A DNA stretch of 64,000 nucleotides from Colwellia demingiae (GTDB lineage: Bacteria > Pseudomonadota > Gammaproteobacteria > Enterobacterales > Alteromonadaceae), in contig NZ_VOLT01000001.1 of the NCBI RefSeq assembly GCF_007954275.1, positions 372,001 through 436,000 of the forward strand, in the 5' to 3' direction. Made by a program: the position numbers and the translations under genes. This document shows positions 1 through 64,000 of this stretch, in pieces. The notes below the pieces were generated by a model. It did no database searches. It worked only from the letters and a program-made list of their open reading frames with translations, and had not been told where the DNA came from. Each line of letters opens with the position of its first letter. Within the stretch, counting starts at the first letter, position 1.

Positions 1-35
1 ACCAATATCGGCGTAATTTTACACTTAATATTTTA

Positions 36-839
36 TTAAAAAGCACAGGAAACATGTGCGGCAACAGTCTGAGACGCAATTTGCCCTAGTAATGCCTGCT
101 CAGGTTCAGTTCCGGGCAATTGTGAAATATAAGGTAATGTATCTGCTGTTTGACCACTAATGACTTGATACAGCACTAAAGCACTAAGTAAAGCACCTAA
201 CTCTGTTGCATGATTCCCGTCAACTTGGTAAAGATCTAACTCAGGCTCAATAGCTAAAATTTTATTCCAAGTCAATCCTATTGGAGCAATACAACTAGAC
301 TCTTCATCGGCAATATCAACATGTATACTGTGAACATAATCGGCCTCTTGAGGATTCCCTCGTTGCGGATGTTCAGGAAAGAGGATTGGCGTAGCTCCTT
401 TCTTCTTCGCACGTTGAATCCATGTTCTTGTCGCTTCAGTTGAGTAGAGTACGGACTGGCTTTGAGAGTATTTCTGTCCTTGTAAAATAATATGAGACCA
501 TGGTCTTGCCTCAACTAAATCGATCAAACTTTCTTTATTGACGATTACATCTAGAAAAGCCCCTACGCGTGTATCAATACTTATCTCTTTTTCTTTGAGA
601 CCATTTTGAAAAATAATAGCCAATAACTTTTGTATTGACTGAACGTGGCTATTGCCAATAACGAGTATTTGATACGAGTCGAGTGATCTATTATCTGGAA
701 TTGCCAAGTTTTCAGACACAATAACAGACTCTGGTACTTTAGCATCGAGGTTCACCATTGCTTTTGGTGAACCTTCACTACCACTGCCGCAAGCAGAAAG
801 CAGCAATAATAATGATAAGGTGAATAAATTTAATTTCAT
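36..839 (-). CDS. SGNH/GDSL-like lipoprotein of unknown substrate
   Basis: Exported lipoprotein of about 267 residues. The N-terminus is a short basic-hydrophobic signal ending in a lipobox (LLSAC), so the mature protein should be lipid-anchored. The body resembles SGNH hydrolases: an early IGNSH block (approximately residues 60-64 of the shorter form) in place of GDS, a central LQGQ, and a late DGNHAT that would supply the Asp and His. I chose the ATG at 839, not the upstream start at 878, because it has a GAGGGAAAG ribosome site and puts the lipobox at a normal distance. The missing standard GDS serine context leaves catalysis uncertain. It seems monocistronic, with an inverted repeat just upstream. 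Confidence 0.6.
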   Translation of the reverse strand: MKLNLFTLSLLLLLSACGSGSEGSPKAMVNLDAKVPESVIVSENLAIPDNRSLDSYQILVIGNSHVQSIQKLLAIIFQNGLKEKEISIDTRVGAFLDVIVNKESLIDLVEARPWSHIILQGQKYSQSQSVLYSTEATRTWIQRAKKKGATPILFPEHPQRGNPQEADYVHSIHVDIADEESSCIAPIGLTWNKILAIEPELDLYQVDGNHATELGALLSALVLYQVISGQTADTLPYISQLPGTEPEQALLGQIASQTVAAHVSCAF

Positions 840-870
840 CTTTCCCTCGATAGAAAATTTATAAGAGATA

Positions 871-915
871 ATACCCAAGTCGCTTGAAAATTGGTACTTA
901 AGCTAACTTGGGTAT
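871..915. repeat. Short palindromic intergenic repeat (ATACCCAAGT arms)
   Basis: Inverted repeat with outer arms ATACCCAAGT (871-880) and ACTTGGGTAT (906-915), and weaker pairing continuing inward through CGCTTGA/TTAAGCT. It lies between the lipoprotein gene and the next dehydrogenase gene. It resembles the element at 37822-37892 in having ATACCC ends followed by a CTTGAA segment, so it is probably a dispersed REP-like palindrome. It could also act as a weak terminator. Confidence 0.55.
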
Positions 916-939
916 ACAAATCAATTAGTTAGTTGAGTA

Positions 940-1803
940 CTACTTCTTAAAGCGAGAAATAAGACTTGATGTATCCCAACGGCTCCCGCCATTCTCTTGT
1001 ATCTCTTTATAATACCCATCAAGTTGCTTAGTTACCGTTAAATCAGCACCTAACTTTTCAGCTTCTTCAAAAGCGATTGCAAGATCTTTTCTTACCCAAT
1101 CAACGGCAAAACCAAAGTCGAACTCACGTGCACACATCGTTTTACCACGATTATCCATTTGCCAAGAGCCTGCCGCGCCTTTGCCTATAGTATCAAGTAA
1201 CTTGTCAGTATCTAATCCTGCTTTTTGGGCAAAGTTCAAACCTTCAGCCAAACCTTGTACTGTATTGACAAAACAAATCTGATTTACCATTTTAGCTAAT
1301 TGTCCTGAGCCAACAGGCCCCATTATTTGACTAAAACGAGCGAATGCAGCCATAACAGGCTCTGCTTTAGCAAAAGTAGTTTCATCGCCGCCTACCATTA
1401 CCGTCAGCACACCATTTATCGCACCTGCTTGGCCACCTGAAACGGGTGCATCTAAAAAGTGTTGACCATTTTTATCAGCAATTGCACCAAGCTCAACAGC
1501 AAGTTCTGCAGAAGCCGTGGTATGGTCGACAAAAATACTTCCTTTAGGCAGTCCCGCAAAAATCCCTTCGTCACCTAATGATACTTGTCTGACATCATCA
1601 TCGTTACCGACACAGGCAAAAACAATGTCACAACCCTTTGCGGCTAGCGCAGGCGTTGTTGCAATATCGCCATCAAACTCTTTTTGCCAAGCTAAAGCTT
1701 TATCATTGTTACGGTTATATACACAAACTTGATGACCTGCTTTGGTCAAGTGTCCTGCCATTGGGTAACCCATAACGCCAAGACCAATAAATGCTACTTT
1801 CAT
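940..1803 (-). CDS. NAD(P)-dependent 3-hydroxyisobutyrate dehydrogenase-family oxidoreductase
   Basis: Beta-hydroxyacid dehydrogenase of 287 residues. The first residues hold the Rossmann dinucleotide motif GLGVMG, followed by the family segment DAPVSGG around residue 117 and the catalytic Lys context GSGQLAKMVNQ around residue 170. The C-terminal helical domain is full length. Family members reduce or oxidise short hydroxyacids such as 3-hydroxyisobutyrate, tartronate semialdehyde or succinic semialdehyde; the sequence alone does not say which. The ATG at 1803 has an AAAAGG site. It is divergent from the peroxidase gene, and no valine-catabolism genes lie nearby, so a detoxifying or housekeeping role is as likely as valine breakdown. 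Confidence 0.85.
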   Translation of the reverse strand: MKVAFIGLGVMGYPMAGHLTKAGHQVCVYNRNNDKALAWQKEFDGDIATTPALAAKGCDIVFACVGNDDDVRQVSLGDEGIFAGLPKGSIFVDHTTASAELAVELGAIADKNGQHFLDAPVSGGQAGAINGVLTVMVGGDETTFAKAEPVMAAFARFSQIMGPVGSGQLAKMVNQICFVNTVQGLAEGLNFAQKAGLDTDKLLDTIGKGAAGSWQMDNRGKTMCAREFDFGFAVDWVRKDLAIAFEEAEKLGADLTVTKQLDGYYKEIQENGGSRWDTSSLISRFKK

Positions 1804-1920
1804 ATTCCAACCTTTTAAGTCGTTAAGTTATTCATTAATTTAATGCGATCAGTCTACTTCAGTTTTTTATTTTGCTCTAGCATCTTTTCAATACATCAAT
1901 TTTACACTACAATCACTAAA

Positions 1921-1970
1921 TTAGTTGTACACAACTAAATTGCAAGTAACTTAGTTGATGACAGTATAAT
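1921..1970 (+). promoter_or_regulatory. Candidate OhrR-type operator and promoter for the gpx operon
   Basis: A palindrome TTAGTTGT-AC-ACAACTAA (1921-1938) is followed by another half-site (TTAGTTG, 1951-1957) and a TATAAT -10 box at 1965-1970, about 40 bp before the peroxidase start. The palindrome overlies the -35 area. The operon encodes its own MarR/OhrR-like protein, so autorepression relieved by peroxide is the natural reading. Assignment of the site to that protein is inference. Confidence 0.55.
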
Positions 1971-2012
1971 CATCCTAGATAGCTTTACATTTACTTCAAA
2001 GGAAAAATTAAG

Positions 2013-2495
2013 ATGAGTAATATTTATCAGTTTACCGTTCAGAATAATAAAGAAGAAACGATTGAATTAAATCAGTTTACCGATAAAGTATTACTTATTG
2101 TTAATACAGCGAGTAACTGTGGTTTCACTCCACAATATCAAGGTTTACAATCACTACATGATTCATTTCAAGCAAAAGGTTTTGAAGTATTGGCTTTTCC
2201 TTGTAATCAATTTAAGCAACAAGAAAGTGGCAACAATGAAGAAATACAACAGTTTTGCGATTTACACTTCAATATAAAATTTCCTTTGTTTGATAAAATT
2301 GACGTCAACGGAAGTGATGCTCACCCTCTTTTTAGTTTCTTAAAACAAGAAGCTCCTGGAATTCTTGGCTCTAAATCTATTAAATGGAATTTCACAAAGT
2401 TTTTAGTTAATCGTCAAGGTGAAGTCGTTAAACGTTATGCTCCCACAACAAAACCAGAAGCGATTACAGCCGATATAGAAAAGTTATTGGTATAA
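2013..2495 (+). CDS. Glutathione peroxidase (Cys type)
   Basis: Thioredoxin-fold peroxidase of 160 residues, the usual bacterial Gpx/BtuE length. The active-site block NTASNCGFTPQ carries cysteine where animal enzymes have selenocysteine. The later FPCNQF and KWNFTKFLV blocks supply the Gln, Trp and Asn of the catalytic tetrad. It reduces hydrogen peroxide and organic hydroperoxides in the cytoplasm, probably using thioredoxin or glutathione as reductant. A clear AAGGA site precedes the ATG. The gene is followed after 3 bp by a redox-sensing MarR-family gene, a pairing that indicates peroxide-induced expression. Confidence 0.92.
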   Translation: MSNIYQFTVQNNKEETIELNQFTDKVLLIVNTASNCGFTPQYQGLQSLHDSFQAKGFEVLAFPCNQFKQQESGNNEEIQQFCDLHFNIKFPLFDKIDVNGSDAHPLFSFLKQEAPGILGSKSIKWNFTKFLVNRQGEVVKRYAPTTKPEAITADIEKLLV

Positions 2496-2498
2496 TAG

Positions 2499-2930
2499 AT
2501 GAGTGATAATTTACTACTAGAAAAACAGTTATGTTTTCGGCTTTATAGTTTGAACAAACTAATGTGTCGACTTTACGCGCCCGTTTTAAAAGAGCTAGCA
2601 TTAACCTATCCACAATATCTGGCTATGCTCGTTCTATGGCAAAACACAGCAGGAATTTCGGTTAAAGACTTAGGTAATCAACTTGATTTGGATTCAGGCA
2701 CACTTTCTCCTTTACTAAAGCGCATGGAATCACAAGGATTACTAACTCGAATTAGGCAATCTACAGATGAGCGGGTAGTTATCATCAAATTAACTAAAAA
2801 AGGAATTGGGTTACAACAAAGCGCGGAGCATATTCCAGGAGAAATGTTTGCAGTAACTGGCTTAACACCGGATAAGTTACAGCACTTAAATCAAGAGCTC
2901 GATCAGCTCATTGCTAATATCAGTGACTAA
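2499..2930 (+). CDS. ohrR: MarR-family regulator, OhrR-like
   Basis: Winged-helix regulator of 143 residues. The N-terminus reads LCFRLYS with Cys12, matching the reactive peroxide-sensing Cys near the N-terminus of OhrR proteins. The following helix has the typical LYAPVLKELALTYPQYLAML, and the recognition region DLDSGTLSPLLKRME with a wing of RIRQSTDERVV is standard OhrR. It likely represses its own operon until Cys12 is oxidised by organic hydroperoxides. Oddly, the partner gene is a glutathione peroxidase, not ohr. The start lies 3 bp after the gpx stop, so translation is probably coupled. Confidence 0.85.
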   Translation: MSDNLLLEKQLCFRLYSLNKLMCRLYAPVLKELALTYPQYLAMLVLWQNTAGISVKDLGNQLDLDSGTLSPLLKRMESQGLLTRIRQSTDERVVIIKLTKKGIGLQQSAEHIPGEMFAVTGLTPDKLQHLNQELDQLIANISD

Positions 2931-2948
2931 TAGCTAAAACTCTCAGAA

Positions 2949-2980
2949 AAAAAAGAATGAAGCTTTTCTCATTCTTTTTT
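2949..2980. terminator. Bidirectional rho-independent terminator
   Basis: The hairpin GAATGA/TCATTC is flanked by an A-run on the left and a T-run on the right (AAAAAAGAATGA ... TCATTCTTTTTT). It ends the gpx-ohrR transcript and could also serve lysC from the other side. Confidence 0.75.
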
Positions 2981-3067
2981 ATAACAATGACTTTAACAGT
3001 GCTTTAGCCTTTAGGTAAAACGTATCAAGCACTGTGTCTTAAAACCTCTATATTAAGAGGACTAAGT

Positions 3068-4438
3068 TTAAGAAAACAAGGTGTTATGTAATTTCTCAAC
3101 CACATAGTTTGCCTCATCTTCATTCACTAAAAAGCATAAGTTATTGGCACTAGCGCCATGACAAATTAAACGGATATTCACATCATTAATCGTTTCAAAG
3201 ATGCTTTGGCCAATGCCTTTAGCACAAGTTAAACCATTACCTATAACAGCAACTAGCGATAACCCATGCTCAACACTTACTTCACATAGCTGCTCTAATT
3301 CTGCAACCACAGCATTAGTAATTAATGATTGCGTTGAACCACTTGGATTGTCGAAGGTTAAGGCAACACTAATTTCACTAGTGGTGATCAAATCAATGCT
3401 CAATTCATGTTTAGCTAGTACGCCAAAAACTTTAGCTAAGAAGCCACTAGCATGCAACATGGCTGGGCTTTTTACCGTCACCAAAGTTTGTTCACGTCTC
3501 AACGCAATTGAACGATAGGTTGGGTTAGACTCAACTTTTTGTTTGATTTGCGTGCCGCCCTTTTCTGGCTCTTTACTTGAGCCGACAAAAACAGGAATAT
3601 TCTGGCGCATTGCAGGAATCAATGTCGCGGGGTGTAATATTTTTGCGCCAAAGGTGGCCATTTCGGCTGCTTCGCCAAAACTAATCTCTTTAATCGCACG
3701 CGCTTGATCAGTAATACGTGGGTCAGTGGTAAATATACCTACAACATCAGTCCAAATAGATAAATTATTGCCATTTAATGACTCAGCAAGTAACGCAGCT
3801 GAATAATCAGATCCGCCTCGACCTAGCGTCGTTGTGTGCCCTTGGCTATCTTGACCAATAAACCCCTGGGTGACAATTACTTTATCTCTCAGCTTAGGTG
3901 CCAGTAATTGAGTGCTTTGCTGACTTAATTGCTCAAGATCTACTACCGCTTTGCCATATAAGCTATTGGTTTTCATCACTTGCTGAACATTAAAATATTC
4001 ACCCGGAATATCAACAGATTGTAAAACTTGAGCGAAAATACGCGAGCTGAATTGCTCACCAAAGGCAAGAATTGCATCCCCTGTCTTAGTCGAGTATTGT
4101 AATAATTGAGTTAATGCATGCTGAGTTAGTTCATCAAGTAAGTTATTTATTTCTTGATTAAGCTGTGCTTCAACATCGCTTGATAAATGCTGAGTTATAT
4201 TGACTTGAATAGCACGGATATTTTCAACAATATCCTTTTGCTCGATTACAGATACATTTTTTTGACTTAAACGAACGAGAAGGTTTGTCACGCCTGAGCT
4301 AGCTGAAACAACCACTAAGCGATTACTGCTATCATTTTTAATAATATTGGCACAACGTAACATGGCTTGGTAATCGGCAACGCTAGTACCGCCAAACTTG
4401 GCTACAGTTAAAGATGATGTTGATTGAACTGAATTCAC
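3068..4438 (-). CDS. lysC: Lysine-sensitive aspartokinase III
   Basis: Aspartate kinase of 456 residues that phosphorylates aspartate at the entry to lysine, threonine and methionine synthesis. The kinase domain opens with VAKFGGTSVAD, has the TLGRGGSDYSA nucleotide/substrate loop around residues 205-215 and FGAKILHPATL after it. Two C-terminal ACT domains follow (MLHASGFLAKVF..., VAVIGNGL...). There is no fused homoserine dehydrogenase, and the length equals E. coli LysC. The start codon is GTG at 4438 with GGGAG upstream. A lysine riboswitch and terminator occupy the leader, confirming lysine feedback on transcription as well as the expected allosteric control. Confidence 0.95.
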   Translation of the reverse strand: MNSVQSTSSLTVAKFGGTSVADYQAMLRCANIIKNDSSNRLVVVSASSGVTNLLVRLSQKNVSVIEQKDIVENIRAIQVNITQHLSSDVEAQLNQEINNLLDELTQHALTQLLQYSTKTGDAILAFGEQFSSRIFAQVLQSVDIPGEYFNVQQVMKTNSLYGKAVVDLEQLSQQSTQLLAPKLRDKVIVTQGFIGQDSQGHTTTLGRGGSDYSAALLAESLNGNNLSIWTDVVGIFTTDPRITDQARAIKEISFGEAAEMATFGAKILHPATLIPAMRQNIPVFVGSSKEPEKGGTQIKQKVESNPTYRSIALRREQTLVTVKSPAMLHASGFLAKVFGVLAKHELSIDLITTSEISVALTFDNPSGSTQSLITNAVVAELEQLCEVSVEHGLSLVAVIGNGLTCAKGIGQSIFETINDVNIRLICHGASANNLCFLVNEDEANYVVEKLHNTLFS

Positions 4439-4451
4439 AAATTTCTCCCAT

Positions 4452-4496
4452 AAAAAAACTAGTTATTTACTGCGCTCTTTGCTGAGTAAATTAACT
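4452..4496 (-). terminator. Riboswitch-controlled terminator in the lysC leader
   Basis: On the minus strand a stem formed by AGTTAATTTACT and AGTAAATAACT is followed by seven T residues, ending only a few bases before the lysC ribosome site. It sits downstream of the lysine aptamer, so it is the likely expression platform: lysine binding should favour termination. The competing antiterminator pairing was not worked out. Confidence 0.75.
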
Positions 4497-4591
4497 ATTG
4501 GAAGAGCATGACTGAGTAGTTAACGAGTGATGTATTTTGCATGTTATAAGGGGATATAATTTTAAACAGCAAATAAACGAAAATTTTTCAG

Positions 4592-4804
4592 CCAGAAGCT
4601 CTCCACCTATTATTTAATGCTTAATGATACCTAATTAGTTAGGTATCATTTAACAAATACGTCAGGTGACAGCCATAAGGATTCAACCTTAGTGACCGAG
4701 TATTTAAATCCACACTTATATACTCTCGGCGATAACTTCCCTCAAAAACGGTATTTGGAATGTGGTTCCTCTCGTTTTCTACCTAAGTTTCGCACCTCTT
4801 CTGG
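4592..4804 (-). ncRNA. Lysine riboswitch (L box) of lysC
   Basis: The minus strand carries the L-box landmarks in order: CCAGAAGAGGTGCG at the 5' end, ATCGCCGAG in the middle, the GGTTGAATCC loop, GGCTGTCACC, and GGTGGAGAGCTTCTGG at the 3' end. The outer arms CCAGAAG (4798-4804) and CTTCTGG (4592-4598) form helix P1. These blocks match the E. coli lysC leader almost word for word. The strong stem at 4623-4650 is the variable helix inside the aptamer, not a terminator. The 213-nt length is normal for the class. Confidence 0.95.
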
Positions 4805-4842
4805 TACATTATACTTTAGAGTATTGACCCTAAACCACAATG
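4805..4842 (-). promoter_or_regulatory. Promoter of the lysC leader
   Basis: A perfect TATAAT (plus-strand attata, 4808-4813) lies 3-4 bases before the riboswitch P1 helix, with a weak GGTTTA-like -35 element 17 bp further upstream. Transcription would begin at or just inside the aptamer, which fits the riboswitch boundary. Confidence 0.6.
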
Positions 4843-5166
4843 CGAAATCATTAGACCCGATTTAACCTTACATTGCAACAGGCTATTAGTCAGTTTTTGC
4901 AAGTTTTTTGCCGTTATTATTCACTTTGTTAGGCACCTTTCTAGGTAATTCATTACATATTACTTATCTACTTAAGGTAAAAAAACTTGTTAAGTAGTTA
5001 CTTTATAAAAGCATTGTCGAGAGCTAAGGTCATATTTTACTCACTTAGGTCTTTGGTTTATTTACTGAATAAACTCTGCAAAGGGGGAAATTATTAGGTA
5101 AACACTGTACAGTAACAATGTGTATACAAAGCCCTTTTTATTCAAAACTACTTACAGGAAGCAATA
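4843..5166. other. Intergenic region between lysC leader and BCCT gene
   Basis: About 320 bp of AT-rich DNA between divergent genes. The right end carries the BCCT ribosome site (AGGAAG). I see no coding potential and no convincing operator. Confidence 0.5.
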
Positions 5167-6774
5167 ATGAGCAAAAACAAAGAAGATACAGATAAAGATA
5201 AGGAGCTTGTTGTTGAAAAGTCCGTTTACCGATCTGACCACGTGATTGGAGAGAATAACGTAGAAATAATGGGCATGGACTTACATAATCCTGTGTTCTT
5301 TTTCTCATCTACACTTATTGTTGTATTTGTTCTATTAACCCTACTATTCCCTGAATTAGCCAAACAATCATTCGATGCATCAAAAAGCTGGTCTATCGAC
5401 CATTTTGACTGGCTATTCATTGTTAGCGGTAACCTTTTTGTCCTTTTTTGTTTAGCGTTGGTTGTTTCACCTTTTGGTAAAATCCGACTCGGTGGTACTG
5501 AAGCAAAACCAGACTTTAGCAAATTGTCTTGGTTTTCTATGCTATTTTCTGCCGGAATGGGCATAGGTTTAATGTTTTGGAGTGTTGCAGAGCCTGTTGG
5601 TTACTTCACTAATTGGTATGGAACGCCCCTAAATACGGTTGCCGGTACTCCCGAGGCAGCTAAAATGGCGATGGCGGCAACAATGTATCACTGGGGATTA
5701 CACCCATGGGCCATCTATGCCGTTGTAGGTTTGTCTTTAGCTTTCTTCACTTTTAACTGCAACATGCCATTAACCATCCGCTCTTCTTTTTACCCATTAT
5801 TAGGCGAACGCGTTTGGGGCTGGCCGGGCAATGTCATTGATATTACCGCGGTATTAGCTACTATTTTTGGTCTCGCTACCTCTTTAGGTTTTGGGGCACA
5901 ACAAGCGGCTGGAGGTTTAAGCTTCCTATTCGATATACCCAATACCATAAACACTCAGATTGCCATTATATTTGGTGTTACCATGGTCGCCATATTCTCA
6001 GTGACTCGAGGCTTAGATGGCGGGGTTAAACTATTAAGTAATATCAATATGTCACTTGCGGTTGTATTAATGTTATTTGTTATTATTACGGGTTCTACTG
6101 TAGTGATTATTAATGGTGTTGGCACAACGTTACTTGCCTATGCCGAAAATATTATTCCGTTAAGTAACTGGATTGGTCGTGAAGACGAAACATTCTATCA
6201 TGGATGGACTGTATTTTATTGGGCTTGGTGGGTTTCTTGGTCACCGTTTGTAGGTATGTTCATCGCAAGGATCTCTCGTGGTAGAACAGTACGTGAATTC
6301 ATATTAGCAGTATTATTTGTTCCTACTTTACTTACATCAGTATGGATGGCGACCTTTGGCGGCATGGGTCTTGAGCAAGTACAAAATGGTGTAGGTCAAT
6401 TAGCTCAAGGCATTGGTGATAGTTCGTTAGCACTATTTCAAATGTTAGAGAATTTGCCTTTAAGCAATGTTACTTCTTTCTTGGCGATTGTCTTGGTATT
6501 GATTTTCTTTGTCACCTCATCAGATTCAGGCTCTTTAGTCATAGATAGTATTACCGCTGGTGGTAAAGTAGATGTGCCGGTACCACAAAGAATATTCTGG
6601 GCAGCTATCGAAGGTGTTATTGCTGCTGCATTATTATTTGGTGGTGGCAAAGATGCACTGGGTGCTTTGCAAGCTGCAGCCATAACAGTAGGTTTACCTT
6701 TTACCGTACTATTAATTGTTATGTGTTTCGGTTTATTCTTGGGATTAAAAAGAGAGTATAAAAAACTAAGTTAA
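5167..6774 (+). CDS. BCCT-family betaine/choline/carnitine transporter
   Basis: Secondary transporter of 535 residues with about 12 membrane segments, imports quaternary ammonium compounds such as glycine betaine or choline. The TM3 glycine stretch AGMGIGLMFWSVAEPVGYF and the Trp-rich TM8 signature FYWAWWVSWSPFVGMFIARISRGR are both intact. The N-terminus is a 30-residue charged tail and the C-terminus is short (LKREYKKLS), so it lacks the long regulatory tail of BetT/BetP. That suggests uptake without strong osmotic gating. No betaine catabolic gene is adjacent. An imperfect hairpin at 6819-6863 follows it. Confidence 0.9.
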   Translation: MSKNKEDTDKDKELVVEKSVYRSDHVIGENNVEIMGMDLHNPVFFFSSTLIVVFVLLTLLFPELAKQSFDASKSWSIDHFDWLFIVSGNLFVLFCLALVVSPFGKIRLGGTEAKPDFSKLSWFSMLFSAGMGIGLMFWSVAEPVGYFTNWYGTPLNTVAGTPEAAKMAMAATMYHWGLHPWAIYAVVGLSLAFFTFNCNMPLTIRSSFYPLLGERVWGWPGNVIDITAVLATIFGLATSLGFGAQQAAGGLSFLFDIPNTINTQIAIIFGVTMVAIFSVTRGLDGGVKLLSNINMSLAVVLMLFVIITGSTVVIINGVGTTLLAYAENIIPLSNWIGREDETFYHGWTVFYWAWWVSWSPFVGMFIARISRGRTVREFILAVLFVPTLLTSVWMATFGGMGLEQVQNGVGQLAQGIGDSSLALFQMLENLPLSNVTSFLAIVLVLIFFVTSSDSGSLVIDSITAGGKVDVPVPQRIFWAAIEGVIAAALLFGGGKDALGALQAAAITVGLPFTVLLIVMCFGLFLGLKREYKKLS

Positions 6775-6880
6775 GACAACTTAGCTTTCTCCCAACAAAG
6801 TCTAATTTAGCTAAGCAGCCTAGTGCAATACTTGATATAGTAAATAGATATCAATGCTCTAGGTAACTTAGCTGAATCAT

Positions 6881-7645
6881 ATGGATTTATTTCTTCTTAA
6901 AAAGATCATCACTGTATTGATCATGCCCATCAATATAGTGCTGTTATTACTTATTTTTTCCCTCGTTGTTCATCGTACAAAGCCTAACCAAAGTATTAAG
7001 AGCCTATCAACTGCTATAGTCATTCTACTTATCAGCGCCTTCGCACCTTTTTCAGATACGGTTATGACCGCTATTGAAAATGATTACCCGCCTTATGTTA
7101 AAACAAACGTGTCTGTCGATTACATAGTGGTATTAGGTTGCGGCCATAATACCAACGCTGAGTTGCCAGTAACTAGCCAACTAAAAACTTGTTCGTTACA
7201 ACGAATGGTTGAAGCCCTACGTATTTATCAACTACATCCAGAAGCCAGAATAATCACCTCAGGTTACGGCGAATATAATCCTGTATCTAATGCGGAAACG
7301 GTAAAGCAATCATTGGTACTTTTAGGCGTTCCGGCGCAAAAAATTATTACTGAAAATTTTCCAAAGGATACTGAAGAAGAAGCACAACTCATTGCGCCGC
7401 GGGTACAAGGTACCCAAGTGATACTGGTGACAAATGCTGACCATATGCCGCGTTCTATCAATTACTTCCAGGCAGAAGGAATATACCCTATTGCTGCACC
7501 AACCGGCTATTGGGTAAAGAATCCAGAAAGTAGTAAAAGCTGGGGGCATTACATACCTAATAGTAAGAAGTTAGAACAAACCACTATTGCTTGGTATGAG
7601 AGTTTAGGGCTGATAGTGCAATGGTTTAAATCACTCTTCAGCTGA
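6881..7645 (+). CDS. elyC: DUF218 / ElyC-like inner-membrane protein
   Basis: Protein of 254 residues with two N-terminal membrane helices (approximately 5-30 and 38-58) and a periplasmic DUF218 domain beginning DYIVVLGCGHN. Family landmarks are LQRMVEALRIY, ITSGYGEYNPVSNAETVKQSL, ENFPKDTEEEA and LVTNADHMPRSINYF. Size and topology match E. coli ElyC (YcbC), which affects peptidoglycan assembly and lipid-carrier metabolism at low temperature; YdcF/SanA relatives share the fold but lack this layout. The biochemical activity is not established. Confidence 0.8.
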   Translation: MDLFLLKKIITVLIMPINIVLLLLIFSLVVHRTKPNQSIKSLSTAIVILLISAFAPFSDTVMTAIENDYPPYVKTNVSVDYIVVLGCGHNTNAELPVTSQLKTCSLQRMVEALRIYQLHPEARIITSGYGEYNPVSNAETVKQSLVLLGVPAQKIITENFPKDTEEEAQLIAPRVQGTQVILVTNADHMPRSINYFQAEGIYPIAAPTGYWVKNPESSKSWGHYIPNSKKLEQTTIAWYESLGLIVQWFKSLFS

Positions 7646-7658
7646 TTTTTATAGTTTA

Positions 7659-7693
7659 AATTACTTGAATCAATAAAGCAGATTCAAGTAATT
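7659..7693. terminator. Hairpin between convergent elyC-like and nif3-like genes
   Basis: A 13-bp perfect stem AATTACTTGAATC (7659-7671) / GATTCAAGTAATT (7681-7693) with a 9-nt loop. It lacks a good T-run on either strand, so termination is plausible but not proven. Confidence 0.5.
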
Positions 7694-7729
7694 AACGAAC
7701 GTAATTTGTCTTCGCTTATACCTTAATTT

Positions 7730-8488
7730 TTAAACGGGGTTATCTATATCAACAAATATTACGTCGAGTCCATGCTTTTCTGCTAAATGCTCTCCTAAGG
7801 CTTTTATCCCATAACGCTCAGTAGCATGATGGCCAGCAGCAAAAAAGTGTATATCCATTTCATGGGCTATATGAGTCGTTTGTTCTGATACTTCTCCGGT
7901 TAAAAACGCATCTATGCCCTGCTCTGCAGCAAGTTCAATATAACCTTGACCGCCGCCAGAACACCAAGCGATAGTTTTTATTGGTTTATTGCTAGGTGCT
8001 GCGATATGTAAACATTCTCGCTCAAGCGTACTATTAATCAACTGGGTAAAACTTTCACCACTACAGGGCTGCTCAAAACCCCCTTTCATCGCAACACTTA
8101 ATGGATTGCCAACTTCTAGTGGTTCTACATCGACAATATTAAATAACTTAGCTAACTGTGCGTTGTTACCCAGTGTAGGGTGAATATCTAAGGGTAAGTG
8201 ATAAGCAAATAAATTAATGTCGTTTACCAATAGTGCCTTAATACGGTCATGCTTCATGCCACGAATAACGTAAGATTCATTTTTCCAAAAATAACCGTGA
8301 TGTACCAGTATGGCATCAGCTTGCTCTGCTATTGCTTTATCAATTAAGGCTTTTGAAGCAGTGACTCCTGTCACTATTTTTTTTATCTCATCACATCCTT
8401 GTATTTGTAAGCCATTAGGGGTGAAGTCTTTTATTTGTTGTGGTTTTAACAATTCAGTTAAATAGCTTTCTAATTCATTACTATGCAT
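7730..8488 (-). CDS. Nif3-like dinuclear metal centre protein (YbgI family)
   Basis: Protein of 252 residues of the Nif3/YbgI family, known to form hexameric toroids with a di-metal site. Metal-ligand segments are visible: ILVHHGYFW near residue 65, HLPLD near residue 97 and AGHHATERYG near residue 217. The opening ELESYLTELLKPQQIKDFTPNGLQIQG is diagnostic. Some databases call the family GTP cyclohydrolase 1 type 2, but no clear function is established for the YbgI branch. It is transcribed convergently with the elyC-like gene and stands alone. Confidence 0.88.
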   Translation of the reverse strand: MHSNELESYLTELLKPQQIKDFTPNGLQIQGCDEIKKIVTGVTASKALIDKAIAEQADAILVHHGYFWKNESYVIRGMKHDRIKALLVNDINLFAYHLPLDIHPTLGNNAQLAKLFNIVDVEPLEVGNPLSVAMKGGFEQPCSGESFTQLINSTLERECLHIAAPSNKPIKTIAWCSGGGQGYIELAAEQGIDAFLTGEVSEQTTHIAHEMDIHFFAAGHHATERYGIKALGEHLAEKHGLDVIFVDIDNPV

Positions 8489-8571
8489 GGTTGGGTTACT
8501 TTTTAATAATGTTGATAATAAAGGGGACGATATAGTTTTCAGGCAACAGACACTATCTTTCTAGTGGGAAT

Positions 8572-9345
8572 TTATCTCTTTTGTTGCCCTTTTTTAGTGT
8601 CCATTAGCTCTCGATGTGTACTTAGACTAGGAACTTTTACGGGCCGGAACCCAGATCGAATCTGCCATTTTGGTTTAATTGGTGTTAATGGTAATACTCT
8701 TTTTTTCGCGACAATCACATAAACAGAACCTAAAGCAGGCAGGTAGTTTTTTGCCAACTTGTGCCATCTTTGTTCTAAGCTGTCAGTGCTGACCTTGCCC
8801 GTTAAGCTACTATGTAAACAACGTTGGTCAGCTAAAATTTCAAAACCCATTAAATGTAGCCAATCTTTGATTCTCATCGGCGAGAAGAAATGTTCATTCC
8901 AAGGTGTTTTGCTTCGTCTATACGGTAATAAACGATTTAACCCAACAAGGCTTAGTGGATTAAATCCGGTTAAAACTAAGTAACCATTAGGAATCAAAAC
9001 TCTATTAGCTTCACGGACCACATGATGAGGATCAAGGGAAAACTCCAATGCATGACTTAACAAACAAACATCAACACTATGCTCTTGCAAAGGTAAATCA
9101 TCAATATCTCCAACTACATTAGCTAAGCCATTCTTAATGCTAATACTTACTTGATGATTAATAGTGCAGTCAGGTATCTCAATTTCACTACTTAATGCAC
9201 CAAGCTTAATTAAATGATAACCAAAAAACTTTTGCCACCAAGGAGCCAGCTCTTGCTCTATTGCCTTTTTAATTACCTCTCCATTAGGCAATGCCTGCCA
9301 TGAGCTAGGGTAATGTGGCTGTCGAAAAGCTAACGCAGGTTTCAT
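8572..9345 (-). CDS. SAM-dependent methyltransferase (YafS-like)
   Basis: Class I methyltransferase of about 257 residues. The AdoMet loop is degenerate at the first strand, but the family core CLLSHALEFSLDPHHVVREANRVLIPNGYLVLTGFNPLSL is clear, followed by the FFSPMRIKDWLHLMGFEI segment. A methyltransferase divergent from gloB is the same arrangement as yafS in enterics. The longer open frame to 9393 begins with TTG and would run into the gloB promoter; the ATG at 9345 has a GAAGA site and is preferred. The substrate is unknown. Confidence 0.78.
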   Translation of the reverse strand: MKPALAFRQPHYPSSWQALPNGEVIKKAIEQELAPWWQKFFGYHLIKLGALSSEIEIPDCTINHQVSISIKNGLANVVGDIDDLPLQEHSVDVCLLSHALEFSLDPHHVVREANRVLIPNGYLVLTGFNPLSLVGLNRLLPYRRSKTPWNEHFFSPMRIKDWLHLMGFEILADQRCLHSSLTGKVSTDSLEQRWHKLAKNYLPALGSVYVIVAKKRVLPLTPIKPKWQIRSGFRPVKVPSLSTHRELMDTKKGQQKR

Positions 9346-9423
9346 AGAGTCTTCTTTTAGGCGTATAATGATGTTAAGTATATTCTTATTCAAGTATATA
9401 ACGAACTACAGGTAAAATCTCAT

Positions 9424-10221
9424 ATGACTAACTCTCACCAAATTGTTACTGCAATTAAAGCGTTTAATGATAATTACATTTGGGCTATATCTAGCGAAAA
9501 CAAGGATAAAATTGCACTAGTCGATCCTGGTGATGCTGTAGTATGCATAGAGTACCTGCAGGAAAACAATTTGGCGTTATCTGCCATTTTGATCACCCAC
9601 TATCACAAAGATCATGTTGGTGGTATTGAAAAACTCCTTGAGTATTCCAAAGATAAAGCTTGGCCTGTAACTGTTTACGGGCCAGCTACTGAAAATATTG
9701 CCCAACTCGATATCACACTTAAAGAAAACGATACCGTTGACTTAACGGATCTTAATTGTCAGTTTACTGTGCTCGACTTACCGGGTCATACCAAGGGTCA
9801 TATTGCTTACTATAACGAAAAGATGGTTTTTTGTGGGGACACATTATTCTCAGGTGGTTGTGGTCGTTTGTTCGAAGGGACTCCTCAGCAAATGCATCAC
9901 TCTCTGACTAAGCTTTCAAACTTAGCAGCGGATACGCTAATTTATTGTGCTCATGAATATACCCAAGCGAACTTAGCCTTTGCTTTAGCGGTAGAGCCTA
10001 ATAATATTGACCTGCATAACTATGCAGAGCAAGTAAACGTAAAGCGTCAACAAAACCAAGCAACTATTCCAAGTAATATAGCGCTAGAACTGCAGATAAA
10101 TCCTTTTCTACGTTGCCATGAACACTCTATTAAACTTGCTGCACAAACTTATAGTAAACAAACTCAAGGTAATGATAGTGAAGTTTTTTCAGCGATTAGG
10201 GCGTGGAAGGATAATTTTTAA
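9424..10221 (+). CDS. gloB: Hydroxyacylglutathione hydrolase (glyoxalase II)
   Basis: Metallo-beta-lactamase-fold hydrolase of 265 residues that splits S-D-lactoylglutathione to D-lactate and glutathione in methylglyoxal detoxification. The metal motif THYHKDHVGG (HxHxDH) is near residue 59, the third histidine region is PGHTKGHIAYY, the bridging Asp is in FCGDTLFSGGCGRLFEG and the last His in CAHEYT. The C-terminal glyoxalase II domain ends with FSAIRAWKDNF. It is divergent from the methyltransferase gene and upstream of mltD, as in E. coli. Confidence 0.93.
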   Translation: MTNSHQIVTAIKAFNDNYIWAISSENKDKIALVDPGDAVVCIEYLQENNLALSAILITHYHKDHVGGIEKLLEYSKDKAWPVTVYGPATENIAQLDITLKENDTVDLTDLNCQFTVLDLPGHTKGHIAYYNEKMVFCGDTLFSGGCGRLFEGTPQQMHHSLTKLSNLAADTLIYCAHEYTQANLAFALAVEPNNIDLHNYAEQVNVKRQQNQATIPSNIALELQINPFLRCHEHSIKLAAQTYSKQTQGNDSEVFSAIRAWKDNF

Positions 10222-10469
10222 ACCTTCAATTAATAAGGCTTAGATGGGCATTATGATTTTTATAAGGGCCTCCAAATGGATATAAGTTGTTATAAAAGTA
10301 GTAGAAATTATCCTGAACAGACTGCCAAAGCTGATTATTCTCTTGTACCTATATCTTGCTTCTAAGCCGCTACATTATTGCTAACTAGCCAATAAATTAG
10401 TCCGATTGGTATTAAACATGCTAATCTGCTCAATTATTTTTAATTCCTGCTGATTTTAACTGGTTATTC
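10222..10469. other. Intergenic region before mltD with a dispersed repeat copy
   Basis: About 250 bp with no gene. Positions 10392-10413 are, in reverse complement, nearly identical to a segment at 31117-31138 before deoD (AATACCAATCGGAC followed by a TAATTTAT tail). The rest shows no clear promoter or terminator. Confidence 0.5.
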
Positions 10470-12128
10470 ATGAAGTATTTATTATTACCCGTTGTAGTTC
10501 TTTTAGCCGGCTGTCAAAGCCTATCCCAAAGTGATGGTAATGCCATTACTGACAATTCAGATTCGCAAGTTGAAACTGCTCATCCAGTTGAGATTAATCA
10601 AGCGTTATTAGCAGATGAAAGCATTGACGTTATCCATCCTGTTGCTGATGTTGACTTCTCTTTAAATAATACCTTAAAAGATCAAAAAGCTATTGATGAG
10701 AATAATATTTGGCCACGCATTCGTAGCCAATTAACGTTTGATATTCCAAATCAAAAACGTCTTGTCTCTCAGAGAAACTGGTATGTAAAGCACCCTAGTT
10801 ACCTTAAACGTGTTGCTAAACGTGCCGAGCCTTTCCTCTATTACATTGTTCAAGAGTTAGAAAAGAATGACATGCCTATCGAGCTGGCTTTCTTACCTAT
10901 TGTAGAAAGTGCTTTTGACCCCTTTGCTTATTCGCATGGTCGCGCTTCAGGTATGTGGCAATTCGTGCCGGGTACAGGCGAGCGCTTTGGTATGAAGCAG
11001 AACTGGTGGTATGACGGCAGACGTGATGTCGTTGCTTCAACCGAAGGCGCTATTCAATACCTAAAATATTTGCACAAGTTTTTCGATGGCGATTGGATGC
11101 TCGCATTAGCGGCATATAATTCTGGCGAAGGTCGCGTTAGAAAAGCCGTGAGAAAGAACAAACGTCTAGGTAAACCGACCGATTTTTGGTCGCTTGATTT
11201 ACCAAAAGAAACACGTGCTTATGTGCCAAAACTATTAGCCTTGGCTGATATTGTAAAGCGCCCTGAAGACTTTAATTTATCACTTTATTCAATCGATAAT
11301 AAAAGTGTCTTAAGCCAAGTAGATATTAAGTCACAGCTCGATTTAGCTAAAGCTGCAACATTAGCAGGCTTATCATTAGCTGAATTACAGCGTTTAAACC
11401 CTGGTTTCAACCGCTGGGCTACTGATCCTGACGGCCCTCACCGTTTATTATTGCCTTCTCATAGTGTGGCAAAGTTTGAGCTAGGCCTGAATAAGCTGAG
11501 TAAAAAAGATCGACTCGCTTGGCAGCGCTATAAAATTAAAAGCGGTGACAACTTAGGCCTTATTGCTAATAAATTTAATACGCGTGTTGATTTGATACAA
11601 CAAGTGAATAACATTAAAGGTAATCAGATACGTGCTGGAAAACACTTACTTATTCCTGTCGCGGCTAAATCATTAGATAGTTATGTTTTCTCACAAGAAC
11701 AACGTATTGCTAAAAAACAAAATAGACCACAAAAGGGTCGCAAGCTTGTTCACACCGTTAAATCTGGTGATAATTTATGGGACATTGGACGTAAATATAA
11801 AGTAAATAGCAAAAGTATTGCTAAATGGAATGGTTTTGCCCCAAGAGATACCTTAAAACTCGGTCAAAAATTAGTGATTTGGCAAAAAAGTAATACCAAA
11901 TCAAATAAGTCGAACTATGCCAACAGTAAAACGGGTAATCGTGTCGAAAACGCCATAATGCGAAATATTACTTATAAAGTACTACGTGGAGACTCTTTCG
12001 CTCGCATAGCCGATAAGTTTAATGTTCGTATTAGTGATATTGAACGTTGGAATAATCTTGATAGAAAGAAGTACTTACAGCCAGGTCAGCGATTAAAGCT
12101 TTCTGTAGACGTAACTAATAATATTTAA
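10470..12128 (+). CDS. mltD: Membrane-bound lytic murein transglycosylase D with three LysM domains
   Basis: Lipoprotein of 552 residues that cuts the glycan strands of peptidoglycan, leaving anhydromuramic ends. The signal ends in a lipobox (LLAGC at residues 11-15). The SLT domain (approximately 125-270) has the catalytic Glu146 in LPIVESAFDPFAYS, then ASGMWQFVPGTGERFGM and ALAAYNSGEGRVRKA. Three LysM modules follow, starting YKIKSGDNL (approximately 353), HTVKSGDNL (approximately 429) and YKVLRGDSF (approximately 504), which bind the cell wall. The neighbouring gloB and the domain order match E. coli mltD. A strong terminator ends the transcript. Confidence 0.93.
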   Translation: MKYLLLPVVVLLAGCQSLSQSDGNAITDNSDSQVETAHPVEINQALLADESIDVIHPVADVDFSLNNTLKDQKAIDENNIWPRIRSQLTFDIPNQKRLVSQRNWYVKHPSYLKRVAKRAEPFLYYIVQELEKNDMPIELAFLPIVESAFDPFAYSHGRASGMWQFVPGTGERFGMKQNWWYDGRRDVVASTEGAIQYLKYLHKFFDGDWMLALAAYNSGEGRVRKAVRKNKRLGKPTDFWSLDLPKETRAYVPKLLALADIVKRPEDFNLSLYSIDNKSVLSQVDIKSQLDLAKAATLAGLSLAELQRLNPGFNRWATDPDGPHRLLLPSHSVAKFELGLNKLSKKDRLAWQRYKIKSGDNLGLIANKFNTRVDLIQQVNNIKGNQIRAGKHLLIPVAAKSLDSYVFSQEQRIAKKQNRPQKGRKLVHTVKSGDNLWDIGRKYKVNSKSIAKWNGFAPRDTLKLGQKLVIWQKSNTKSNKSNYANSKTGNRVENAIMRNITYKVLRGDSFARIADKFNVRISDIERWNNLDRKKYLQPGQRLKLSVDVTNNI

Positions 12129-12177
12129 GATCTAGTGCTTACTTTCATTTAGCTAGGTCTAGCAAGTTGAGACATTT

Positions 12178-12208
12178 AAAAAAAGCGAGCCTCGAGGCTC
12201 GCTTTTTT
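12178..12208. terminator. Strong bidirectional rho-independent terminator
   Basis: Stem AAAAAGCGAGCC / GGCTCGCTTTTT with a TCGA loop, an A-run before and a T-run after. It serves mltD from the left and the small lipoprotein gene from the right. Confidence 0.9.
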
Positions 12209-12240
12209 ATTGTCTTTTTGCCTGCCGAGTAAAATAAACG

Positions 12241-12738
12241 TTATAAGCGCTGGCTGGTAAAGTCGACAAAAAATGTTTGAGTTTTATCTTTTAATTCTAC
12301 CGTTATCCACAAACGCCACACCATTTGTTCTTCACTGCAATTTGCCAATAAGCTTTGTGCTAAATAAACATTATCTTTTTCAGTAGGCTCAAAAAATACC
12401 GGTACCTTACCCATAAACATATCTCTGCCCTCGAGATAAGCAGATACTTTAGTAATACTCTTTATAGGACTTTGCTGAGAAGTTGGTGTTAGCTCAATAA
12501 AAAATGGTAGCTCAGTTTTAACCTTGTCCAATAACTTATGCTGAGAAAATTTAACATTAAAGTTGGCAAACTCTGTATTGATTTCACATTGACTCTGACT
12601 ATCAATACATTGTGCAACTAGGGCACTAGCAATATTTTCAGAGCTCTTTTCACTTACTGGTTTACAGCCACTAATGAATAATAAACAACCAACAAGAGGA
12701 AGCCACTTTAATACGTTATTAAACCTATTATTACACAC
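12241..12738 (-). CDS. Small putative lipoprotein of unknown function
   Basis: I do not recognise a family. The protein is about 165 residues, begins with a basic-hydrophobic signal and a lipobox-like LLFISGC, and then a Ser/Glu-rich linker. The mature part is beta-rich with a GRDMFMGKVPVFFE segment and a C-terminal VWRLWITVELKDKTQTFFVDF, as in small periplasmic domains with two conserved Cys (SQCEI and ANCSEE). The frame extends to a TTG at 12762, but the GTG at 12738 has an AGGTAGG ribosome site. Its position upstream of the respiratory cluster is suggestive only. Confidence 0.55.
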   Translation of the reverse strand: MCNNRFNNVLKWLPLVGCLLFISGCKPVSEKSSENIASALVAQCIDSQSQCEINTEFANFNVKFSQHKLLDKVKTELPFFIELTPTSQQSPIKSITKVSAYLEGRDMFMGKVPVFFEPTEKDNVYLAQSLLANCSEEQMVWRLWITVELKDKTQTFFVDFTSQRL

Positions 12739-12990
12739 TGAAAAACCTACCTTTTGCTGCAAAGTTGTTATTATCCACTAACGCCAGTAAACTAGCTACC
12801 CTAAGTCTTAGTTAACTAATATCATTAAAACGAACTAAATGAGCTTTATAAATAGTTTAAATATCTAATAACATTGTTGCGATCAATAGCCAGCTATTAC
12901 TCAATTAAGCGCCTTGTTCTTGAAAATTTACTCACCTTAAAGTTTGAACCATCAGTTAATTTAATTGATATAACATACTCGTTGTAAGTA

Positions 12991-13776
12991 ATGACCCTAT
13001 CTAGTAAAACGACAAAGAAAAATGCTACACAGCATAAGCATCCACGATACGTTGACTGTGATAACTGCTCGATGCAAGCCATCTGTCAGCCGATTGGCTC
13101 TGATAATCAGGCTATTGATTTAACCAATAACTATCTAACTAGACGTGTTGAAGTTAGCACTGAACAAAGTTCATCACTGCCGCTAAATCAATCAACAGAT
13201 GCTATATTATTTGAACAAGCTAAGCCACTAACCGCTATATTCGCAGTATGTTCAGGGACCTTCAAGTTATGTCAGAAAAATGATGAGGGCGTTGAAAGAA
13301 TTGTTGGTTTTAGGTTTCCTGGTGAACTGATGGCTGAAGATGCTTTATTTTTAGAAACTTATAACTACAGTGCAGTTGCCTTAGGTGATAACTCAGTTTG
13401 TGAGGTTTTTGTAGACTCGCTTTCTGCCTGTTCCCAATTAGCACCAGAATTACAGCAAAACTTAATTCAGTTACTAACGAAACAAAGCTACGAACAGCAA
13501 CGTAATGCTCAAGCGATAACGGGTAAAAAATCTGCTGATTGCTTATTGGCTGCATTTTTACTCAATATTTGCCAGCGTAATGCTAAACATTCAGGCAATG
13601 AAACAACAATAGAGTTAACTATCAGTCGTCAGGATATTGCCTGCTTCTTAGGTATGCGTCGTGAAACCTTAAGCCGATTATTGTCGAAATTCCAACATGA
13701 ACAACTAATTAGCCTCAATGGAAAACAATTAACCTTATTATCCCTAAACCATTTAAAGCAGCTTTCAAATCAATAG
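12991..13776 (+). CDS. Crp/Fnr-family regulator with Fnr-type iron-sulfur cysteines (paralogue)
   Basis: Regulator of 261 residues. Cys23, Cys26 and Cys32 (CDNCSMQAIC) and Cys137 (DNSVCEVFV) match the four [4Fe-4S] ligands of Fnr. The cyclic-nucleotide-like beta roll spans approximately residues 65-150. The recognition helix RRETLSRLLSKF keeps the Glu, Ser and Arg that contact TTGAT half-sites. It is clearly diverged from the second Fnr at 21858: a longer N-terminus, a weaker dimer helix and a Cys-rich insertion. It lies immediately upstream of the cbb3 oxidase genes, so oxygen control of that operon is likely. Which of the two Fnr proteins acts there cannot be told from sequence. Confidence 0.85.
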   Translation: MTLSSKTTKKNATQHKHPRYVDCDNCSMQAICQPIGSDNQAIDLTNNYLTRRVEVSTEQSSSLPLNQSTDAILFEQAKPLTAIFAVCSGTFKLCQKNDEGVERIVGFRFPGELMAEDALFLETYNYSAVALGDNSVCEVFVDSLSACSQLAPELQQNLIQLLTKQSYEQQRNAQAITGKKSADCLLAAFLLNICQRNAKHSGNETTIELTISRQDIACFLGMRRETLSRLLSKFQHEQLISLNGKQLTLLSLNHLKQLSNQ

Positions 13777-13862
13777 AGTTCATAGAGAAAACAGCTAAAT
13801 AATTCTGTTATTTAATTCTGTCAAAAAGTCTCTAAGTAAGGTGCCCTCTATCTCTGGTAATA

Positions 13863-13895
13863 TTTATCAACGGAAAAAAAGTTAAAGTTGATAAA
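13863..13895. repeat. Inverted repeat downstream of the Fnr-like paralogue
   Basis: TTTATCAAC (13863-13871) and GTTGATAAA (13887-13895) form a 9-bp stem with a 15-nt loop. It has no T-run, so it may be a weak terminator or regulatory dyad in the long region before ccoN. Confidence 0.4.
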
Positions 13896-13977
13896 TCATT
13901 GCTAACTCATTGAGTTACTTTTATCTTTTTATTGCTCAATTAATATCCACAAGCAATTTAAGGGCAATTCTCTTTTA

Positions 13978-14020
13978 TTGATCTACATCAAATTTAAACG
14001 CGCATAGTTGTTGATTTATA
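13978..14020 (+). promoter_or_regulatory. Perfect FNR box and promoter of the ccoNOQP operon
   Basis: TTGATCTACATCAA at 13978-13991 matches the FNR consensus TTGAT-N4-ATCAA at every defined base. A TTTATA element at 14015-14020 is placed so that the start of transcription (about 14026) would be 41-42 bp from the box centre, the class II activator geometry. Expression of the high-affinity oxidase would rise when oxygen falls. Confidence 0.85.
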
Positions 14021-14072
14021 TCCTTGCCAAAGGGTAAAATTGCTGGGATTTAGACACATTTGCTTACACGGA

Positions 14073-14088
14073 TGTGACATATATCACA
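14073..14088 (+). promoter_or_regulatory. Perfect CRP-type site in the ccoN leader
   Basis: TGTGACATATATCACA fits TGTGA-N6-TCACA exactly. It lies about 50 bp downstream of the predicted FNR-dependent start and 120 bp before ccoN. A TAGTAT at 14113-14118 could be the -10 of a second, CRP-activated promoter (centre about -43). Alternatively, bound CRP might act as a roadblock. Confidence 0.7.
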
Positions 14089-14208
14089 GCTCATAGAGCA
14101 AACACACAGAGTTAGTATGAATTGTGTCCTATATCTAAGGCTTTTCATGTTTAGGTATTACAGCAAGAAATACTTTCTGATTAATAATAACACTGCGGAA
14201 TCCTTAAC

Positions 14209-15633
14209 ATGACCACAAGTAATACGTCAGCAGTAGACTACAACTTCGATGTTGTACGTCAGTTTACTGTAATGACTGTAATCTGGGGAATCGTAGGTAC
14301 ACTAGTAGGTGTACTTATCGCGGCACAATTAATTTGGCCTGCGTTAAATTTTGATACACCTTGGTTAACCTACTCCCGTCTTCGTCCACTTCATACTAAT
14401 GCTGTAATTTTTGCTTTTGGTACAAGTGCTTTATTTGCCACGTCTTATTACGTTGTGCAACGTACCTGTCAAACGCGTCTATTTGGCGGTAAATTAGCAG
14501 CCTTTACCTTTTGGGGCTGGCAAGCTGTTATCGTTGCAGCGGCTATCTCGTTACCTTTAGGTTATACCTCTACTAAAGAATACGCAGAGCTAGAATGGCC
14601 AATCGACATTCTTATTGCTGTTGTTTGGGTTTCGTACGCCATCGTCTTCTTTGGTACCTTAGTTAAACGTAAAACCTCGCATATTTACGTAGCTAACTGG
14701 TTCTTTGGTGGCTTTATCGTTACCGTTGCTGTGTTGCATATCGGTAACTCAATGGTTATACCTGTTTCGGCAATGAAATCATACTCACTATATTCTGGCG
14801 CTATAGATGCCATGATGCAGTGGTGGTATGGACATAATGCCGTTGGTTTCTTATTAACAGCTGGTTTCTTAGGTATGATGTATTACTTCGTACCAAAACA
14901 AGCTGAACGTCCTGTATATTCTTACCGTTTATCTATTGTTCATTTCTGGGCATTGATTTCTTTATACATTTGGGCTGGCCCTCATCACTTACATTACACT
15001 GCACTTCCTGATTGGGCTCAGTCAGTTGGTATGGTAATGTCTATCGTGTTATTCCTTCCTTCATGGGGTGGTATGATCAACGGTATCATGACGCTTTCTG
15101 GCGCATGGCATAAACTTCGTAGTGATCCTATTTTACGTTTCTTAATTGTTTCATTATCTTTCTACGGTATGTCTACCTTTGAAGGCCCTATGATGGCAAT
15201 AAAATCAGTTAATGCTTTATCTCATTACACTGACTGGACTGTTGGTCACGTACATTCTGGTGCTCTAGGTTGGGTTGCTATGGTTTCAATTGGTGCAATG
15301 TACCACTTAATCCCAATCTTATTTAACCAAGGTCGTATGTATAGCATGCGTCTTATCAACATTCATTTCTGGTTACACACAGCAGGTATTGTTCTTTATA
15401 TCGTAGCTATGTGGATTTCTGGTGTAATGCAAGGGTTAATGTGGAGAGCTGTAAATAGCGACGGTACATTAACATATAGCTTTGTTGAGAGTTTAACTGC
15501 TTCTTATCCATTCTATTTTATCCGCTTCATAGGTGGTGTATTAGTGGTAACTGGCTTCTTATTAATGGCTTACAACATGTTTAAAACAATTGGTGCTAAA
15601 GACAATAGTCTTAAGCCTCTTGAAGTAGCTTAA
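14209..15633 (+). CDS. ccoN: cbb3-type cytochrome c oxidase subunit I
   Basis: Catalytic haem-copper oxidase subunit of 474 residues with 12 predicted membrane helices, reduces oxygen to water in the inner membrane. The haem and CuB histidines are visible in [11 protein letters not shown] (approximately residue 63), [15 protein letters not shown] (approximately 207), [11 protein letters not shown] (approximately 258) and [15 protein letters not shown] (approximately 345). It is the first gene of ccoNOQP, 10 bp from ccoO, with a GGAA ribosome site. High oxygen affinity is typical of the class, and the FNR box upstream agrees with use under micro-oxic conditions. Confidence 0.96.
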
Positions 15634-15643
15634 GGAGAGCCAT

Positions 15644-16288
15644 ATGAAAAATTCACATGAAAAAGTTGAAAAGAACGTTGGCTTATTCTTCCTCTTTACT
15701 GTCTTTGCGATCAGCATCGGTGGTTTAGTAGAAATTACGCCATTGTTCTTTCAAAAAGAATTAGCGACGCCAGTTGATAACTTAAAACCTTACACTGCCC
15801 TGCAAATGGAAGGTCGTGATATCTACATCCGTGAAGGTTGTAGTAACTGTCACAGTCAAATGATTCGTCCATTTCGTGCAGAAACAGAGCGTTACGGTCA
15901 CTACAGTGTTGCGGGCGAAAGTGTTTGGGAACATCCATTTTTATGGGGTTCTAAGCGTACTGGTCCTGATCTAGCACGTGTTGGCGGTCGTTATAGTGAT
16001 GATTGGCATATTGCCCATTTAACAGATCCTCGTTCAGTTGTGCCAGAGTCAAACATGCCTGCTTATAGCTGGTTGAACACTGATACACTTGATGGTGAGT
16101 TAACGGGTAGGAAGCTAGCAACATTTAACTTCTTAACACGTAACCGTAGTCATAAAGACGAAAACGGCAATGCAATTCCGCTTTATACTCAAGAAGAAAT
16201 TGACGGCGCTAAAGATGCTGTAAAAGGTAAAACTGAAATGAGTGCCTTGATTGCCTATTTGCAATCACTTGGCCACGCATTGAAGTAA
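15644..16288 (+). CDS. ccoO: cbb3-type cytochrome c oxidase subunit II (monohaem cytochrome c)
   Basis: Membrane-anchored cytochrome c of 214 residues with one N-terminal helix (approximately 13-35), then the haem site CSNCHSQ near residue 66 and a distal Met in ESNMPAYSW. It passes electrons from CcoP to CcoN. The AAGGAG ribosome site and a 10-bp gap to ccoN show tight co-expression. Length and motifs are standard. Confidence 0.95.
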
Positions 16289-16298
16289 GCTGAGCATC

Positions 16299-16505
16299 AT
16301 GGATTACGGAACACTTAGAGGGTTTTTTGCCCTCCTTATATTGGCGTTGTTTATTATCATCGTTGTATGGTCCTATTCAAAAAAGCGTAAAGACTCATTT
16401 GATGATGTCGCAAACTCTATTTTTGAAGAAGACAAATTAGATACAGCAGATAAAACGCGTCATCCCGATAAAGAAAGCAAACAGGAGACGAATAATAATG
16501 TCTAG
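16299..16505 (+). CDS. ccoQ: cbb3-type cytochrome oxidase small subunit CcoQ/FixQ
   Basis: Protein of 68 residues with a single membrane helix (approximately 7-25) and a charged cytoplasmic tail. It has the FixQ pattern of a YGTLRGFF start and the helix followed by YSKKRKDSFDDVANSIFEED. Known CcoQ stabilises the oxidase complex. Its last bases overlap the ccoP start. Confidence 0.9.
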   Translation: MDYGTLRGFFALLILALFIIIVVWSYSKKRKDSFDDVANSIFEEDKLDTADKTRHPDKESKQETNNNV

Positions 16506-17469
16506 CTTCTGGAATATATGGGTTTGGGTTCTTACCCTTGGCTCGTTAGTAGGGTGTTTTTTACTACTACGTATGTGCTTAAAGAACTTTGCAGGCGTTA
16601 AAGAAGGCGAATCAATGGGTCATACGTTTGACGGCATTGAAGAGTTAAACAATCCTTTACCAAAATGGTGGAGCACGTTTTTCTTATTAACTATCGTTTG
16701 GGCATTTGGTTATATCGCACTTTATGGTTTAGGTAACTGGACTGGTCTTTTAGGCTGGAAAAGCTCTAACCAAGGCATTTTAAACCTTGCGGAATCAAAA
16801 GCTAAAACATTAGAGTATTTAGATAAAGACTCTGGTGTATTAGTTCAATATGACCGTGAAGTTGCCGCTGCTGATGCTAAATTTGGCCCTATCTTTGAAG
16901 CTTACGCTGCGCGTAGCATTGAAGATTTGGCTACTGATGGCGAGGCATTAAAAGTGGGTCAGCGTTTGTTCATCCAAAACTGTTCACAATGTCATGGCTC
17001 TGATGCTCACGGTACTACTGGCTTCCCTAACCTAACTGATAAAGACTGGTTATATGGCGGCACACCTGCTGTGATTAAAGAGACGATTATGAATGGTCGT
17101 ATTGCATCAGGCATGATGGCTTGGGAAGGCGCATTAGGCGGCGACCAAGGTGTTAAAGAAGTTGCAGCTTATGTTATTAGCTTAAGTGGTCGCTCAGTTG
17201 ACCCTGAATTAGCGAAAGCGGGTAAAGCTAAATTTGCTTTATGTGCTGCTTGTCATGGTCCTGATGGACAAGGTAGCTTAGCATTAGGTATGCCTATGGG
17301 CGCGCCAAACTTAACCGATAATACTTGGTTATATGGCGGTTCAAAACGTGCAATTGAAGAGTCTATCCGTAATGGTCGTGCTGGTGTTATGCCACCATGG
17401 AAAGATATTCTTGGTGAAGAAAAAGTTCACCTAATTAGTGCTTATGTTTATAGTCTTTCTCAAGATTAA
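16498..17469 (+). CDS. ccoP: cbb3-type cytochrome c oxidase subunit III (dihaem)
   Basis: Dihaem cytochrome c of 323 residues. Two N-terminal hydrophobic segments (approximately 4-26 and 57-80) are followed by two cytochrome c domains with CSQCHGSD (approximately 162) and CAACHGPD (approximately 251). Met ligands lie in the GMMAWEG and GVMPPWKD segments. It receives electrons from soluble cytochrome c and feeds CcoO. The start overlaps ccoQ by 8 bp and has a GGAGACG site. Confidence 0.95.
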   Translation: MSSFWNIWVWVLTLGSLVGCFLLLRMCLKNFAGVKEGESMGHTFDGIEELNNPLPKWWSTFFLLTIVWAFGYIALYGLGNWTGLLGWKSSNQGILNLAESKAKTLEYLDKDSGVLVQYDREVAAADAKFGPIFEAYAARSIEDLATDGEALKVGQRLFIQNCSQCHGSDAHGTTGFPNLTDKDWLYGGTPAVIKETIMNGRIASGMMAWEGALGGDQGVKEVAAYVISLSGRSVDPELAKAGKAKFALCAACHGPDGQGSLALGMPMGAPNLTDNTWLYGGSKRAIEESIRNGRAGVMPPWKDILGEEKVHLISAYVYSLSQD

Positions 17470-17550
17470 TTAATCATAATACTACTATTGAGCGGCTTAG
17501 TTCAGTCTTTGTCATTCATGACAGATTGAGCTATCCCTCAACATGAATAT

Positions 17551-17587
17551 AAAACCCTTGTTACACTTTGTAACCAAGGGTTTTTTT
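17551..17587 (+). terminator. Rho-independent terminator after ccoP
   Basis: Stem AACCCTTG-TTAC / GTAAC-CAAGGGTT with one bulge, then seven T residues. It separates ccoNOQP from fixH-ccoIS, allowing separate or read-through expression. Confidence 0.9.
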
Positions 17588-17677
17588 ATGTCTTTTAAAT
17601 AGTACAAAAGTAGATGCCAGTTGAGAATAAATGTATAATCCCACTCCATATTCTACTGTCAACGTAAGTACTTTTTT

Positions 17678-18172
17678 ATGAAAGATTCTTGGTACCGTGA
17701 GCCTTGGGCTTGGTTAGTTTTTATTCTTCCTTTTACCGCTGTTGTAGCGGGTATTGCTACTTATATTATTGCTAATACTAACCCTGATACGTTAGTGGTT
17801 GGCGATTATTATAAAAAAGGAAAATCCATTAACCTAGAAGTAGGTAAAGTAAAAACAGCCCAGAAGTTGGGGATGCGTTTTGCCCTTCAATTAAAGGATA
17901 ATGAGTTAATAATAAAACCAACGGGTATTGAAAAAGTTTTCCCCCTACTTAATGTCAGTTTTTTTCACCCTACACTTGAAGAAAAAGATTTTTATTTAGC
18001 ATTAACTCCTGATGGCAATGGCTATTTCAGACACCGCTTTGATCAAGAGATTAGTGGTAAATGGAAACTTACCTTGACCTCTTTTAAAGACAACTGGAAA
18101 ATACAAGATACTATTAACTTGCCACAAAGTGAATTTATCGATTTGATCCCTAACCCGATAAAAGCACAATAA
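17678..18172 (+). CDS. fixH: FixH family protein (cbb3 oxidase assembly)
   Basis: Protein of 164 residues with one N-terminal membrane helix (approximately 9-31) after the typical start DSWYREPWAWLVFILPFTAV and a periplasmic FixH domain. The segment DTLVVGDYYKKGKSINLE is diagnostic of the family. FixH is needed for maturation of the cbb3 oxidase, probably in copper handling with CcoI. A promoter for this second operon presumably lies in the 17590-17677 gap. Confidence 0.9.
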   Translation: MKDSWYREPWAWLVFILPFTAVVAGIATYIIANTNPDTLVVGDYYKKGKSINLEVGKVKTAQKLGMRFALQLKDNELIIKPTGIEKVFPLLNVSFFHPTLEEKDFYLALTPDGNGYFRHRFDQEISGKWKLTLTSFKDNWKIQDTINLPQSEFIDLIPNPIKAQ

Positions 18173-18207
18173 GTTATACCGTTTAAATAAATTAGCAGCA
18201 TTCTAAT

Positions 18208-18240
18208 CACTATGGTGACATCCATAAATTTACCATAGTG
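18208..18240 (+). repeat. Hairpin between fixH and ccoI
   Basis: CACTATGGT (18208-18216) and ACCATAGTG (18232-18240) form a 9-bp stem. The structure lies just before the ccoI start chosen here and overlaps the longer GTG start, which would be occluded. It may be an intercistronic processing or attenuation element. Confidence 0.5.
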
Positions 18241-18264
18241 ACTCCCAGCCCTAAGAAAGTAACC

Positions 18265-20769
18265 ATGACCAGCAAATGTTTTCATTGTAATGAAGCCGTT
18301 CCCCGTGGAATTAACCTGTCGGTTGAAATCAACCAAATTCAACAACCTATGTGCTGTATTGGTTGCCAAGCAGTAGCGCAGACTATCGTTGATAATGGCC
18401 TAACTCAATATTATTCGGTAAGAACAGAGCCTGCTCATAAAGGCCAATCCCTAATACCCGAACAATTACAAAAAAATAAATTACTTGATGAAGCGGTCTT
18501 ACAGAGCGAATTCATTTATCAAGACAATGATTGCAAAGAAGCCATACTGACTATTGATGGCATCAGTTGCGCGGCTTGTGCATGGCTTATCGAAATGCAA
18601 TTGGAGAAGCTGAAAGGTTTAATCAAGATAAACGTTAATGCGACTAGCCAAAGAGCAACGGTGAGATGGCAAGATGATGCGGTAAAACTCAGTGAGATAT
18701 TGCAGGCTATTGAGCATATTGGTTATCAAGCACTGCCTTTTAAAGCCAACGAAGCAGAATTAAGAAATAAAAAGCAAAGCAAAGCCTTTATCAAACGTCT
18801 AGGTATCAGTGGCATCTTAATGATGCAAATCATGATGATAGCCTTTGGCCTTTACTTTGGTGCCTTCTCTGAAATGGCTGAGCACAATAAAGTATACCTT
18901 CGCTGGGTTAGTTTCATCTTAACAATCCCTATTATTTTTTATGGTGCCTTGCCCTTTTATACTGGCGCGATAAAAGCGATAAAAGCAAAACGTTTATCCA
19001 TGGATGTTCCCGTCTCTATTGCCATCCTTTTAGCTTTCAGTGCAAGTGCTTGGGCAACAATTACTCAGCAAGGTGAGGTGTATTTTGAGTCTGTCTCCAT
19101 GTTCACCTTTTTACTGCTCATTGGTAAGTTCTTAGAATTTAGAGCCCGATCACATGCAGCACAAGTCTCTGCCAACTTATTAAAATTAATGCCGATGACG
19201 GCAACTAAAGTCATTGTGACTAGCGATAGTATTGGCACAGAAGCACAAAGCGGTAATTTACAAGGTACTGACTCACAAACTCACGCAACCCAAACTAAAA
19301 CGGCTCAAACTAAAGAAATATTGGTTGCCGCTAAACAACTCATCCTTGGGGATGTTGTTATCATTAAACCAGGTGAAGTGGTACCTGCTGATGGCGTCAT
19401 CACTGCTGGGCTAAGCCAACTCAATGAAGCCATGCTATCCGGCGAACAATTACCGATTAATAAAATAGTCAATGATAATGTCTTTGCGGGTACTATCAAT
19501 GGGGACGGTAATATTACCGTGCAAGTAAAACAAGCAACAAACCAATCATTTTTAAGCCAACTTATTCGCTTAAGTGAACAAGCTCAAGCGCACAAACCTA
19601 AAATAGCAAAATTATCAGATAAGATTGCCCAGTATTTTGTTGCCCTAATTTTATTAACTTCCATAGCTACGGCTATTTATTGGCATCAGCATATGCCAGA
19701 AGAAGCTTTTTGGATCACCCTCTCTGTCCTTGTAGCGACCTGCCCTTGTGCACTTTCATTAGCAACACCTACCGCCTTAACTTGTGCAACCACACATTTA
19801 AATAGAGCAGGTATAATGATCAAAGGTGGTCATGTTATGGAGACCATGCCGAAAATAAACTGTTTTGCTTTTGATAAAACAGGCACCTTAACCACGGGCG
19901 AATTTACCATAGACAGGGTTGAGTTAGTCGATAACGACTTACGCTACAACCAAGAGCAGATTCTTGCCATTGCCGCAGCGTTAGAGAGCCATTCAGAGCA
20001 TCCAATTGCTAAGCCATTTGCCGAACATAGAGATTACAACTTAACTGCACAGCAAGTTAAAGTGCATTCTGGACAAGGTGTTACCGGTACCATTAATACT
20101 ATTGATTATGCCATTGGTAAATACACTTGGTTAGCAGATAGTTTTTCTTTCGAACACGGCCAAGCACAAATGTTGAGTGGTGCTAGCTGTATATTAATGG
20201 CAAATAAACAAATTATTGCAGCATTTTATCTCATTGATAAGATTCGTGATGAGGCTTTTGAAGCGATATCTATCCTTAATAAGCAAAATAAAACGTTATT
20301 GTTATCTGGCGATAGTCAAATCGCTTGTGACAATATTACTCAAGCATTACCCATTGATACAGTATGGGGCGGCCTGAGTGCCCAAGATAAAATGCAGCAA
20401 ATAAAACAAGCCCAAGTACAAGGTTATAAAGTAGCGATGACCGGTGACGGCGTCAATGACTCGCCAGTATTTGGCGCTGCCCATATTTCTATTGCAATGG
20501 GCTGTGGTGCAGATATCACTAAAAGTGGTGCAGATGTTATTTTGCTCAATAATAAACTGAGCAGCATCGATACTTTGATAAAAGTCGCTCACCGAACCCG
20601 TCGAATAATTTTACAAAATTACTTATGGGCTTTTGGTTATAATGCTATTGTATTACCGTTAGCTGTGGCTGGTTATATAACGCCTTACATGGCTGTTATT
20701 GGCATGTCAGCTAGCTCCATTTTAGTTATTACCAACTCATTACGTTTACTGAAGAAACAAGCTAAATAG
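18265..20769 (+). CDS. ccoI: cbb3 oxidase copper-translocating P-type ATPase CcoI/FixI
   Basis: P1B-type ATPase of about 834 residues that moves copper out of the cytoplasm for the cbb3 CuB centre. The N-terminus has a Cys-rich zinc-ribbon-like CFHCNEAVP...MCCIGCQ region, then a heavy-metal-associated domain with CAAC. The core shows CPCALSLATP in the membrane, DKTGTLTTGE for phosphorylation, SEHPIAKPF and TGDGVNDSPV. A 30-residue Thr/Gln-rich stretch (approximately 315-345) is an unusual insertion in the actuator region. The ATG at 18265 is favoured over GTG at 18238 because the GTG falls inside a hairpin. The operon continues to ccoS. Confidence 0.92.
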   Translation: MTSKCFHCNEAVPRGINLSVEINQIQQPMCCIGCQAVAQTIVDNGLTQYYSVRTEPAHKGQSLIPEQLQKNKLLDEAVLQSEFIYQDNDCKEAILTIDGISCAACAWLIEMQLEKLKGLIKINVNATSQRATVRWQDDAVKLSEILQAIEHIGYQALPFKANEAELRNKKQSKAFIKRLGISGILMMQIMMIAFGLYFGAFSEMAEHNKVYLRWVSFILTIPIIFYGALPFYTGAIKAIKAKRLSMDVPVSIAILLAFSASAWATITQQGEVYFESVSMFTFLLLIGKFLEFRARSHAAQVSANLLKLMPMTATKVIVTSDSIGTEAQSGNLQGTDSQTHATQTKTAQTKEILVAAKQLILGDVVIIKPGEVVPADGVITAGLSQLNEAMLSGEQLPINKIVNDNVFAGTINGDGNITVQVKQATNQSFLSQLIRLSEQAQAHKPKIAKLSDKIAQYFVALILLTSIATAIYWHQHMPEEAFWITLSVLVATCPCALSLATPTALTCATTHLNRAGIMIKGGHVMETMPKINCFAFDKTGTLTTGEFTIDRVELVDNDLRYNQEQILAIAAALESHSEHPIAKPFAEHRDYNLTAQQVKVHSGQGVTGTINTIDYAIGKYTWLADSFSFEHGQAQMLSGASCILMANKQIIAAFYLIDKIRDEAFEAISILNKQNKTLLLSGDSQIACDNITQALPIDTVWGGLSAQDKMQQIKQAQVQGYKVAMTGDGVNDSPVFGAAHISIAMGCGADITKSGADVILLNNKLSSIDTLIKVAHRTRRIILQNYLWAFGYNAIVLPLAVAGYITPYMAVIGMSASSILVITNSLRLLKKQAK

Positions 20770-20850
20770 TCAACTAAGCAATGAGTTAAAAGTACAGTGC
20801 TTCTCTACAGACAAACTTAACAAGCGAACCAACTTAGTCATGAGTAAAAT

Positions 20851-21057
20851 ATGAGTATTATTTATATCCTAATTCCTATAGCCATATTATTAACGGCTTT
20901 GGGCATTTACCTATTTTTCTGGGCAGTTAAAACTGAGCAATTTGAAGACCTAGAAAAGCAAGGCATGAGTATTCTTTTTGATGATGAACAACAAAACAAA
21001 GTCACCGAGGAAAAGGAAGAAATAGAAGAGTCTAAAAAAAGCTCAGATAACCAATGA
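20851..21057 (+). CDS. ccoS: cbb3 oxidase maturation protein CcoS
   Basis: Protein of 68 residues with one membrane helix (approximately 3-25) followed by WAVKTEQFEDLEKQGMSILFDDE, the CcoS signature. The tail is highly charged. CcoS is required for insertion of haem and copper into the cbb3 oxidase. Its stop codon overlaps the next start by 4 bp (ATGA). Confidence 0.93.
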   Translation: MSIIYILIPIAILLTALGIYLFFWAVKTEQFEDLEKQGMSILFDDEQQNKVTEEKEEIEESKKSSDNQ

Positions 21058-21803
21058 GTTTAGATGTATTTTCCGCCTTTATCATCGGCTTACTTGGCTC
21101 TGGTCATTGCTTAGCCATGTGTGGTGGCATTACGACCCTATTGACTTCAGCTATTAATAAACCGTCAAGTTTACCAACTACTAAAGAAAGCCTGCAGGGC
21201 GACATTCCTGTCAACGTAACCTCAACACCGTCAAGTTGCTCGCCCCAAGCTTCCCGTTTGAATTTAGTCTTCTTATATCATGTTGGACGCATTGCTAGTT
21301 ATTGTTTAATTGGCGCAATTGTAGGTTTCACCGGCTCTATCGCAGCTAAAAATGTAGGTTTACCCATTGCAGGGTTACGCCTAGTTGCGGCACTTTTTCT
21401 TATTCTATTGGGTCTTTATATAGGTCAGTGGCTTTTATGGTTAAATAAGATTGAATCCTTGGGCAAAGGTTTATGGCGCTATTTATCACCTCTAGCTAAA
21501 CATGTCATCCCAGTAGATACCCCTAAAAAAGCATTGGGTTTAGGAGCTTTGTGGGGTTGGTTACCCTGTGGTTTGGTATATTCGACTCTGACTTGGGCGC
21601 TTGCCAGTGGAAGTAGTTTAACTGGCGCAACTATTATGTTTTTTTTCGGATTAGGTACTTTACCTGCCTTAATAGCATTATCCCTTGGAATCGATAGCAT
21701 AAAAAACCTACTAGTCAATAAAGTCTTTCGAAAAATGATGGCTATTTCGCTTATTACCTACGGTATCTACAGTTTTGTTGTTGCATATCAAGTAATGTTC
21801 TAA
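21054..21803 (+). CDS. TauE/SafE (UreH-like) membrane protein linked to cbb3 oxidase assembly
   Basis: Inner-membrane protein of 249 residues with about six helices. The SGHCLAMCGG motif near residue 22 and the later WLPCGLVYSTLTWALASG motif near residue 178 define the UreH-like branch often found behind ccoS. The Cys/His/Met content fits a copper-handling role in oxidase biogenesis, but this is inferred from context. It is translationally coupled to ccoS. Confidence 0.82.
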   Translation: MSLDVFSAFIIGLLGSGHCLAMCGGITTLLTSAINKPSSLPTTKESLQGDIPVNVTSTPSSCSPQASRLNLVFLYHVGRIASYCLIGAIVGFTGSIAAKNVGLPIAGLRLVAALFLILLGLYIGQWLLWLNKIESLGKGLWRYLSPLAKHVIPVDTPKKALGLGALWGWLPCGLVYSTLTWALASGSSLTGATIMFFFGLGTLPALIALSLGIDSIKNLLVNKVFRKMMAISLITYGIYSFVVAYQVMF

Positions 21804-21857
21804 TAACATATACTTGTCTTAAAGTTAGCCTAAATAGCTACGTCACAGAGTAATATC

Positions 21858-22577
21858 ATGCAAAATAAAAGTTGTCCTACGATACAACATATCAGCTGTC
21901 AAAACTGTAGCATTAGCGAGCTATGTTTGCCTTTCTCTTTAAATGATAAAGAACTTGATTCTCTTGACGATATTATTGACCGTAAACGGCCTATTCACAA
22001 AGGTGATAAAATTTTTCATGATGGCCAAGAAATGCATGCTTTATATGCAATTCGTTCAGGTACCTTTAAAACATTTACTGTTAATGAACAAGGCGAAGAG
22101 CAAATTACTGGTTTTCATTTAGCTGGTGACTTACTTGGTTTTGATGCTATTGCTGAAAGTCAACATCCTAGCTTTGCCCAAGCACTTGAAACATCAATGG
22201 TCTGTGAAATTCCTTATACAAACCTAGATGAGTTATCTAATACCATGCCTAAGCTTAAAAAGCAGGTATTACGATTAATGAGTCATGAAATTAAAACTGA
22301 TCAAGAAATGTTAACTTTGCTAAATAGAAAAAATGCAGAGCAACGTGTTGCAACTTTCTTGGTGAGCTTAAGTGAGCGATACCATGCCCGTGGTTTATCA
22401 TCAACAGAGTTTCGCTTAACTATGACTCGAAGTGATATTGGTAATTATATTGGCTTAACTGTTGAAACCATTAGTCGTTTATTAAATCGCTTCCACAAAA
22501 GTGGCTTAATTAAAGTAGATGGTAAATTAATTTCGATTATCGATATCGACAAACTTTGTGATACTGCTGCCCTATAG
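21858..22577 (+). CDS. fnr: Fumarate/nitrate reduction regulator Fnr (EtrA)
   Basis: Global oxygen-responsive regulator of 239 residues. Cys14, Cys17 and Cys23 ([10 protein letters not shown]) plus Cys116 (MVCEIP) form the oxygen-labile iron-sulfur site. The sensor beta roll, a dimerisation helix and the HTH with [17 protein letters not shown] are close to E. coli Fnr, including the Glu, Ser and Arg that read TTGAT. It stands at the end of the cbb3 maturation cluster and before uspE, the arrangement seen in Shewanella and relatives. It is the best candidate to bind the box before ccoN. Confidence 0.95.
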
Positions 22578-22720
22578 TTTTTCTGCCTTCCTGTTGTAGG
22601 TTTATTATCGCCCAAAGATAATGACCCTATAACAAAATAAACTTGATTTAAAACAAGCATTAATTCGTCAACTTTGCTATAAATAAACTAACGTTATTAT
22701 TTAGTTTGCTAGAGGTTGCC

Positions 22721-23671
22721 ATGGACATGTATCAAAATATCCTTGTTGTGATAGATCCAACAACAGATGAACAAAAAGCCCTTAAAAGAGTCATTGATCT
22801 CGCATCAAGAATTAATACTGCCGCTCCAGATCAGCAAATAAGTATCACTGCTTTTTTTAGTATTTTTGATTTTTCTTATGAAATGACCACTATCTTATCC
22901 AGTGGCGAGCGCGACACCATGCGCCAAATGGTTATTAAAGAAAAACAAAAATGGCTAGATGACATCATTTCTGTAAGTAATAGCCCAATAGCTATTACCA
23001 GCAAAGTTGTTTGGCATAATCGCCCTTTTGAAGCCATTATCAACCAAGTCATCGAGCATAAGTATGATTTAGTGGTTAAAGGCACCCACCAACATGATAA
23101 ATTTAAATCAGTAGTATTCACGCCAACCGATTGGCACATTTTGAGAAAGTGCCCTTGTCCTGTATTACTTGTTAAAGAACATGAATGGCCTCAACAAGGC
23201 AATATTTTAGCCGCTGTTAATGTCGGTAGTGATGAAGCTGAGCACCTCTCTTTAAATGAAGCAATTACCAAGCAAGCAAAAAACATTGCGAAATTAATCA
23301 CAGCTAATGTGCACTTAGTTAATTCTTTCCCTGGCACACCGGTAAATATTGCCATTGAAATCCCTGAGTTTGACGCTAGTGAATATAATAGTGCAATGCA
23401 GGCACATCATAAGGAAGCTATGAGCAAGCATGCTAATAGCTTTGATATCCCGTTAGGTAATACTTATGTTGAAGAGGGGTTACCAGAAGCAGTTATTGAA
23501 CAAGCAGCCTTAAAGATTGATGCTGAATTAGTTATTTTAGGTACCATTGGTCGTACTGGTATTTCCGCAGCGCTTATTGGTAACACTGCTGAACATGTCA
23601 TTGACCAATTAGACTGTGATGTATTAGCGTTAAAACCTGAAGGCTATATATCGCCACTTGATGTTCAGTAG
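22721..23671 (+). CDS. uspE: Universal stress protein UspE (tandem Usp domains)
   Basis: Cytoplasmic protein of about 316 residues with two Usp domains: MYQNILVVIDPTTDEQKALKRV at the start, ending in CPCPVLLVKE, and a second domain ending in VILGTIGRTGISAALIGNTAEHVIDQLDCDVLALKP. The length equals E. coli UspE, also a neighbour of fnr. The ATG at 22721 has an AGAGG ribosome site; the longer frame begins with TTG at 22706. UspE supports survival and aggregation under stress; its biochemical role is not known. Confidence 0.92.
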   Translation: MDMYQNILVVIDPTTDEQKALKRVIDLASRINTAAPDQQISITAFFSIFDFSYEMTTILSSGERDTMRQMVIKEKQKWLDDIISVSNSPIAITSKVVWHNRPFEAIINQVIEHKYDLVVKGTHQHDKFKSVVFTPTDWHILRKCPCPVLLVKEHEWPQQGNILAAVNVGSDEAEHLSLNEAITKQAKNIAKLITANVHLVNSFPGTPVNIAIEIPEFDASEYNSAMQAHHKEAMSKHANSFDIPLGNTYVEEGLPEAVIEQAALKIDAELVILGTIGRTGISAALIGNTAEHVIDQLDCDVLALKPEGYISPLDVQ

Positions 23672-23698
23672 CAATTAACTTTATTTACCTAACCAACG

Positions 23699-23735
23699 CC
23701 TAACCTCAACTCTCGTTGTAAAAGTTGAGGTTAGG
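23699..23735. terminator. Convergent hairpin between uspE and pxpC
   Basis: A perfect 13-bp stem CCTAACCTCAACT (23699-23711) / AGTTGAGGTTAGG (23723-23735) with an 11-nt loop. The TAA stop of pxpC (23731-23733) lies inside the right arm. T-runs are absent, so it works as a stem rather than a classical terminator. Confidence 0.6.
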
Positions 23736-24726
23736 AATAACTAATGAGCTTCGTTTGTGTTAATCGTCTCAAATTAAGATGAAACATATTATCAGCTTGT
23801 GACATAGAAATTGGCTCAAAGCGTACTTTATCACCTTGGCGTAACTGTGAAAGTTTAGCGCAATCTTGTGAGATAACGGCACCAATTTTAGGGTAGCCAC
23901 CAATAGTCTGTCGATCATTAAGTAAAACTATTGGCTGACCATCTGCTGGTACTTGCACAGCACCATAACAAATTCCTTCCGATAAAATACCATCAACATC
24001 AGCCTTTATCGCACGACCTTGTAAACGATAACCCATCCGATCCCAATGTTTACTAATTTGATATTCACTTGAGAAAAGCAATCTTTTTTCTATATTTGAA
24101 AAGTGTGCTTGCTGATAACTTAACACCGTATGTAATAATACTTCATTAGCATACTGTGGTTGCTCATGTTCAGGTAACATAAGTTTTTTTAGTTTATTAG
24201 CCGATTTAGACACTGCTTGGCAAGGTAAGATATCATTATCGACTAGCTTATCGCCACGGATGCCACCTACCGACTCTCGACATACCGTCGCTGTGCTACC
24301 AAAACTTGGCTTTATATCAAAACCTCCAACTACCGCTAAATAACAACGAACGCCAAGCGGAGTAAACCCTAAACTTATAGTATCTCCTGCTTTAACCAGA
24401 AAGCTTCGCCATAGCGCTTTAGGTTGACCATTAATGGACAACGGCATAGGCGCACCTGTAACAGCGATAACACAATCAACTTGTGCTGTTAGCTCCAAGC
24501 CACCCAAACTAATCTCGATGGCCGTTGAATTTGGCTCATTACCACATAATTTATTCGCCCAATAAAAAGCAAGCGAGTCAGCCGGTCCGCCATTGGTTAA
24601 CCCTAAATTAAAGGCACCATAACGGCCAGCATCTTGAATTAGACTTAATACGCCAGCATTGGTAACAACAAATCCTAGCTCGTGAGCATGCTCTTCACTG
24701 CAAGCAATGCTCGTTAGTTTGCTCAT
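23731..24726 (-). CDS. pxpC: 5-oxoprolinase subunit PxpC (biotin-dependent carboxyltransferase family)
   Basis: Subunit of about 331 residues of the ATP-dependent prokaryotic 5-oxoprolinase, which converts pyroglutamate to glutamate. The KipA/AHS2-type segments are SLIQDAGRYGAFNLGLTNGGPADSLAFYWANKL near the start, LGVRCYLAVVGG, and PIVLLNDRQTIGGYPKIGAVISQD near the end. I chose the ATG at 24726, since AAGAGG stands 8 bp before it, rather than the upstream ATG at 24744, which overlaps pxpB. Third gene of pxpABC. Confidence 0.9.
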   Translation of the reverse strand: MSKLTSIACSEEHAHELGFVVTNAGVLSLIQDAGRYGAFNLGLTNGGPADSLAFYWANKLCGNEPNSTAIEISLGGLELTAQVDCVIAVTGAPMPLSINGQPKALWRSFLVKAGDTISLGFTPLGVRCYLAVVGGFDIKPSFGSTATVCRESVGGIRGDKLVDNDILPCQAVSKSANKLKKLMLPEHEQPQYANEVLLHTVLSYQQAHFSNIEKRLLFSSEYQISKHWDRMGYRLQGRAIKADVDGILSEGICYGAVQVPADGQPIVLLNDRQTIGGYPKIGAVISQDCAKLSQLRQGDKVRFEPISMSQADNMFHLNLRRLTQTKLISYS

Positions 24727-24737
24727 ATAAATACCTC

Positions 24738-25478
24738 TTAACATTCCAGCTCGGTACAGGGTGATCTTCCACCTAATTCAATAAACTCTGCCTTATCGAT
24801 GGCAACAAATTTCACCCTATCGCCTACTTCAACAGGCATCGTTGGCTCTGCTTGTGCGTTAAACATATCAAGAGGACATAGACCTATAATATTCCAACCA
24901 CCAGGAGACTGCGCTGGATAAACGGCAGTTTGTCTATCGGCAATAGCTATGGCGCCTTTGGGAACTTTTAGCCGTGGCGTAGTTAATCTGGCCATGGCAA
25001 TGCGCTCATCAACTGCACCTAAATAAGCAAAACCTGGAGCAAACCCTATGGCATACACTCGGTATTCCTGCGCTTGATGTAAGTAAATAACTTGCTCAAT
25101 TGTCAATTTGGCGTGTTTCGCAATGCGCGGTAAATCCACTCCGGATTCGAGTGAATAATAAGCGGGCAACTCAATTAATCGACCCTGCTTGTTATTTACG
25201 CTGCCACATTGTTTCAAGACACTTTTTAGTTTATTGCGCAAATCGTGGTGATCTATTTCAAGTAAATTAAAGACCACTAAAATTGATGCATACGAAGAAA
25301 TAAGATCAATAATTTCAGTTGAAAAGTGCTGACGGATAAGGTGATCCGCTTGCTGAACATTACTGCTGATATTTGGAGTAATAACTGACGACTCTTGTCC
25401 TTTATCTGAAAAGTAAAGCATCAAAGAATTTTCACCCGCAACTTCAAGGCGAATACCGTCGTTTATCAGCGTTGACAT
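24738..25478 (-). CDS. pxpB: 5-oxoprolinase subunit PxpB (KipI-like)
   Basis: Subunit of 246 residues. The AHS1/KipI signature VYAIGFAPGFAYLGAVDERI is followed by TPRLKVPKGAIAIADRQTAVYPAQSPGGWNIIG and PVEVGDRVKF near the end. It forms the complex with PxpC and PxpA that phosphorylates and opens 5-oxoproline. The start ATG shares a base with the pxpA stop (TAATG), so translation is coupled. Confidence 0.92.
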   Translation of the reverse strand: MSTLINDGIRLEVAGENSLMLYFSDKGQESSVITPNISSNVQQADHLIRQHFSTEIIDLISSYASILVVFNLLEIDHHDLRNKLKSVLKQCGSVNNKQGRLIELPAYYSLESGVDLPRIAKHAKLTIEQVIYLHQAQEYRVYAIGFAPGFAYLGAVDERIAMARLTTPRLKVPKGAIAIADRQTAVYPAQSPGGWNIIGLCPLDMFNAQAEPTMPVEVGDRVKFVAIDKAEFIELGGRSPCTELEC

Positions 25479-26203
25479 TAGCTCAACAGCGCTTTAATTT
25501 CACTAATAGCCTGTACACCTGCGATATTATCACCGTGAACACATAAACTATCTACGCTAAGCTTCAGCACTTTACCTGAGATGGTGGTTACTGTGCCTTG
25601 CTCTGATAATTGTTTAACCTGGGCAAGCATAGCTTCTTTATTTAACACCGCACCCGATTGACTACGTGCTAATAATCGGCCTTCATCGTCATAACAACGA
25701 TCTGCAAACGCCTCACTATAAATAACGAGACCAAATTTATTTGCTTGATCCTTATACTTACCAATATCTGCCGTTGCTTGTAACATCAGCGCAAGTTTTC
25801 TGGGGTATTGAGTAAGCGCAGTTAAAATAGCTTCAAACACTTTAGGCTCTTTCATCATGTCGTTATAGAGTGCGCCGTGGGGTTTTACATAATCTAGCGA
25901 TAACCCTTGGGCACTTGCCATACCGTCAAGTGCTGCCACTTGATAATGGATAAGCGCTATTATTTCTTCTGACGAACAAGCCATTGAACGACGTCCAAAG
26001 CCAACTAAGTCAGGATAACTAGGATGCGCACCAACACTTACTTGAAATTTTTTAGCTAATGCCAGCGTGTTTTGCATTACTAAAGGATCACCGGCATGAA
26101 AACCGCAGGCAATATTTGCCTGATCAATATGAGGCATGACCTCATTATCAAGTCCCATGGTCCAAGCACCAAAACTCTCACCTAAGTCGCAGTTTAATTT
26201 CAT
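25478..26203 (-). CDS. pxpA: 5-oxoprolinase subunit PxpA (LamB/YcsF family)
   Basis: Protein of 241 residues with the family motifs NCDLGESFG at the N-terminus, DQANIACGFHAGDP (approximately 27-40), VGAHPSYPDLVGFGRR and YVKPHGALYND. The C-terminus ends with SLCVHGDN. PxpA is the hydrolytic subunit of 5-oxoprolinase. It leads the pxpABC operon, so the cell can recycle pyroglutamate formed by glutamine/glutamate decay or supplied by peptides. Confidence 0.93.
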   Translation of the reverse strand: MKLNCDLGESFGAWTMGLDNEVMPHIDQANIACGFHAGDPLVMQNTLALAKKFQVSVGAHPSYPDLVGFGRRSMACSSEEIIALIHYQVAALDGMASAQGLSLDYVKPHGALYNDMMKEPKVFEAILTALTQYPRKLALMLQATADIGKYKDQANKFGLVIYSEAFADRCYDDEGRLLARSQSGAVLNKEAMLAQVKQLSEQGTVTTISGKVLKLSVDSLCVHGDNIAGVQAISEIKALLS

Positions 26204-26331
26204 CTTAATTATTGCTCGCCATTGTCGTGTTTAATGAATTTTATAATCAATCGTACATGTTTTTATAAAATATTATATACCCAAAGTTAGTGGTTAAAAT
26301 AGTAACTTATTTATCGCGTTATTTTCATAAT

Positions 26332-26365
26332 AAAAAAGCCGACAAGTGGTTACACTTGTCGGCTT
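26332..26365 (-). terminator. Terminator of the oxygenase gene (repeated element)
   Basis: GCCGACAAGTG (26338-26348) / CACTTGTCGGC (26353-26363) with a GTTA loop. On the minus strand six T residues follow the stem, so it ends the oxygenase transcript. A 22-nt stretch of it (26328-26349) recurs at 48589-48610. Confidence 0.88.
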
Positions 26366-26398
26366 AATTTACCAATCTCAATAAGTTAAGTCATTAGG

Positions 26399-27241
26399 CT
26401 AAACTTTTACACCTAACTCACGTAAACGTTCGAGTAAATAACTGGCTTGAGTATGTTTATCCGATAAAATCACTTCACTACGTGGATGTAAAAACAAAGG
26501 CAATGAAATTCGAGACTTATCACTGCCCTTACCTGTTGGGTTGATAACTCGATGACTTGTTGATGGAAAATACCCACCTGATGTTTCTTGTAACATATCA
26601 CCAATATTAATAATTAGATTACCGAAATCAGAAGGAACATCAATCCACTCACCATTTTGACGTTGAACTTGTAAACCAGGTTCGTTCGCTGCTGGCAATA
26701 TAGTCAATAAATTAATATCTTCATGAGAAGCCGCTCTAACAGCGCCAGCTTCTTCATCACCCGTAAGCGGTGGGTAATGTAAGATGCGTAACAGTGTATT
26801 TGGCGTCTCTTTAATCATATGAGATAAAGCTTCAGAATACTTACCTGCAACGTCCGTCGGACTGTACTCTTCTACCCAGTCAAGTAACTCGGCTGCGAGC
26901 TGTGATGCTAAACGGTAATATTCAAGAATTTCATCATTTAGCTGCGCAGGAATACGTCCCCATGGGTAAACATGGAAATACTCTTTAATATCTTTTTTAC
27001 TATGACCCTTTGCCGTTTCAGATATTTCAGATGAGAAATAGCCATCTTGCTTTGCAGGATCAAAAGCAAATGCATGTTTCTCTTCACTTAAGAAAAATTC
27101 CTGCCAGTTTTTATAAATTGATTCAACTAAACTTTGTTTTATTGGATGATTAACAAGCACAGCAAAACCAGTTTCATGTAAACTTTTAACAAATTTTTCT
27201 GCCGCGTCTTTTGCAGTGTAATCTACAACGAGTACTTGCAT
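26399..27241 (-). CDS. 2-oxoglutarate/Fe(II)-dependent oxygenase, isopenicillin N synthase-like family
   Basis: Non-haem iron oxygenase of about 280 residues. The jelly-roll core has the iron ligands in ASHEDINLLTIL (His and Asp) and STSHRVINP (His), with the 2-oxoglutarate-binding Arg in KSRISLPLFLHP. The N-terminal DIOX_N region is DYTAKDAAEKFVKSLHETGFAVL. Members hydroxylate varied small molecules, and the substrate cannot be read. Start: the ATG at 27241 matches family N-termini, while the extra 28 residues from 27325 look like noncoding leader. The upstream region has a partial RutR-type site (27318-27333). Confidence 0.85.
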   Translation of the reverse strand: MQVLVVDYTAKDAAEKFVKSLHETGFAVLVNHPIKQSLVESIYKNWQEFFLSEEKHAFAFDPAKQDGYFSSEISETAKGHSKKDIKEYFHVYPWGRIPAQLNDEILEYYRLASQLAAELLDWVEEYSPTDVAGKYSEALSHMIKETPNTLLRILHYPPLTGDEEAGAVRAASHEDINLLTILPAANEPGLQVQRQNGEWIDVPSDFGNLIINIGDMLQETSGGYFPSTSHRVINPTGKGSDKSRISLPLFLHPRSEVILSDKHTQASYLLERLRELGVKV

Positions 27242-27317
27242 AATTTTACTTCTCTTTGTCAATAATACTGAGATTTTACTCTTTTCTCGATTTTGATCAA
27301 CAGCAGGAAGATAAAAC

Positions 27318-27333
27318 CTGACCATATGGTTCG
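27318..27333. promoter_or_regulatory. Weak RutR-type operator
   Basis: CTGACCATATGGTTCG matches TTGACCA-N2-TGGTCAA at 10 of 14 defined positions with correct spacing. It lies between the oxygenase gene and the divergent phosphoesterase gene. Chance occurrence is possible. Confidence 0.3.
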
Positions 27334-27426
27334 TTTACTTGGTGATTACTAACTTGCATCAATTCCCATTCTTCGCTAGGTTAGCTTTTATCTCTTTGTT
27401 TTTCATTTTATTTAAAAAGGCTACTG

Positions 27427-28419
27427 ATGACTTTCAGCATATATTCATGGAAAAAACGTTATTTACACATAGTGTTTTTATTGCTTTCAGCTACTAGCTC
27501 AACACTTTGGGCACAAACACTGGTTGTATTGGCCGATACGCCATATAGCGATAAAGAAAAACAAATGTTACAAGGGCCCAATGGCCTACTATATCGTCTT
27601 ATCAATGAAACAAACCCTACTGTAGTTATGCATCTTGGGGATTTTAAAAGTGGTGGTAAGTCTTGTACTGACGACTTATTGAGAGAGCATAAAGCACTGT
27701 TAGCTCAAATCTATCCAGGTAAAATTATCTACACCCCTGGAGATAATGATTGGACTGACTGTGATCGTTCGACATTACTTTACAGTTTTAATGAATTAGA
27801 AAGGCTCGATTTTTTAATTAAATTGATGTTTAAGACCCCACCTCTATTAACTAACGATTTACCCTCAATAATGACGCAGCACTCACAAATAGAAAATAAA
27901 CTATGGATTAATGACCGCTTAGCCATAAGTACTTTACATATAGTTGGAACCAGTAATGGTAGAGCTAATATTGATAAATCAAAACAAGATGATGCTATCA
28001 AAAAGGTTGATGCGCGAGACAAGATAAATCTTACTTGGTTAAAAAACATTGAAGATAAGGCAAAAGATTTTGATGCTTTAATTATCGGCTTTCAAGCTGA
28101 TATTTATCAGCAGTCTGTAGTAGATAGTGGCTCTTGCGACAATTCATCCTTAACAGCTTGTGACGCTTTTTCTTTGTATCGCCAAGCCTTTAAAGATCTA
28201 GCCAAGCGGATCAATAAACCAATACTAATTAGCCATGGTGATACGGGAGAGTTCTGCTTTGAGAAATTAGACAGTAACTTATGGCATCTAAATGCGGCGG
28301 GTGACTTTCGATATCTTGATGCAACTAAAGTAACCTTTAATAAGAAATCACCTGATAGACCCTTTATTATAAACGGTCTGATTAATCCAGATTTACCCAA
28401 TATTGGCTGTTCAAATTAA
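27427..28419 (+). CDS. Exported metallophosphoesterase-like protein
   Basis: Protein of 330 residues with an N-terminal signal peptide ending near SSTLWAQ. The calcineurin-like motifs can be followed: LADTPYS, VVMHLGDFKSGG, TPGDNDWTDCDR (GDND instead of GNHD) and a late ISHGDTGEF. These would bind two metals and hydrolyse phosphate esters outside the inner membrane. The histidine of the usual final GHxH motif is not obvious, so activity is uncertain. It stands at the edge of the nucleotide-scavenging block, and a role in phosphate release is an inference from context. Confidence 0.7.
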   Translation: MTFSIYSWKKRYLHIVFLLLSATSSTLWAQTLVVLADTPYSDKEKQMLQGPNGLLYRLINETNPTVVMHLGDFKSGGKSCTDDLLREHKALLAQIYPGKIIYTPGDNDWTDCDRSTLLYSFNELERLDFLIKLMFKTPPLLTNDLPSIMTQHSQIENKLWINDRLAISTLHIVGTSNGRANIDKSKQDDAIKKVDARDKINLTWLKNIEDKAKDFDALIIGFQADIYQQSVVDSGSCDNSSLTACDAFSLYRQAFKDLAKRINKPILISHGDTGEFCFEKLDSNLWHLNAAGDFRYLDATKVTFNKKSPDRPFIINGLINPDLPNIGCSN

Positions 28420-28501
28420 TGAAAGTATTCGCGACAATACTTTTTTATTCACACAGGTTGTGCCCTAATATGAAAGTAGTGTAATGTTGTAAAACAAAAT
28501 C

Positions 28502-28517
28502 TTGACCCAATGGTTAA
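28502..28517 (+). promoter_or_regulatory. Candidate RutR-type operator before the secreted nuclease-like gene
   Basis: TTGACCCAATGGTTAA agrees with TTGACCA-N2-TGGTCAA at 12 of 14 defined bases with exact N2 spacing, 73 bp before the start codon. Its TTGACC half could double as a -35 element. Confidence 0.5.
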
Positions 28518-28590
28518 GTAAAGTGATAACTATAAATTTAACTGATAGTTCATATTCAAACTAAACGTTGAACTTAAAAGAGAACTATTA

Positions 28591-29496
28591 ATGAAAAACT
28601 TAATATTAACAACAATTGGACTGCTATTTATTCTATTCAGCAGTTTTATAGCTCAGGCCAATGAGATAAAAGTTGCCACATGGAACATCGCTTGGCTAGG
28701 CTCTCATGAGTACAATCAACGTACCGACGCCGATTACAAAAAATTAGCAAGGTATGCCAAACAATTGAATGCTGATGTTATCGCTTTACAAGAGGTTGAG
28801 AGTGAGTTTTGGGCTCGCAAAGTTTTTGGCAATGATTATGATTATTACTTTTCTACCAAAGACTGGGTTCAACGTGTGGGCGTGGCGATTAAAAAGTCTC
28901 AACATTTTACTGTTGAAGCTAAAGAATATAAAGCGTTAGATGTAGGTAAAGTTCGCCATGGCATGGATATCACGCTAACAAAAAATGGTAATACATTGCA
29001 TTTGTTGGCCGTACATTTAAAATCTGGCTGTTTCACTTCGCCATTAGATAGTCGAAGTGTTAAGGCAATGCCGAGTACATCGGTTAAAGAAGAAAAACGT
29101 AAAGAGGCCTGTACCAAACTGAGTAAACAAATATCCCCGTTAGAGCAATGGATTGATTTGCATGCAAGCCAAGACGCTGCATATATCGTTCTAGGTGACT
29201 TTAATCGACGTTTTTCGCAAGATATTGCTTTAAAATACCCTGAAGATAAAGGTTTGTGGCAAGCATTAAATGATGAGGGACAAGAAGCGCTATGGACGCC
29301 AACCGCGACTGCCGAATCAGGGTGTTGGGGCGGTTATTATAAAGAATATATAGACCATATTATTTTTAGCCCTAAAGCCAAAGAAAATTATGTTGAAGCT
29401 TCCTTTGAACAACTTTTTTTTAAACCCAAATATACTAAAGAATTATCTCGAAACTTAAGCGACCATTGCCCTATATCAGTAAAGGTTAAGCTTTAA
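28591..29496 (+). CDS. Exported endonuclease/exonuclease/phosphatase-family hydrolase
   Basis: Protein of 301 residues with a signal peptide ending at QA-NEIK (approximately residue 23). The EEP fold motifs are complete: VATWNIAWLG with Asn, ALQEVESEFW with the metal Glu, HLKSGC with a His, VLGDFNR and the terminal SDHCPISVKV. Two Cys-containing insertions suggest disulfides in the periplasm. Family members cut DNA, RNA or phosphoesters. Its position upstream of the nucleoside-catabolic genes and a RutR-type site make a secreted nuclease or nucleotidase likely, but no assay-specific motif decides. Confidence 0.82.
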   Translation: MKNLILTTIGLLFILFSSFIAQANEIKVATWNIAWLGSHEYNQRTDADYKKLARYAKQLNADVIALQEVESEFWARKVFGNDYDYYFSTKDWVQRVGVAIKKSQHFTVEAKEYKALDVGKVRHGMDITLTKNGNTLHLLAVHLKSGCFTSPLDSRSVKAMPSTSVKEEKRKEACTKLSKQISPLEQWIDLHASQDAAYIVLGDFNRRFSQDIALKYPEDKGLWQALNDEGQEALWTPTATAESGCWGGYYKEYIDHIIFSPKAKENYVEASFEQLFFKPKYTKELSRNLSDHCPISVKVKL

Positions 29497-29512
29497 CTTT
29501 TAGAACAGACTA

Positions 29513-29776
29513 GGGTCTGTTGATCTTTCGCGGTTAAATTTTGTTCGAGATAAAAGCGTTTTAATCGCGGCGAGTATTGTGTAGCCTAGTCACTCTAAGC
29601 AAATACTACTCAACAAAGAGTAAAACGCTTTTAGCCGAATCCTTCAGACAGTGTTTTTTGATCATTTTTACGGCGTTATCGCCTTTTTATGTGGAATAAC
29701 CACATGACAAAGGCTCTACCTTGTATAAATATCCAAAAAATCGCTGCAAAAAAAATCTCGAAAGATCAACAGGCCC
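29513..29776. mobile_element. MITE-like element with 18-bp terminal inverted repeats
   Basis: Ends: GGGTCTGTTGATCTTTCG (29513-29530) and CGAAAGATCAACAGGCCC (29759-29776), 17 of 18 bases paired. TA stands directly outside both ends (29511-29512 and 29777-29778), as in IS630/mariner-type insertions. The 264-bp interior holds no credible gene. It contains a perfect inverted pair TAAAAGCGTTTTA / TAAAACGCTTTTA and a hairpin ATGTGG-AATAA-CCACAT. It lies 16 bp after the nuclease stop. Confidence 0.8.
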
Positions 29777-29878
29777 TAATGAAGTCTATAATTAATAAGA
29801 ATGTAATGTGGGTAACCTTCAATATTCAATGGAGTAACTTTATCCACAAAATTTTCACTGCTAGGACAAACTTTTATC

Positions 29879-30883
29879 ATGTTTAACAACCAACTTCCCC
29901 TCGTCGATTTACATCGTCATCTAGATGGAAATATACGCCCAAAAACTATTTGGCAGTTAGCACAACAAAATAATATCAAATTACCCACAGACAACTTTGA
30001 GGCGTTTATCCCTCATGTACAAATCACTGATAGTGAAGCTGACCTTCTTGCCTTTTTGAAAAAGCTTGATTGGGGTGTTGGTGTGCTGAAGTCTCTAGAT
30101 GATGTTGTACGAATCGGTTTTGAGAATGTTGAAGATGCTCATAACGCTAATATTGATTATGCTGAATTAAGGTTTTCGCCCTATTACATCGCCATGGCGC
30201 ACAACTTACCAATAGAAGGTGTGGTAGAAGCAATTATTGAAGGGGTAAATCAGGGTAGAGATAAGTTTACTACTAAAATTAATTTAATGGGTATTTTAAG
30301 TCGTACCTTTGGTGTTGAACACTGCCAAAGTGAACTCAATGCCCTGCTCGCTTATAAAGACGATTTAGTTGCGATAGACCTTGCTGGCGATGAATATAAT
30401 TTTCCAGGCAGCCTTTTTGAAAGTCACTTCAAACAAGTAAACGATGCGGGACTCAATATTAGTGTCCATGCCGGTGAAGCCGCTGGACCTGAAAGTGTTT
30501 GGCATGCTATTAAAACACTAGGCGCAACACGCATTGGTCATGGTGTGGCTTGTGCTAGCGATCAAGCATTAATGGACTACATGCGAGAAAATCAAATAAG
30601 CATAGAGTCTTGTCTTACTTCTAACTACCAAACAGGAACGATTAAAGATTTGGCAGTACACCCAGTGAAAACATTTTTAGCAAACGGTCTTACCGTTTGC
30701 TTAAACACTGATGACCCTGCGGTTGAAAATATTGAGCTTGCTGGCGAATTTCAGCTGGCACGTGAAGTACTTGGATTGAATACAGATCAAATCAGCCAAT
30801 TACAACGAAATGCTGTACAAATGAGTTTTTTATCTGAACTAGAAAAGAAAGCACTTCTCAATATTAAACAAAAATCACTATAG
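29879..30883 (+). CDS. add: Adenosine deaminase
   Basis: Enzyme of 334 residues that turns adenosine and deoxyadenosine into inosine compounds. The zinc histidines are in LVDLHRHLDGNIRP near the start, HAGEAAGPESVW (approximately 198) holds His and the catalytic Glu, IGHGVA follows, and LNTDDPAVENIELAGEF supplies the Asp. The N-terminal block is nearly the same as E. coli Add. It is downstream of a MITE-like element that may separate it from the nuclease-like gene. Products flow to DeoD, encoded next. Confidence 0.95.
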   Translation: MFNNQLPLVDLHRHLDGNIRPKTIWQLAQQNNIKLPTDNFEAFIPHVQITDSEADLLAFLKKLDWGVGVLKSLDDVVRIGFENVEDAHNANIDYAELRFSPYYIAMAHNLPIEGVVEAIIEGVNQGRDKFTTKINLMGILSRTFGVEHCQSELNALLAYKDDLVAIDLAGDEYNFPGSLFESHFKQVNDAGLNISVHAGEAAGPESVWHAIKTLGATRIGHGVACASDQALMDYMRENQISIESCLTSNYQTGTIKDLAVHPVKTFLANGLTVCLNTDDPAVENIELAGEFQLAREVLGLNTDQISQLQRNAVQMSFLSELEKKALLNIKQKSL

Positions 30884-31006
30884 TAAGACTAGAATGAGAT
30901 AGTCTACTTGAACGATACTTAAGTTAGCATTATTATTAACAGCGCATTGTGTATTAATAAGTACTCAATGCTCAGTACGTCAAAAAGTAGTAAAATAAAT
31001 ACAATA

Positions 31007-31030
31007 CAAAGCACTTAATTAAGTGCTTTG
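31007..31030. terminator. Possible terminator hairpin after add
   Basis: CAAAGCACTT-AATT-AAGTGCTTTG is a 10-bp perfect stem with a 4-nt loop. The trailing sequence is only T-poor (TTAAATAAAA), so termination is probable but weak. Confidence 0.5.
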
Positions 31031-31116
31031 TTAAATAAAATCGACATCACCATTATCAGTAAAAAATCCTTGATAGCAGCATGAATGATTCTGTTCTGGC
31101 TAGAAACTTACTGAGT

Positions 31117-31158
31117 TATACCAATCGGACCAATTTATTGATTCGCTTGGTATTATAC
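31117..31158. repeat. Dispersed repeat / imperfect palindrome before deoD
   Basis: Arms TATACCAATCGGACCAAT and CGCTTGGTATTATA form an imperfect dyad directly before the deoD ribosome site. The left part recurs in reverse at 10392-10413 before mltD with 20 of 21 bases identical, so it is a repeat rather than a deoD-specific operator. Confidence 0.5.
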
Positions 31159-31181
31159 TTAACCTTAAAAGGATAACTCTT

Positions 31182-31886
31182 ATGCCAACACCACATATTG
31201 AAGCACAAGCCAGCGAATTTGCAGAAACAGTTTTAATGCCTGGCGATCCCCTTAGAGCAAAATTTATTGCCGATAACTTTCTAGACGATGCTAAATGCAT
31301 CACTAAAGTACGTAATATGCTTGGTTACACTGGTACGTATAAAGGTAAACGTGTTTCTGTTATGGGTTCAGGTATGGGTGTACCAAGCATATCAATTTAT
31401 GCTACTGAACTTTTTAAAGATTATGGCGTTGAAAAGATCATACGTATCGGCTCTTGTGGCGCAGTCAGAGATGACATAAAGATTCGTGACATTGTGATTG
31501 GTATGGCTGCGAGTACAGACTCAAACGTTAACAGACAACGCTTTCATAATGTAGATTTTGCTGCTTGTGCCGACTTCTCTTTATTAAAAAGTGTCGTAGA
31601 TACCGCTGAAAAAATGGGTAAACCAGTACATGTAGGTAATATTTTTACTGCTGATTTATTTTATACGCCGCAACCTGAAATGTTTGCGACCATGGAAAAA
31701 TATGGGATTTTAGCGGTAGAAATGGAAGCAGCCGGACTTTATGGTGTTGCTGCTGAATATGGTAAAAAAGCACTTACCGTATTAACCGTTAGTGATCATA
31801 TTAAAACAGGTGAGAAAACCACTTCAGAAGAACGAGAAACTACGTTTAAAGATATGATGGAACTTACCCTAGAAAGCGTACTATAA
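31182..31886 (+). CDS. deoD: Purine nucleoside phosphorylase (DeoD type)
   Basis: Hexameric PNP of 234 residues that releases purine bases and (deoxy)ribose 1-phosphate from nucleosides. Motifs: [37 protein letters not shown], the [12 protein letters not shown] substrate site (approximately 178-189) and [12 protein letters not shown] with the catalytic Asp. It follows add and precedes a terminator, so it is probably expressed from its own promoter. The dedicated sugar-phosphate enzyme DeoB lies close by. Confidence 0.96.
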
Positions 31887-31916
31887 GCTTTCAAATACAG
31901 TTATATTTAACATAAT

Positions 31917-31948
31917 AAAAAGGGTTAGCACTTTGCTAACCCTTTTTT
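31917..31948. terminator. Bidirectional terminator after deoD
   Basis: AAGGGTTAGCA-CTT-TGCTAACCCTT with A-run and T-run flanks (T6). It serves both deoD and the convergent TonB receptor gene. Confidence 0.88.
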
Positions 31949-31997
31949 ATTTCTTCGCGTGAATATAACTAAGTTTATCTAACTAAAAAAGTTACCA

Positions 31998-34283
31998 TTA
32001 AAAGAAATTAGCTTTAAATTCTACCCCAAAGAAACGAGGTTCATTGGTGTAGCCTGTTAAGTTATTAAAATCAATTGCACCTGTAAGCTTTTCTTCATCA
32101 AGAATATTTCTCGAAAAAACAGCTACTTCATATTCTGCATCACCAGCGAACCATTCATAACCAACGCGTAAACCACCTTCCGTTATAGCATCACCCATAA
32201 ATTCTTTAGATTCATATAAGAAGAAGCTGACTTCACTACGATAAGACCAATCGGTATAAATATATAGCTCACCATTACCAATTTCTTTGGTCCAACGAGC
32301 GCTTAAATTACCAATCCACTCAGGTGACTGTGGTAATGAATTACCATCAATAATAACTTGTCCATCACTATTAATAGGATCTGTAATTGTACAACCACCA
32401 CCACATCCTGCAACAGAGATAGTATCATCCTGCAACTCGGTATGGTTGTAACTTAAGCTAGCACCAAAGACCAAGTCTTCAGTTGCCCAAATTTCTGAGT
32501 CAAGCTCAAAACCATAACCTACGGCTTTATCAGCATTTAATAAACTGGCAACGTTACCAGTACCACCAACCGCTGTCAGCTGTTGGTCATCAACAACATA
32601 ATAAAATACTGAGCCATCAATACGCGCCGTATTCTCTAACATAGTTGATTTAAAGCCAGTTTCAATTGACGTTACTAACTCTGAATCAGCGGTAGTATGA
32701 GAGGCAGAAAATAGTAAACTACGACCTTGAATGCTTGGTGCACGATAACCTTTTGCTACACGGGCATAAAGGTTCGTTTCGTCTGTCATACGGTAATTAA
32801 CACTAACATCACCGCTTACTTGTGAATCATCAACGGTAGCATTTTCACTAAATCCTGGAGCACCGAAAGGCGACTGAACTAACGTACCATCCCAAACACG
32901 TTCATCATCTGAATAACGAATACCTGCGGTTAAATTCAGTTTATCTGAAAGCTCAAAGTCCATCGAAGCAAAAACAGCCCAAGCCGTTGTTTCCATATTT
33001 TGAACAGCGATACCATTTTGATTACCACCACCCAATGTATCAAAGCTCAGGTTGTTTATAGTTAAATCTTCATTGAAATAGAAGAAACCTACTTGATAAT
33101 CAAATTTTCCAAGATCGTTACTAGACAATCTAAGTTCTTGAGTTATTTGAGAGTGATCAGGCATTTTAGCACCTGTTTCTGAGGTGAAAGGAATAAAACC
33201 AGGCCCCATATTTGCTGGATCACAACCAGGAATAGCTGTGATCCCACAGCCGTAACCACCATCAATATCACCTACCGAGAACATTTCTGCAGATTCATAA
33301 CCTGTTACAGAGGTTATTGTATGGCTGCCAAAGTCATAATCTAACTTTAAGCTGGATCCGTTCATTTCAATGGTTTGATTATTTCGTGAAGCCGCATCGT
33401 GATATACAACTTCGCGATCAAAATCATCGACTAAGTCATTAGTGCCTGGCTTAATTATATTCGCTCTAAAAACACGAGCATCGGCATCTGCATCTCTAAA
33501 ATGATAATTAAACAAGGCTGAAAAATTATCACTTGGTTCCCATAAAAGCTGTATTCTTCCGGCTGTTTCTCCGTAACCACCCAGCTGATCATCTTGTTCA
33601 AAACCGGGCGCTTTATTGTCTATCCAATCATCTCTATCTTGCTGTAAAAAAGCAACACGAGCAGACAAGGTATCAGTTAAACCACCACCTACCGCTAAAC
33701 GTAAATCTGTAGAGTTGTAGCTGCCATATGAAGCTGAAACCGTAGCGTCAAAATCTTGAGTCGGTTTTTTTGATTGAACCTTAATAATACCTGCAGTGGT
33801 ATTACGTCCAAACAAAGTACCTTGAGGACCACGAAGCACCTCAACCCGTTCAAGATCGAACATAGGCATGCCTTTGGTTAAGGCATTTTCTAAAACAACA
33901 TCATCATAAATTAATGATACGGGTTGTGATGCAAGTAAATCAAAGTCTGTGTTACCTAAGCCACGAATGTAGAAGCGTGGAAAAGTTCGTCCAAATGAAG
34001 ATTCAATTAATAAGCTAGGTACTTTTGCAGATAAAGAACGTACATCCATGCCTGATGAGCCTAAAACTTCTAGTTTTTTACTTGTTAACGCTGAAACTGA
34101 AATAGGTACATCTTTAACATTCTCGGTTCTTTTACGTGCGGTTACTTCTATAACCTCAACGCCAACAACTTTTGCTCTTGTTGTTTCTTCTGCTGCTAGG
34201 GCACTAGTTGAAAAACCAGTAACACTCGCTATGATTGACGCTTGCACACAAAGTGACAATGCGCTTTTTTTAAATATTTTCAT
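31998..34283 (-). CDS. TonB-dependent receptor, probable nucleoside-related uptake
   Basis: Outer-membrane receptor of 761 residues. A signal peptide (cleavage near ALA-AEE) is followed by a TonB box-like EVIEVTARK, the plug domain with IRGLGNTDFD, RVEVLRGPQGTLFGRNTTAGIIKVQSKKP and a 22-strand barrel ending in FGVEFKANFF with a C-terminal Phe. It imports a substrate too big or too dilute for porins. Its neighbours deoD, deoB and udk suggest a nucleoside, nucleotide or oligonucleotide ligand; no direct ligand evidence exists. I see no good RutR-type site in its upstream region. Confidence 0.85.
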   Translation of the reverse strand: MKIFKKSALSLCVQASIIASVTGFSTSALAAEETTRAKVVGVEVIEVTARKRTENVKDVPISVSALTSKKLEVLGSSGMDVRSLSAKVPSLLIESSFGRTFPRFYIRGLGNTDFDLLASQPVSLIYDDVVLENALTKGMPMFDLERVEVLRGPQGTLFGRNTTAGIIKVQSKKPTQDFDATVSASYGSYNSTDLRLAVGGGLTDTLSARVAFLQQDRDDWIDNKAPGFEQDDQLGGYGETAGRIQLLWEPSDNFSALFNYHFRDADADARVFRANIIKPGTNDLVDDFDREVVYHDAASRNNQTIEMNGSSLKLDYDFGSHTITSVTGYESAEMFSVGDIDGGYGCGITAIPGCDPANMGPGFIPFTSETGAKMPDHSQITQELRLSSNDLGKFDYQVGFFYFNEDLTINNLSFDTLGGGNQNGIAVQNMETTAWAVFASMDFELSDKLNLTAGIRYSDDERVWDGTLVQSPFGAPGFSENATVDDSQVSGDVSVNYRMTDETNLYARVAKGYRAPSIQGRSLLFSASHTTADSELVTSIETGFKSTMLENTARIDGSVFYYVVDDQQLTAVGGTGNVASLLNADKAVGYGFELDSEIWATEDLVFGASLSYNHTELQDDTISVAGCGGGCTITDPINSDGQVIIDGNSLPQSPEWIGNLSARWTKEIGNGELYIYTDWSYRSEVSFFLYESKEFMGDAITEGGLRVGYEWFAGDAEYEVAVFSRNILDEEKLTGAIDFNNLTGYTNEPRFFGVEFKANFF

Positions 34284-34443
34284 TTGTTTACTCCCAGGAT
34301 TTTTTGTTTTTTATTATGTTTTATGCTTTTTTATCTTTTGTTTTTATTATGTTTTATAGTGTAGTAGAAGTTATACAGGTTATTAAATTAATTGTAGTAG
34401 GGCTTACCCTACTACTCACTGTACTTATTACTTTATTACTTTG

Positions 34444-35658
34444 TTACTTACGATATAGATCTGACAGAAAGCTTGTGCCGTAATCCATTGCTTCTACATT
34501 AAATAATTCAGCGACACTTTGTCCTAAATCAGCGAAAGTCTTACGGTTACCAAGGTTTACAGAGTCAATCTGATGATGATAAGCAATAATAGGTACATAC
34601 TCCCGAGTATGCTCAGTTCCAGACCATGTTGGATCACAGCCATGATCAGCAGTTAAGAAGAGTACATCATCTGCAGACATCGCATGAAATAGCTCAGGAA
34701 TACGAACATCAAGTGCTTCAAGCTCTCTGGCATATCCAATAGCATCACGTCGATGACCAAAGTCTTGATCAAAGTTCACTAAATTAGTGAAAATGAGTGA
34801 ATTGTCTTGTGCTGTATTGATATGATCTAAGGTGGCATCAAAAAGTGCATTAAGCCCTGTCGCTTTTGTTTTTTCATCAATACCTTGATGAGCGAAAATA
34901 TCAGCAATTTTACCAACACTGATAACCTTAGTCCCTGCCTGTGATATTTTATCAAGTACCGTAGGAGCTGGTGGTAACACCGAGTAATCTCTACGGTTAC
35001 CTGTTCTAGAGAAATTATCGGCACTATCCCCTACAAAGGGTCTGGCAATAACACGTCCTATATTTAAATCACGAAGTAACTCTCGAACCGTTTCACAGTA
35101 TTTATAGAGGTTATCTAAACCAAAATGTTCTTCATGCGCAGCTATTTGAAAAACACTATCGGCCGAGGTATAACAAATAGGTAAACCTGTTTTAATATGC
35201 TCTTGTCCTAAACGGGTAAGAATTTCAGTACCTGAAGCATGGCAATTACCTAACATGCCATCAAAGCCTGTTTCACGATTAATATCGTCAATTAAGGATG
35301 TGGGAAAGCTATTTTTTTTGTCGGTAAAATATCCCCAGTCAAAAAGTACAGGTACTCCTGCCATCTCCCAGTGACCACTAGGTGTATCTTTACCAGTACT
35401 TATTTCTTGTGCGAAACCATAAGCGCCTTTATTTGGTTCTTGACCCTGATAAGGAAATTTTTGCTCAGAAGCTTGTTCACAAGCCTTTATCAACCCCAGT
35501 GCCGATAAGTTGGGTAAGAAAATCTCTTTACCTGTTTCGTTATAATAGGCGCGAGCTAGGTTAGCAAACGTATTTGCGCCCACATCACCAAAATCAACTG
35601 CATCTGGAGAATAACCGATACCCAAGCTATCAATAACTATAATTATTGCACGAGCCAT
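34444..35658 (-). CDS. deoB: Phosphopentomutase
   Basis: Metalloenzyme of 404 residues of the alkaline phosphatase superfamily that converts (deoxy)ribose 1-phosphate to the 5-phosphate. Motifs: AIIIVIDSLGIGYSPDA with the first metal Asp, STGKDTPSGHWEMAG with the phosphorylated Thr, HFGLDNLY, NFDQDFGHRRDAIGYA and LTADHGCDPTW. It links DeoA/DeoD products to DeoC. An AAAAAGGAAACATT ribosome region precedes the ATG. It is divergent from the udk operon, and the two share a RutR-type operator at 35712-35727. Confidence 0.96.
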   Translation of the reverse strand: MARAIIIVIDSLGIGYSPDAVDFGDVGANTFANLARAYYNETGKEIFLPNLSALGLIKACEQASEQKFPYQGQEPNKGAYGFAQEISTGKDTPSGHWEMAGVPVLFDWGYFTDKKNSFPTSLIDDINRETGFDGMLGNCHASGTEILTRLGQEHIKTGLPICYTSADSVFQIAAHEEHFGLDNLYKYCETVRELLRDLNIGRVIARPFVGDSADNFSRTGNRRDYSVLPPAPTVLDKISQAGTKVISVGKIADIFAHQGIDEKTKATGLNALFDATLDHINTAQDNSLIFTNLVNFDQDFGHRRDAIGYARELEALDVRIPELFHAMSADDVLFLTADHGCDPTWSGTEHTREYVPIIAYHHQIDSVNLGNRKTFADLGQSVAELFNVEAMDYGTSFLSDLYRK

Positions 35659-35711
35659 AATGTTTCCTTTTTACATTTAATCACAATGATTAAAATAATT
35701 TGTCAAAAACT

Positions 35712-35727
35712 ATGACCAACTGGTCAA
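35712..35727. promoter_or_regulatory. RutR-type operator between deoB and udk
   Basis: ATGACCAACTGGTCAA equals the E. coli RutR consensus TTGACCA-N2-TGGTCAA at 13 of 14 defined bases. It lies 54 bp before deoB and 167 bp before udk, so one site can serve both directions. The matching site at 41200-41215 and a RutR-like gene nearby support the assignment. Confidence 0.8.
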
Positions 35728-35893
35728 GTTGTGTTAATTTATCATCTTTACAATTAAGGGTAAATAGAGCTTTATCTAGTCGCTGATTATTTATCTAAAC
35801 TATAGAGAATATCTTGCGCCTATTACTAACAAAGCTCAAGATAGTAAAAAACACTCTTAATTATTGATATTTGCTTTAACTACAGGCTGAACA

Positions 35894-36544
35894 TTGAAAC
35901 CAATTAAACCAACAATTATTGCTATCGCTGGCCCTTCGGCCTCAGGCAAGACACTTTTTGCCAAAACAATACATGATGAGCTTATTGAAGAGCTTGGTGA
36001 AAGTGGTATTTCTATTATTTATGAAGATGCTTATTATCGTGACCAATCGCATTTATCGATGCAAGAGCGTGAGCAAACAAACTATGATCATCCCAGTGCA
36101 TTTGAGCACGAACTTTTATCCGAGCACTTAAATAAACTCACTAAAAACCAGACAATTAATAGCCCTGTTTATTGCTACAAAACTCATACGCGGCTCAATG
36201 AAAGTAAAATTTTTTCCCCCACTAAAATAATTCTAGTGGAAGGTATTTTACTATTATCTAACAAAGAATTAAGAGAGTGTTTTGACATTAAGGTCTACAT
36301 GGATACACCCTTAGACATATGTCTCATTAGAAGAATTAAACGAGATTTAGTTGAACGTAACCGCAGTATTGAATCGGTCACTAACCAATATTTGGCAACG
36401 GTTAGGCCTATGTATTATCAATTTATTGAACCATCCAAAGCTTGGGCTGATATTGTTATTACCCGAGGCGGTAAAAATAGAATGGCAATTGAGGTGATCA
36501 AAGCAAAAATTCGACAACTTTCACAATTACCCCCACAACAATAA
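35894..36544 (+). CDS. udk: Uridine kinase-family P-loop kinase
   Basis: Kinase of 216 residues with a Walker A GPSASGKTLFAKTI at residues 11-24, EDAYYRDQSHLS and NYDHPSAFEHELL, which match the uridine/cytidine kinase acceptor sites, and the lid RRIKRDLVERNRSIESV. It phosphorylates uridine and cytidine in the cytoplasm. The start is TTG at 35894 with AGG upstream; no ATG fits the P-loop distance. It begins a run with nupC-type gene, deoC and tdk, and these probably form one operon. Confidence 0.9.
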   Translation: MKPIKPTIIAIAGPSASGKTLFAKTIHDELIEELGESGISIIYEDAYYRDQSHLSMQEREQTNYDHPSAFEHELLSEHLNKLTKNQTINSPVYCYKTHTRLNESKIFSPTKIILVEGILLLSNKELRECFDIKVYMDTPLDICLIRRIKRDLVERNRSIESVTNQYLATVRPMYYQFIEPSKAWADIVITRGGKNRMAIEVIKAKIRQLSQLPPQQ

Positions 36545-36570
36545 CCAGAATAATAATATAAGAGGTATTC

Positions 36571-37815
36571 ATGGAATTAGGTGCTTTAAGAGGTGTACTA
36601 GGAATTTTCGTTTTGTTAGGTATCGCCTACGCCTTATCAAGTGGAAAAAAATCAATAAATATTCGCACAGTCGGTTTAGCTTTTGCACTACAAGTTCTGC
36701 TTGGCGCTTTTGTTTTATATGTTCCCTTTGGTAAAGATGTTTTGCTGTCTATGACCAATGGCGTGCAAAATGTTATTGATAGTGCAAAAGTAGGTATTAA
36801 CTTTCTTTTTGGTGGTTTAGGTACCGATGCCATGTTCGACAATGGTGTAGGATTTGTCTTTGCCATCAGAGTGTTGCCTAATATTATTTTCTTTTCATCT
36901 TTAATTGCTGTGCTTTATTACCTTGGCATAATGCAATGGGTGATTAGAATTATCGGCGGTGCATTACAAAAGCTTTTAAAAACAAGCAAACCTGAGTCAC
37001 TTTCAGCTACGGCCAACATATTTGTTGGCCAAACAGAAGCCCCCCTTATTATTCGTCCCTACATTGCAAAAATGACCCAATCAGAGCTATTTGCCATCAT
37101 GGTTGGTGGACTAGCATCCGTTGCAGGTTCAATTTTAGCGTGATACGCTGGCCTCGGTATTGAACTAAAATATCTCATTGCCGCTTCATTTATGGCCGCC
37201 CCAGGTGGCCTATTAATGGCTAAGATCATTTGTCCTGAAACTGAACACGATAAGATAGTTACCGAGTCAGTCGATTATGATGATGAAAATGAGAAACCAA
37301 CAAATGTTATTGATGCCGCAGCTTCTGGTGCTGCATCTGGTCTTAAATTAGCGGTAAATGTCGGTGCAATGTTACTTGCCTTCATAGCGCTAATAGCACT
37401 GTTAAATTCCCTCATTGGCGGTATTTTTGGCTTATTCGGTTATGAAGACATCACCATTGAATTTTTCTTAGGTTACCTTTTTGCACCTTTTGCTTATGTT
37501 ATTGGTGTTCCAGTACATGAAATGCTGCAAGCAGGTAGTTTTATTGGACAAAAAGTTGTCGTTAATGAATTCTTTGCCTATGTTAATTTTGTTGAAATCA
37601 AAGATACCTTAAGCCCCGCAACTCAAGCAATTGTCACTTTTGCGTTATGTGGTTTTGCAAATTTATCATCAATAGCCATTTTACTTGGTGGCATAGGTTC
37701 GATGGCGCCGAGTCGCAGACATGACATTGCAAGATTAGGCATGCGAGCCATGATGGCAGCAACTTTAGCCAATCTCATGAGCGCGGCAATTGCTGGTATA
37801 TTTATTTCCTTATAG
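36571..37815 (+). pseudogene. nupC: Concentrative nucleoside transporter (NupC/CNT) with an in-frame TGA
   Basis: One 415-codon frame is broken by a single TGA at 37141-37143. Upstream is MELGALRGVLGIFVLLGIAYALSS through GQTEAPLIIRPYIA and GGLASVAGSILA; downstream, in the same frame, the sequence goes on with [22 protein letters not shown] and runs to a proper end. Family members have Gly at the broken position (a GSxLAGYA pattern), so GGA to TGA is the simplest change. The total length fits the roughly 400-420-residue CNT family. The AGAGG site and position between udk and deoC suggest an active operon. Alternatives are a sequencing error or read-through of UGA. If it is a real nonsense mutation, the N-terminal piece lacks half the transport core. 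Confidence 0.85.
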
Positions 37816-37821
37816 GAAGTA

Positions 37822-37892
37822 TATATCCGCTTCACTTGAAGATGCATGATTCAGACGTCCTGAAACGAGCATCTTCAAGTGAAGCGGGTATA
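37822..37892. repeat. Strong palindromic repeat between nupC and deoC
   Basis: Perfect 19-bp arms, 37827-37845 (starting CCGCTTCACTTGAAG) and 37869-37887 (ending CAAGTGAAGCGG), extended by TATAT/GTATA to about 24 bp with one mismatch. The loop is 23 nt. The ends (TATACCC plus CTTGAA) resemble the repeat at 871-915. In the operon mRNA it would form a stable stem before deoC. Confidence 0.75.
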
Positions 37893-37948
37893 AATATCAA
37901 CATTACACAAAAACGATACACGAGAATTTAACACAGGAACAATACATT

Positions 37949-38722
37949 ATGTCTGATATTAAAGCAGTAGCCCAACGAGCACTGTCACTAATGGATTTAA
38001 CTAGCCTTACCAACACAGAGACTGACCAAGACATTATTGATCTTTGTCATCAAGCTAAATCACCTGCCGGCGAAACGGCCGCTATTTGTATTTTCCCACG
38101 CTTTATTCCTTTGGCTAAAAAAGTACTAAAAGCGCAACAAACACCTCACATAAAAGTAGCAACCGTCACTAATTTCCCACAGGGTAATGACGATCTTGAT
38201 ATTGCACTGGCAGAAACAAAAGCGGCTGTCGCTTATGGTGCTGATGAAGTCGATTTAGTGTTTCCTTACCGTGCGTTAATACAAGGTAATGAGACTATCG
38301 GTTTTGATATGGTAAAAGTATGTAAACAAGCATGTAGCGGCAGTGCTAAGCTTAAAGTAATCATTGAAACGGGTGAACTTAAAACGGAAGCACTTATTCG
38401 CAAAGCTAGTGAAATTTCTATTAATGCCGGCGCTGATTTTATTAAAACCTCAACAGGTAAAGTAGCCGTTAATGCCACACCTGAAGCGGCTAAAATCATG
38501 TTAACAGTGATAAAAAATAAAAATACCGCTGTGGGTTTTAAACCTGCCGGAGGCGTTAGAAATGCCGCTGATGCTGCTATTTACCTTAACCTGGCAGATA
38601 GTATATTAGGTAATGAATGGGCTGAAGCTAACCACTTTCGCTTTGGTGCCAGCAGCTTACTGACTAGTTTGTTAGACACTTTAGGTCACCAAAGCACCGA
38701 TCACAAAACAAGTAGCTATTAA
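37949..38722 (+). CDS. deoC: Deoxyribose-phosphate aldolase
   Basis: Class I aldolase of 257 residues that splits 2-deoxyribose 5-phosphate into acetaldehyde and glyceraldehyde 3-phosphate. The Schiff-base Lys is in [12 protein letters not shown] (approximately residue 170) and the second Lys in [19 protein letters not shown] and [10 protein letters not shown] are also typical. It closes the route from deoxynucleosides to central metabolism, with DeoB supplying the substrate. Confidence 0.96.
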
Positions 38723-38758
38723 CAATAGTCATTAAACACAAGGCAGTAATTCAATCTC

Positions 38759-39337
38759 ATGGCTCAGCTATATTTTTATTTCTCTTCAATGAATGCAGGT
38801 AAATCAACACATCTACTGCAATCATCTTATAACTATCAAGAGCGTAACTTAACTACCGCTATATATACCGCTAAAATTGATGATAGATTTGCACAAGGTA
38901 AGGTAGCGTCTCGCCTTGGTATAGACGCAGATGCCTTTCTATTTGACAGTAACAGTAATCTTTATATAGAAGTTCAGCAAAAGAACAACGCGAGCAAAAT
39001 TGATTGTGTTTTGATTGATGAAGCTCAGTTTTTATCTACTGAACAGGTTAGGCAGCTCACTGATATTGTTGACTTGTTGCATATTCCTGTACTTGCCTAT
39101 GGTATTCGTACCGACTTTTTAGGGCAAACCTTTTCAGGCAGTGCTGCTTTACTTGCTTGGGCTGATAAGTTAGTTGAATTGAAGACCATTTGTCACTGTG
39201 GCCGTAAAGCTAACTTTGTTGTAAGGCGCGATAAAAACGGTAATGTGGTTCAAGGTGGAGAGCAAGTAGAGGTTGGTGGTAATGAACGCTATGAACCCCT
39301 TTGTCGTGCTCACTTTAAACAACTTGTTTGGCAATAA
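38759..39337 (+). CDS. tdk: Thymidine kinase
   Basis: Type II thymidine kinase of 192 residues. P-loop [13 protein letters not shown], Walker [11 protein letters not shown], the lasso region [12 protein letters not shown] with zinc Cys, and the C-terminal [16 protein letters not shown] with the last zinc ligands. It phosphorylates thymidine and deoxyuridine for salvage. Last gene of the probable udk-nupC-deoC-tdk run, and it ends convergently with deoA. Confidence 0.95.
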
Positions 39338-39399
39338 AACAAGGGATTGTTAACCTTAGCAAACATTTGTTGCTTGCTAAGGTTGTTCATTGCTGTTGG

Positions 39400-40716
39400 T
39401 TAATATATTACAGGTGGCAGCTCAGGACTCTCTTCAGAGTAAGTAAGCGCATTATTAAATTGTTCGACGGCTCTATCTGCAGAGTTTTCATCTTTGGCAT
39501 GAACCCGAGCAATCACTTCGCCACGATTCACTTGTACACCCAGGGGTAATATCCGATCAAAACCAACGCTGTGATCTACCTGCTGTGTGGGGGCGGTTCT
39601 CCCTCCACCTAAACCAACCACCGACATGCCAATAGCACGGGTATCCATTTGCGCAATATAGCCATGCTGTGATGCCCTCACCTCGGTAATAATATTCGCC
39701 TTCTTCATTGAGTCCCAAGGTTTTTCAACAAAATTTTTCGGTCCACCTAACGCTGACACCATACGATCAAATACTTCAGCTGCTAAGCCCGAACTTAACA
39801 CGCGATTAATTTTTGCATGAGCATCTTTTTCATCGCTAGCCAGGTTTGTGTTAATAAGCATTGCACTGGCGAGTGCTTGTACAATTTGATGTAAGCGAGG
39901 CTCTCGTTGTTTACCGGTTAAGTATTTAACTGTTTCATACATTTCGATGGCATTACCTGCACTGGTACCTAACACCTGATTCATATCAGTAATAATAGCT
40001 TGTGTTTTAACGCCAGCCCCATTAGCAACACTGGTAATACTCTCTGCAAGTGCTTGAGCATCCGCTAAGTTATTCATCATTGCCCCGTTGCCGACTTTAA
40101 CATCCATCACTAAGACATCAAGCCCAGCGGCAAGTTTTTTAGATAATATAGACGCTGTGATCAACGGGATTGACTCAACTGTTGCGGTAACATCTCGAAT
40201 TGAATACAAACGTTTGTCGGCAGGCGCTAAGTTATCTGTTTGTGAAATAATAGCAACACCAACGTCTTTAACAATGCGCTTAAATTCATCGATGCTTGGC
40301 TCTACGTTAAAACCTGCAATACTTTCTAGTTTATCTGACGTCCCTCCTGTGTGACCTAAGCCACGACCAGAAATCATAGGAACATAACCGCCGCAAGCAG
40401 CAACGATAGCAGCTAACATAAAGCTAACTTTATCACCTACACCACCTGTGGAATGTTTATCAACAATAGGTCCATCAAAACCTTCCCAGCTCAATACATC
40501 ACCTGAGTGCATCATCGCTTTAGTAAAGTTAACCCTTTCATCGGTAGTCATGCCATTTTGGAAAATAGCCATTGCCATAGCGCCTACTTGGCTATCTGAA
40601 AAGTTGCCGTCAACAAGGCCTGAAACAAAGCCATTTATCGCTTGTTCATCTAATATTTTACCATCACGTTTCAGTCGAATAATCTCTTGAGGGATGATTT
40701 TAGCGGTTACAGACAT
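39400..40716 (-). CDS. deoA: Thymidine phosphorylase
   Basis: Pyrimidine nucleoside phosphorylase of 438 residues. The family block KHSTGGVGDKVSFMLAAI (approximately 83-100) is intact, and SGRGLGHTGGTSDKLESI follows. It releases thymine or uracil and deoxyribose 1-phosphate; these bases are the ligands of RutR in E. coli. An AAGGA site precedes the ATG, and the gene lies 11 bp after cdd, so cdd-deoA is one transcript under the RutR-type operator. Confidence 0.96.
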   Translation of the reverse strand: MSVTAKIIPQEIIRLKRDGKILDEQAINGFVSGLVDGNFSDSQVGAMAMAIFQNGMTTDERVNFTKAMMHSGDVLSWEGFDGPIVDKHSTGGVGDKVSFMLAAIVAACGGYVPMISGRGLGHTGGTSDKLESIAGFNVEPSIDEFKRIVKDVGVAIISQTDNLAPADKRLYSIRDVTATVESIPLITASILSKKLAAGLDVLVMDVKVGNGAMMNNLADAQALAESITSVANGAGVKTQAIITDMNQVLGTSAGNAIEMYETVKYLTGKQREPRLHQIVQALASAMLINTNLASDEKDAHAKINRVLSSGLAAEVFDRMVSALGGPKNFVEKPWDSMKKANIITEVRASQHGYIAQMDTRAIGMSVVGLGGGRTAPTQQVDHSVGFDRILPLGVQVNRGEVIARVHAKDENSADRAVEQFNNALTYSEESPELPPVIY

Positions 40717-40727
40717 GAATTAAATCC

Positions 40728-41147
40728 TTATAAGTCTAATAAATCTTTTGGGGTGAATGCATCTGGTAATAATTGTTGTACCGTCCAGATTTTTTGGTCA
40801 TTTTTGTGGTTTACTGCCACCACTAGCGCTGATTGCTCGAAAAATTCAGCAATCACTTGTCGACATGCACCACACGGAGGAGTCAGCTTGTCTTGCTCTG
40901 TGTAAATCATGATGAACTTAAACGTCTGTTTCCCCTGAACAACAGCATGACTAATACAGTTTCGTTCGGCGCAAATGGTCAAACCATAAGAGGCATTTTC
41001 AACATTACAGCCGTTAACGATATTACCATCCATAGTTAATGCTGATGCACCGACATGGAATTGGCTGTAAGGAGCATAAGCGCGTTGGTAAGCTTCTTTT
41101 GCAGCTGATAGTAGCTCATCAAAACGCTCTATTTTATTTTTATCCAT
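40728..41147 (-). CDS. cdd: Cytidine deaminase
   Basis: Homotetrameric-type cytidine deaminase of 139 residues. The zinc site is CAERNCISHA (Cys plus catalytic Glu) and PPCGACRQVI with two Cys. NGCNVENASYGLTICAE is diagnostic. It converts cytidine and deoxycytidine to uridine compounds, which DeoA or Udk then use. First gene of cdd-deoA; the RutR-type operator lies 53 bp upstream. Confidence 0.95.
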   Translation of the reverse strand: MDKNKIERFDELLSAAKEAYQRAYAPYSQFHVGASALTMDGNIVNGCNVENASYGLTICAERNCISHAVVQGKQTFKFIMIYTEQDKLTPPCGACRQVIAEFFEQSALVVAVNHKNDQKIWTVQQLLPDAFTPKDLLDL

Positions 41148-41199
41148 CTTTAAACGCCTTTAGATAATTAACTGTATTTATTATATTAATATAGCATTG

Positions 41200-41215
41200 C
41201 TGACCACATGGTCAA
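41200..41215 (-). promoter_or_regulatory. RutR-type operator and promoter of cdd-deoA
   Basis: CTGACCACATGGTCAA (plus strand) fits TTGACCA-N2-TGGTCAA at 13 of 14 defined positions. Reading on the minus strand, TTGACC of the site forms a -35 element with TATATT 16 bp later as -10, so a bound regulator would block RNA polymerase. The site also shares its AAGTT flank with the deoB/udk operator. Confidence 0.8.
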
Positions 41216-41254
41216 GTTATATATAAGATAAAATACACTGGCATACTGCTAGCC

Positions 41255-41286
41255 AAAAAAAAAGCCATACTTTTCAGTATGGCTTT
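41255..41286 (-). terminator. Terminator of the large TonB receptor gene
   Basis: AAAGCCATACT-TTTC-AGTATGGCTTT stem. On the minus strand it is followed by nine T residues, so it ends the receptor transcript. Confidence 0.88.
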
Positions 41287-41346
41287 ACTTTTAATTGACT
41301 AAATAGCGTTAACTAATGTCAACTAACACGCTTAAATATTAAGTCT

Positions 41347-44300
41347 TTAAAAGTCGTAACTTACCCCTACGCGCATTTCCCAAACGGAAGCATCTTTGTA
41401 GAAGTTTTGCTCTTCATTACCACTATTGAAGGCCTCATAAAGGTATTTACCATCATCTTGAACCGACATTTCAACCATGCGATTACCAACAAACTCACCT
41501 TGTTTCATCACACCCCAGTCATCATTTATCATGTTACCTACGTTTTTAATGATGAAGAATGCGTTGCCTCGGTGTCCTTCTATTAAGCCAGGGATTTCTT
41601 GGTTAATTTTAATATCAAAGCTTACATGCCAGTCCGCATTTTGTGCGTTTCGACCAGTAGTTTGACCACGAGCCAGTCCTTCAGCACTAACAAATGCGTC
41701 AAATGCTGCTTTGTCAAAATCCGGTCCATAAACAACATTCGCATCATCAACAGTTGGTATATAAACTAACTGACGGTCACCACTCCAGTTACTGTCACCA
41801 AAAGCACCATCTGAATCATCATATGTAAATGAATAAGCTTGTCCTTCACTTGCTTGACCAAATAAGCTAAAGCGTGTTTCAAGCCCTCCAATAAGCTCAA
41901 CACCATAACTAATATTCATAGTAAAACGATGCGGTATCTCATAATTTGAGGTGGTAATTGGCGGGTTAAGTGCATCAGTTGTCGCTAAGTTTCCGTAGTT
42001 AGAGCCTGCAACCGCACTGGTCATTGGGTTAGCATCTTCAGACTTGGTATAAGAATAACCAAATGATGCATCTAAACCAAAATCAAAACTTTTACTTAAC
42101 GCTAATGAAATAATCGTAGAACTACCATCACTCTTAGTATTCGTTAATACATATTCATTAGACACGTTTTTAACGCCATCAGGATGAGTTACTGAATTAT
42201 ATGTCGGACGGCCGTCAAAGGTTTTATCACCATATTCAAGATTGTAATCAAGAATTGTCGCTGAGTCTTGCTTACGGTTATGTAAGATATCTGCCGAAAT
42301 TATATAGTCATTATCGGTTGTGTAAGTAGCACCTAAGGCATACTTCCATTCTGATGGGATTTCAAAATCAGGGTCAGTCGCATTAACAGAGCCATTACCA
42401 CTGAGTTCATCTAAGGCGCCAATTTCATCATGCATCACTTGTGGCACACCAAAACCAGGACCTCTTGGGTCAACTGATGGTGTATTAAATAAATCTATCG
42501 TCGATCCATCATAATTCACACCAGAATTTGAGCAGGTATCCCATGGATTGATATTCATACATTCTTTAAGACCAATATTCACTAAACCATCGTTTGAATA
42601 TGAGTTAGATAACCAAACATTAGGGTTACCGCCAGAATAAAGACCGAAACCACCTCTAACTTCTAAATTATCTTGAACCGCCCAGTTAAAACCTACGCGG
42701 GGTTGGATTAAGTCAATACCATCCATGTTTTTGTCATTTCTGATACCATAACGTTCTTCAAACTGAGCGTTATAGCGCGGGTTATCGCTACTGGTATAAC
42801 GGTCATAACGTAAACCTACCGTTAATGTCATATCAATATCAGGTAAGGTGTATTCATCTTGAATATAGAAAGTATGCAAACCATAAGTGAATTCTTGGCT
42901 AGCATCACTTGGCACATTAGTACCAGCAGAGTTATTGTAGTAAACACGATCCGCTAAACCATTCTCATATTCATCTATAGAACCAAAACGATACTCACCT
43001 ACAGTGTGTTGCATAAATAAATTAAATGCCGTTAAACTTTCATACTCATAACCAGCAGTAATGGTGTGTTCATCTAAATAGTAACTACCAGCAAGCTTAA
43101 ATGTCGTGGTTTCCCAGTTCATTTCGTTCGATTGGCGAGAATCATCCGGACCTAAAAAGATAGTTGTACCATTGTGACGAATTTGCACTTCACCAAAACC
43201 GCTATCCGCATCTAAGGATTTTTGTCTATTCTCGAGTTCTGTGTGACCTACTCTTACTTCAGTAGAGAAATTGTCTGTCCAATCAGAGTTAAGTGAGCCT
43301 GCAAATGAATTTAATTCTGCACCTGACTCATAAAAATGATTATCTAACGTCATACCCCATTCATCAGATTGGTCTAATTTAAAACCATCATTGTAGTTGT
43401 AGACAAAACTAGCACGATGATCTTCATTAATGTTCCAATCTAATTTAACAAGTATTTTTTCATCATCAACCGCTTTACTTGCTGGAGTACCACCCGCGTT
43501 ATAACCATATTTATCTATTGATATTTGGTTTACACGGTCAATATCCGCTTGTGTAACTTGAGGATCGCTACCACTCATTGGCGAATACTCAAATAATTGC
43601 ACACCATCTAATTTTTCATAAGAGGTATATAAAAATAATGTATCTGCAATTAACGGTAAACCAACATTAAAACCATAGCGCTTATCATCATAATCACCGT
43701 TGTCTTGGTCTTCACCTTCAATGCTGTCACCTTTCAATGAATCATTGCTGTAATCGTAAAATACACTGCCGTGCACTTCATTTGTGCCTGATTTTGTTAC
43801 TGCGTTAATGTTACAAGAAGTGAAACCACCATATTTTACGTCAAATGGGGCGAGTTCAACCGACACTTGATCAATTGAATCATAAGAGAAAGGAATACGT
43901 GTAGTCGGATAACCATTATCATTTAAACCAAAGCTATCATTCATACGAACGCCATCAACAGTTAAACTGTTAAACCTTGGGTTACCACCGCCACACTGAA
44001 TAGCATCGCTGCGACTTTCATCAATGTAAATACGTGGGTCAATGCGTACAATATCTTTCAGATCACGATTGATTGATGGGGCATATTTTAAGTCATCAGA
44101 ATTAAAATGAGCTGCTGGTCCGGTACCACCTGACTGCATACTGATAGAGCGACCAGTAACAACAATGGTTTCTAATGCGCTTTCTGAATTTAGCGCCACA
44201 TTTAACGGGTATGTTTCACCTAAGGTTAAATAAATATCTTTTACTGTTGTATCCTCAAATTTATTTGAATCAACAACAACTCGGTAAGGTCCACCTACAC

Positions 44301-44526
44301 GCAACCCTTTGGCAACGAAAAGGCCTGCTTCGTTAACAGTTGCCGTTTTAGTAGTACCAGACGGTACGTGAACAATAGTAATTATTGATCCAGCTGCAGG
44401 ATTACCACTTGGCCCTGCAACCCGTCCTTTTATTGCAGAGGTGGTAACATTAGCCATAGCCGCCGTAGAGAGTCCAAGCGCAAGTATTAACGCGCCCGTA
44501 ATGCGTGAGATACGATGAGTTTTCAT
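41347..44526 (-). CDS. Oar-like TonB-dependent receptor with N-terminal carboxypeptidase-regulatory-like domain
   Basis: Outer-membrane protein of 1059 residues. A signal peptide (ending AMANV) precedes a carboxypeptidase-regulatory-like domain (TSAIKGRVAGPSGNPAAGSIITIVH), a plug with ETIVVTGRSISM and a long barrel ending VWEMRVGVSYDF. Such Oar-like receptors are common in Alteromonadales and take up large ligands, in several cases thought to be peptides; the ligand here is unknown. It is divergent from the RutR-like gene across a 709-bp gap. Placement in the nucleoside island suggests a DNA- or nucleotide-derived ligand, but that is weak evidence. Confidence 0.85.
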   Translation of the reverse strand: MKTHRISRITGALILALGLSTAAMANVTTSAIKGRVAGPSGNPAAGSIITIVHVPSGTTKTATVNEAGLFVAKGLRVGGPYRVVVDSNKFEDTTVKDIYLTLGETYPLNVALNSESALETIVVTGRSISMQSGGTGPAAHFNSDDLKYAPSINRDLKDIVRIDPRIYIDESRSDAIQCGGGNPRFNSLTVDGVRMNDSFGLNDNGYPTTRIPFSYDSIDQVSVELAPFDVKYGGFTSCNINAVTKSGTNEVHGSVFYDYSNDSLKGDSIEGEDQDNGDYDDKRYGFNVGLPLIADTLFLYTSYEKLDGVQLFEYSPMSGSDPQVTQADIDRVNQISIDKYGYNAGGTPASKAVDDEKILVKLDWNINEDHRASFVYNYNDGFKLDQSDEWGMTLDNHFYESGAELNSFAGSLNSDWTDNFSTEVRVGHTELENRQKSLDADSGFGEVQIRHNGTTIFLGPDDSRQSNEMNWETTTFKLAGSYYLDEHTITAGYEYESLTAFNLFMQHTVGEYRFGSIDEYENGLADRVYYNNSAGTNVPSDASQEFTYGLHTFYIQDEYTLPDIDMTLTVGLRYDRYTSSDNPRYNAQFEERYGIRNDKNMDGIDLIQPRVGFNWAVQDNLEVRGGFGLYSGGNPNVWLSNSYSNDGLVNIGLKECMNINPWDTCSNSGVNYDGSTIDLFNTPSVDPRGPGFGVPQVMHDEIGALDELSGNGSVNATDPDFEIPSEWKYALGATYTTDNDYIISADILHNRKQDSATILDYNLEYGDKTFDGRPTYNSVTHPDGVKNVSNEYVLTNTKSDGSSTIISLALSKSFDFGLDASFGYSYTKSEDANPMTSAVAGSNYGNLATTDALNPPITTSNYEIPHRFTMNISYGVELIGGLETRFSLFGQASEGQAYSFTYDDSDGAFGDSNWSGDRQLVYIPTVDDANVVYGPDFDKAAFDAFVSAEGLARGQTTGRNAQNADWHVSFDIKINQEIPGLIEGHRGNAFFIIKNVGNMINDDWGVMKQGEFVGNRMVEMSVQDDGKYLYEAFNSGNEEQNFYKDASVWEMRVGVSYDF

Positions 44527-45235
44527 CTGTTATTCCTAAGTTATGTTATAAAATAATTATTTTTCTTATGGAAACAAATGATAAAAAGTTAACCACTTGC
44601 TCTGTTTTTATTTCTATTGAAATTAGCAGACTTTTATGTCAGTTTCATTACAAATATTTACATATTGATAAGAATGTAAATATATAGAGATGTAAGACCA
44701 GTAACAAAAAAGCAACAAGTAAAATACAAACCCTTTAAAAACAATGGGTAGTATGTAAGTTCAGTGATAAAGTTGTGGAAGATAAAATTAATAAATTTTA
44801 TATATAAAATATTGTTATGAAAAGAGGTAACTTTAATTACATTTGGTTATAAAAACTTTCCATACGGTCAGATAAATAAAAAATACAATCCAGATACAAT
44901 AAAAACAATAACTTAAAATAAACGAAAAAAGCAGTTCACTTGATAAGATTTGAAGTAATAAAAAAATTGTATAAAAATATTTATGAAACATTAATTTTTA
45001 GCCATCTCATCATAAAAATGTAATCAAACAACGATATGATGTACTTTTTGAGTTTAATAAATTACATTCACAGTAAATATTGTTAATAAAAATAATATAA
45101 AGAATTTTATAAACAGACGAATAAATTAACTAATAGCAATTTAAGTAATGTGTGATCTATACCTAAACCAATACGATGCGTAAAAACTCGCATAAAAACA
45201 ATCATAAAAATACTAACGAACACCGAGCCTAAAGA
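44527..45235. other. Long, very AT-rich intergenic region
   Basis: 709 bp between divergent receptor and regulator genes, with very low GC and runs of A/T. No convincing gene is seen. It must hold two promoters. CTTTCCATACGGTCAG at 44856-44871 is a degenerate RutR-type pattern (9 of 14 defined positions), a weak candidate for autoregulation. The base composition is lower in GC than the coding neighbours. Confidence 0.6.
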
Positions 45236-45868
45236 ATGACTAGCGCTAATTTAATAAAAAAAACAGGTAATATTCGAGTAAAGAGTCAAGTTAAGATTCT
45301 TTCAGCGGCCAGAACAGAGTTTGTACTGCAAGGCTATAGGGGCGCAACAGTTCAATCTATTGCTGATAGGGCTGAGCTACCCAAAGCAAATGTACTCTAT
45401 TATTTCAAAAACAAAGAGAATATTTATCATGCTGTACTCGAAAATACACTTCAAATGTGGGACGAAGGTATTGGAGATATTGAGCAAAATGAAGGACCTA
45501 AAGTTGCGATAGAAAAATTTATTGCCGCCAAGGTAAGAATGTCGTTTAAGCACCCTGAAGCATCAAAAATATATGCCATGGAAGTTATCCAAGGCGCGCA
45601 ACACCTGAAAGATTATGCTCGTACATACCAACGCCAATGGGTAAGAGAAAAAGCTAAGTTATTTCAACAATGGATAGACAACGGTGAAATGGTTAATGTT
45701 GATCCCGTTCATCTTATTTTTCTTATTTGGTCTTCTACCCAGCATTACGCTGATTTTGACACCCAAATATTAACCATAATGAATCAAGCTGATTTCGAAG
45801 ATAATGATGTTGAAAAAGTTATCGCGTTTTTATCAGACATTATTTTACGTGGTTGCGGCTTAATTTAA
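45236..45868 (+). CDS. RutR-like TetR-family regulator
   Basis: Regulator of 210 residues. The N-terminal helix-turn-helix is ILSAARTEFVLQGYRGATVQSIADRAELPKANVLYYFKNKENIY, close to RutR, where SKTNLLYYF occurs. The C-terminal domain has HPEASKIYAMEVIQGA and VDPVHLIFLIWSSTQHYADFDTQI, the YcdC/RutR signature (E. coli: LIFMIWASTQHYADF). RutR binds uracil or thymine and controls pyrimidine genes through TTGACCA-N2-TGGTCAA. The same operator occurs before deoB/udk and cdd-deoA here, so this is the natural regulator. No rut catabolic genes are present. It begins an operon with the EEP gene and alkaline phosphatase. Confidence 0.85.
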   Translation: MTSANLIKKTGNIRVKSQVKILSAARTEFVLQGYRGATVQSIADRAELPKANVLYYFKNKENIYHAVLENTLQMWDEGIGDIEQNEGPKVAIEKFIAAKVRMSFKHPEASKIYAMEVIQGAQHLKDYARTYQRQWVREKAKLFQQWIDNGEMVNVDPVHLIFLIWSSTQHYADFDTQILTIMNQADFEDNDVEKVIAFLSDIILRGCGLI

Positions 45869-45895
45869 CTAATTGACGTAAAGAAAAAACCTATT

Positions 45896-47080
45896 ATGAA
45901 AAAATATTCAATCATTGCCTTACTTGCCTGGGTGTTCCCCACTATGACTATTGCACACGAAACGACATTAAAAATTGCGACCTTCAATGTTAGTATGGAG
46001 GCGTTAAACTACGTTGCCCATAAACGTGGTGAGCCAGTCCATGTTTCAACTAAAACACTTGCTGATGCGTTAGCGAGTGATCATCAACAAATAAAGAATA
46101 TTGCCGAAATAATACAAAGAATTAATCCTGATATTATTCTGCTCAATGAATTTGATTACCTAAACGATAACAATCAAGCCTTAAAAGGTTTTATTAATAA
46201 CTACTTAAATAAAAGTCAGCATGGCCAAAAGGCCATTGATTTCCCTTATTTTTATCAAGCTCCAGTGAACACTGGTGTAAATTCGGGTTTAGATTTAGAT
46301 GGTAACGGTGTAAAGGGCAAGTTGCCTGGAGATGGTTATGGTTATGGTCATTTTCCTGGCCATTTTGGTATGGCACTGTTATCAAAGTACCCAATAGACT
46401 TTGATAATATTCGAAGCTTTCAACACTTTAAATGGCATGATATGCCTAATGCGCTCATGCCAATTGATCCCGTAACCAACACACCCTGGTATAGTCAAGC
46501 CACATGGCAAGCATTGAGATTATCATCAAAATCTCATTGGGATGTACCTGTTATGGTCAATGGTAAAACTATTCACATGCTTGCAAACCACCCTACTCCC
46601 CCTGTATTTGATGGTCCAGAAGATAGAAATGGCAAACGAAATCATGATGAAATACGTTTTTGGCATGATTATATTACCCCTGCGTTAGCTGGCTATATTT
46701 ATGATGATAATGGACAAAAAGGCGGAATTAAAACCGATCAAACTTTTGTTATGTTGGGTGATTTCAATGCAACTACTGTTGATGGTAATGCTATTAAAGC
46801 CGGAATTTCTTCATTACTAAACAATACTAAAATTCAAGATGCTATGCCTCACAGTCAAGCTGGCAAATTACATAAACCTGATAATATTAATGCTAAATAC
46901 CATACTTCGAATTGGGGTATGAGAGTCGATTATGTCTTGCCCTCAGTTAGCGGATTAGATATTAACAATTCTGGTATCTTTTGGCCTACAGAAACCGACG
47001 AAAACTACCGGTTAATAAAAGATAGAAAAGCTTCATCAGATCACCGTTTGGTCTGGCTTGAACTAACTACAAAGAATTGA
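45896..47080 (+). CDS. Exported endonuclease/exonuclease/phosphatase-family protein
   Basis: Protein of 394 residues with a signal peptide ending near TIAH. EEP motifs: IATFNVSMEA, ILLNEFDYL with the metal Glu, a central NHPTPP with His, VMLGDFNATTVDG and ASSDHRLVWLEL at the end. It carries a long insertion rich in Gly/Asp (DLDGNGVKGKLPGDGYGYGHFPGHFG) that resembles a cation-binding loop. The gene is 27 bp after the RutR-like gene and 54 bp before the alkaline phosphatase, so the three are probably one transcript. Nuclease or phosphodiesterase function is inferred from fold and company. Confidence 0.8.
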   Translation: MKKYSIIALLAWVFPTMTIAHETTLKIATFNVSMEALNYVAHKRGEPVHVSTKTLADALASDHQQIKNIAEIIQRINPDIILLNEFDYLNDNNQALKGFINNYLNKSQHGQKAIDFPYFYQAPVNTGVNSGLDLDGNGVKGKLPGDGYGYGHFPGHFGMALLSKYPIDFDNIRSFQHFKWHDMPNALMPIDPVTNTPWYSQATWQALRLSSKSHWDVPVMVNGKTIHMLANHPTPPVFDGPEDRNGKRNHDEIRFWHDYITPALAGYIYDDNGQKGGIKTDQTFVMLGDFNATTVDGNAIKAGISSLLNNTKIQDAMPHSQAGKLHKPDNINAKYHTSNWGMRVDYVLPSVSGLDINNSGIFWPTETDENYRLIKDRKASSDHRLVWLELTTKN

Positions 47081-47134
47081 TCGGACTATATTTCACTATT
47101 AACCATTAAGAATTAACCACAAAGAACCAATACA

Positions 47135-48574
47135 ATGAAAAAACTACTTTCCGCCGCTTTTGTCACTCTCGCATTGAGTGCTTGTACTACCACTGAACAT
47201 TCTAGTGATGTTTCATCTGATAACTCAGTAGCTTCAAATTCATCTAACAGCCCTAAAAATATCATCATGATCGTTGGCGATGGTATGGGACCAGCTTATA
47301 CCACGGCTTATCGTTATTTTAATGATGACCCGACAACAGTTGAAATTGAACAAAGTGTATTTGATAAACATTATGTCGGTTCAAGTAGTACCTACCCAGC
47401 AAAAGTATCTGGATACATCACAGACTCTGCTGCTGCTGCAACAGCGCTGGCTACAGGTGTAAAAACTTATAATGATGCAATATCTGTTGATACGAATAAA
47501 AATCCGCTTTTGACTGTTTTAGAATGGGCCAAACAGCAAGGTAAAAAAACAGGTGTCGTGGTTACTTCTCAGATAAATCATGCAACCCCTGCCTCTTATC
47601 TTTCTCATAATGAAAACAGGAATAACTATAATGCGATTGCTGATAGTTATATCGATGATGGCATAAAAGCCGATGTTTATTTTGGTGGTGGCTGGAAATA
47701 CTTTATCCGAGAAGACCGAAATTTAGTCAACGAATTTAAAGCAGCGGGTTTTCAATATATAGATGATTATAAACAATTATCCACACTAGAGTTAAATAAA
47801 CCGGTACTCGGTCTTTTTGGCGATAGCGGTTTACCTTGGGCCCTAGACGATAAAGAAACGCATCGTTTGTCGTTAATGACAAAGGCGGCCACAAAACAGC
47901 TTGAAAATCCCAACGGTTATTTTATGCTAGTTGAAGCCAGTCAAATTGATTGGGGTGGCCATGGACGAGATATTGGCGCGGCAATGGCAGAAATGGATGA
48001 CCTTGCACAAACAATATCTTTTCTAGAAGAGTATGTTGCTAAAAACCCAGATACCTTAGTTGTCCTTACGGCAGACCACAGTACTGGTGGCCTCAGTATT
48101 GGAAGAAAAACAGCTAAATCTAACAAAGACATACACAGTAAATATTTATGGCAACCTGAGATACTAAGAACACTAACACTTTCTCCTGAACAGTTTGCCA
48201 AAAACTTTTCTAACAACAACCTTACTCTGCAACAAGTTAACGAGACATTAAATTTTGAGATATCTTCTGATGATATGTCTTTGTTATTAGAGTCTAAAAA
48301 AGAAGGTATTAAAATATTGGAAAGTTACCAACAGTTATCAAAAGAACAAAGACAAACAAAATGGGCGCCTAAAGTTGAAGGAGCGATTTTGATAGCAATT
48401 AAAAAAATTATAGACATAAAGACAAACACTGGCTGGGGTTCAATTAGTCATTCAGGTACACATACCGCAGTAGATGTACCTGTATATGCCTTTGGTAAGG
48501 GTAGTGAACAATTTATGGGGCAAATAGATAATACCGATATTGCCAAAAAGATATTTACTTTACTAGGTAAGTAG
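47135..48574 (+). CDS. Lipoprotein alkaline phosphatase
   Basis: PhoA-superfamily enzyme of 479 residues. The N-terminus is a signal with lipobox LSAC, followed by a Ser-rich linker, so it is membrane-anchored. IIMIVGDGMGPAYT supplies a metal Asp, GYITDSAAAATALATG the nucleophile Ser98, ASQIDWGGHGRD, TADHSTGGL and SHSGTHTAVDVPVYAFG the other zinc ligands. It removes phosphate from mono-esters such as nucleotides, yielding nucleosides that the rest of the island can use. No PhoB box was recognised before the operon. Last gene of regulator-EEP-phosphatase. Confidence 0.9.
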   Translation: MKKLLSAAFVTLALSACTTTEHSSDVSSDNSVASNSSNSPKNIIMIVGDGMGPAYTTAYRYFNDDPTTVEIEQSVFDKHYVGSSSTYPAKVSGYITDSAAAATALATGVKTYNDAISVDTNKNPLLTVLEWAKQQGKKTGVVVTSQINHATPASYLSHNENRNNYNAIADSYIDDGIKADVYFGGGWKYFIREDRNLVNEFKAAGFQYIDDYKQLSTLELNKPVLGLFGDSGLPWALDDKETHRLSLMTKAATKQLENPNGYFMLVEASQIDWGGHGRDIGAAMAEMDDLAQTISFLEEYVAKNPDTLVVLTADHSTGGLSIGRKTAKSNKDIHSKYLWQPEILRTLTLSPEQFAKNFSNNNLTLQQVNETLNFEISSDDMSLLLESKKEGIKILESYQQLSKEQRQTKWAPKVEGAILIAIKKIIDIKTNTGWGSISHSGTHTAVDVPVYAFGKGSEQFMGQIDNTDIAKKIFTLLGK

Positions 48575-48588
48575 TAGGTAAAAAATAG

Positions 48589-48625
48589 TAATAAAAAAGC
48601 CGACAAGTGGCCACACGAGTCGGCT
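48589..48625 (-). terminator. Terminator of the RND operon (repeated element)
   Basis: GCCGAC / GTCGGC stem with an imperfect inner stem. On the minus strand six T residues follow. It shares 22 identical bases with the terminator at 26328-26349, so it is a dispersed terminator element. The + strand lacks a T-run. Confidence 0.75.
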
Positions 48626-48719
48626 GAGCTCACAATAGAGAGCAAAACTAGTTAATACTTTTATATTTTATAACCATTGTCTCTCTGCTAATTTTACTGT
48701 TATCCCAAGGTTAATTTGT

Positions 48720-49892
48720 TTATAAATTAACCTTGGCAATTACCTCTTCCTTTTGATCATTCATGAATCTAACTTTCTCGCCACTTTGTAAGCGCTCTCC
48801 GCCACGAACGACCACACTATCATTTACCGATAAAGCGCCCGTTACTGAAACCCAATTCTTTACACCTTGACCCACAAGCACAGCAACCTTTTGTGCTTGT
48901 TGGTCGGCATCGATAGTTAACACGTAAGTTTCATTTTCTCGCAACATCAAGGCATCACGCGGTACTAAAATGGCTTCTATAGGCGCTTGTTTAGGTAAAG
49001 AGACAGTCACAGCGGTACCCGCTAACATCGCTATGCCATCAGCAGCCAGCCTAACATCAAAAGTACGTGAAGCTTGATCGCCCGCTTGGCTCCATGTACG
49101 TACAGGTAGTTCAAGCAAGGTTTTATTCCATTTGACCATCACTTTACTGCCTCGTTGTAAAAATGGTGCGATTGAAATTGGCGCAGCAATTTTAATATCA
49201 AGATTCTTAGTATCAATGAGTTGCACTAATGAGCGGCCAACAGAGATCAGTTCACCAACATGGGCAAAACGTTGGCTAATATTTCCTGTAAACGGTGCTC
49301 TAATCGTGGTTTTCTCTAAAGAAAGTAAGGTTTGCTCAACGGAGATATTCAGCGCAGCAACTTCGTTAATCGCAATGGTTAAATCTTTATTAACCCGTTC
49401 AAATTCACTTAACGCTGAATTGTTTTTTTCGCGTAACTTTAGAAAACGTGCTTTTTGTCCAGTGAGATAATCCACATCGGCTTGATGTTGTTTCACTTCC
49501 GCTCTTTGACCGGCTAATTGCAACTTCAAATGGCGATCATCAATTTGAGCTAATAATTGCCCTTTTTTAACTTGACTACCAACATCTTCAATCCACAACA
49601 ACTGCCCCGTTTGCTCAGCAGATATTGGTGCATTTTTACGGCTGATAACATTGGCAGGCAACCAAATACTTGGTTTTACCTGTTCTTTTTTAACCGATTC
49701 GACACTGACTAAGTGCGCTGGCTTCTCTGGCGTTTCCGCCGCATTGGCTTTTTGGCAAAAATTAAGTAAACCAATGACTGAGATAAACGTAAAAGTTATG
49801 AGTGCTGAACTATACAAATTAACTGTACTCGACTTATTTATTGAAAGTGCCATTTTGGGTGGTACAACATTGGTTAGCATTAAATTATTCAT
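48720..49892 (-). CDS. RND efflux periplasmic adaptor
   Basis: Membrane-fusion protein of about 390 residues (HlyD/AcrA family). A signal/anchor helix (approximately 22-50) precedes the first lipoyl half (AEQTGQLLWIEDVGSQVKKGQLLAQID), a coiled-coil hairpin, the second lipoyl half (TTIRAPFTGNISQRFAHVGELISVG) and beta-barrel domains. It joins the RND pump downstream in the membrane to an outer-membrane channel. The ATG at 49892 is chosen for AAGGA 8 bp upstream; the alternative at 49922 overlaps the permease stop but has no such site. No outer-membrane factor is encoded here, so a distant TolC-type channel is implied. Confidence 0.88.
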   Translation of the reverse strand: MNNLMLTNVVPPKMALSINKSSTVNLYSSALITFTFISVIGLLNFCQKANAAETPEKPAHLVSVESVKKEQVKPSIWLPANVISRKNAPISAEQTGQLLWIEDVGSQVKKGQLLAQIDDRHLKLQLAGQRAEVKQHQADVDYLTGQKARFLKLREKNNSALSEFERVNKDLTIAINEVAALNISVEQTLLSLEKTTIRAPFTGNISQRFAHVGELISVGRSLVQLIDTKNLDIKIAAPISIAPFLQRGSKVMVKWNKTLLELPVRTWSQAGDQASRTFDVRLAADGIAMLAGTAVTVSLPKQAPIEAILVPRDALMLRENETYVLTIDADQQAQKVAVLVGQGVKNWVSVTGALSVNDSVVVRGGERLQSGEKVRFMNDQKEEVIAKVNL

Positions 49893-49921
49893 GATGTGTT
49901 CCTTAATCTCTTGAGTTGTCA

Positions 49922-52900
49922 TTACGCTTTAACTCGAGCGTTTGGTATTTGTTGTACTTCACTTTTATTACTGAGGTTTTTACTTCGACTTAAGAAAAAG
50001 TCGTGCTTAGAGAGCCTTAATAAACATGGCAGTAACACTATGGTAAATATTGTACTAAATGCTAAACCACCGACGATTACCGCTGCTAAACCGCGATATA
50101 TAACACTACCAGCGCCAGGCATAAGTAACAGTGGTAACATGCCAAAAAAACTAGTCGCCGTACTCATAAAAATTGGTCGTAAACGTAAGGTTAACGCTTG
50201 CTCAATAGCTTGTGTGCGTTCAAGACCATCTTGTTGGCCTAAACGCGTTTGATGTACTAATAAAATAGCGTTATTAACCACTAACCCCAGTAAAATGATA
50301 AATCCAATCATGGTCAGTAAATCAAGTGGTTGAAAAACAGTGAGATTAAGAAGTTGCAGCGCTAAAATACCACCAACTGTGGCTAAAGGAATGGTAATAA
50401 CGACCAGTAAACTATCCTTAATTGACTTGAATAAGGCAGCCATTAATAGAAACAGAATAACTAAAGCGAAAGCAAAATTTTCTGCCATAACACTAATCGC
50501 TTTATCTAGCTGGTCAGCACTACCTCCATATTGAATATTGCCATCATCTGGCATGATATTGCGCAACTTTGGCTCTACTTGTAACTTTAATGCCGATATT
50601 GTTTCTTCTAACGACCAACCTTTAGGCGGGTTAACATTCAAACTAATGGTACGTTGTCCATCAATACGCGTTAATCGGCTTGGTCCCACAGTACGTTGAA
50701 TATCTACTAAGTTTGATAACGGTGTGACGCTACCATTTCCCGTGACGACAGGCACATCTCCCAAGTTATCGGGATCATCCCAGCCATCGGCACGTAAAAT
50801 CATATTCAAACGTTTACTGCCATTAAAATACTCTCCAACATAAAGACCATCACCCAAGGTTCTCACCACGCGACCTACATCTCGACGGTTCCAGCCTTGC
50901 TCTAAAATATTACGATCGTTCGGACTTAAGTTAATCTCTGGCTCTGACATTGAAAGACCAGGATTGGCGTTAACATTAGCCCCTTCAATCGCTTCTTTTA
51001 TCCAATCCATCCCTTGGCGAGCCACTTCTTGCAGTGCTTTGGTATCTTTAGATTGCAGATGTACCTGTACTTGTCTGCCACCACCAAAACCACCGAATAA
51101 GTTACCTTGTCTTGCAAACGCTCTCGTATCGGGTAGGTCAATTAATATTTCATTCTGAACAATTTCAAGTAGCTCATCAACTCGGTCTTGATCTTTTACC
51201 CTAACCCCTAAACTGCCACCAAAGGGCCCACCAAAAATATAATAGTTTTTCAATGCAGGCTCTTTAGTGCCATCCATATAAGGTTTTAATCGCTCGACAA
51301 TTGGTTGGATAATTTCCTTCTCAATGGTTTTAACATTTGCACCGGGCGGAAATTGCAAGTTAGCATCAATAGCATCACGCTTCACTGGCGGTAAATAATC
51401 AAGTTTTGGTATGGCAATAATAGAGATGACAACCGGTAATATTAAAAGGGTTGCTGCGAGTGACAAGCGCTTAGTTCGACTACTGGTACTGTTCATCACA
51501 AAACGGGTAATTCTCTGCCACAGCTTTTTATTAGGATCGTTCACTTCTTGCTGTTTGAGAAAATATTTTGCTAGAACAGGTAGCAGCACTACCGCAACGA
51601 TAAGTGACACCGACACAGCAATGGCAATAGTTAAGGCTAAATCACCAAAGAGTTGCCCTTCAATATCTTTTAAGAAAAACACCGGTAGGAATATAGCAAC
51701 GGTTGTCGCTGTAGAAGCAAGTAAAGCGCCCCAAACCTGCCCTGCACCTTGCTCAGCGCTGTCATGTTCATCTAAGCCTTTATCACGCATCCGTAAAATA
51801 TTTTCTAATACCACAATAGCGGCATCAAGCACCATGCCTACCGCAAAAGCTAAACCCGCTAATGAGATAACATTGAGCGACCGCCCTGTTATTTCCAAGA
51901 CGATAAAAGTACTTAACAAGCTTACTGGGATAGCAGTAGCAATAATTAACGTAGCGCGAGCTCGACGAATAAAGAACCATAAAACCGATAACGATAAAAC
52001 AATGCCGACAAACAGGTTACTGGTAACAAGATTAATGGCGCGATAAATAAAGACAGACGCATCAAAAGATTGCACCATCACTAATTTTTTATCCGCAAGT
52101 AACTCATTATTAAGTAATGTTACTTCTGTTTTAACGCGATTTAACGTTTCTAATACATTAGCGCCATTGGCTCTGTCTATGCGCATTGAAAATGCAGGAT
52201 TACCATTTTGTACTGCCAGCCCTTGTCTATCGTTGCGGCGCACCTTAACAGTAGCAATATCACTTAAACGAATATTGCGACCACCACGTGACTCAAGCAT
52301 TAATTGTGATAACTCATCAACACTGTATTTACCGCTATATCGCAAGGTATATTGACGTCTGCCAACATCAACAAAACCACCTGAAATGTCATCACTTGCA
52401 GATACTAACGCGATTAATTCTGGAATTTCGATACCATATTCTGCCGCTTTAATAGGATCGTAGCGGATTTGTAGCTCTTCTCTATTTTGCTCCATAAAGG
52501 TTTGCACGCCAGCAACCCCTTCAACCGCTTCAAGGCGTGGCCTAATCACATCATTAGTAAAGTCGATATATTGGTTAATATCTTGAGCATTGCCCGGTAA
52601 TGCTTGTAAAAAGAAATAGGTTAGCGCGGGAGTATTCCCCCCAAAGCCACCTAACATTATTCGTGGCGGTCTTGCATCACGCGGCAAATTGGCCACACGT
52701 GTCATTCGACTTATCACTTCAATTAAGGTTTGCTCCATATTGGTGCCAACACCAAATGACAAATTAATGTAAGCACTGCCTCTATTGGCAAAAGCATTCA
52801 TTGACTCTATACCAGGAATCCCCCGTAACACCTGCTCTTGGGGTTCAATAATTTCTGACTCTATTTCTTTAGGTGATGCCGAGCGCCAAAAAGTTTGTAC

Positions 52901-53038
52901 GGCAATTTGTGGACGTTCAATATCAGGAAAAAGCTGAACGGGTAGTTTAAATAAACTGAGCATGCCGACTAGCAGAGTTAGGGCAACAACTACAGCAACG
53001 GCTGCTGGGCTAGTTAAGGCGCTCTTGGTGAGTTTCAT
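49922..53038 (-). CDS. RND efflux permease (AcrB/HAE family)
   Basis: Inner-membrane proton-driven exporter of 1038 residues with 12 helices. N-terminus MKLTKSALTSPAAVAVVVALTLLVGMLSLFKLPVQLFPDIERPQI, TM4 LAGLAFAVGMVLDAAIVVLENI with the proton-relay Asp pair and the second large loop. Membrane helices TM10-12 are intact to the end. Substrates cannot be told. It precedes its adaptor gene in the transcription direction; the stop codon TAA overlaps the alternative adaptor start. Confidence 0.9.
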   Translation of the reverse strand: MKLTKSALTSPAAVAVVVALTLLVGMLSLFKLPVQLFPDIERPQIAVQTFWRSASPKEIESEIIEPQEQVLRGIPGIESMNAFANRGSAYINLSFGVGTNMEQTLIEVISRMTRVANLPRDARPPRIMLGGFGGNTPALTYFFLQALPGNAQDINQYIDFTNDVIRPRLEAVEGVAGVQTFMEQNREELQIRYDPIKAAEYGIEIPELIALVSASDDISGGFVDVGRRQYTLRYSGKYSVDELSQLMLESRGGRNIRLSDIATVKVRRNDRQGLAVQNGNPAFSMRIDRANGANVLETLNRVKTEVTLLNNELLADKKLVMVQSFDASVFIYRAINLVTSNLFVGIVLSLSVLWFFIRRARATLIIATAIPVSLLSTFIVLEITGRSLNVISLAGLAFAVGMVLDAAIVVLENILRMRDKGLDEHDSAEQGAGQVWGALLASTATTVAIFLPVFFLKDIEGQLFGDLALTIAIAVSVSLIVAVVLLPVLAKYFLKQQEVNDPNKKLWQRITRFVMNSTSSRTKRLSLAATLLILPVVISIIAIPKLDYLPPVKRDAIDANLQFPPGANVKTIEKEIIQPIVERLKPYMDGTKEPALKNYYIFGGPFGGSLGVRVKDQDRVDELLEIVQNEILIDLPDTRAFARQGNLFGGFGGGRQVQVHLQSKDTKALQEVARQGMDWIKEAIEGANVNANPGLSMSEPEINLSPNDRNILEQGWNRRDVGRVVRTLGDGLYVGEYFNGSKRLNMILRADGWDDPDNLGDVPVVTGNGSVTPLSNLVDIQRTVGPSRLTRIDGQRTISLNVNPPKGWSLEETISALKLQVEPKLRNIMPDDGNIQYGGSADQLDKAISVMAENFAFALVILFLLMAALFKSIKDSLLVVITIPLATVGGILALQLLNLTVFQPLDLLTMIGFIILLGLVVNNAILLVHQTRLGQQDGLERTQAIEQALTLRLRPIFMSTATSFFGMLPLLLMPGAGSVIYRGLAAVIVGGLAFSTIFTIVLLPCLLRLSKHDFFLSRSKNLSNKSEVQQIPNARVKA

Positions 53039-53297
53039 TGCGATACCAACGTTGGGTTACATTATTTAACAATCAAGATACAAGCCCTCAGTAATAAAGA
53101 AAGTGCGGTTGCGGTTAATCGAGATAAATACACGACCAATGACCAAAGCGAAATGCTTTGAAATTACCTGACATAATTAGACATATTTAGGGAGAGTGTT
53201 GAGATAAGTAAGTAAAATGTTAATAGATTGTTGACTTACTGGGTCGCTCTTGTGAACTTACAATGTTGAAGCGCTATTGATTTGTAACACAATAAGC

Positions 53298-53303
53298 TAT
53301 AAT
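53298..53303 (+). promoter_or_regulatory. -10 element of pldA
   Basis: TATAAT at 53298-53303, with a poor -35 (TATTGA at 53275-53280, spacer 17). It places the transcript start after the TTG codon at 53277, so the start codon must be the ATG at 53337. Confidence 0.5.
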
Positions 53304-53336
53304 CGTCGCCAATTTCAGCTTAAACAATCGACTATT

Positions 53337-54401
53337 ATGAGATCAGTATTTTTAATTGGGTTTTGCCTACTTTTATTGTCACTTTCATTGAGCACACGAG
53401 CTTTTACACCAGAAAGTGATAACGACAAAACCGTCGCTAAATCACAAGAAACAGCTTTTGAGCGCTGTTTATTTAAGACGATTAAAAGTGCTGATAAAAA
53501 TGCCACCCTTGCGGAAATAGAAACACAATGCGAACAGCAGATAGCCCGTAGTATTCTCAAAGATGGCAGCGACCAAGAGATTGAATTAGGTGCCCTGTCC
53601 CACAGAATAATTAAAGAAAGAAGAACCGCAGCCGATCCTTATGTGCTTTCGCCTCATAAAATGAATTATATCTTACCTTTTTCCATTGTTGATGATATTA
53701 ACCGTGAAGCCTATCAAGAATTTTCAACATGGGCTGATGATTTAAAAGATGTTGAAGCCAAGTTTCAAATAAGCCTTAAAATCCCCCTTCTGACTGGGCA
53801 TTGGTTGAATGAGGGTGACCAATTGTTTTTTGGTTTCACCTTGAAATCATGGTGGCAAATCTACGCAGATGAAATTTCAAAACCTTTTCGAGAAACCAAC
53901 TACCAGCCTGAATTTTTCTATGTTACGCCGTTTAATTACCACCCGTGGGGAGGGAATTCGGCATTAGTAACTGGCTTCGAACATCAATCAAATGGCCGTT
54001 CACAGTTACTCTCTAGAGGTTGGAATCGTGTTTATATTAATTATCTCTATGAAAAACGTAACTTCGCCCTATCTTTTCGTCCTTGGTATCGTATTCCTGA
54101 AGGTGAGAAGTCTTCTCCTTCAGATGGTCAAGGGGATGACAATCCCGATATTTTAGATTATATGGGTCACTTTGAATTAGGTATGGTGTACAAGCATAGT
54201 AAGAATTTTGAGTTCTCTTTCAAGGGCCGTGAAAATTTCGCTACGCACAATGGCTTTGTTGAAGTTGGCGCTACCTTTCCATTGTGGGGAAAATTAAAAG
54301 GCTACGCCCAATTTAGTAGTGGTTATGGCGAGAGTTTAATTGACTACAACATTAATCAAAAGCGCTTTGGTATTGGTATTGCGCTAACGAATCTTCTTTA
54401 A
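53337..54401 (+). CDS. pldA: Outer-membrane phospholipase A
   Basis: Beta-barrel phospholipase of about 354 residues. Signal peptide (MRSVFLIGFCLLLLSLSLSTRA) then a mature barrel. The active site is FEHQSNGRS with the His and Ser, and SRGWNRVYINY supplies the Asn. The N-terminal extension before the barrel (to about residue 110) is longer than in E. coli PldA. It hydrolyses phospholipids that reach the outer leaflet and helps keep outer-membrane asymmetry. It lies between two RND clusters and is transcribed opposite to them. Confidence 0.9.
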   Translation: MRSVFLIGFCLLLLSLSLSTRAFTPESDNDKTVAKSQETAFERCLFKTIKSADKNATLAEIETQCEQQIARSILKDGSDQEIELGALSHRIIKERRTAADPYVLSPHKMNYILPFSIVDDINREAYQEFSTWADDLKDVEAKFQISLKIPLLTGHWLNEGDQLFFGFTLKSWWQIYADEISKPFRETNYQPEFFYVTPFNYHPWGGNSALVTGFEHQSNGRSQLLSRGWNRVYINYLYEKRNFALSFRPWYRIPEGEKSSPSDGQGDDNPDILDYMGHFELGMVYKHSKNFEFSFKGRENFATHNGFVEVGATFPLWGKLKGYAQFSSGYGESLIDYNINQKRFGIGIALTNLL

Positions 54402-54431
54402 GCTAAACATCATTATATTAGTTAAATAAAG

Positions 54432-54462
54432 AGCAGTAAGCTGTTTTCAAACAGTTACTGCG
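54432..54462. terminator. Hairpin between pldA and the czcA-type gene
   Basis: AGCAGTAA-g-CTGTTT-tc-AAACAG-TTACTGC gives about 13 paired bases with one bulge. There is no clear T-run. It probably separates the convergent transcripts. Confidence 0.5.
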
Positions 54463-54513
54463 CTATTAATTATTACTCTATTAACTATGCCCTTTTAGTT
54501 ATTGCTCATTTAA

Positions 54514-57500
54514 CTAGCTGCGTTTAAAGCTACCTTGGTGCGCGATGCGATAGAGTATTGGCAATACCAATAAAGTAAGCAAAGTAGATGAGATAATTCC
54601 GCCAATGACTACGGTGGCTAATGGTCGCTGTACTTCTGCACCAGTACCTATATTAAGCGCCATAGGAACAAAACCAAGTCCCGCGACTAAAGCAGTCATC
54701 AAAACAGGTCTTAATCTGATCATCGCGCCATCAATAATCCCAGAAATAAGTTCTCCTCGTTCTTTACATAAGTCACGAATAAAAGAGAGCATGACTAAAC
54801 CATTGAGCACAGCGACACCAGAAAGCGCAATGAAACCGACACCTGCTGAAATAGACAAGGGCATCTCACGAAACCACAAAGCAAGAACACCACCAGTAAG
54901 CGCTAATGGAATACCTGTAAATATAATCAAAGCATCTTTTAGATTGCCAAATGCCATGATTAACAGCCCTAAAATCAATGCTAAGGTGAGCGGAACAACA
55001 ATGGTTAAGCGTTTACTTGCCGATTCTAATTGCTCAAAAGCGCCGCCGTATTCCAGCCAATAACCAGCAGGTATCTCAACATTATCTTGGATTTGTTGCT
55101 TGGCATTTTTAACAAACGAGCCTAAATCAGTACCACGTACATTGGCGGTTACCACGATACGTCGTTTACCATTTTCTCGACTAATTTGATTAGGTGCAGG
55201 CGCTAGCTCCAATATAGCCACTTCAGACAATGGAACATAATTCCCATTAGGCAGAGCAATTGGCAACTCGCTTAACTGATTAACATTTTGTCTAACTTGC
55301 TCTGGCAGTCTTACCACGATATCAAAACGGCGGTCCCCCTCATAAATCACCCCTGATTTTTCACCACCAATGGCTGTAGATAAAGCATATTGTAGTTGTG
55401 AAACATTAAGACCATAACGCGCAAGTTCAACCCTTTTGGGGTGTATTGATAACATTGGCAATCCAGTTACCTGCTCAACTTGAATGTCACTAGCGCCATC
55501 AATTTGTTCTATAATTTCTCGAATGGCATTCGCTGATTTGAGTAACTGGTCTAGATCATCACCAATAACTTTGATGCCTAAATCTGCCCTCACACCAGAA
55601 ATCAACTCATTAAAGCGCATTTCAATGGGCTGGGTTAGCTCAAAATTGTTACCTGGTTGTCCTGAAACTGACTCAACAATTTGTGCTGCCAATTCACCAT
55701 GACTTAACCTCGGATCAGGCCATTGACTCCGTGGTATTAGCATCACATAGGTATCAGCAATATTAGGTGGCATCGGATCGTTCGCCACTTCAGGAGTACC
55801 AATCCTAGAGAATACATTTTTAACTTGAGGGAATTGCTGTATTTTTAATTCCAGTGCTTTTTGCATTTCAATTGACTGACTAAGACTCGTACCTGGAATA
55901 CGGATAGCTTGCAGCAGTAAATCTTCTTCGTTAAGCTGCGGAATGAACTCAGAGCCAAGTGTGGTCGCTAACCAAATTGAAAAAGCAACCAAAGCAGCAC
56001 ACGCGAATAAAATTATCCAACGCAGCTTCATCGCACCAACCAGTAGTGGTTTGTACATAGACTTAGCAGCACTGATCACTGGGCTTTCTTTTTCACTGAT
56101 TTTACCCGTCATAAATAGGGCAACAGCAGCAGGGACTAAGGTTAATGACAATACAAGCGCAGCTATCAATGCCATCACTACAGTCGCCGCCATAGGGTGG
56201 AACATCTTCCCTTCAACACCCGTTAAACTAAATAACGGAATATAAACAATGGTAATAATAAAGACGCCAAATAAGCTCGGTCTGATCACTTCATTCGTTG
56301 CCGAATAAACGACATGTAACCGATCTTTTCGAGAAAGAATACCCCCTTGGATTTTTTGAGCATCGCTTAATCGTCTAATGGAGTTTTCAACAATGATCAC
56401 TGCACCATCAACAATTAAACCAAAATCAAGTGCACCAAGACTCATTAAGTTGGCTGAAACACCTGTTTTCACCATACCTGTGATAGTTGCTAACATCGCT
56501 AAGGGAATTACTGCAGCAGTAATTAATGCTGCTCGAACATTTCCGAGTAGCAAAAATAATACAACAATGACCAACAAAGCACCTTCAACTAAGTTTTTTT
56601 GTACTGTGTACATGGCTTTATCAACCAGCGTTGTTCGGTCGTATACTGACTCAACAATAACCCCTTCAGGTAATGACGATTTGATTTGCTCTAGTTTTTT
56701 AGCGACAGCTAAAGCAACCACGCGAGAGTTCTCACCCACCAACATCATGGCACTGCCGAGTACAATTTCTTTGCCAGCAGATGTTGCAGCGCCAGTACGT
56801 AGTGATTGACCAATAGCAACTTGGGCAATATCTGATATTTGCACTGGGGTATCATCAATGACTTTGACAATCACTTGTTCTATGTCGTTAATATTGGCGA
56901 GTTGGCCCGGCGATCTAACCGTAAGTTGCTGACCATTTTGCTCTATGTAACCGGCCCCACGATTGCTATTATTATTATTTAAAGCAACATTGATATCGTT
57001 AAAAGAGATTGAAAACTCGAGCATTTTTTCAGGTGATGGCGTGATATGGTATTGTTTGTCATAACCTCCTATCGTATTAATCTCAGTAACGCCAGGCACC
57101 AATGCTAGCTGGGGTTTAATAATCCAATATTGAATTTCACGCAAATCCGTTGAATCATACGGTAAACCGTCTGCTTTTAATGCTTGTGGTGATGCCACCA
57201 CGCTATACATAAAGATTTCCCCCAGTCCCGTTGATATAGGCCCCATTTCAGGCTCTAGGCCCGCGGGAATTTTATTCTTAATGGTGTTTAACTTTTCGTT
57301 AATCAGATTACGGGCAAAATATAAGTCAGTGTCTTCACTGAAAACAACCGTGACCTGCGATAAACCATAACGTGAAATGGAACGCGTATAAGACAAATTT
57401 GGAATGCCAGTAAGCGCAGTTTCCACAGGAAAAGTAATGCGCTGTTCCGTTTCAAGTGGTGAGTAACCAGGCGCACGGGTATTAATTTGTACTTGAACAT

Positions 57501-57630
57501 TAGTAATATCAGGCACTGCGTCAATGGGGAGCTTTTGATAACTCCAATAACCAAGACCAATAAGTGCTAATATCATGGTCATCATTAGCCAGCGACGCGC
57601 TATAGAGAAACGCAATATAGATTCAATCAT
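54514..57630 (-). CDS. czcA: Heavy-metal RND efflux permease (CzcA/CnrA type)
   Basis: Metal exporter of 1038 residues with 12 helices. N-terminus is MIESILRFSIARRWLMMTM and the TM4 signature LGALDFGLIVDGAVIIVENSIRR matches the divalent-metal class (DFGxxxDGA), not the CusA/SilA monovalent class, which has a different TM4 motif. It exports divalent metal ions such as Zn, Co, Cd or Ni from the periplasm. It is the last gene of the CBA operon, 10 bp after the adaptor gene, with an AAGGAG site. Confidence 0.88.
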   Translation of the reverse strand: MIESILRFSIARRWLMMTMILALIGLGYWSYQKLPIDAVPDITNVQVQINTRAPGYSPLETEQRITFPVETALTGIPNLSYTRSISRYGLSQVTVVFSEDTDLYFARNLINEKLNTIKNKIPAGLEPEMGPISTGLGEIFMYSVVASPQALKADGLPYDSTDLREIQYWIIKPQLALVPGVTEINTIGGYDKQYHITPSPEKMLEFSISFNDINVALNNNNSNRGAGYIEQNGQQLTVRSPGQLANINDIEQVIVKVIDDTPVQISDIAQVAIGQSLRTGAATSAGKEIVLGSAMMLVGENSRVVALAVAKKLEQIKSSLPEGVIVESVYDRTTLVDKAMYTVQKNLVEGALLVIVVLFLLLGNVRAALITAAVIPLAMLATITGMVKTGVSANLMSLGALDFGLIVDGAVIIVENSIRRLSDAQKIQGGILSRKDRLHVVYSATNEVIRPSLFGVFIITIVYIPLFSLTGVEGKMFHPMAATVVMALIAALVLSLTLVPAAVALFMTGKISEKESPVISAAKSMYKPLLVGAMKLRWIILFACAALVAFSIWLATTLGSEFIPQLNEEDLLLQAIRIPGTSLSQSIEMQKALELKIQQFPQVKNVFSRIGTPEVANDPMPPNIADTYVMLIPRSQWPDPRLSHGELAAQIVESVSGQPGNNFELTQPIEMRFNELISGVRADLGIKVIGDDLDQLLKSANAIREIIEQIDGASDIQVEQVTGLPMLSIHPKRVELARYGLNVSQLQYALSTAIGGEKSGVIYEGDRRFDIVVRLPEQVRQNVNQLSELPIALPNGNYVPLSEVAILELAPAPNQISRENGKRRIVVTANVRGTDLGSFVKNAKQQIQDNVEIPAGYWLEYGGAFEQLESASKRLTIVVPLTLALILGLLIMAFGNLKDALIIFTGIPLALTGGVLALWFREMPLSISAGVGFIALSGVAVLNGLVMLSFIRDLCKERGELISGIIDGAMIRLRPVLMTALVAGLGFVPMALNIGTGAEVQRPLATVVIGGIISSTLLTLLVLPILYRIAHQGSFKRS

Positions 57631-57640
57631 GTTTATCTCC

Positions 57641-58657
57641 TTAGTGAGCGTGCGATGCGCCAGCTTTACCTAAATCGGCTTTTAGCAAATAGCTATTAAT
57701 AAGCGCGTACTGTTCACCAGCTTTTAAACCTGAAATCACTTGACTAAATTGCCCATCAGTTTGACCAAGTTGTAGTTCTCGCGTTTCATAGCCGCCTTCA
57801 TTTGTCACGAAGATGATATTTTTTCCTTCAATTTTTTGAAAGGCACGATTATCGACAACTAGGCTGACATCCACTTGGTGAGTTACTATGCTGCCCGTTA
57901 GCATTTGTCCTGGTGCCCATAAACCCGTGCTATTATCTAATGCCACCCTTGCGGTTATAAACGGCTGCTTATTATTGGCCATTAAATACATAATGTTTGA
58001 TTTTGTTGTAGCAACTGTTGAAGAAATAGTGACTTGCTGACCTTTGCTAATGACTTGTCGTTGACTTGGAAAGATTTTGTATTCAACCCACAACTGCTTA
58101 TAGTTTTCGACAGTTAGTAGCGGTTGTTGATTAGCTAATTCTCCGGGGTTAGCGTAACGTTTGGTTATCACACCTGAAATAGGTGCGGTAATGTTATAAC
58201 GCGTTAAACTATCGCTTGATTCAACTTGAACAATGTTTTCACCCGCCGTAACAATATCGCCAACGTTAACGGTTAAATGAGTGATCATCCCAGGAAAACG
58301 TGCGCGCACCTGACTTATTGCACTTGAGTCAATCACCGTTCGACCATAGACAGTTATCATTTTTTTGATTTGACCTGCATTTGCCGTACTATTGATGATA
58401 CCTGCTTTTTGCGCATTAGCTTTTGTAATTTCAATATGCCCTTCTTCTTCAGCATGTTCATCTTTTTGTTCGCTTTTGTGCTCATCTTTGTGCTCACTTT
58501 TATGACCATGGTCATCTGCTGCTATTGCATGGGGACTGATGGCTATGCTGCCTAACGCAGTTGCTAATAAAAATATAACACTAGGATTTACACTATTTTT
58601 AATCGCTTTTTTGTAACCAGTTACTTTGTGACTAGTTTCTCTTTGAAAAGTTGTCAT
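57641..58657 (-). CDS. czcB: Heavy-metal RND adaptor (CzcB-type) with His-rich N-terminus
   Basis: Adaptor of about 338 residues. After the signal/anchor helix comes a short His/Glu/Lys-rich segment (DDHGHKSEHKDEHKSEQK then EEEGH), typical of metal-binding extensions of CzcB. Lipoyl and barrel domains follow (RARFPGMITHLTVNVGDIVTAGENIVQV; ITAPISGVITKRYANPGELAN). The ATG at 58657 has AAGG upstream; the longer frame to 58708 overlaps the end of the outer-membrane gene. Links CzcA to CzcC. Confidence 0.88.
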   Translation of the reverse strand: MTTFQRETSHKVTGYKKAIKNSVNPSVIFLLATALGSIAISPHAIAADDHGHKSEHKDEHKSEQKDEHAEEEGHIEITKANAQKAGIINSTANAGQIKKMITVYGRTVIDSSAISQVRARFPGMITHLTVNVGDIVTAGENIVQVESSDSLTRYNITAPISGVITKRYANPGELANQQPLLTVENYKQLWVEYKIFPSQRQVISKGQQVTISSTVATTKSNIMYLMANNKQPFITARVALDNSTGLWAPGQMLTGSIVTHQVDVSLVVDNRAFQKIEGKNIIFVTNEGGYETRELQLGQTDGQFSQVISGLKAGEQYALINSYLLKADLGKAGASHAH

Positions 58658-58667
58658 GAAAAACACC

Positions 58668-60041
58668 TTAAAATGCTTTTTGATTGATGAAGTTGCTTGG
58701 TTGCGCATTACTGCTCTGTGAAGCAGATAATGGCTCAGCGATAAGTTGTTCTATTTGTGTGCCGTAGCGTAAAGCTGCTGCTGCAGATTCAATCATGGCG
58801 CGACGAGCAAAGAGCAATTCCTGCCTTGCACTTAAATAATCCAAATAACTATAACGGCCGCGTTGGTAGGCTATCTGAGTCTCATTTAACGCCTCTGTTA
58901 ACGTAGGAACAATGCTATTCCTCAAGCTTTGTGCAGTAAAAATGGCCTGTTTCCTGTTCGCATAAGCTCGATATAACTGGTTATGTAACGCTAGCATTGT
59001 GGCTGCTCTTTTAACGATAACTTCGTCATGCGCGGCTTGTGCAGAACTAATAGCACCGGCATTTCGTTTTGAAGAAAACAACGGCATGCTAAACCCAGCA
59101 GTTAACGCCGTATCATTTAACACTTGGATTTGCTTAATACCCACCGACCACTTTATATCTGCATTGGACTCTGTGCGTGCTAATCTTAACTGAGCCTCTT
59201 TTAATCGTTCTTGAGTGGCATAAATTAAAATTTCAGGATTTTTCTTTACTTTCGCTAGTAACACTTCAAATTTAATATCCGTTGCAAACTGATATAAATT
59301 TCCCTCAACGCGAGTAAATGATGGCGTAGTTTCATTCCACATCATGGCGAGAGCAACTTTTGCGTAGTCCAGCTGTTGTTGCTCAGACGAGGTTGTAAGT
59401 CTGGCATTACCTACTGCGGCCTGTGCTCGTTTTATCTCTGCAGCTGGTGCAACACCAGCTCTCAAGCGCTTTTCAACTTCGGTTAACGTGTCCTCAGCCA
59501 GTAATGTTGCCTCTTTTGCTAATAACAAACGCTCTTGTGCAGCAATTATGTCAATATACCGACGAGTCACTTCACCTAGCACATTTAGTGCTTCAATTTC
59601 ACGCATTGCCGCAATTTGTGAACTACGGCCACTAATAACACCAGCACGCGCTTTTCTTTTATCCCCCAGTTCTAAAATAGAAGAAAGCGACAATGTGAAT
59701 TCTGTACTATTGAAAACTCCTATATCACCAGTGCCAGCAAAATTCTCCATTTCAAAACCAACCTCATAAGCGGGCTTTAAGCTTTGACTTTGCAACTGAC
59801 CTTCAAGAGCCTTCTGGCGAAACTTAAATACCTTAAGTGAGGGATTATCTTTAAATGTTCGTTTGATCGCCGAAGAAAGTGTTAAGACCTTTTCTTCAGG
59901 CATCTTCATTTCATTTTTACTGTGCACCAAAGGACTAAATGCCCAACAAAAAAGAATAAATAATTGAAGATAAACAACCCTCGATGAAGATAACCAAGAC
60001 ATGTTTGAAGTCTTAGAAGGCACATTACTAAAATAATGCAT
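58668..60041 (-). CDS. czcC: Heavy-metal efflux outer-membrane factor (CzcC-type)
   Basis: TolC-family protein of 457 residues with a signal peptide, then two repeats of the outer-membrane efflux fold with long helices (LTLSSAIKRTFKDNPSLKVFKFRQKAL; AAPAAEIKRAQAAVGNARL). The ending VTEALNETQIAYQRGRYSYLDYLSARQELLFARR is standard. It exports metal across the outer membrane. An AGGAAA site precedes the ATG at 60041. First gene of the CBA operon; a 24-bp palindrome (60072-60095) lies 30 bp upstream. Confidence 0.87.
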   Translation of the reverse strand: MHYFSNVPSKTSNMSWLSSSRVVYLQLFILFCWAFSPLVHSKNEMKMPEEKVLTLSSAIKRTFKDNPSLKVFKFRQKALEGQLQSQSLKPAYEVGFEMENFAGTGDIGVFNSTEFTLSLSSILELGDKRKARAGVISGRSSQIAAMREIEALNVLGEVTRRYIDIIAAQERLLLAKEATLLAEDTLTEVEKRLRAGVAPAAEIKRAQAAVGNARLTTSSEQQQLDYAKVALAMMWNETTPSFTRVEGNLYQFATDIKFEVLLAKVKKNPEILIYATQERLKEAQLRLARTESNADIKWSVGIKQIQVLNDTALTAGFSMPLFSSKRNAGAISSAQAAHDEVIVKRAATMLALHNQLYRAYANRKQAIFTAQSLRNSIVPTLTEALNETQIAYQRGRYSYLDYLSARQELLFARRAMIESAAAALRYGTQIEQLIAEPLSASQSSNAQPSNFINQKAF

Positions 60042-60071
60042 CTGTATTTCCTATTTTTTGATAAATATATT

Positions 60072-60095
60072 GCAGGTATTTTGTAAAATACCTGC
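60072..60095 (-). promoter_or_regulatory. Palindrome in the czcCBA leader
   Basis: GCAGGTATTTT-GT-AAAATACCTGC, perfect 11-bp arms with a 2-nt centre, 31 bp before the czcC start. It could be an operator or a mRNA hairpin. It lacks a following T-run on the minus strand, so a simple terminator is less likely. Confidence 0.5.
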
Positions 60096-60109
60096 GGAGT
60101 TAAAAAAGT

Positions 60110-60175
60110 TTATAAAACATACGCTTTTGGAGGACGAAGTAATAAGTCATAAAACATATCGGTTCGAACGACTTG
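60110..60175 (-). pseudogene. 3' remnant of an unidentified small gene
   Basis: On the minus strand an open frame of 22 codons encodes QVVRTDMFYDLLLRPPKAYVL and a TAA stop at 60110-60112; no start gives a proper gene. The frame ends against the MITE-like element at 60177. The LLRPP-type C-terminus resembles ends of small proteins next to metal-efflux genes, but I cannot name a family. The likely history is loss of the 5' part at or near the element. Confidence 0.3.
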
Positions 60176-60176
60176 C

Positions 60177-60346
60177 TAATACCAATCTCACTAACTATGT
60201 GATCATTTCTACTTGTTAAAGTCACCAACTACGTCGTTATTTATTTATTTAATAATTAGAACAAATAGTTACTAAAATAAATGCCTTGTATTTGATGCTT
60301 TTTCCTACGTATAAAATAGATCACTTAATTAATGAAACTGGTGTAA
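60177..60346. mobile_element. MITE-like element with imperfect 28-bp inverted ends
   Basis: Left end TAATACCAATCTCACTAA... and right end (reverse complement) TTACACCAGTTTCATTAA... agree at 21 of 28 positions and both carry a GTGATC segment at the inner side (60319-60346 for the right arm). The 170-bp element has no coding capacity and lies between czcC and the cation transporter gene. No target duplication is obvious. Confidence 0.5.
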
Positions 60347-60387
60347 CGATAAAAAATTTAGCTGAAAATTCTTGGAAAATAAACTCA

Positions 60388-60999
60388 TTAAGTACAACTT
60401 TTATCTTCTTTAATTGAAACTCTTGCTTCGCTAATAATAGCGATACTAGAATGAATGACGATACCTGCAATGACGCTACCTATTACCCAATCAGGCCATG
60501 CAGTATTGAATTGACCGACTAAAACGGCTGAGATTATTATGCCTATATTGGCCAACATGTCATTGCGTGAGCAAATCCAACTGGCTTTAAGGTTCACATC
60601 ACCTTCCCTAAATTGGTATAACAATGCAAAACAAATCATATTAACAATTAAGGCCATTAAGCCAATAGAAAACATCAACTCAGATTGAGGCTCACTGCCA
60701 AGCCAGATGCGTCTAGCGACATCGAGTAACACAAGTAAACCAAGTGATAATTGCAAATACCCGTTTGCTAAGGCCGCACGGCCTTTATATAACAAACTTT
60801 TACCTATTGCATAAAGACTGAGTGAGTAAACGGCAGCATCGGCAAGCATATCTAAAGAATCGGCAAGTAAACCACTAGAATTTGCTAACCAACCCGCAAT
60901 AAATTCTATAACAAACATACTAAAGTTAAGGATAAGTACAATCCAGAGTAGCTTTCTTTCACTAGAATTTTTTGCTTCTGCAGCACAACAACTTGACAT
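60388..60999 (-). CDS. Compact CDF-family cation transporter
   Basis: Membrane protein of 203 residues with about six helices, likely exports divalent metal ions. Starts MSSCCAAEAK, followed by LADSLDMLADAAVYSLSLY (D-x3-D in TM2) and SWICSRNDMLANIG in TM5, a pattern of a short family without the cytoplasmic C-terminal domain. The Cys/His at the N-terminus may bind metal. It is controlled by the divergent MerR-family gene through the operator at 61041-61071. Confidence 0.85.
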   Translation of the reverse strand: MSSCCAAEAKNSSERKLLWIVLILNFSMFVIEFIAGWLANSSGLLADSLDMLADAAVYSLSLYAIGKSLLYKGRAALANGYLQLSLGLLVLLDVARRIWLGSEPQSELMFSIGLMALIVNMICFALLYQFREGDVNLKASWICSRNDMLANIGIIISAVLVGQFNTAWPDWVIGSVIAGIVIHSSIAIISEARVSIKEDKSCT

Positions 61000-61040
61000 A
61001 ATAAGCTCATTTATTCTTGAATAAGGTATTTAATTGAGCC

Positions 61041-61071
61041 ATGATAAACCTTACTGTTGGAGTAAGGTCAA
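61041..61071 (-). promoter_or_regulatory. MerR-type promoter/operator of the cation transporter gene
   Basis: On the minus strand TTGACC (plus-strand 61066-61071) and TATCAT (61041-61046) are separated by a 19-bp spacer, the overlong spacing of MerR-controlled promoters. A perfect dyad ACCTTAC-N7-GTAAGGT (61048-61068) fills the spacer. The MerR gene starts 9 bp beyond, so the protein should twist its own neighbour's promoter open upon metal binding. Confidence 0.88.
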
Positions 61072-61076
61072 GCGTT

Positions 61077-61463
61077 ATGAAAATAAATCAACTATCTAAA
61101 TTAACCAATGTGCTCAGTAAAACCATTCGATATTATGAGGACGTTGGTTTATTGCCTAAAGCATCTCGCAATAGCAATGGTTATCGAGAGTACAGTTCAA
61201 TCGATGTCGATAACTTGATTTTTATTCGTCGATGTCGAGAGCTACAAATTCCTCTTGAGAAAATAAAAATATTGATACAAGTACAAACAGACACAACATC
61301 ATCGTGCAGTGAAGTAGATCTGCTTATTGAGCAACAATTGGAGAATGTTCGTAAGACGATAAACGAGTTATCATTATTAGAGAAAACGCTACATACGTTA
61401 GCAAAATCTTGTTCAAATGATATTGTTGGGGAATGTGAAATATTGAAAAATTTAAAGCAATAA
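61077..61463 (+). CDS. MerR-family regulator, divalent-metal sensing (CadR/PbrR-like)
   Basis: Regulator of 128 residues. Winged helix MKINQLSKLTNVLSKTIRYYEDVGLLP, then a coiled-coil and a C-terminal metal loop. Cysteines fall at 77, 112 and 120. Cys77 distinguishes divalent-metal sensors from copper sensors (CueR has Ser there), while Cys112/Cys120 spacing is CueR-like. The longer frame begins at 61041 inside the promoter of the divergent gene; I chose the ATG at 61077, after the operator. Likely activates the transporter gene and possibly czcCBA. Confidence 0.85.
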   Translation: MKINQLSKLTNVLSKTIRYYEDVGLLPKASRNSNGYREYSSIDVDNLIFIRRCRELQIPLEKIKILIQVQTDTTSSCSEVDLLIEQQLENVRKTINELSLLEKTLHTLAKSCSNDIVGECEILKNLKQ

Positions 61464-61706
61464 GTTTACTCATAGTCATTAATATACCCGTTACCAATCA
61501 AAGTGCAGGATTTCAGAGGGAATTAAAACTACTTTAGGCAAGGCAAATAATTTAAGCATAGTCATTCTATGGTTTGATTATTTAACGCGGTATAAACAGG
61601 CTATGGAAGTATTTTATCAGAGAGATGAATGGTGATTTTTTTAAATGAAAACAGGCAATAATGAAAATCATCACCTGTTGTTCTCTAGGAAATATTAGTT
61701 GTTTAT
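61464..61706. other. Intergenic region with possible repeat
   Basis: About 240 bp without a gene. Positions 61482-61540 begin with ATACCCGTTACCAATC, resembling the ATACCC ends of the other palindromic repeats; no matching right arm was found. Nothing else convincing. Confidence 0.35.
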
Positions 61707-62909
61707 TTACTCAGGTAAACCAAAAGTATCTACAACGTAATCGAGATCTTTATCTCCTCGACCACTTAAATTAACGAGTACCGATTTTTCTGGGAATTTC
61801 TGCGCAAGCTTCATAGCGTAAGCAACCGCATGGGCACTTTCTAAAGCAGGGATAATTCCTTCTAATCGACTTAATTCATAAAATGCATCAATACACTCTT
61901 TATCCGTAATACTGTCGTAGGTAACTTTATTTAAGTCCTTCAACATACTGTGCTCTGGACCTACGCCAGGGTAATCAAGACCACTTGCAATAGAATGCAC
62001 TGGTGCTGGATCACCATTTTCATCTTGTAGGATATAACATTTAAAACCATGAATAAGACCAGGCTTACCAAGAGTCATCGTGGCAGCATGCTCTCCCATT
62101 TTAAAAGATTTCCCCGCAGGTTCTATACCAAACAATTGAGTCTCATCATCTTCTAAAAAGGATGAGAAAATTCCCATCGCGTTACTGCCACCACCAATAC
62201 AAGCGACAACGCTATCAGGTAACTCACCTGTCATTTCGAAAAATTGCTCCCTCGCTTCAATGCCAATAACACGTTGAAAATCACGCACTATCATTGGGAA
62301 TGGATGTGGACCCACAACAGAGCCTATACAATAAATGGTTGAAATTGGATCTTTAAGGTACGCTTCAAAAGCACTATCTACCGCTTCTTTTAAAGTTTTT
62401 AAGCCATGAGTTACGGGAATAACAGTTGCCCCTAACACTTTCATGCGTAGTACATTAGGGTACTCTTTTTTAATATCAACTTCGCCCATATGAATTTCGC
62501 ACTCTAAGCCAAAATAAGCTGCTGCGGTAGCAAGTGCAACACCATGTTGTCCTGCGCCCGTTTCAGCAATTAGCTTCTTTTTACCTAAGTGTTTAGCAAG
62601 TAAGGCTTCGCCCATACAATGATTTAACTTATGTGCACCCGTATGGTTTAAATCTTCTCTTTTTAAATAAATTTGGCCGCCATATTTTTCTGATAAACGT
62701 TGGCAATGATAAACAGGAGTAGGACGACCTTGATAATATTTTCTAATATCACGAAGCTCTGAAATAAATTTATGGGACTTACTGATAGCAAAGTAAGCAT
62801 CGTTAATTTTTTTCATCTCGTCTTCTAAATTTGGGGGAATAAATGCACCACCATATTCATTAAAAAATCCGTCTTTGTTCGGGTACTTTTTAAAATAATT
62901 TTCTTTCAT
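61707..62909 (-). CDS. trpB: Tryptophan synthase beta chain, stand-alone
   Basis: PLP enzyme of 400 residues. The N-terminus has [17 protein letters not shown], then [18 protein letters not shown], the PLP Lys in [21 protein letters not shown] (usually HKINN), [13 protein letters not shown] with the catalytic Glu, the phosphate loop [12 protein letters not shown] and ESAHAVAYA near the end. It condenses indole or indole from TrpA with serine to give tryptophan. There is no trpA or other trp gene beside it. The replaced HKINN (to HKLNH) and the sequence around the COMM domain ([14 protein letters not shown]) show some divergence. AAAGGAAT precedes the ATG. Confidence 0.88.
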
Positions 62910-63310
62910 TTTATTCCTTTATGATTATGGGAGAGTAAAAATAATAACCAGCGATAAAAAATACCGCAAGGATAAATCTGCCTATTATCCCAATCTAAAT
63001 CAAATAAACGGGAAAGAATTCATTATACAAGAAAGGTAGGATAAGCCATTTAAAATTTACGAGAGTATTTTGATGAAATATAGGTTATCTCAACAGTTTT
63101 TCTTTCCACCCACCCCCTAAAAATTAGCTTCATAAGATGATGCAATTACAGTGTTTTAGCAAAATTGTAGCTGCATTAAATGAGTCGCTCACAGTAAAGC
63201 CCAAAAAACGCTTATATTTAATGTTAATTAAACAATTACCTTGTGTTGAATCAAAGTAATTGTTTTAATTAATTTTATAATATTAGGTAATCCCCATTAA
63301 TTTATTATTT
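62910..63310. other. Intergenic region before the DUF1538 gene
   Basis: About 400 bp of AT-rich DNA between divergent genes. A long hairpin (63224-63239 with 63256-63272, about 16 paired bases and one bulged A) lies 38 bp before the next start. I see no trp leader peptide with clustered Trp codons. Confidence 0.5.
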
Positions 63311-64000
63311 ATGAATCATCAGTTTATCGTTTTTCTAAAAGCATTATTAGGTAGTTGTAAAGACTTGCTACCCATTATCCTCGTTATTGCATTTTTTCAA
63401 TTTGCCGTGCTGCAACAACCCATGCCTAATATTGGCGATATATTAGTTGGCCTAGCATTAGTCGTCTTGGGTTTAACGTTCTTTATTTACGGTTTAGAAA
63501 TGGGCTTATTCCCCATTGGTGAATCAATGGCGCAAGCATTCGCCAAAAAAGGCAGCATTAGCTGGTTACTGACTTTTGCCTTTTGTTTGGGATTTGGCAC
63601 AACGGTGGCTGAGCCTTCCTTAATCGCTGTAGCAAAAGAAGCGGCAATTGTTGCTGCATCAGGAGGGATCATTGCTGATACGTTAGAATCACAACTTTCT
63701 TATGCCAATGGTTTACGTTTTACCGTTGCCTTTGCTGTTGGTTTTGCCATTGTTATTGGCGTATTACGCATAATTCGTGGATGGCCTATACAATATTTAA
63801 TTCTGGGCGGCTATGTTGTTGTGGTATTGATGACATTAATTGCTCCTAGCTGGATTATTGGCATTGCATACGATTCTGGTGGCGTTACTACGTCAACGAT
63901 TACCGTTCCCTTAGTAACAGCATTAGGTGTTGGTTTAGCCTCTGCAATAAAAGGTAGAAACCCGATGATTGACGGCTTTGGTTTGATTGCTTTTGCCTCA
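63311..64000 (+). CDS. DUF1538-family membrane protein (5' part, cut by window end)
   Basis: An open frame of 230 codons from ATG at 63311 runs to the end of the window without a stop. It is strongly hydrophobic with about six helices. Blocks such as [32 protein letters not shown] and [24 protein letters not shown] fit the DUF1538 family, a group of putative transporters whose substrate is unknown. The TTTATTATTT before the ATG holds no good ribosome site, so the start is only likely. The 3' end is missing. Confidence 0.8.

Follow-up and report, generated by a model that had tools for sequence, protein, structure and literature searches.

A single in-frame TGA interrupts the nupC-type nucleoside transporter gene of a Colwellia genome, probably as a very recent nonsense mutation

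Results

An interrupted transporter gene within an intact set of salvage genes

The window, by which we mean the whole stretch of 64,000 nucleotides analyzed here, spans positions 372001-436000 of contig 13 in a Colwellia genome of 5.23 Mb (37 contigs). It harbors a gene for a nupC-type concentrative nucleoside transporter (CNT), which is interrupted by one in-frame TGA and surrounded by nucleoside salvage genes. The features of the locus are given below in window coordinates; G033 is the nearest relative among the genomes compared.

29879-30883, + strand: add-like adenosine deaminase gene, intact (profile match; G033 comparison)
34444-35658, - strand: deoB-like phosphopentomutase gene (Metalloenzyme superfamily), intact (Pfam; G033 comparison)
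35894-36544, + strand: udk-like uridine kinase gene (PRK family), intact (Pfam; G033 comparison)
36560-36565, + strand: AAGAGG, likely ribosome-binding site, 5 bases 5' of the nupC ATG (sequence)
36571-37815, + strand: nupC-type concentrative nucleoside transporter gene, interrupted; 190 codons, TGA, 223 codons, TAG (translation, profile matches, 3tij alignment)
36571-37143, + strand: N-terminal part, closing at the TGA and carrying Nucleos_tra2_N, the greater part of Gate including HP1 (GQTEAP), and the beginning of TM4 (Pfam; alignment to vcCNT)
37141-37143, + strand: in-frame TGA at codon 191, equivalent to vcCNT Gly191 of TM4; the next base is T (translation, relatives, vcCNT alignment)
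37144-37815, + strand: C-terminal part, from the rest of TM4 to the end, with Nucleos_tra2_C and conservation kept (Pfam; codon constraint)
37203-37208, + strand: AGGTGG, Shine-Dalgarno-like, seven bases 5' of the in-frame ATG at 37216 (sequence)
37822-37892, no strand assigned: palindromic repeat element in the nupC-deoC gap (near-perfect palindrome; alignment of window and G033, folding)
37949-38722, + strand: deoC-like deoxyribose-phosphate aldolase gene, intact (Pfam; G033 comparison)
38759-39337, + strand: tdk thymidine kinase gene, intact (Pfam; G033 comparison)
39400-40716, - strand: deoA-like pyrimidine-nucleoside phosphorylase gene, intact (profile match; G033 comparison)
40728-41147, - strand: cdd-like cytidine deaminase gene, intact (profile match; G033 comparison)

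The nupC frame is the same throughout, continuing past the TGA without a shift up to its closing TAG at 37813-37815, and the one uninterrupted reading frame of a CNT/NupC transporter is broken here at codon 191. Family membership was assessed with the models TIGR00804, PF01773, PF07670 and PF07662. The first part of the gene matched Nucleos_tra2_N and Gate and the second part Nucleos_tra2_C, all over the Pfam cut-offs, and the protein read through with X at the stop scored 472.3 bits against the NCBIfam nupC model (TIGR00804, cut-off 442), whereas its halves alone reached 204.3 and 256.5 bits. With the TGA read as Gly, residues 7-413 aligned with the Vibrio cholerae transporter vcCNT (PDB 3tij; E 1.2e-152). 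The read-through product thus shares with vcCNT and TIGR00804 all three Pfam domains and a near full-length alignment, and differs from vcCNT in presenting a TGA where the latter has Gly191. Among the 50 window ORFs that G033 matches, three are terminated by TGA, and their frames run on to the next stop for 2, 11 and, in nupC, 223 codons, so the homologous run-on in nupC is not a product of chance. A prior reading of the window made without database searches (hereafter the sequence-only reading) had noted the unshifted frame with CNT residues on both sides, and had judged the flanking genes and the ribosome-binding site to be functional; the translation and Pfam domains, the intact salvage genes and the AAGAGG ahead of the ATG bear it out.

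The surroundings of nupC were compared with the matching 80 kb of G033, whose assembly consists of one contig of 5,373,180 bases and whose aligned stretches show 88-94% DNA identity to the window. This region contains 64 ORFs of at least 100 codons, 50 of which have a window counterpart, and among those 50 compared genes nupC presents the only true internal break. A second stop on the window side falls in the spurious extension that a start called too far upstream gives to a MerR-family gene, and the two stops on the G033 side correspond to a spurious start and a shorter C-terminal end. In the loci of 80 named relatives, some of them cut by contig ends, nupC was flanked within 600 bases by udk upstream and deoC downstream in 55 cases, by deoC only in nine, by udk only in two and by neither in 14. 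The TonB-dependent receptor gene beside the deoB-like gene (31998-34283, - strand) had no match above 60% identity in the compared 80 kb of G033, where a different ORF of 769 codons occupies its position.

The gap between nupC and deoC measures 133 bases in the window and 53 in G033, that is, 80 fewer. As RNA, positions 37816-37905 fold with -49.5 kcal/mol (z -12.2), and two motifs of the palindromic element were absent from the 400 bases after nupC in all 80 named loci. The element seems to be a reduced version of a dispersed, MITE-like element whose putative ends are TATACCCG...CGGGTATA. A genome search that scored 40 of its 100 initial candidates returned 93 match rows, which represent fewer elements because of the palindromic structure; 13 pairs of ends lying about 230 bases apart were fetched and aligned.

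Codon 191 encodes Gly in relatives

Among named relatives, those closest to the gene are Colwellia records. In G033, whose NupC protein is 98.3% identical to that of the window, codon 191 is GGA, and the two genes have equal length and align without gaps. Relatives were represented by 95 distinct DNA sequences derived from 122 loci, with paralogous second copies counted in and one genome compared per species; 12 of them show at least 90% identity, 50 show 80-90%, 32 show 60-80% and one shows 30%. Gly occupies position 191 in 93 of these sequences and Ala in the other two; none has a stop there, and their best alignments, each of at least 384 codons, contain no internal stop. The set excludes the same-genus genome G009 (locus L132), a partial gene in G022 (L146) that begins after codon 191, locus L147 and matches for which no locus was fetched. 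A TAA had been flagged once each in G010:C3 and G074:C4 by the first search, and the corresponding loci (L133 and L135) are free of internal stops in their best alignments.

The sequence-only reading had proposed that the family expects Gly at this site, that one base change would suffice, and that related genomes should be inspected at 37141; the comparison with relatives bears out the expected Gly, and a single G-to-T step from GGA to TGA is the supported explanation of the stop, as judged from the codons of relatives. An intact ortholog in a close relative, with a sense codon one base removed from the stop, is what a recent nonsense pseudogene presents. The absence of the TGA from all 95 relatives, in turn, runs contrary to programmed UGA readthrough.

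Codons beyond the stop remain under strong constraint

Between the window and G033, omega (NG86) is 0.036 before the stop and 0.017 after it. The read-through nupC has the seventh lowest omega among 50 window entries, and its C-terminal ORF, which is also listed separately, ranks third. Changes polarised with eight outgroups assign to the window lineage two amino-acid and 11 synonymous changes before the stop (five more synonymous changes being ambiguous) and two amino-acid and 16 synonymous changes after it (13 more being ambiguous). Besides the stop, the window NupC has no residue that is unique among the aligned relatives.

The part after the stop comprises 511 nonsynonymous and 158 synonymous sites. 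Neutral evolution over the whole branch would be expected to have produced about 52-73 amino-acid changes there, against the two seen (Poisson upper limit 6.3). By hand calculation, the gene has been free of constraint for at most about the final 9-12% of the branch leading from G033, or it still works. Because constraint is as strong beyond the stop as ahead of it, the stop is very young unless the gene is still functional, and the conservation fits a gene still in use equally well. The length shared with G033 and the low omega after the stop show that no further decay has accumulated, as in a recent nonsense pseudogene.

The truncated product would lack half of the transporter

In the structural alignment, residue 191 falls on chain position 197 of 3tij, and the offset of 6, set by Gln154 and Val188, equates it with vcCNT Gly191; both of those residues are named for vcCNT in PMC4139061, where Val188 is described as touching the base. 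Codon 191 is therefore three residues past the base-contacting Val/Ile 188, inside TM4. A product of 190 residues keeps HP1 and is devoid of TM5, TM6, HP2, TM7 and TM8, with HP2 and TM7 being the elements that bind ribose in vcCNT (PMC4139061). Since such a fragment is without the ribose-binding half and without TM6 of the scaffold, nucleoside uptake through NupC would be lost. By alignment, residue 191 probably corresponds to Ala378 of hCNT3, which, when changed to Cys, renders the transporter sensitive to block by a thiol reagent (PMC5465479).

Other uptake routes and nupC loss in other genomes

The sequence-only reading had raised the question of a second nupC elsewhere in the genome. A genome search found no second CNT, and redundancy through another CNT copy was accordingly rejected. 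An MFS protein matched Nuc_H_symport at 52 bits (cut-off 25.9), but it scored higher with MFS_1_like (299 bits) and passed only the general mfs model of NCBIfam, and was discarded as a nucleoside importer. The Bmp profile had no match in the genome, and a Tsx-like channel gave one weak match (29.0 versus 27.2 bits).

Among 38 same-genus genomes searched, eight had no nupC match, and they had no udk or deoC match either; because more of the block is missing in them, these genomes are no precedent for losing nupC alone. G058, a member of the same family, retains udk and deoC with no nupC match, and its locus (L204, G058:C10:1-6000) carries a deoA-like ORF after deoC and, between udk and deoC, an ORF of 269 codons that to the eye looks like an outer-membrane channel. 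G058 may thus be a precedent for keeping these genes in the absence of nupC. In G009 (G009:C2:650501-660500), nupC is spread over three frames, udk and deoC on either side of it are intact, and the site has a Gly codon (GGT); this assembly has nine contigs and 6% contamination, and the three frames may reflect either decay or indel errors.

A partial parallel is offered by nupC mutations selected with FUDR in E. coli (PMC7725501), where nupC is likewise hit and premature stops appear among the loss-of-function types, which are named there for the whole mutation set rather than for nupC alone. The present case differs in that no drug selection is known and that the salvage genes, tdk among them, are unbroken. 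In the literature library searched, no text joined Colwellia with a nucleoside transporter, with a pseudogene caused by a premature stop, or with the readthrough of UGA; PMC9241588 mentions NupC in passing only.

Discussion

The sequence-only reading had offered recent decay, a sequencing error or read-through as explanations of the TGA, and the evidence ranks a real nonsense mutation first, a sequencing error second and functional read-through third. We favor, with a probability of about 0.64, a real and very recent nonsense mutation that abolishes NupC transport in the only CNT-family gene found in the genome. A G-to-T change would have turned Gly codon 191 from GGA into TGA, and translation would halt in TM4 to yield a 190-residue fragment incapable of transport. 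Uptake via NupC would be gone, the kinase and catabolic genes around it would stay, and further decay would not yet have followed because the stop is young. The reality of the base, the inability of the fragment to transport and the youth of the stop as the cause of the missing decay are all inferred from the comparisons above.

A sequencing or assembly error, with G as the true base and the gene intact, is an unlikely explanation but the first to be weighed against a real mutation. It would account for a remainder of the gene conserved like an intact gene and for a stop seen in none of the 95 relatives, and the assembly is a draft in 37 contigs. Against it, this assembly is clean (99.98% complete, 0.56% contaminated), no other gene among the 50 compared in the window is truly broken inside, and the change is a substitution rather than a homopolymer indel.

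A leaky gene, in which the cell's own tRNA-Trp(CCA) occasionally inserts Trp at UGA 191 to give a little full-length NupC, appears improbable. The gene for this tRNA lies downstream of a tuf-like gene (G000:C21; L182:2261-2337, - strand). In the ARAGORN drawing and our numbering, the tRNA shows G.A at 27.43 as a mismatch, beneath which lie four pairs and above which an A26-U44 pair is drawn, and it carries what we take, judging against the E. coli tRNA, to be A24. The 27.43 mismatch and A24 have been tied in print to UGA readthrough, but the tRNA, mismatch included, is identical in G033 and is thus no new suppressor. According to PMC13092985, four-base-pair anticodon stems occur in 3438 (8.9%) of 38,615 bacterial tRNA-Trp genes and are associated with reduced UGA usage in 13 of the 19 orders tested, and overexpression of the E. 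coli C27A tRNA-Trp, which has such a stem, raises UGA readthrough about 2.5-fold. The same source cites an in vitro test in which C27A alone gave no readthrough, and its authors leave the effect at native levels open. The Colwellia tRNA resembles the four-base-pair class of PMC13092985 in its mismatch, CCA anticodon, standard code and low UGA usage; it differs by the additional A24, through which it would join the separate group of 2414 genes with A9C and/or G24A whose own effect that source leaves open. The A26-U44 pair, if tRNAscan-SE drew it, could also shift its class under the counting rule of PMC13092985.

Stop codon usage seems at first to favor such leakiness: UGA ends 20 of 391 ORFs (5.1%) in the window and G033 stretches although it makes up 31% of the stop-like triplets found there, while TAG ends 21% of ORFs versus 22% of such triplets (nupC being left out of this count, and the window and part of the G033 stretch being orthologous). 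UGA stops, however, are equally rare in Shewanella-type loci (1/69), are low in all other groups and are frequent only in Halomonas-type loci (22/39; 65% GC), as counted over 72 of the 80 named loci, with eight left out, in stretches that are orthologous and hence not independent. The rarity of UGA is therefore no specific evidence of leakiness, and its value as proof is weakened by the other Alteromonadales-type loci.

The complete conservation after the stop would suit a leaky gene. The UGA, in contrast, is followed by U, a context less prone to readthrough in E. coli (PMC5289835). No stem stands out 3' of the stop (z -1.64), and a recoding stem was rejected. Trp191 should also be badly tolerated, because only Gly or Ala occurs at this site in the 95 relatives and because Cys at the equivalent Ala378 of hCNT3 permits the thiol block (PMC5465479). 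A leaky Trp191 NupC may exist but would probably not function. The broader proposal that the lineage reads UGA leakily as Trp, with nupC a low-expression Trp191 importer and such UGA alleles tolerated for longer than elsewhere, is a speculation to which we assign little credence.

It is barely conceivable that the gene has become a split transporter, assembled from the N-terminal part and a C-terminal part re-initiated in frame at ATG 37192 or at ATG 37216, which AGGTGG precedes: re-initiation would omit the end of TM4 plus 16 or 24 further residues, the AGGTGG belongs to coding sequence, where it specifies Pro-Gly-Gly and its Shine-Dalgarno likeness may be meaningless, and none of the 95 relatives has a stop. 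Selenocysteine or a changed code for UGA, suggested by an in-frame TGA in a conserved gene, can be practically dismissed, as the sequence-only reading had anticipated for selenocysteine: the best SelB match in the genome (180.4 bits; cut-off 242.25) falls at two loci resembling EF-Tu, the best tRNA-Sec match is 43 bits (cut-off 47), the family residue is Gly and not Cys, and a code change is rejected because UGA ends other genes, including the two further TGA-terminated window ORFs with a G033 match.

Taken as a single case, the interrupted nupC is a further example of a young nonsense allele. The break itself is ordinary gene breakage, and it is the tRNA-Trp that deserves closer attention. 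If UGA is partly read, the window and G033 genes, with and without the stop and with a common tRNA-Trp, would form a natural reporter of readthrough at native tRNA levels, and uridine uptake would be its easily measured product.
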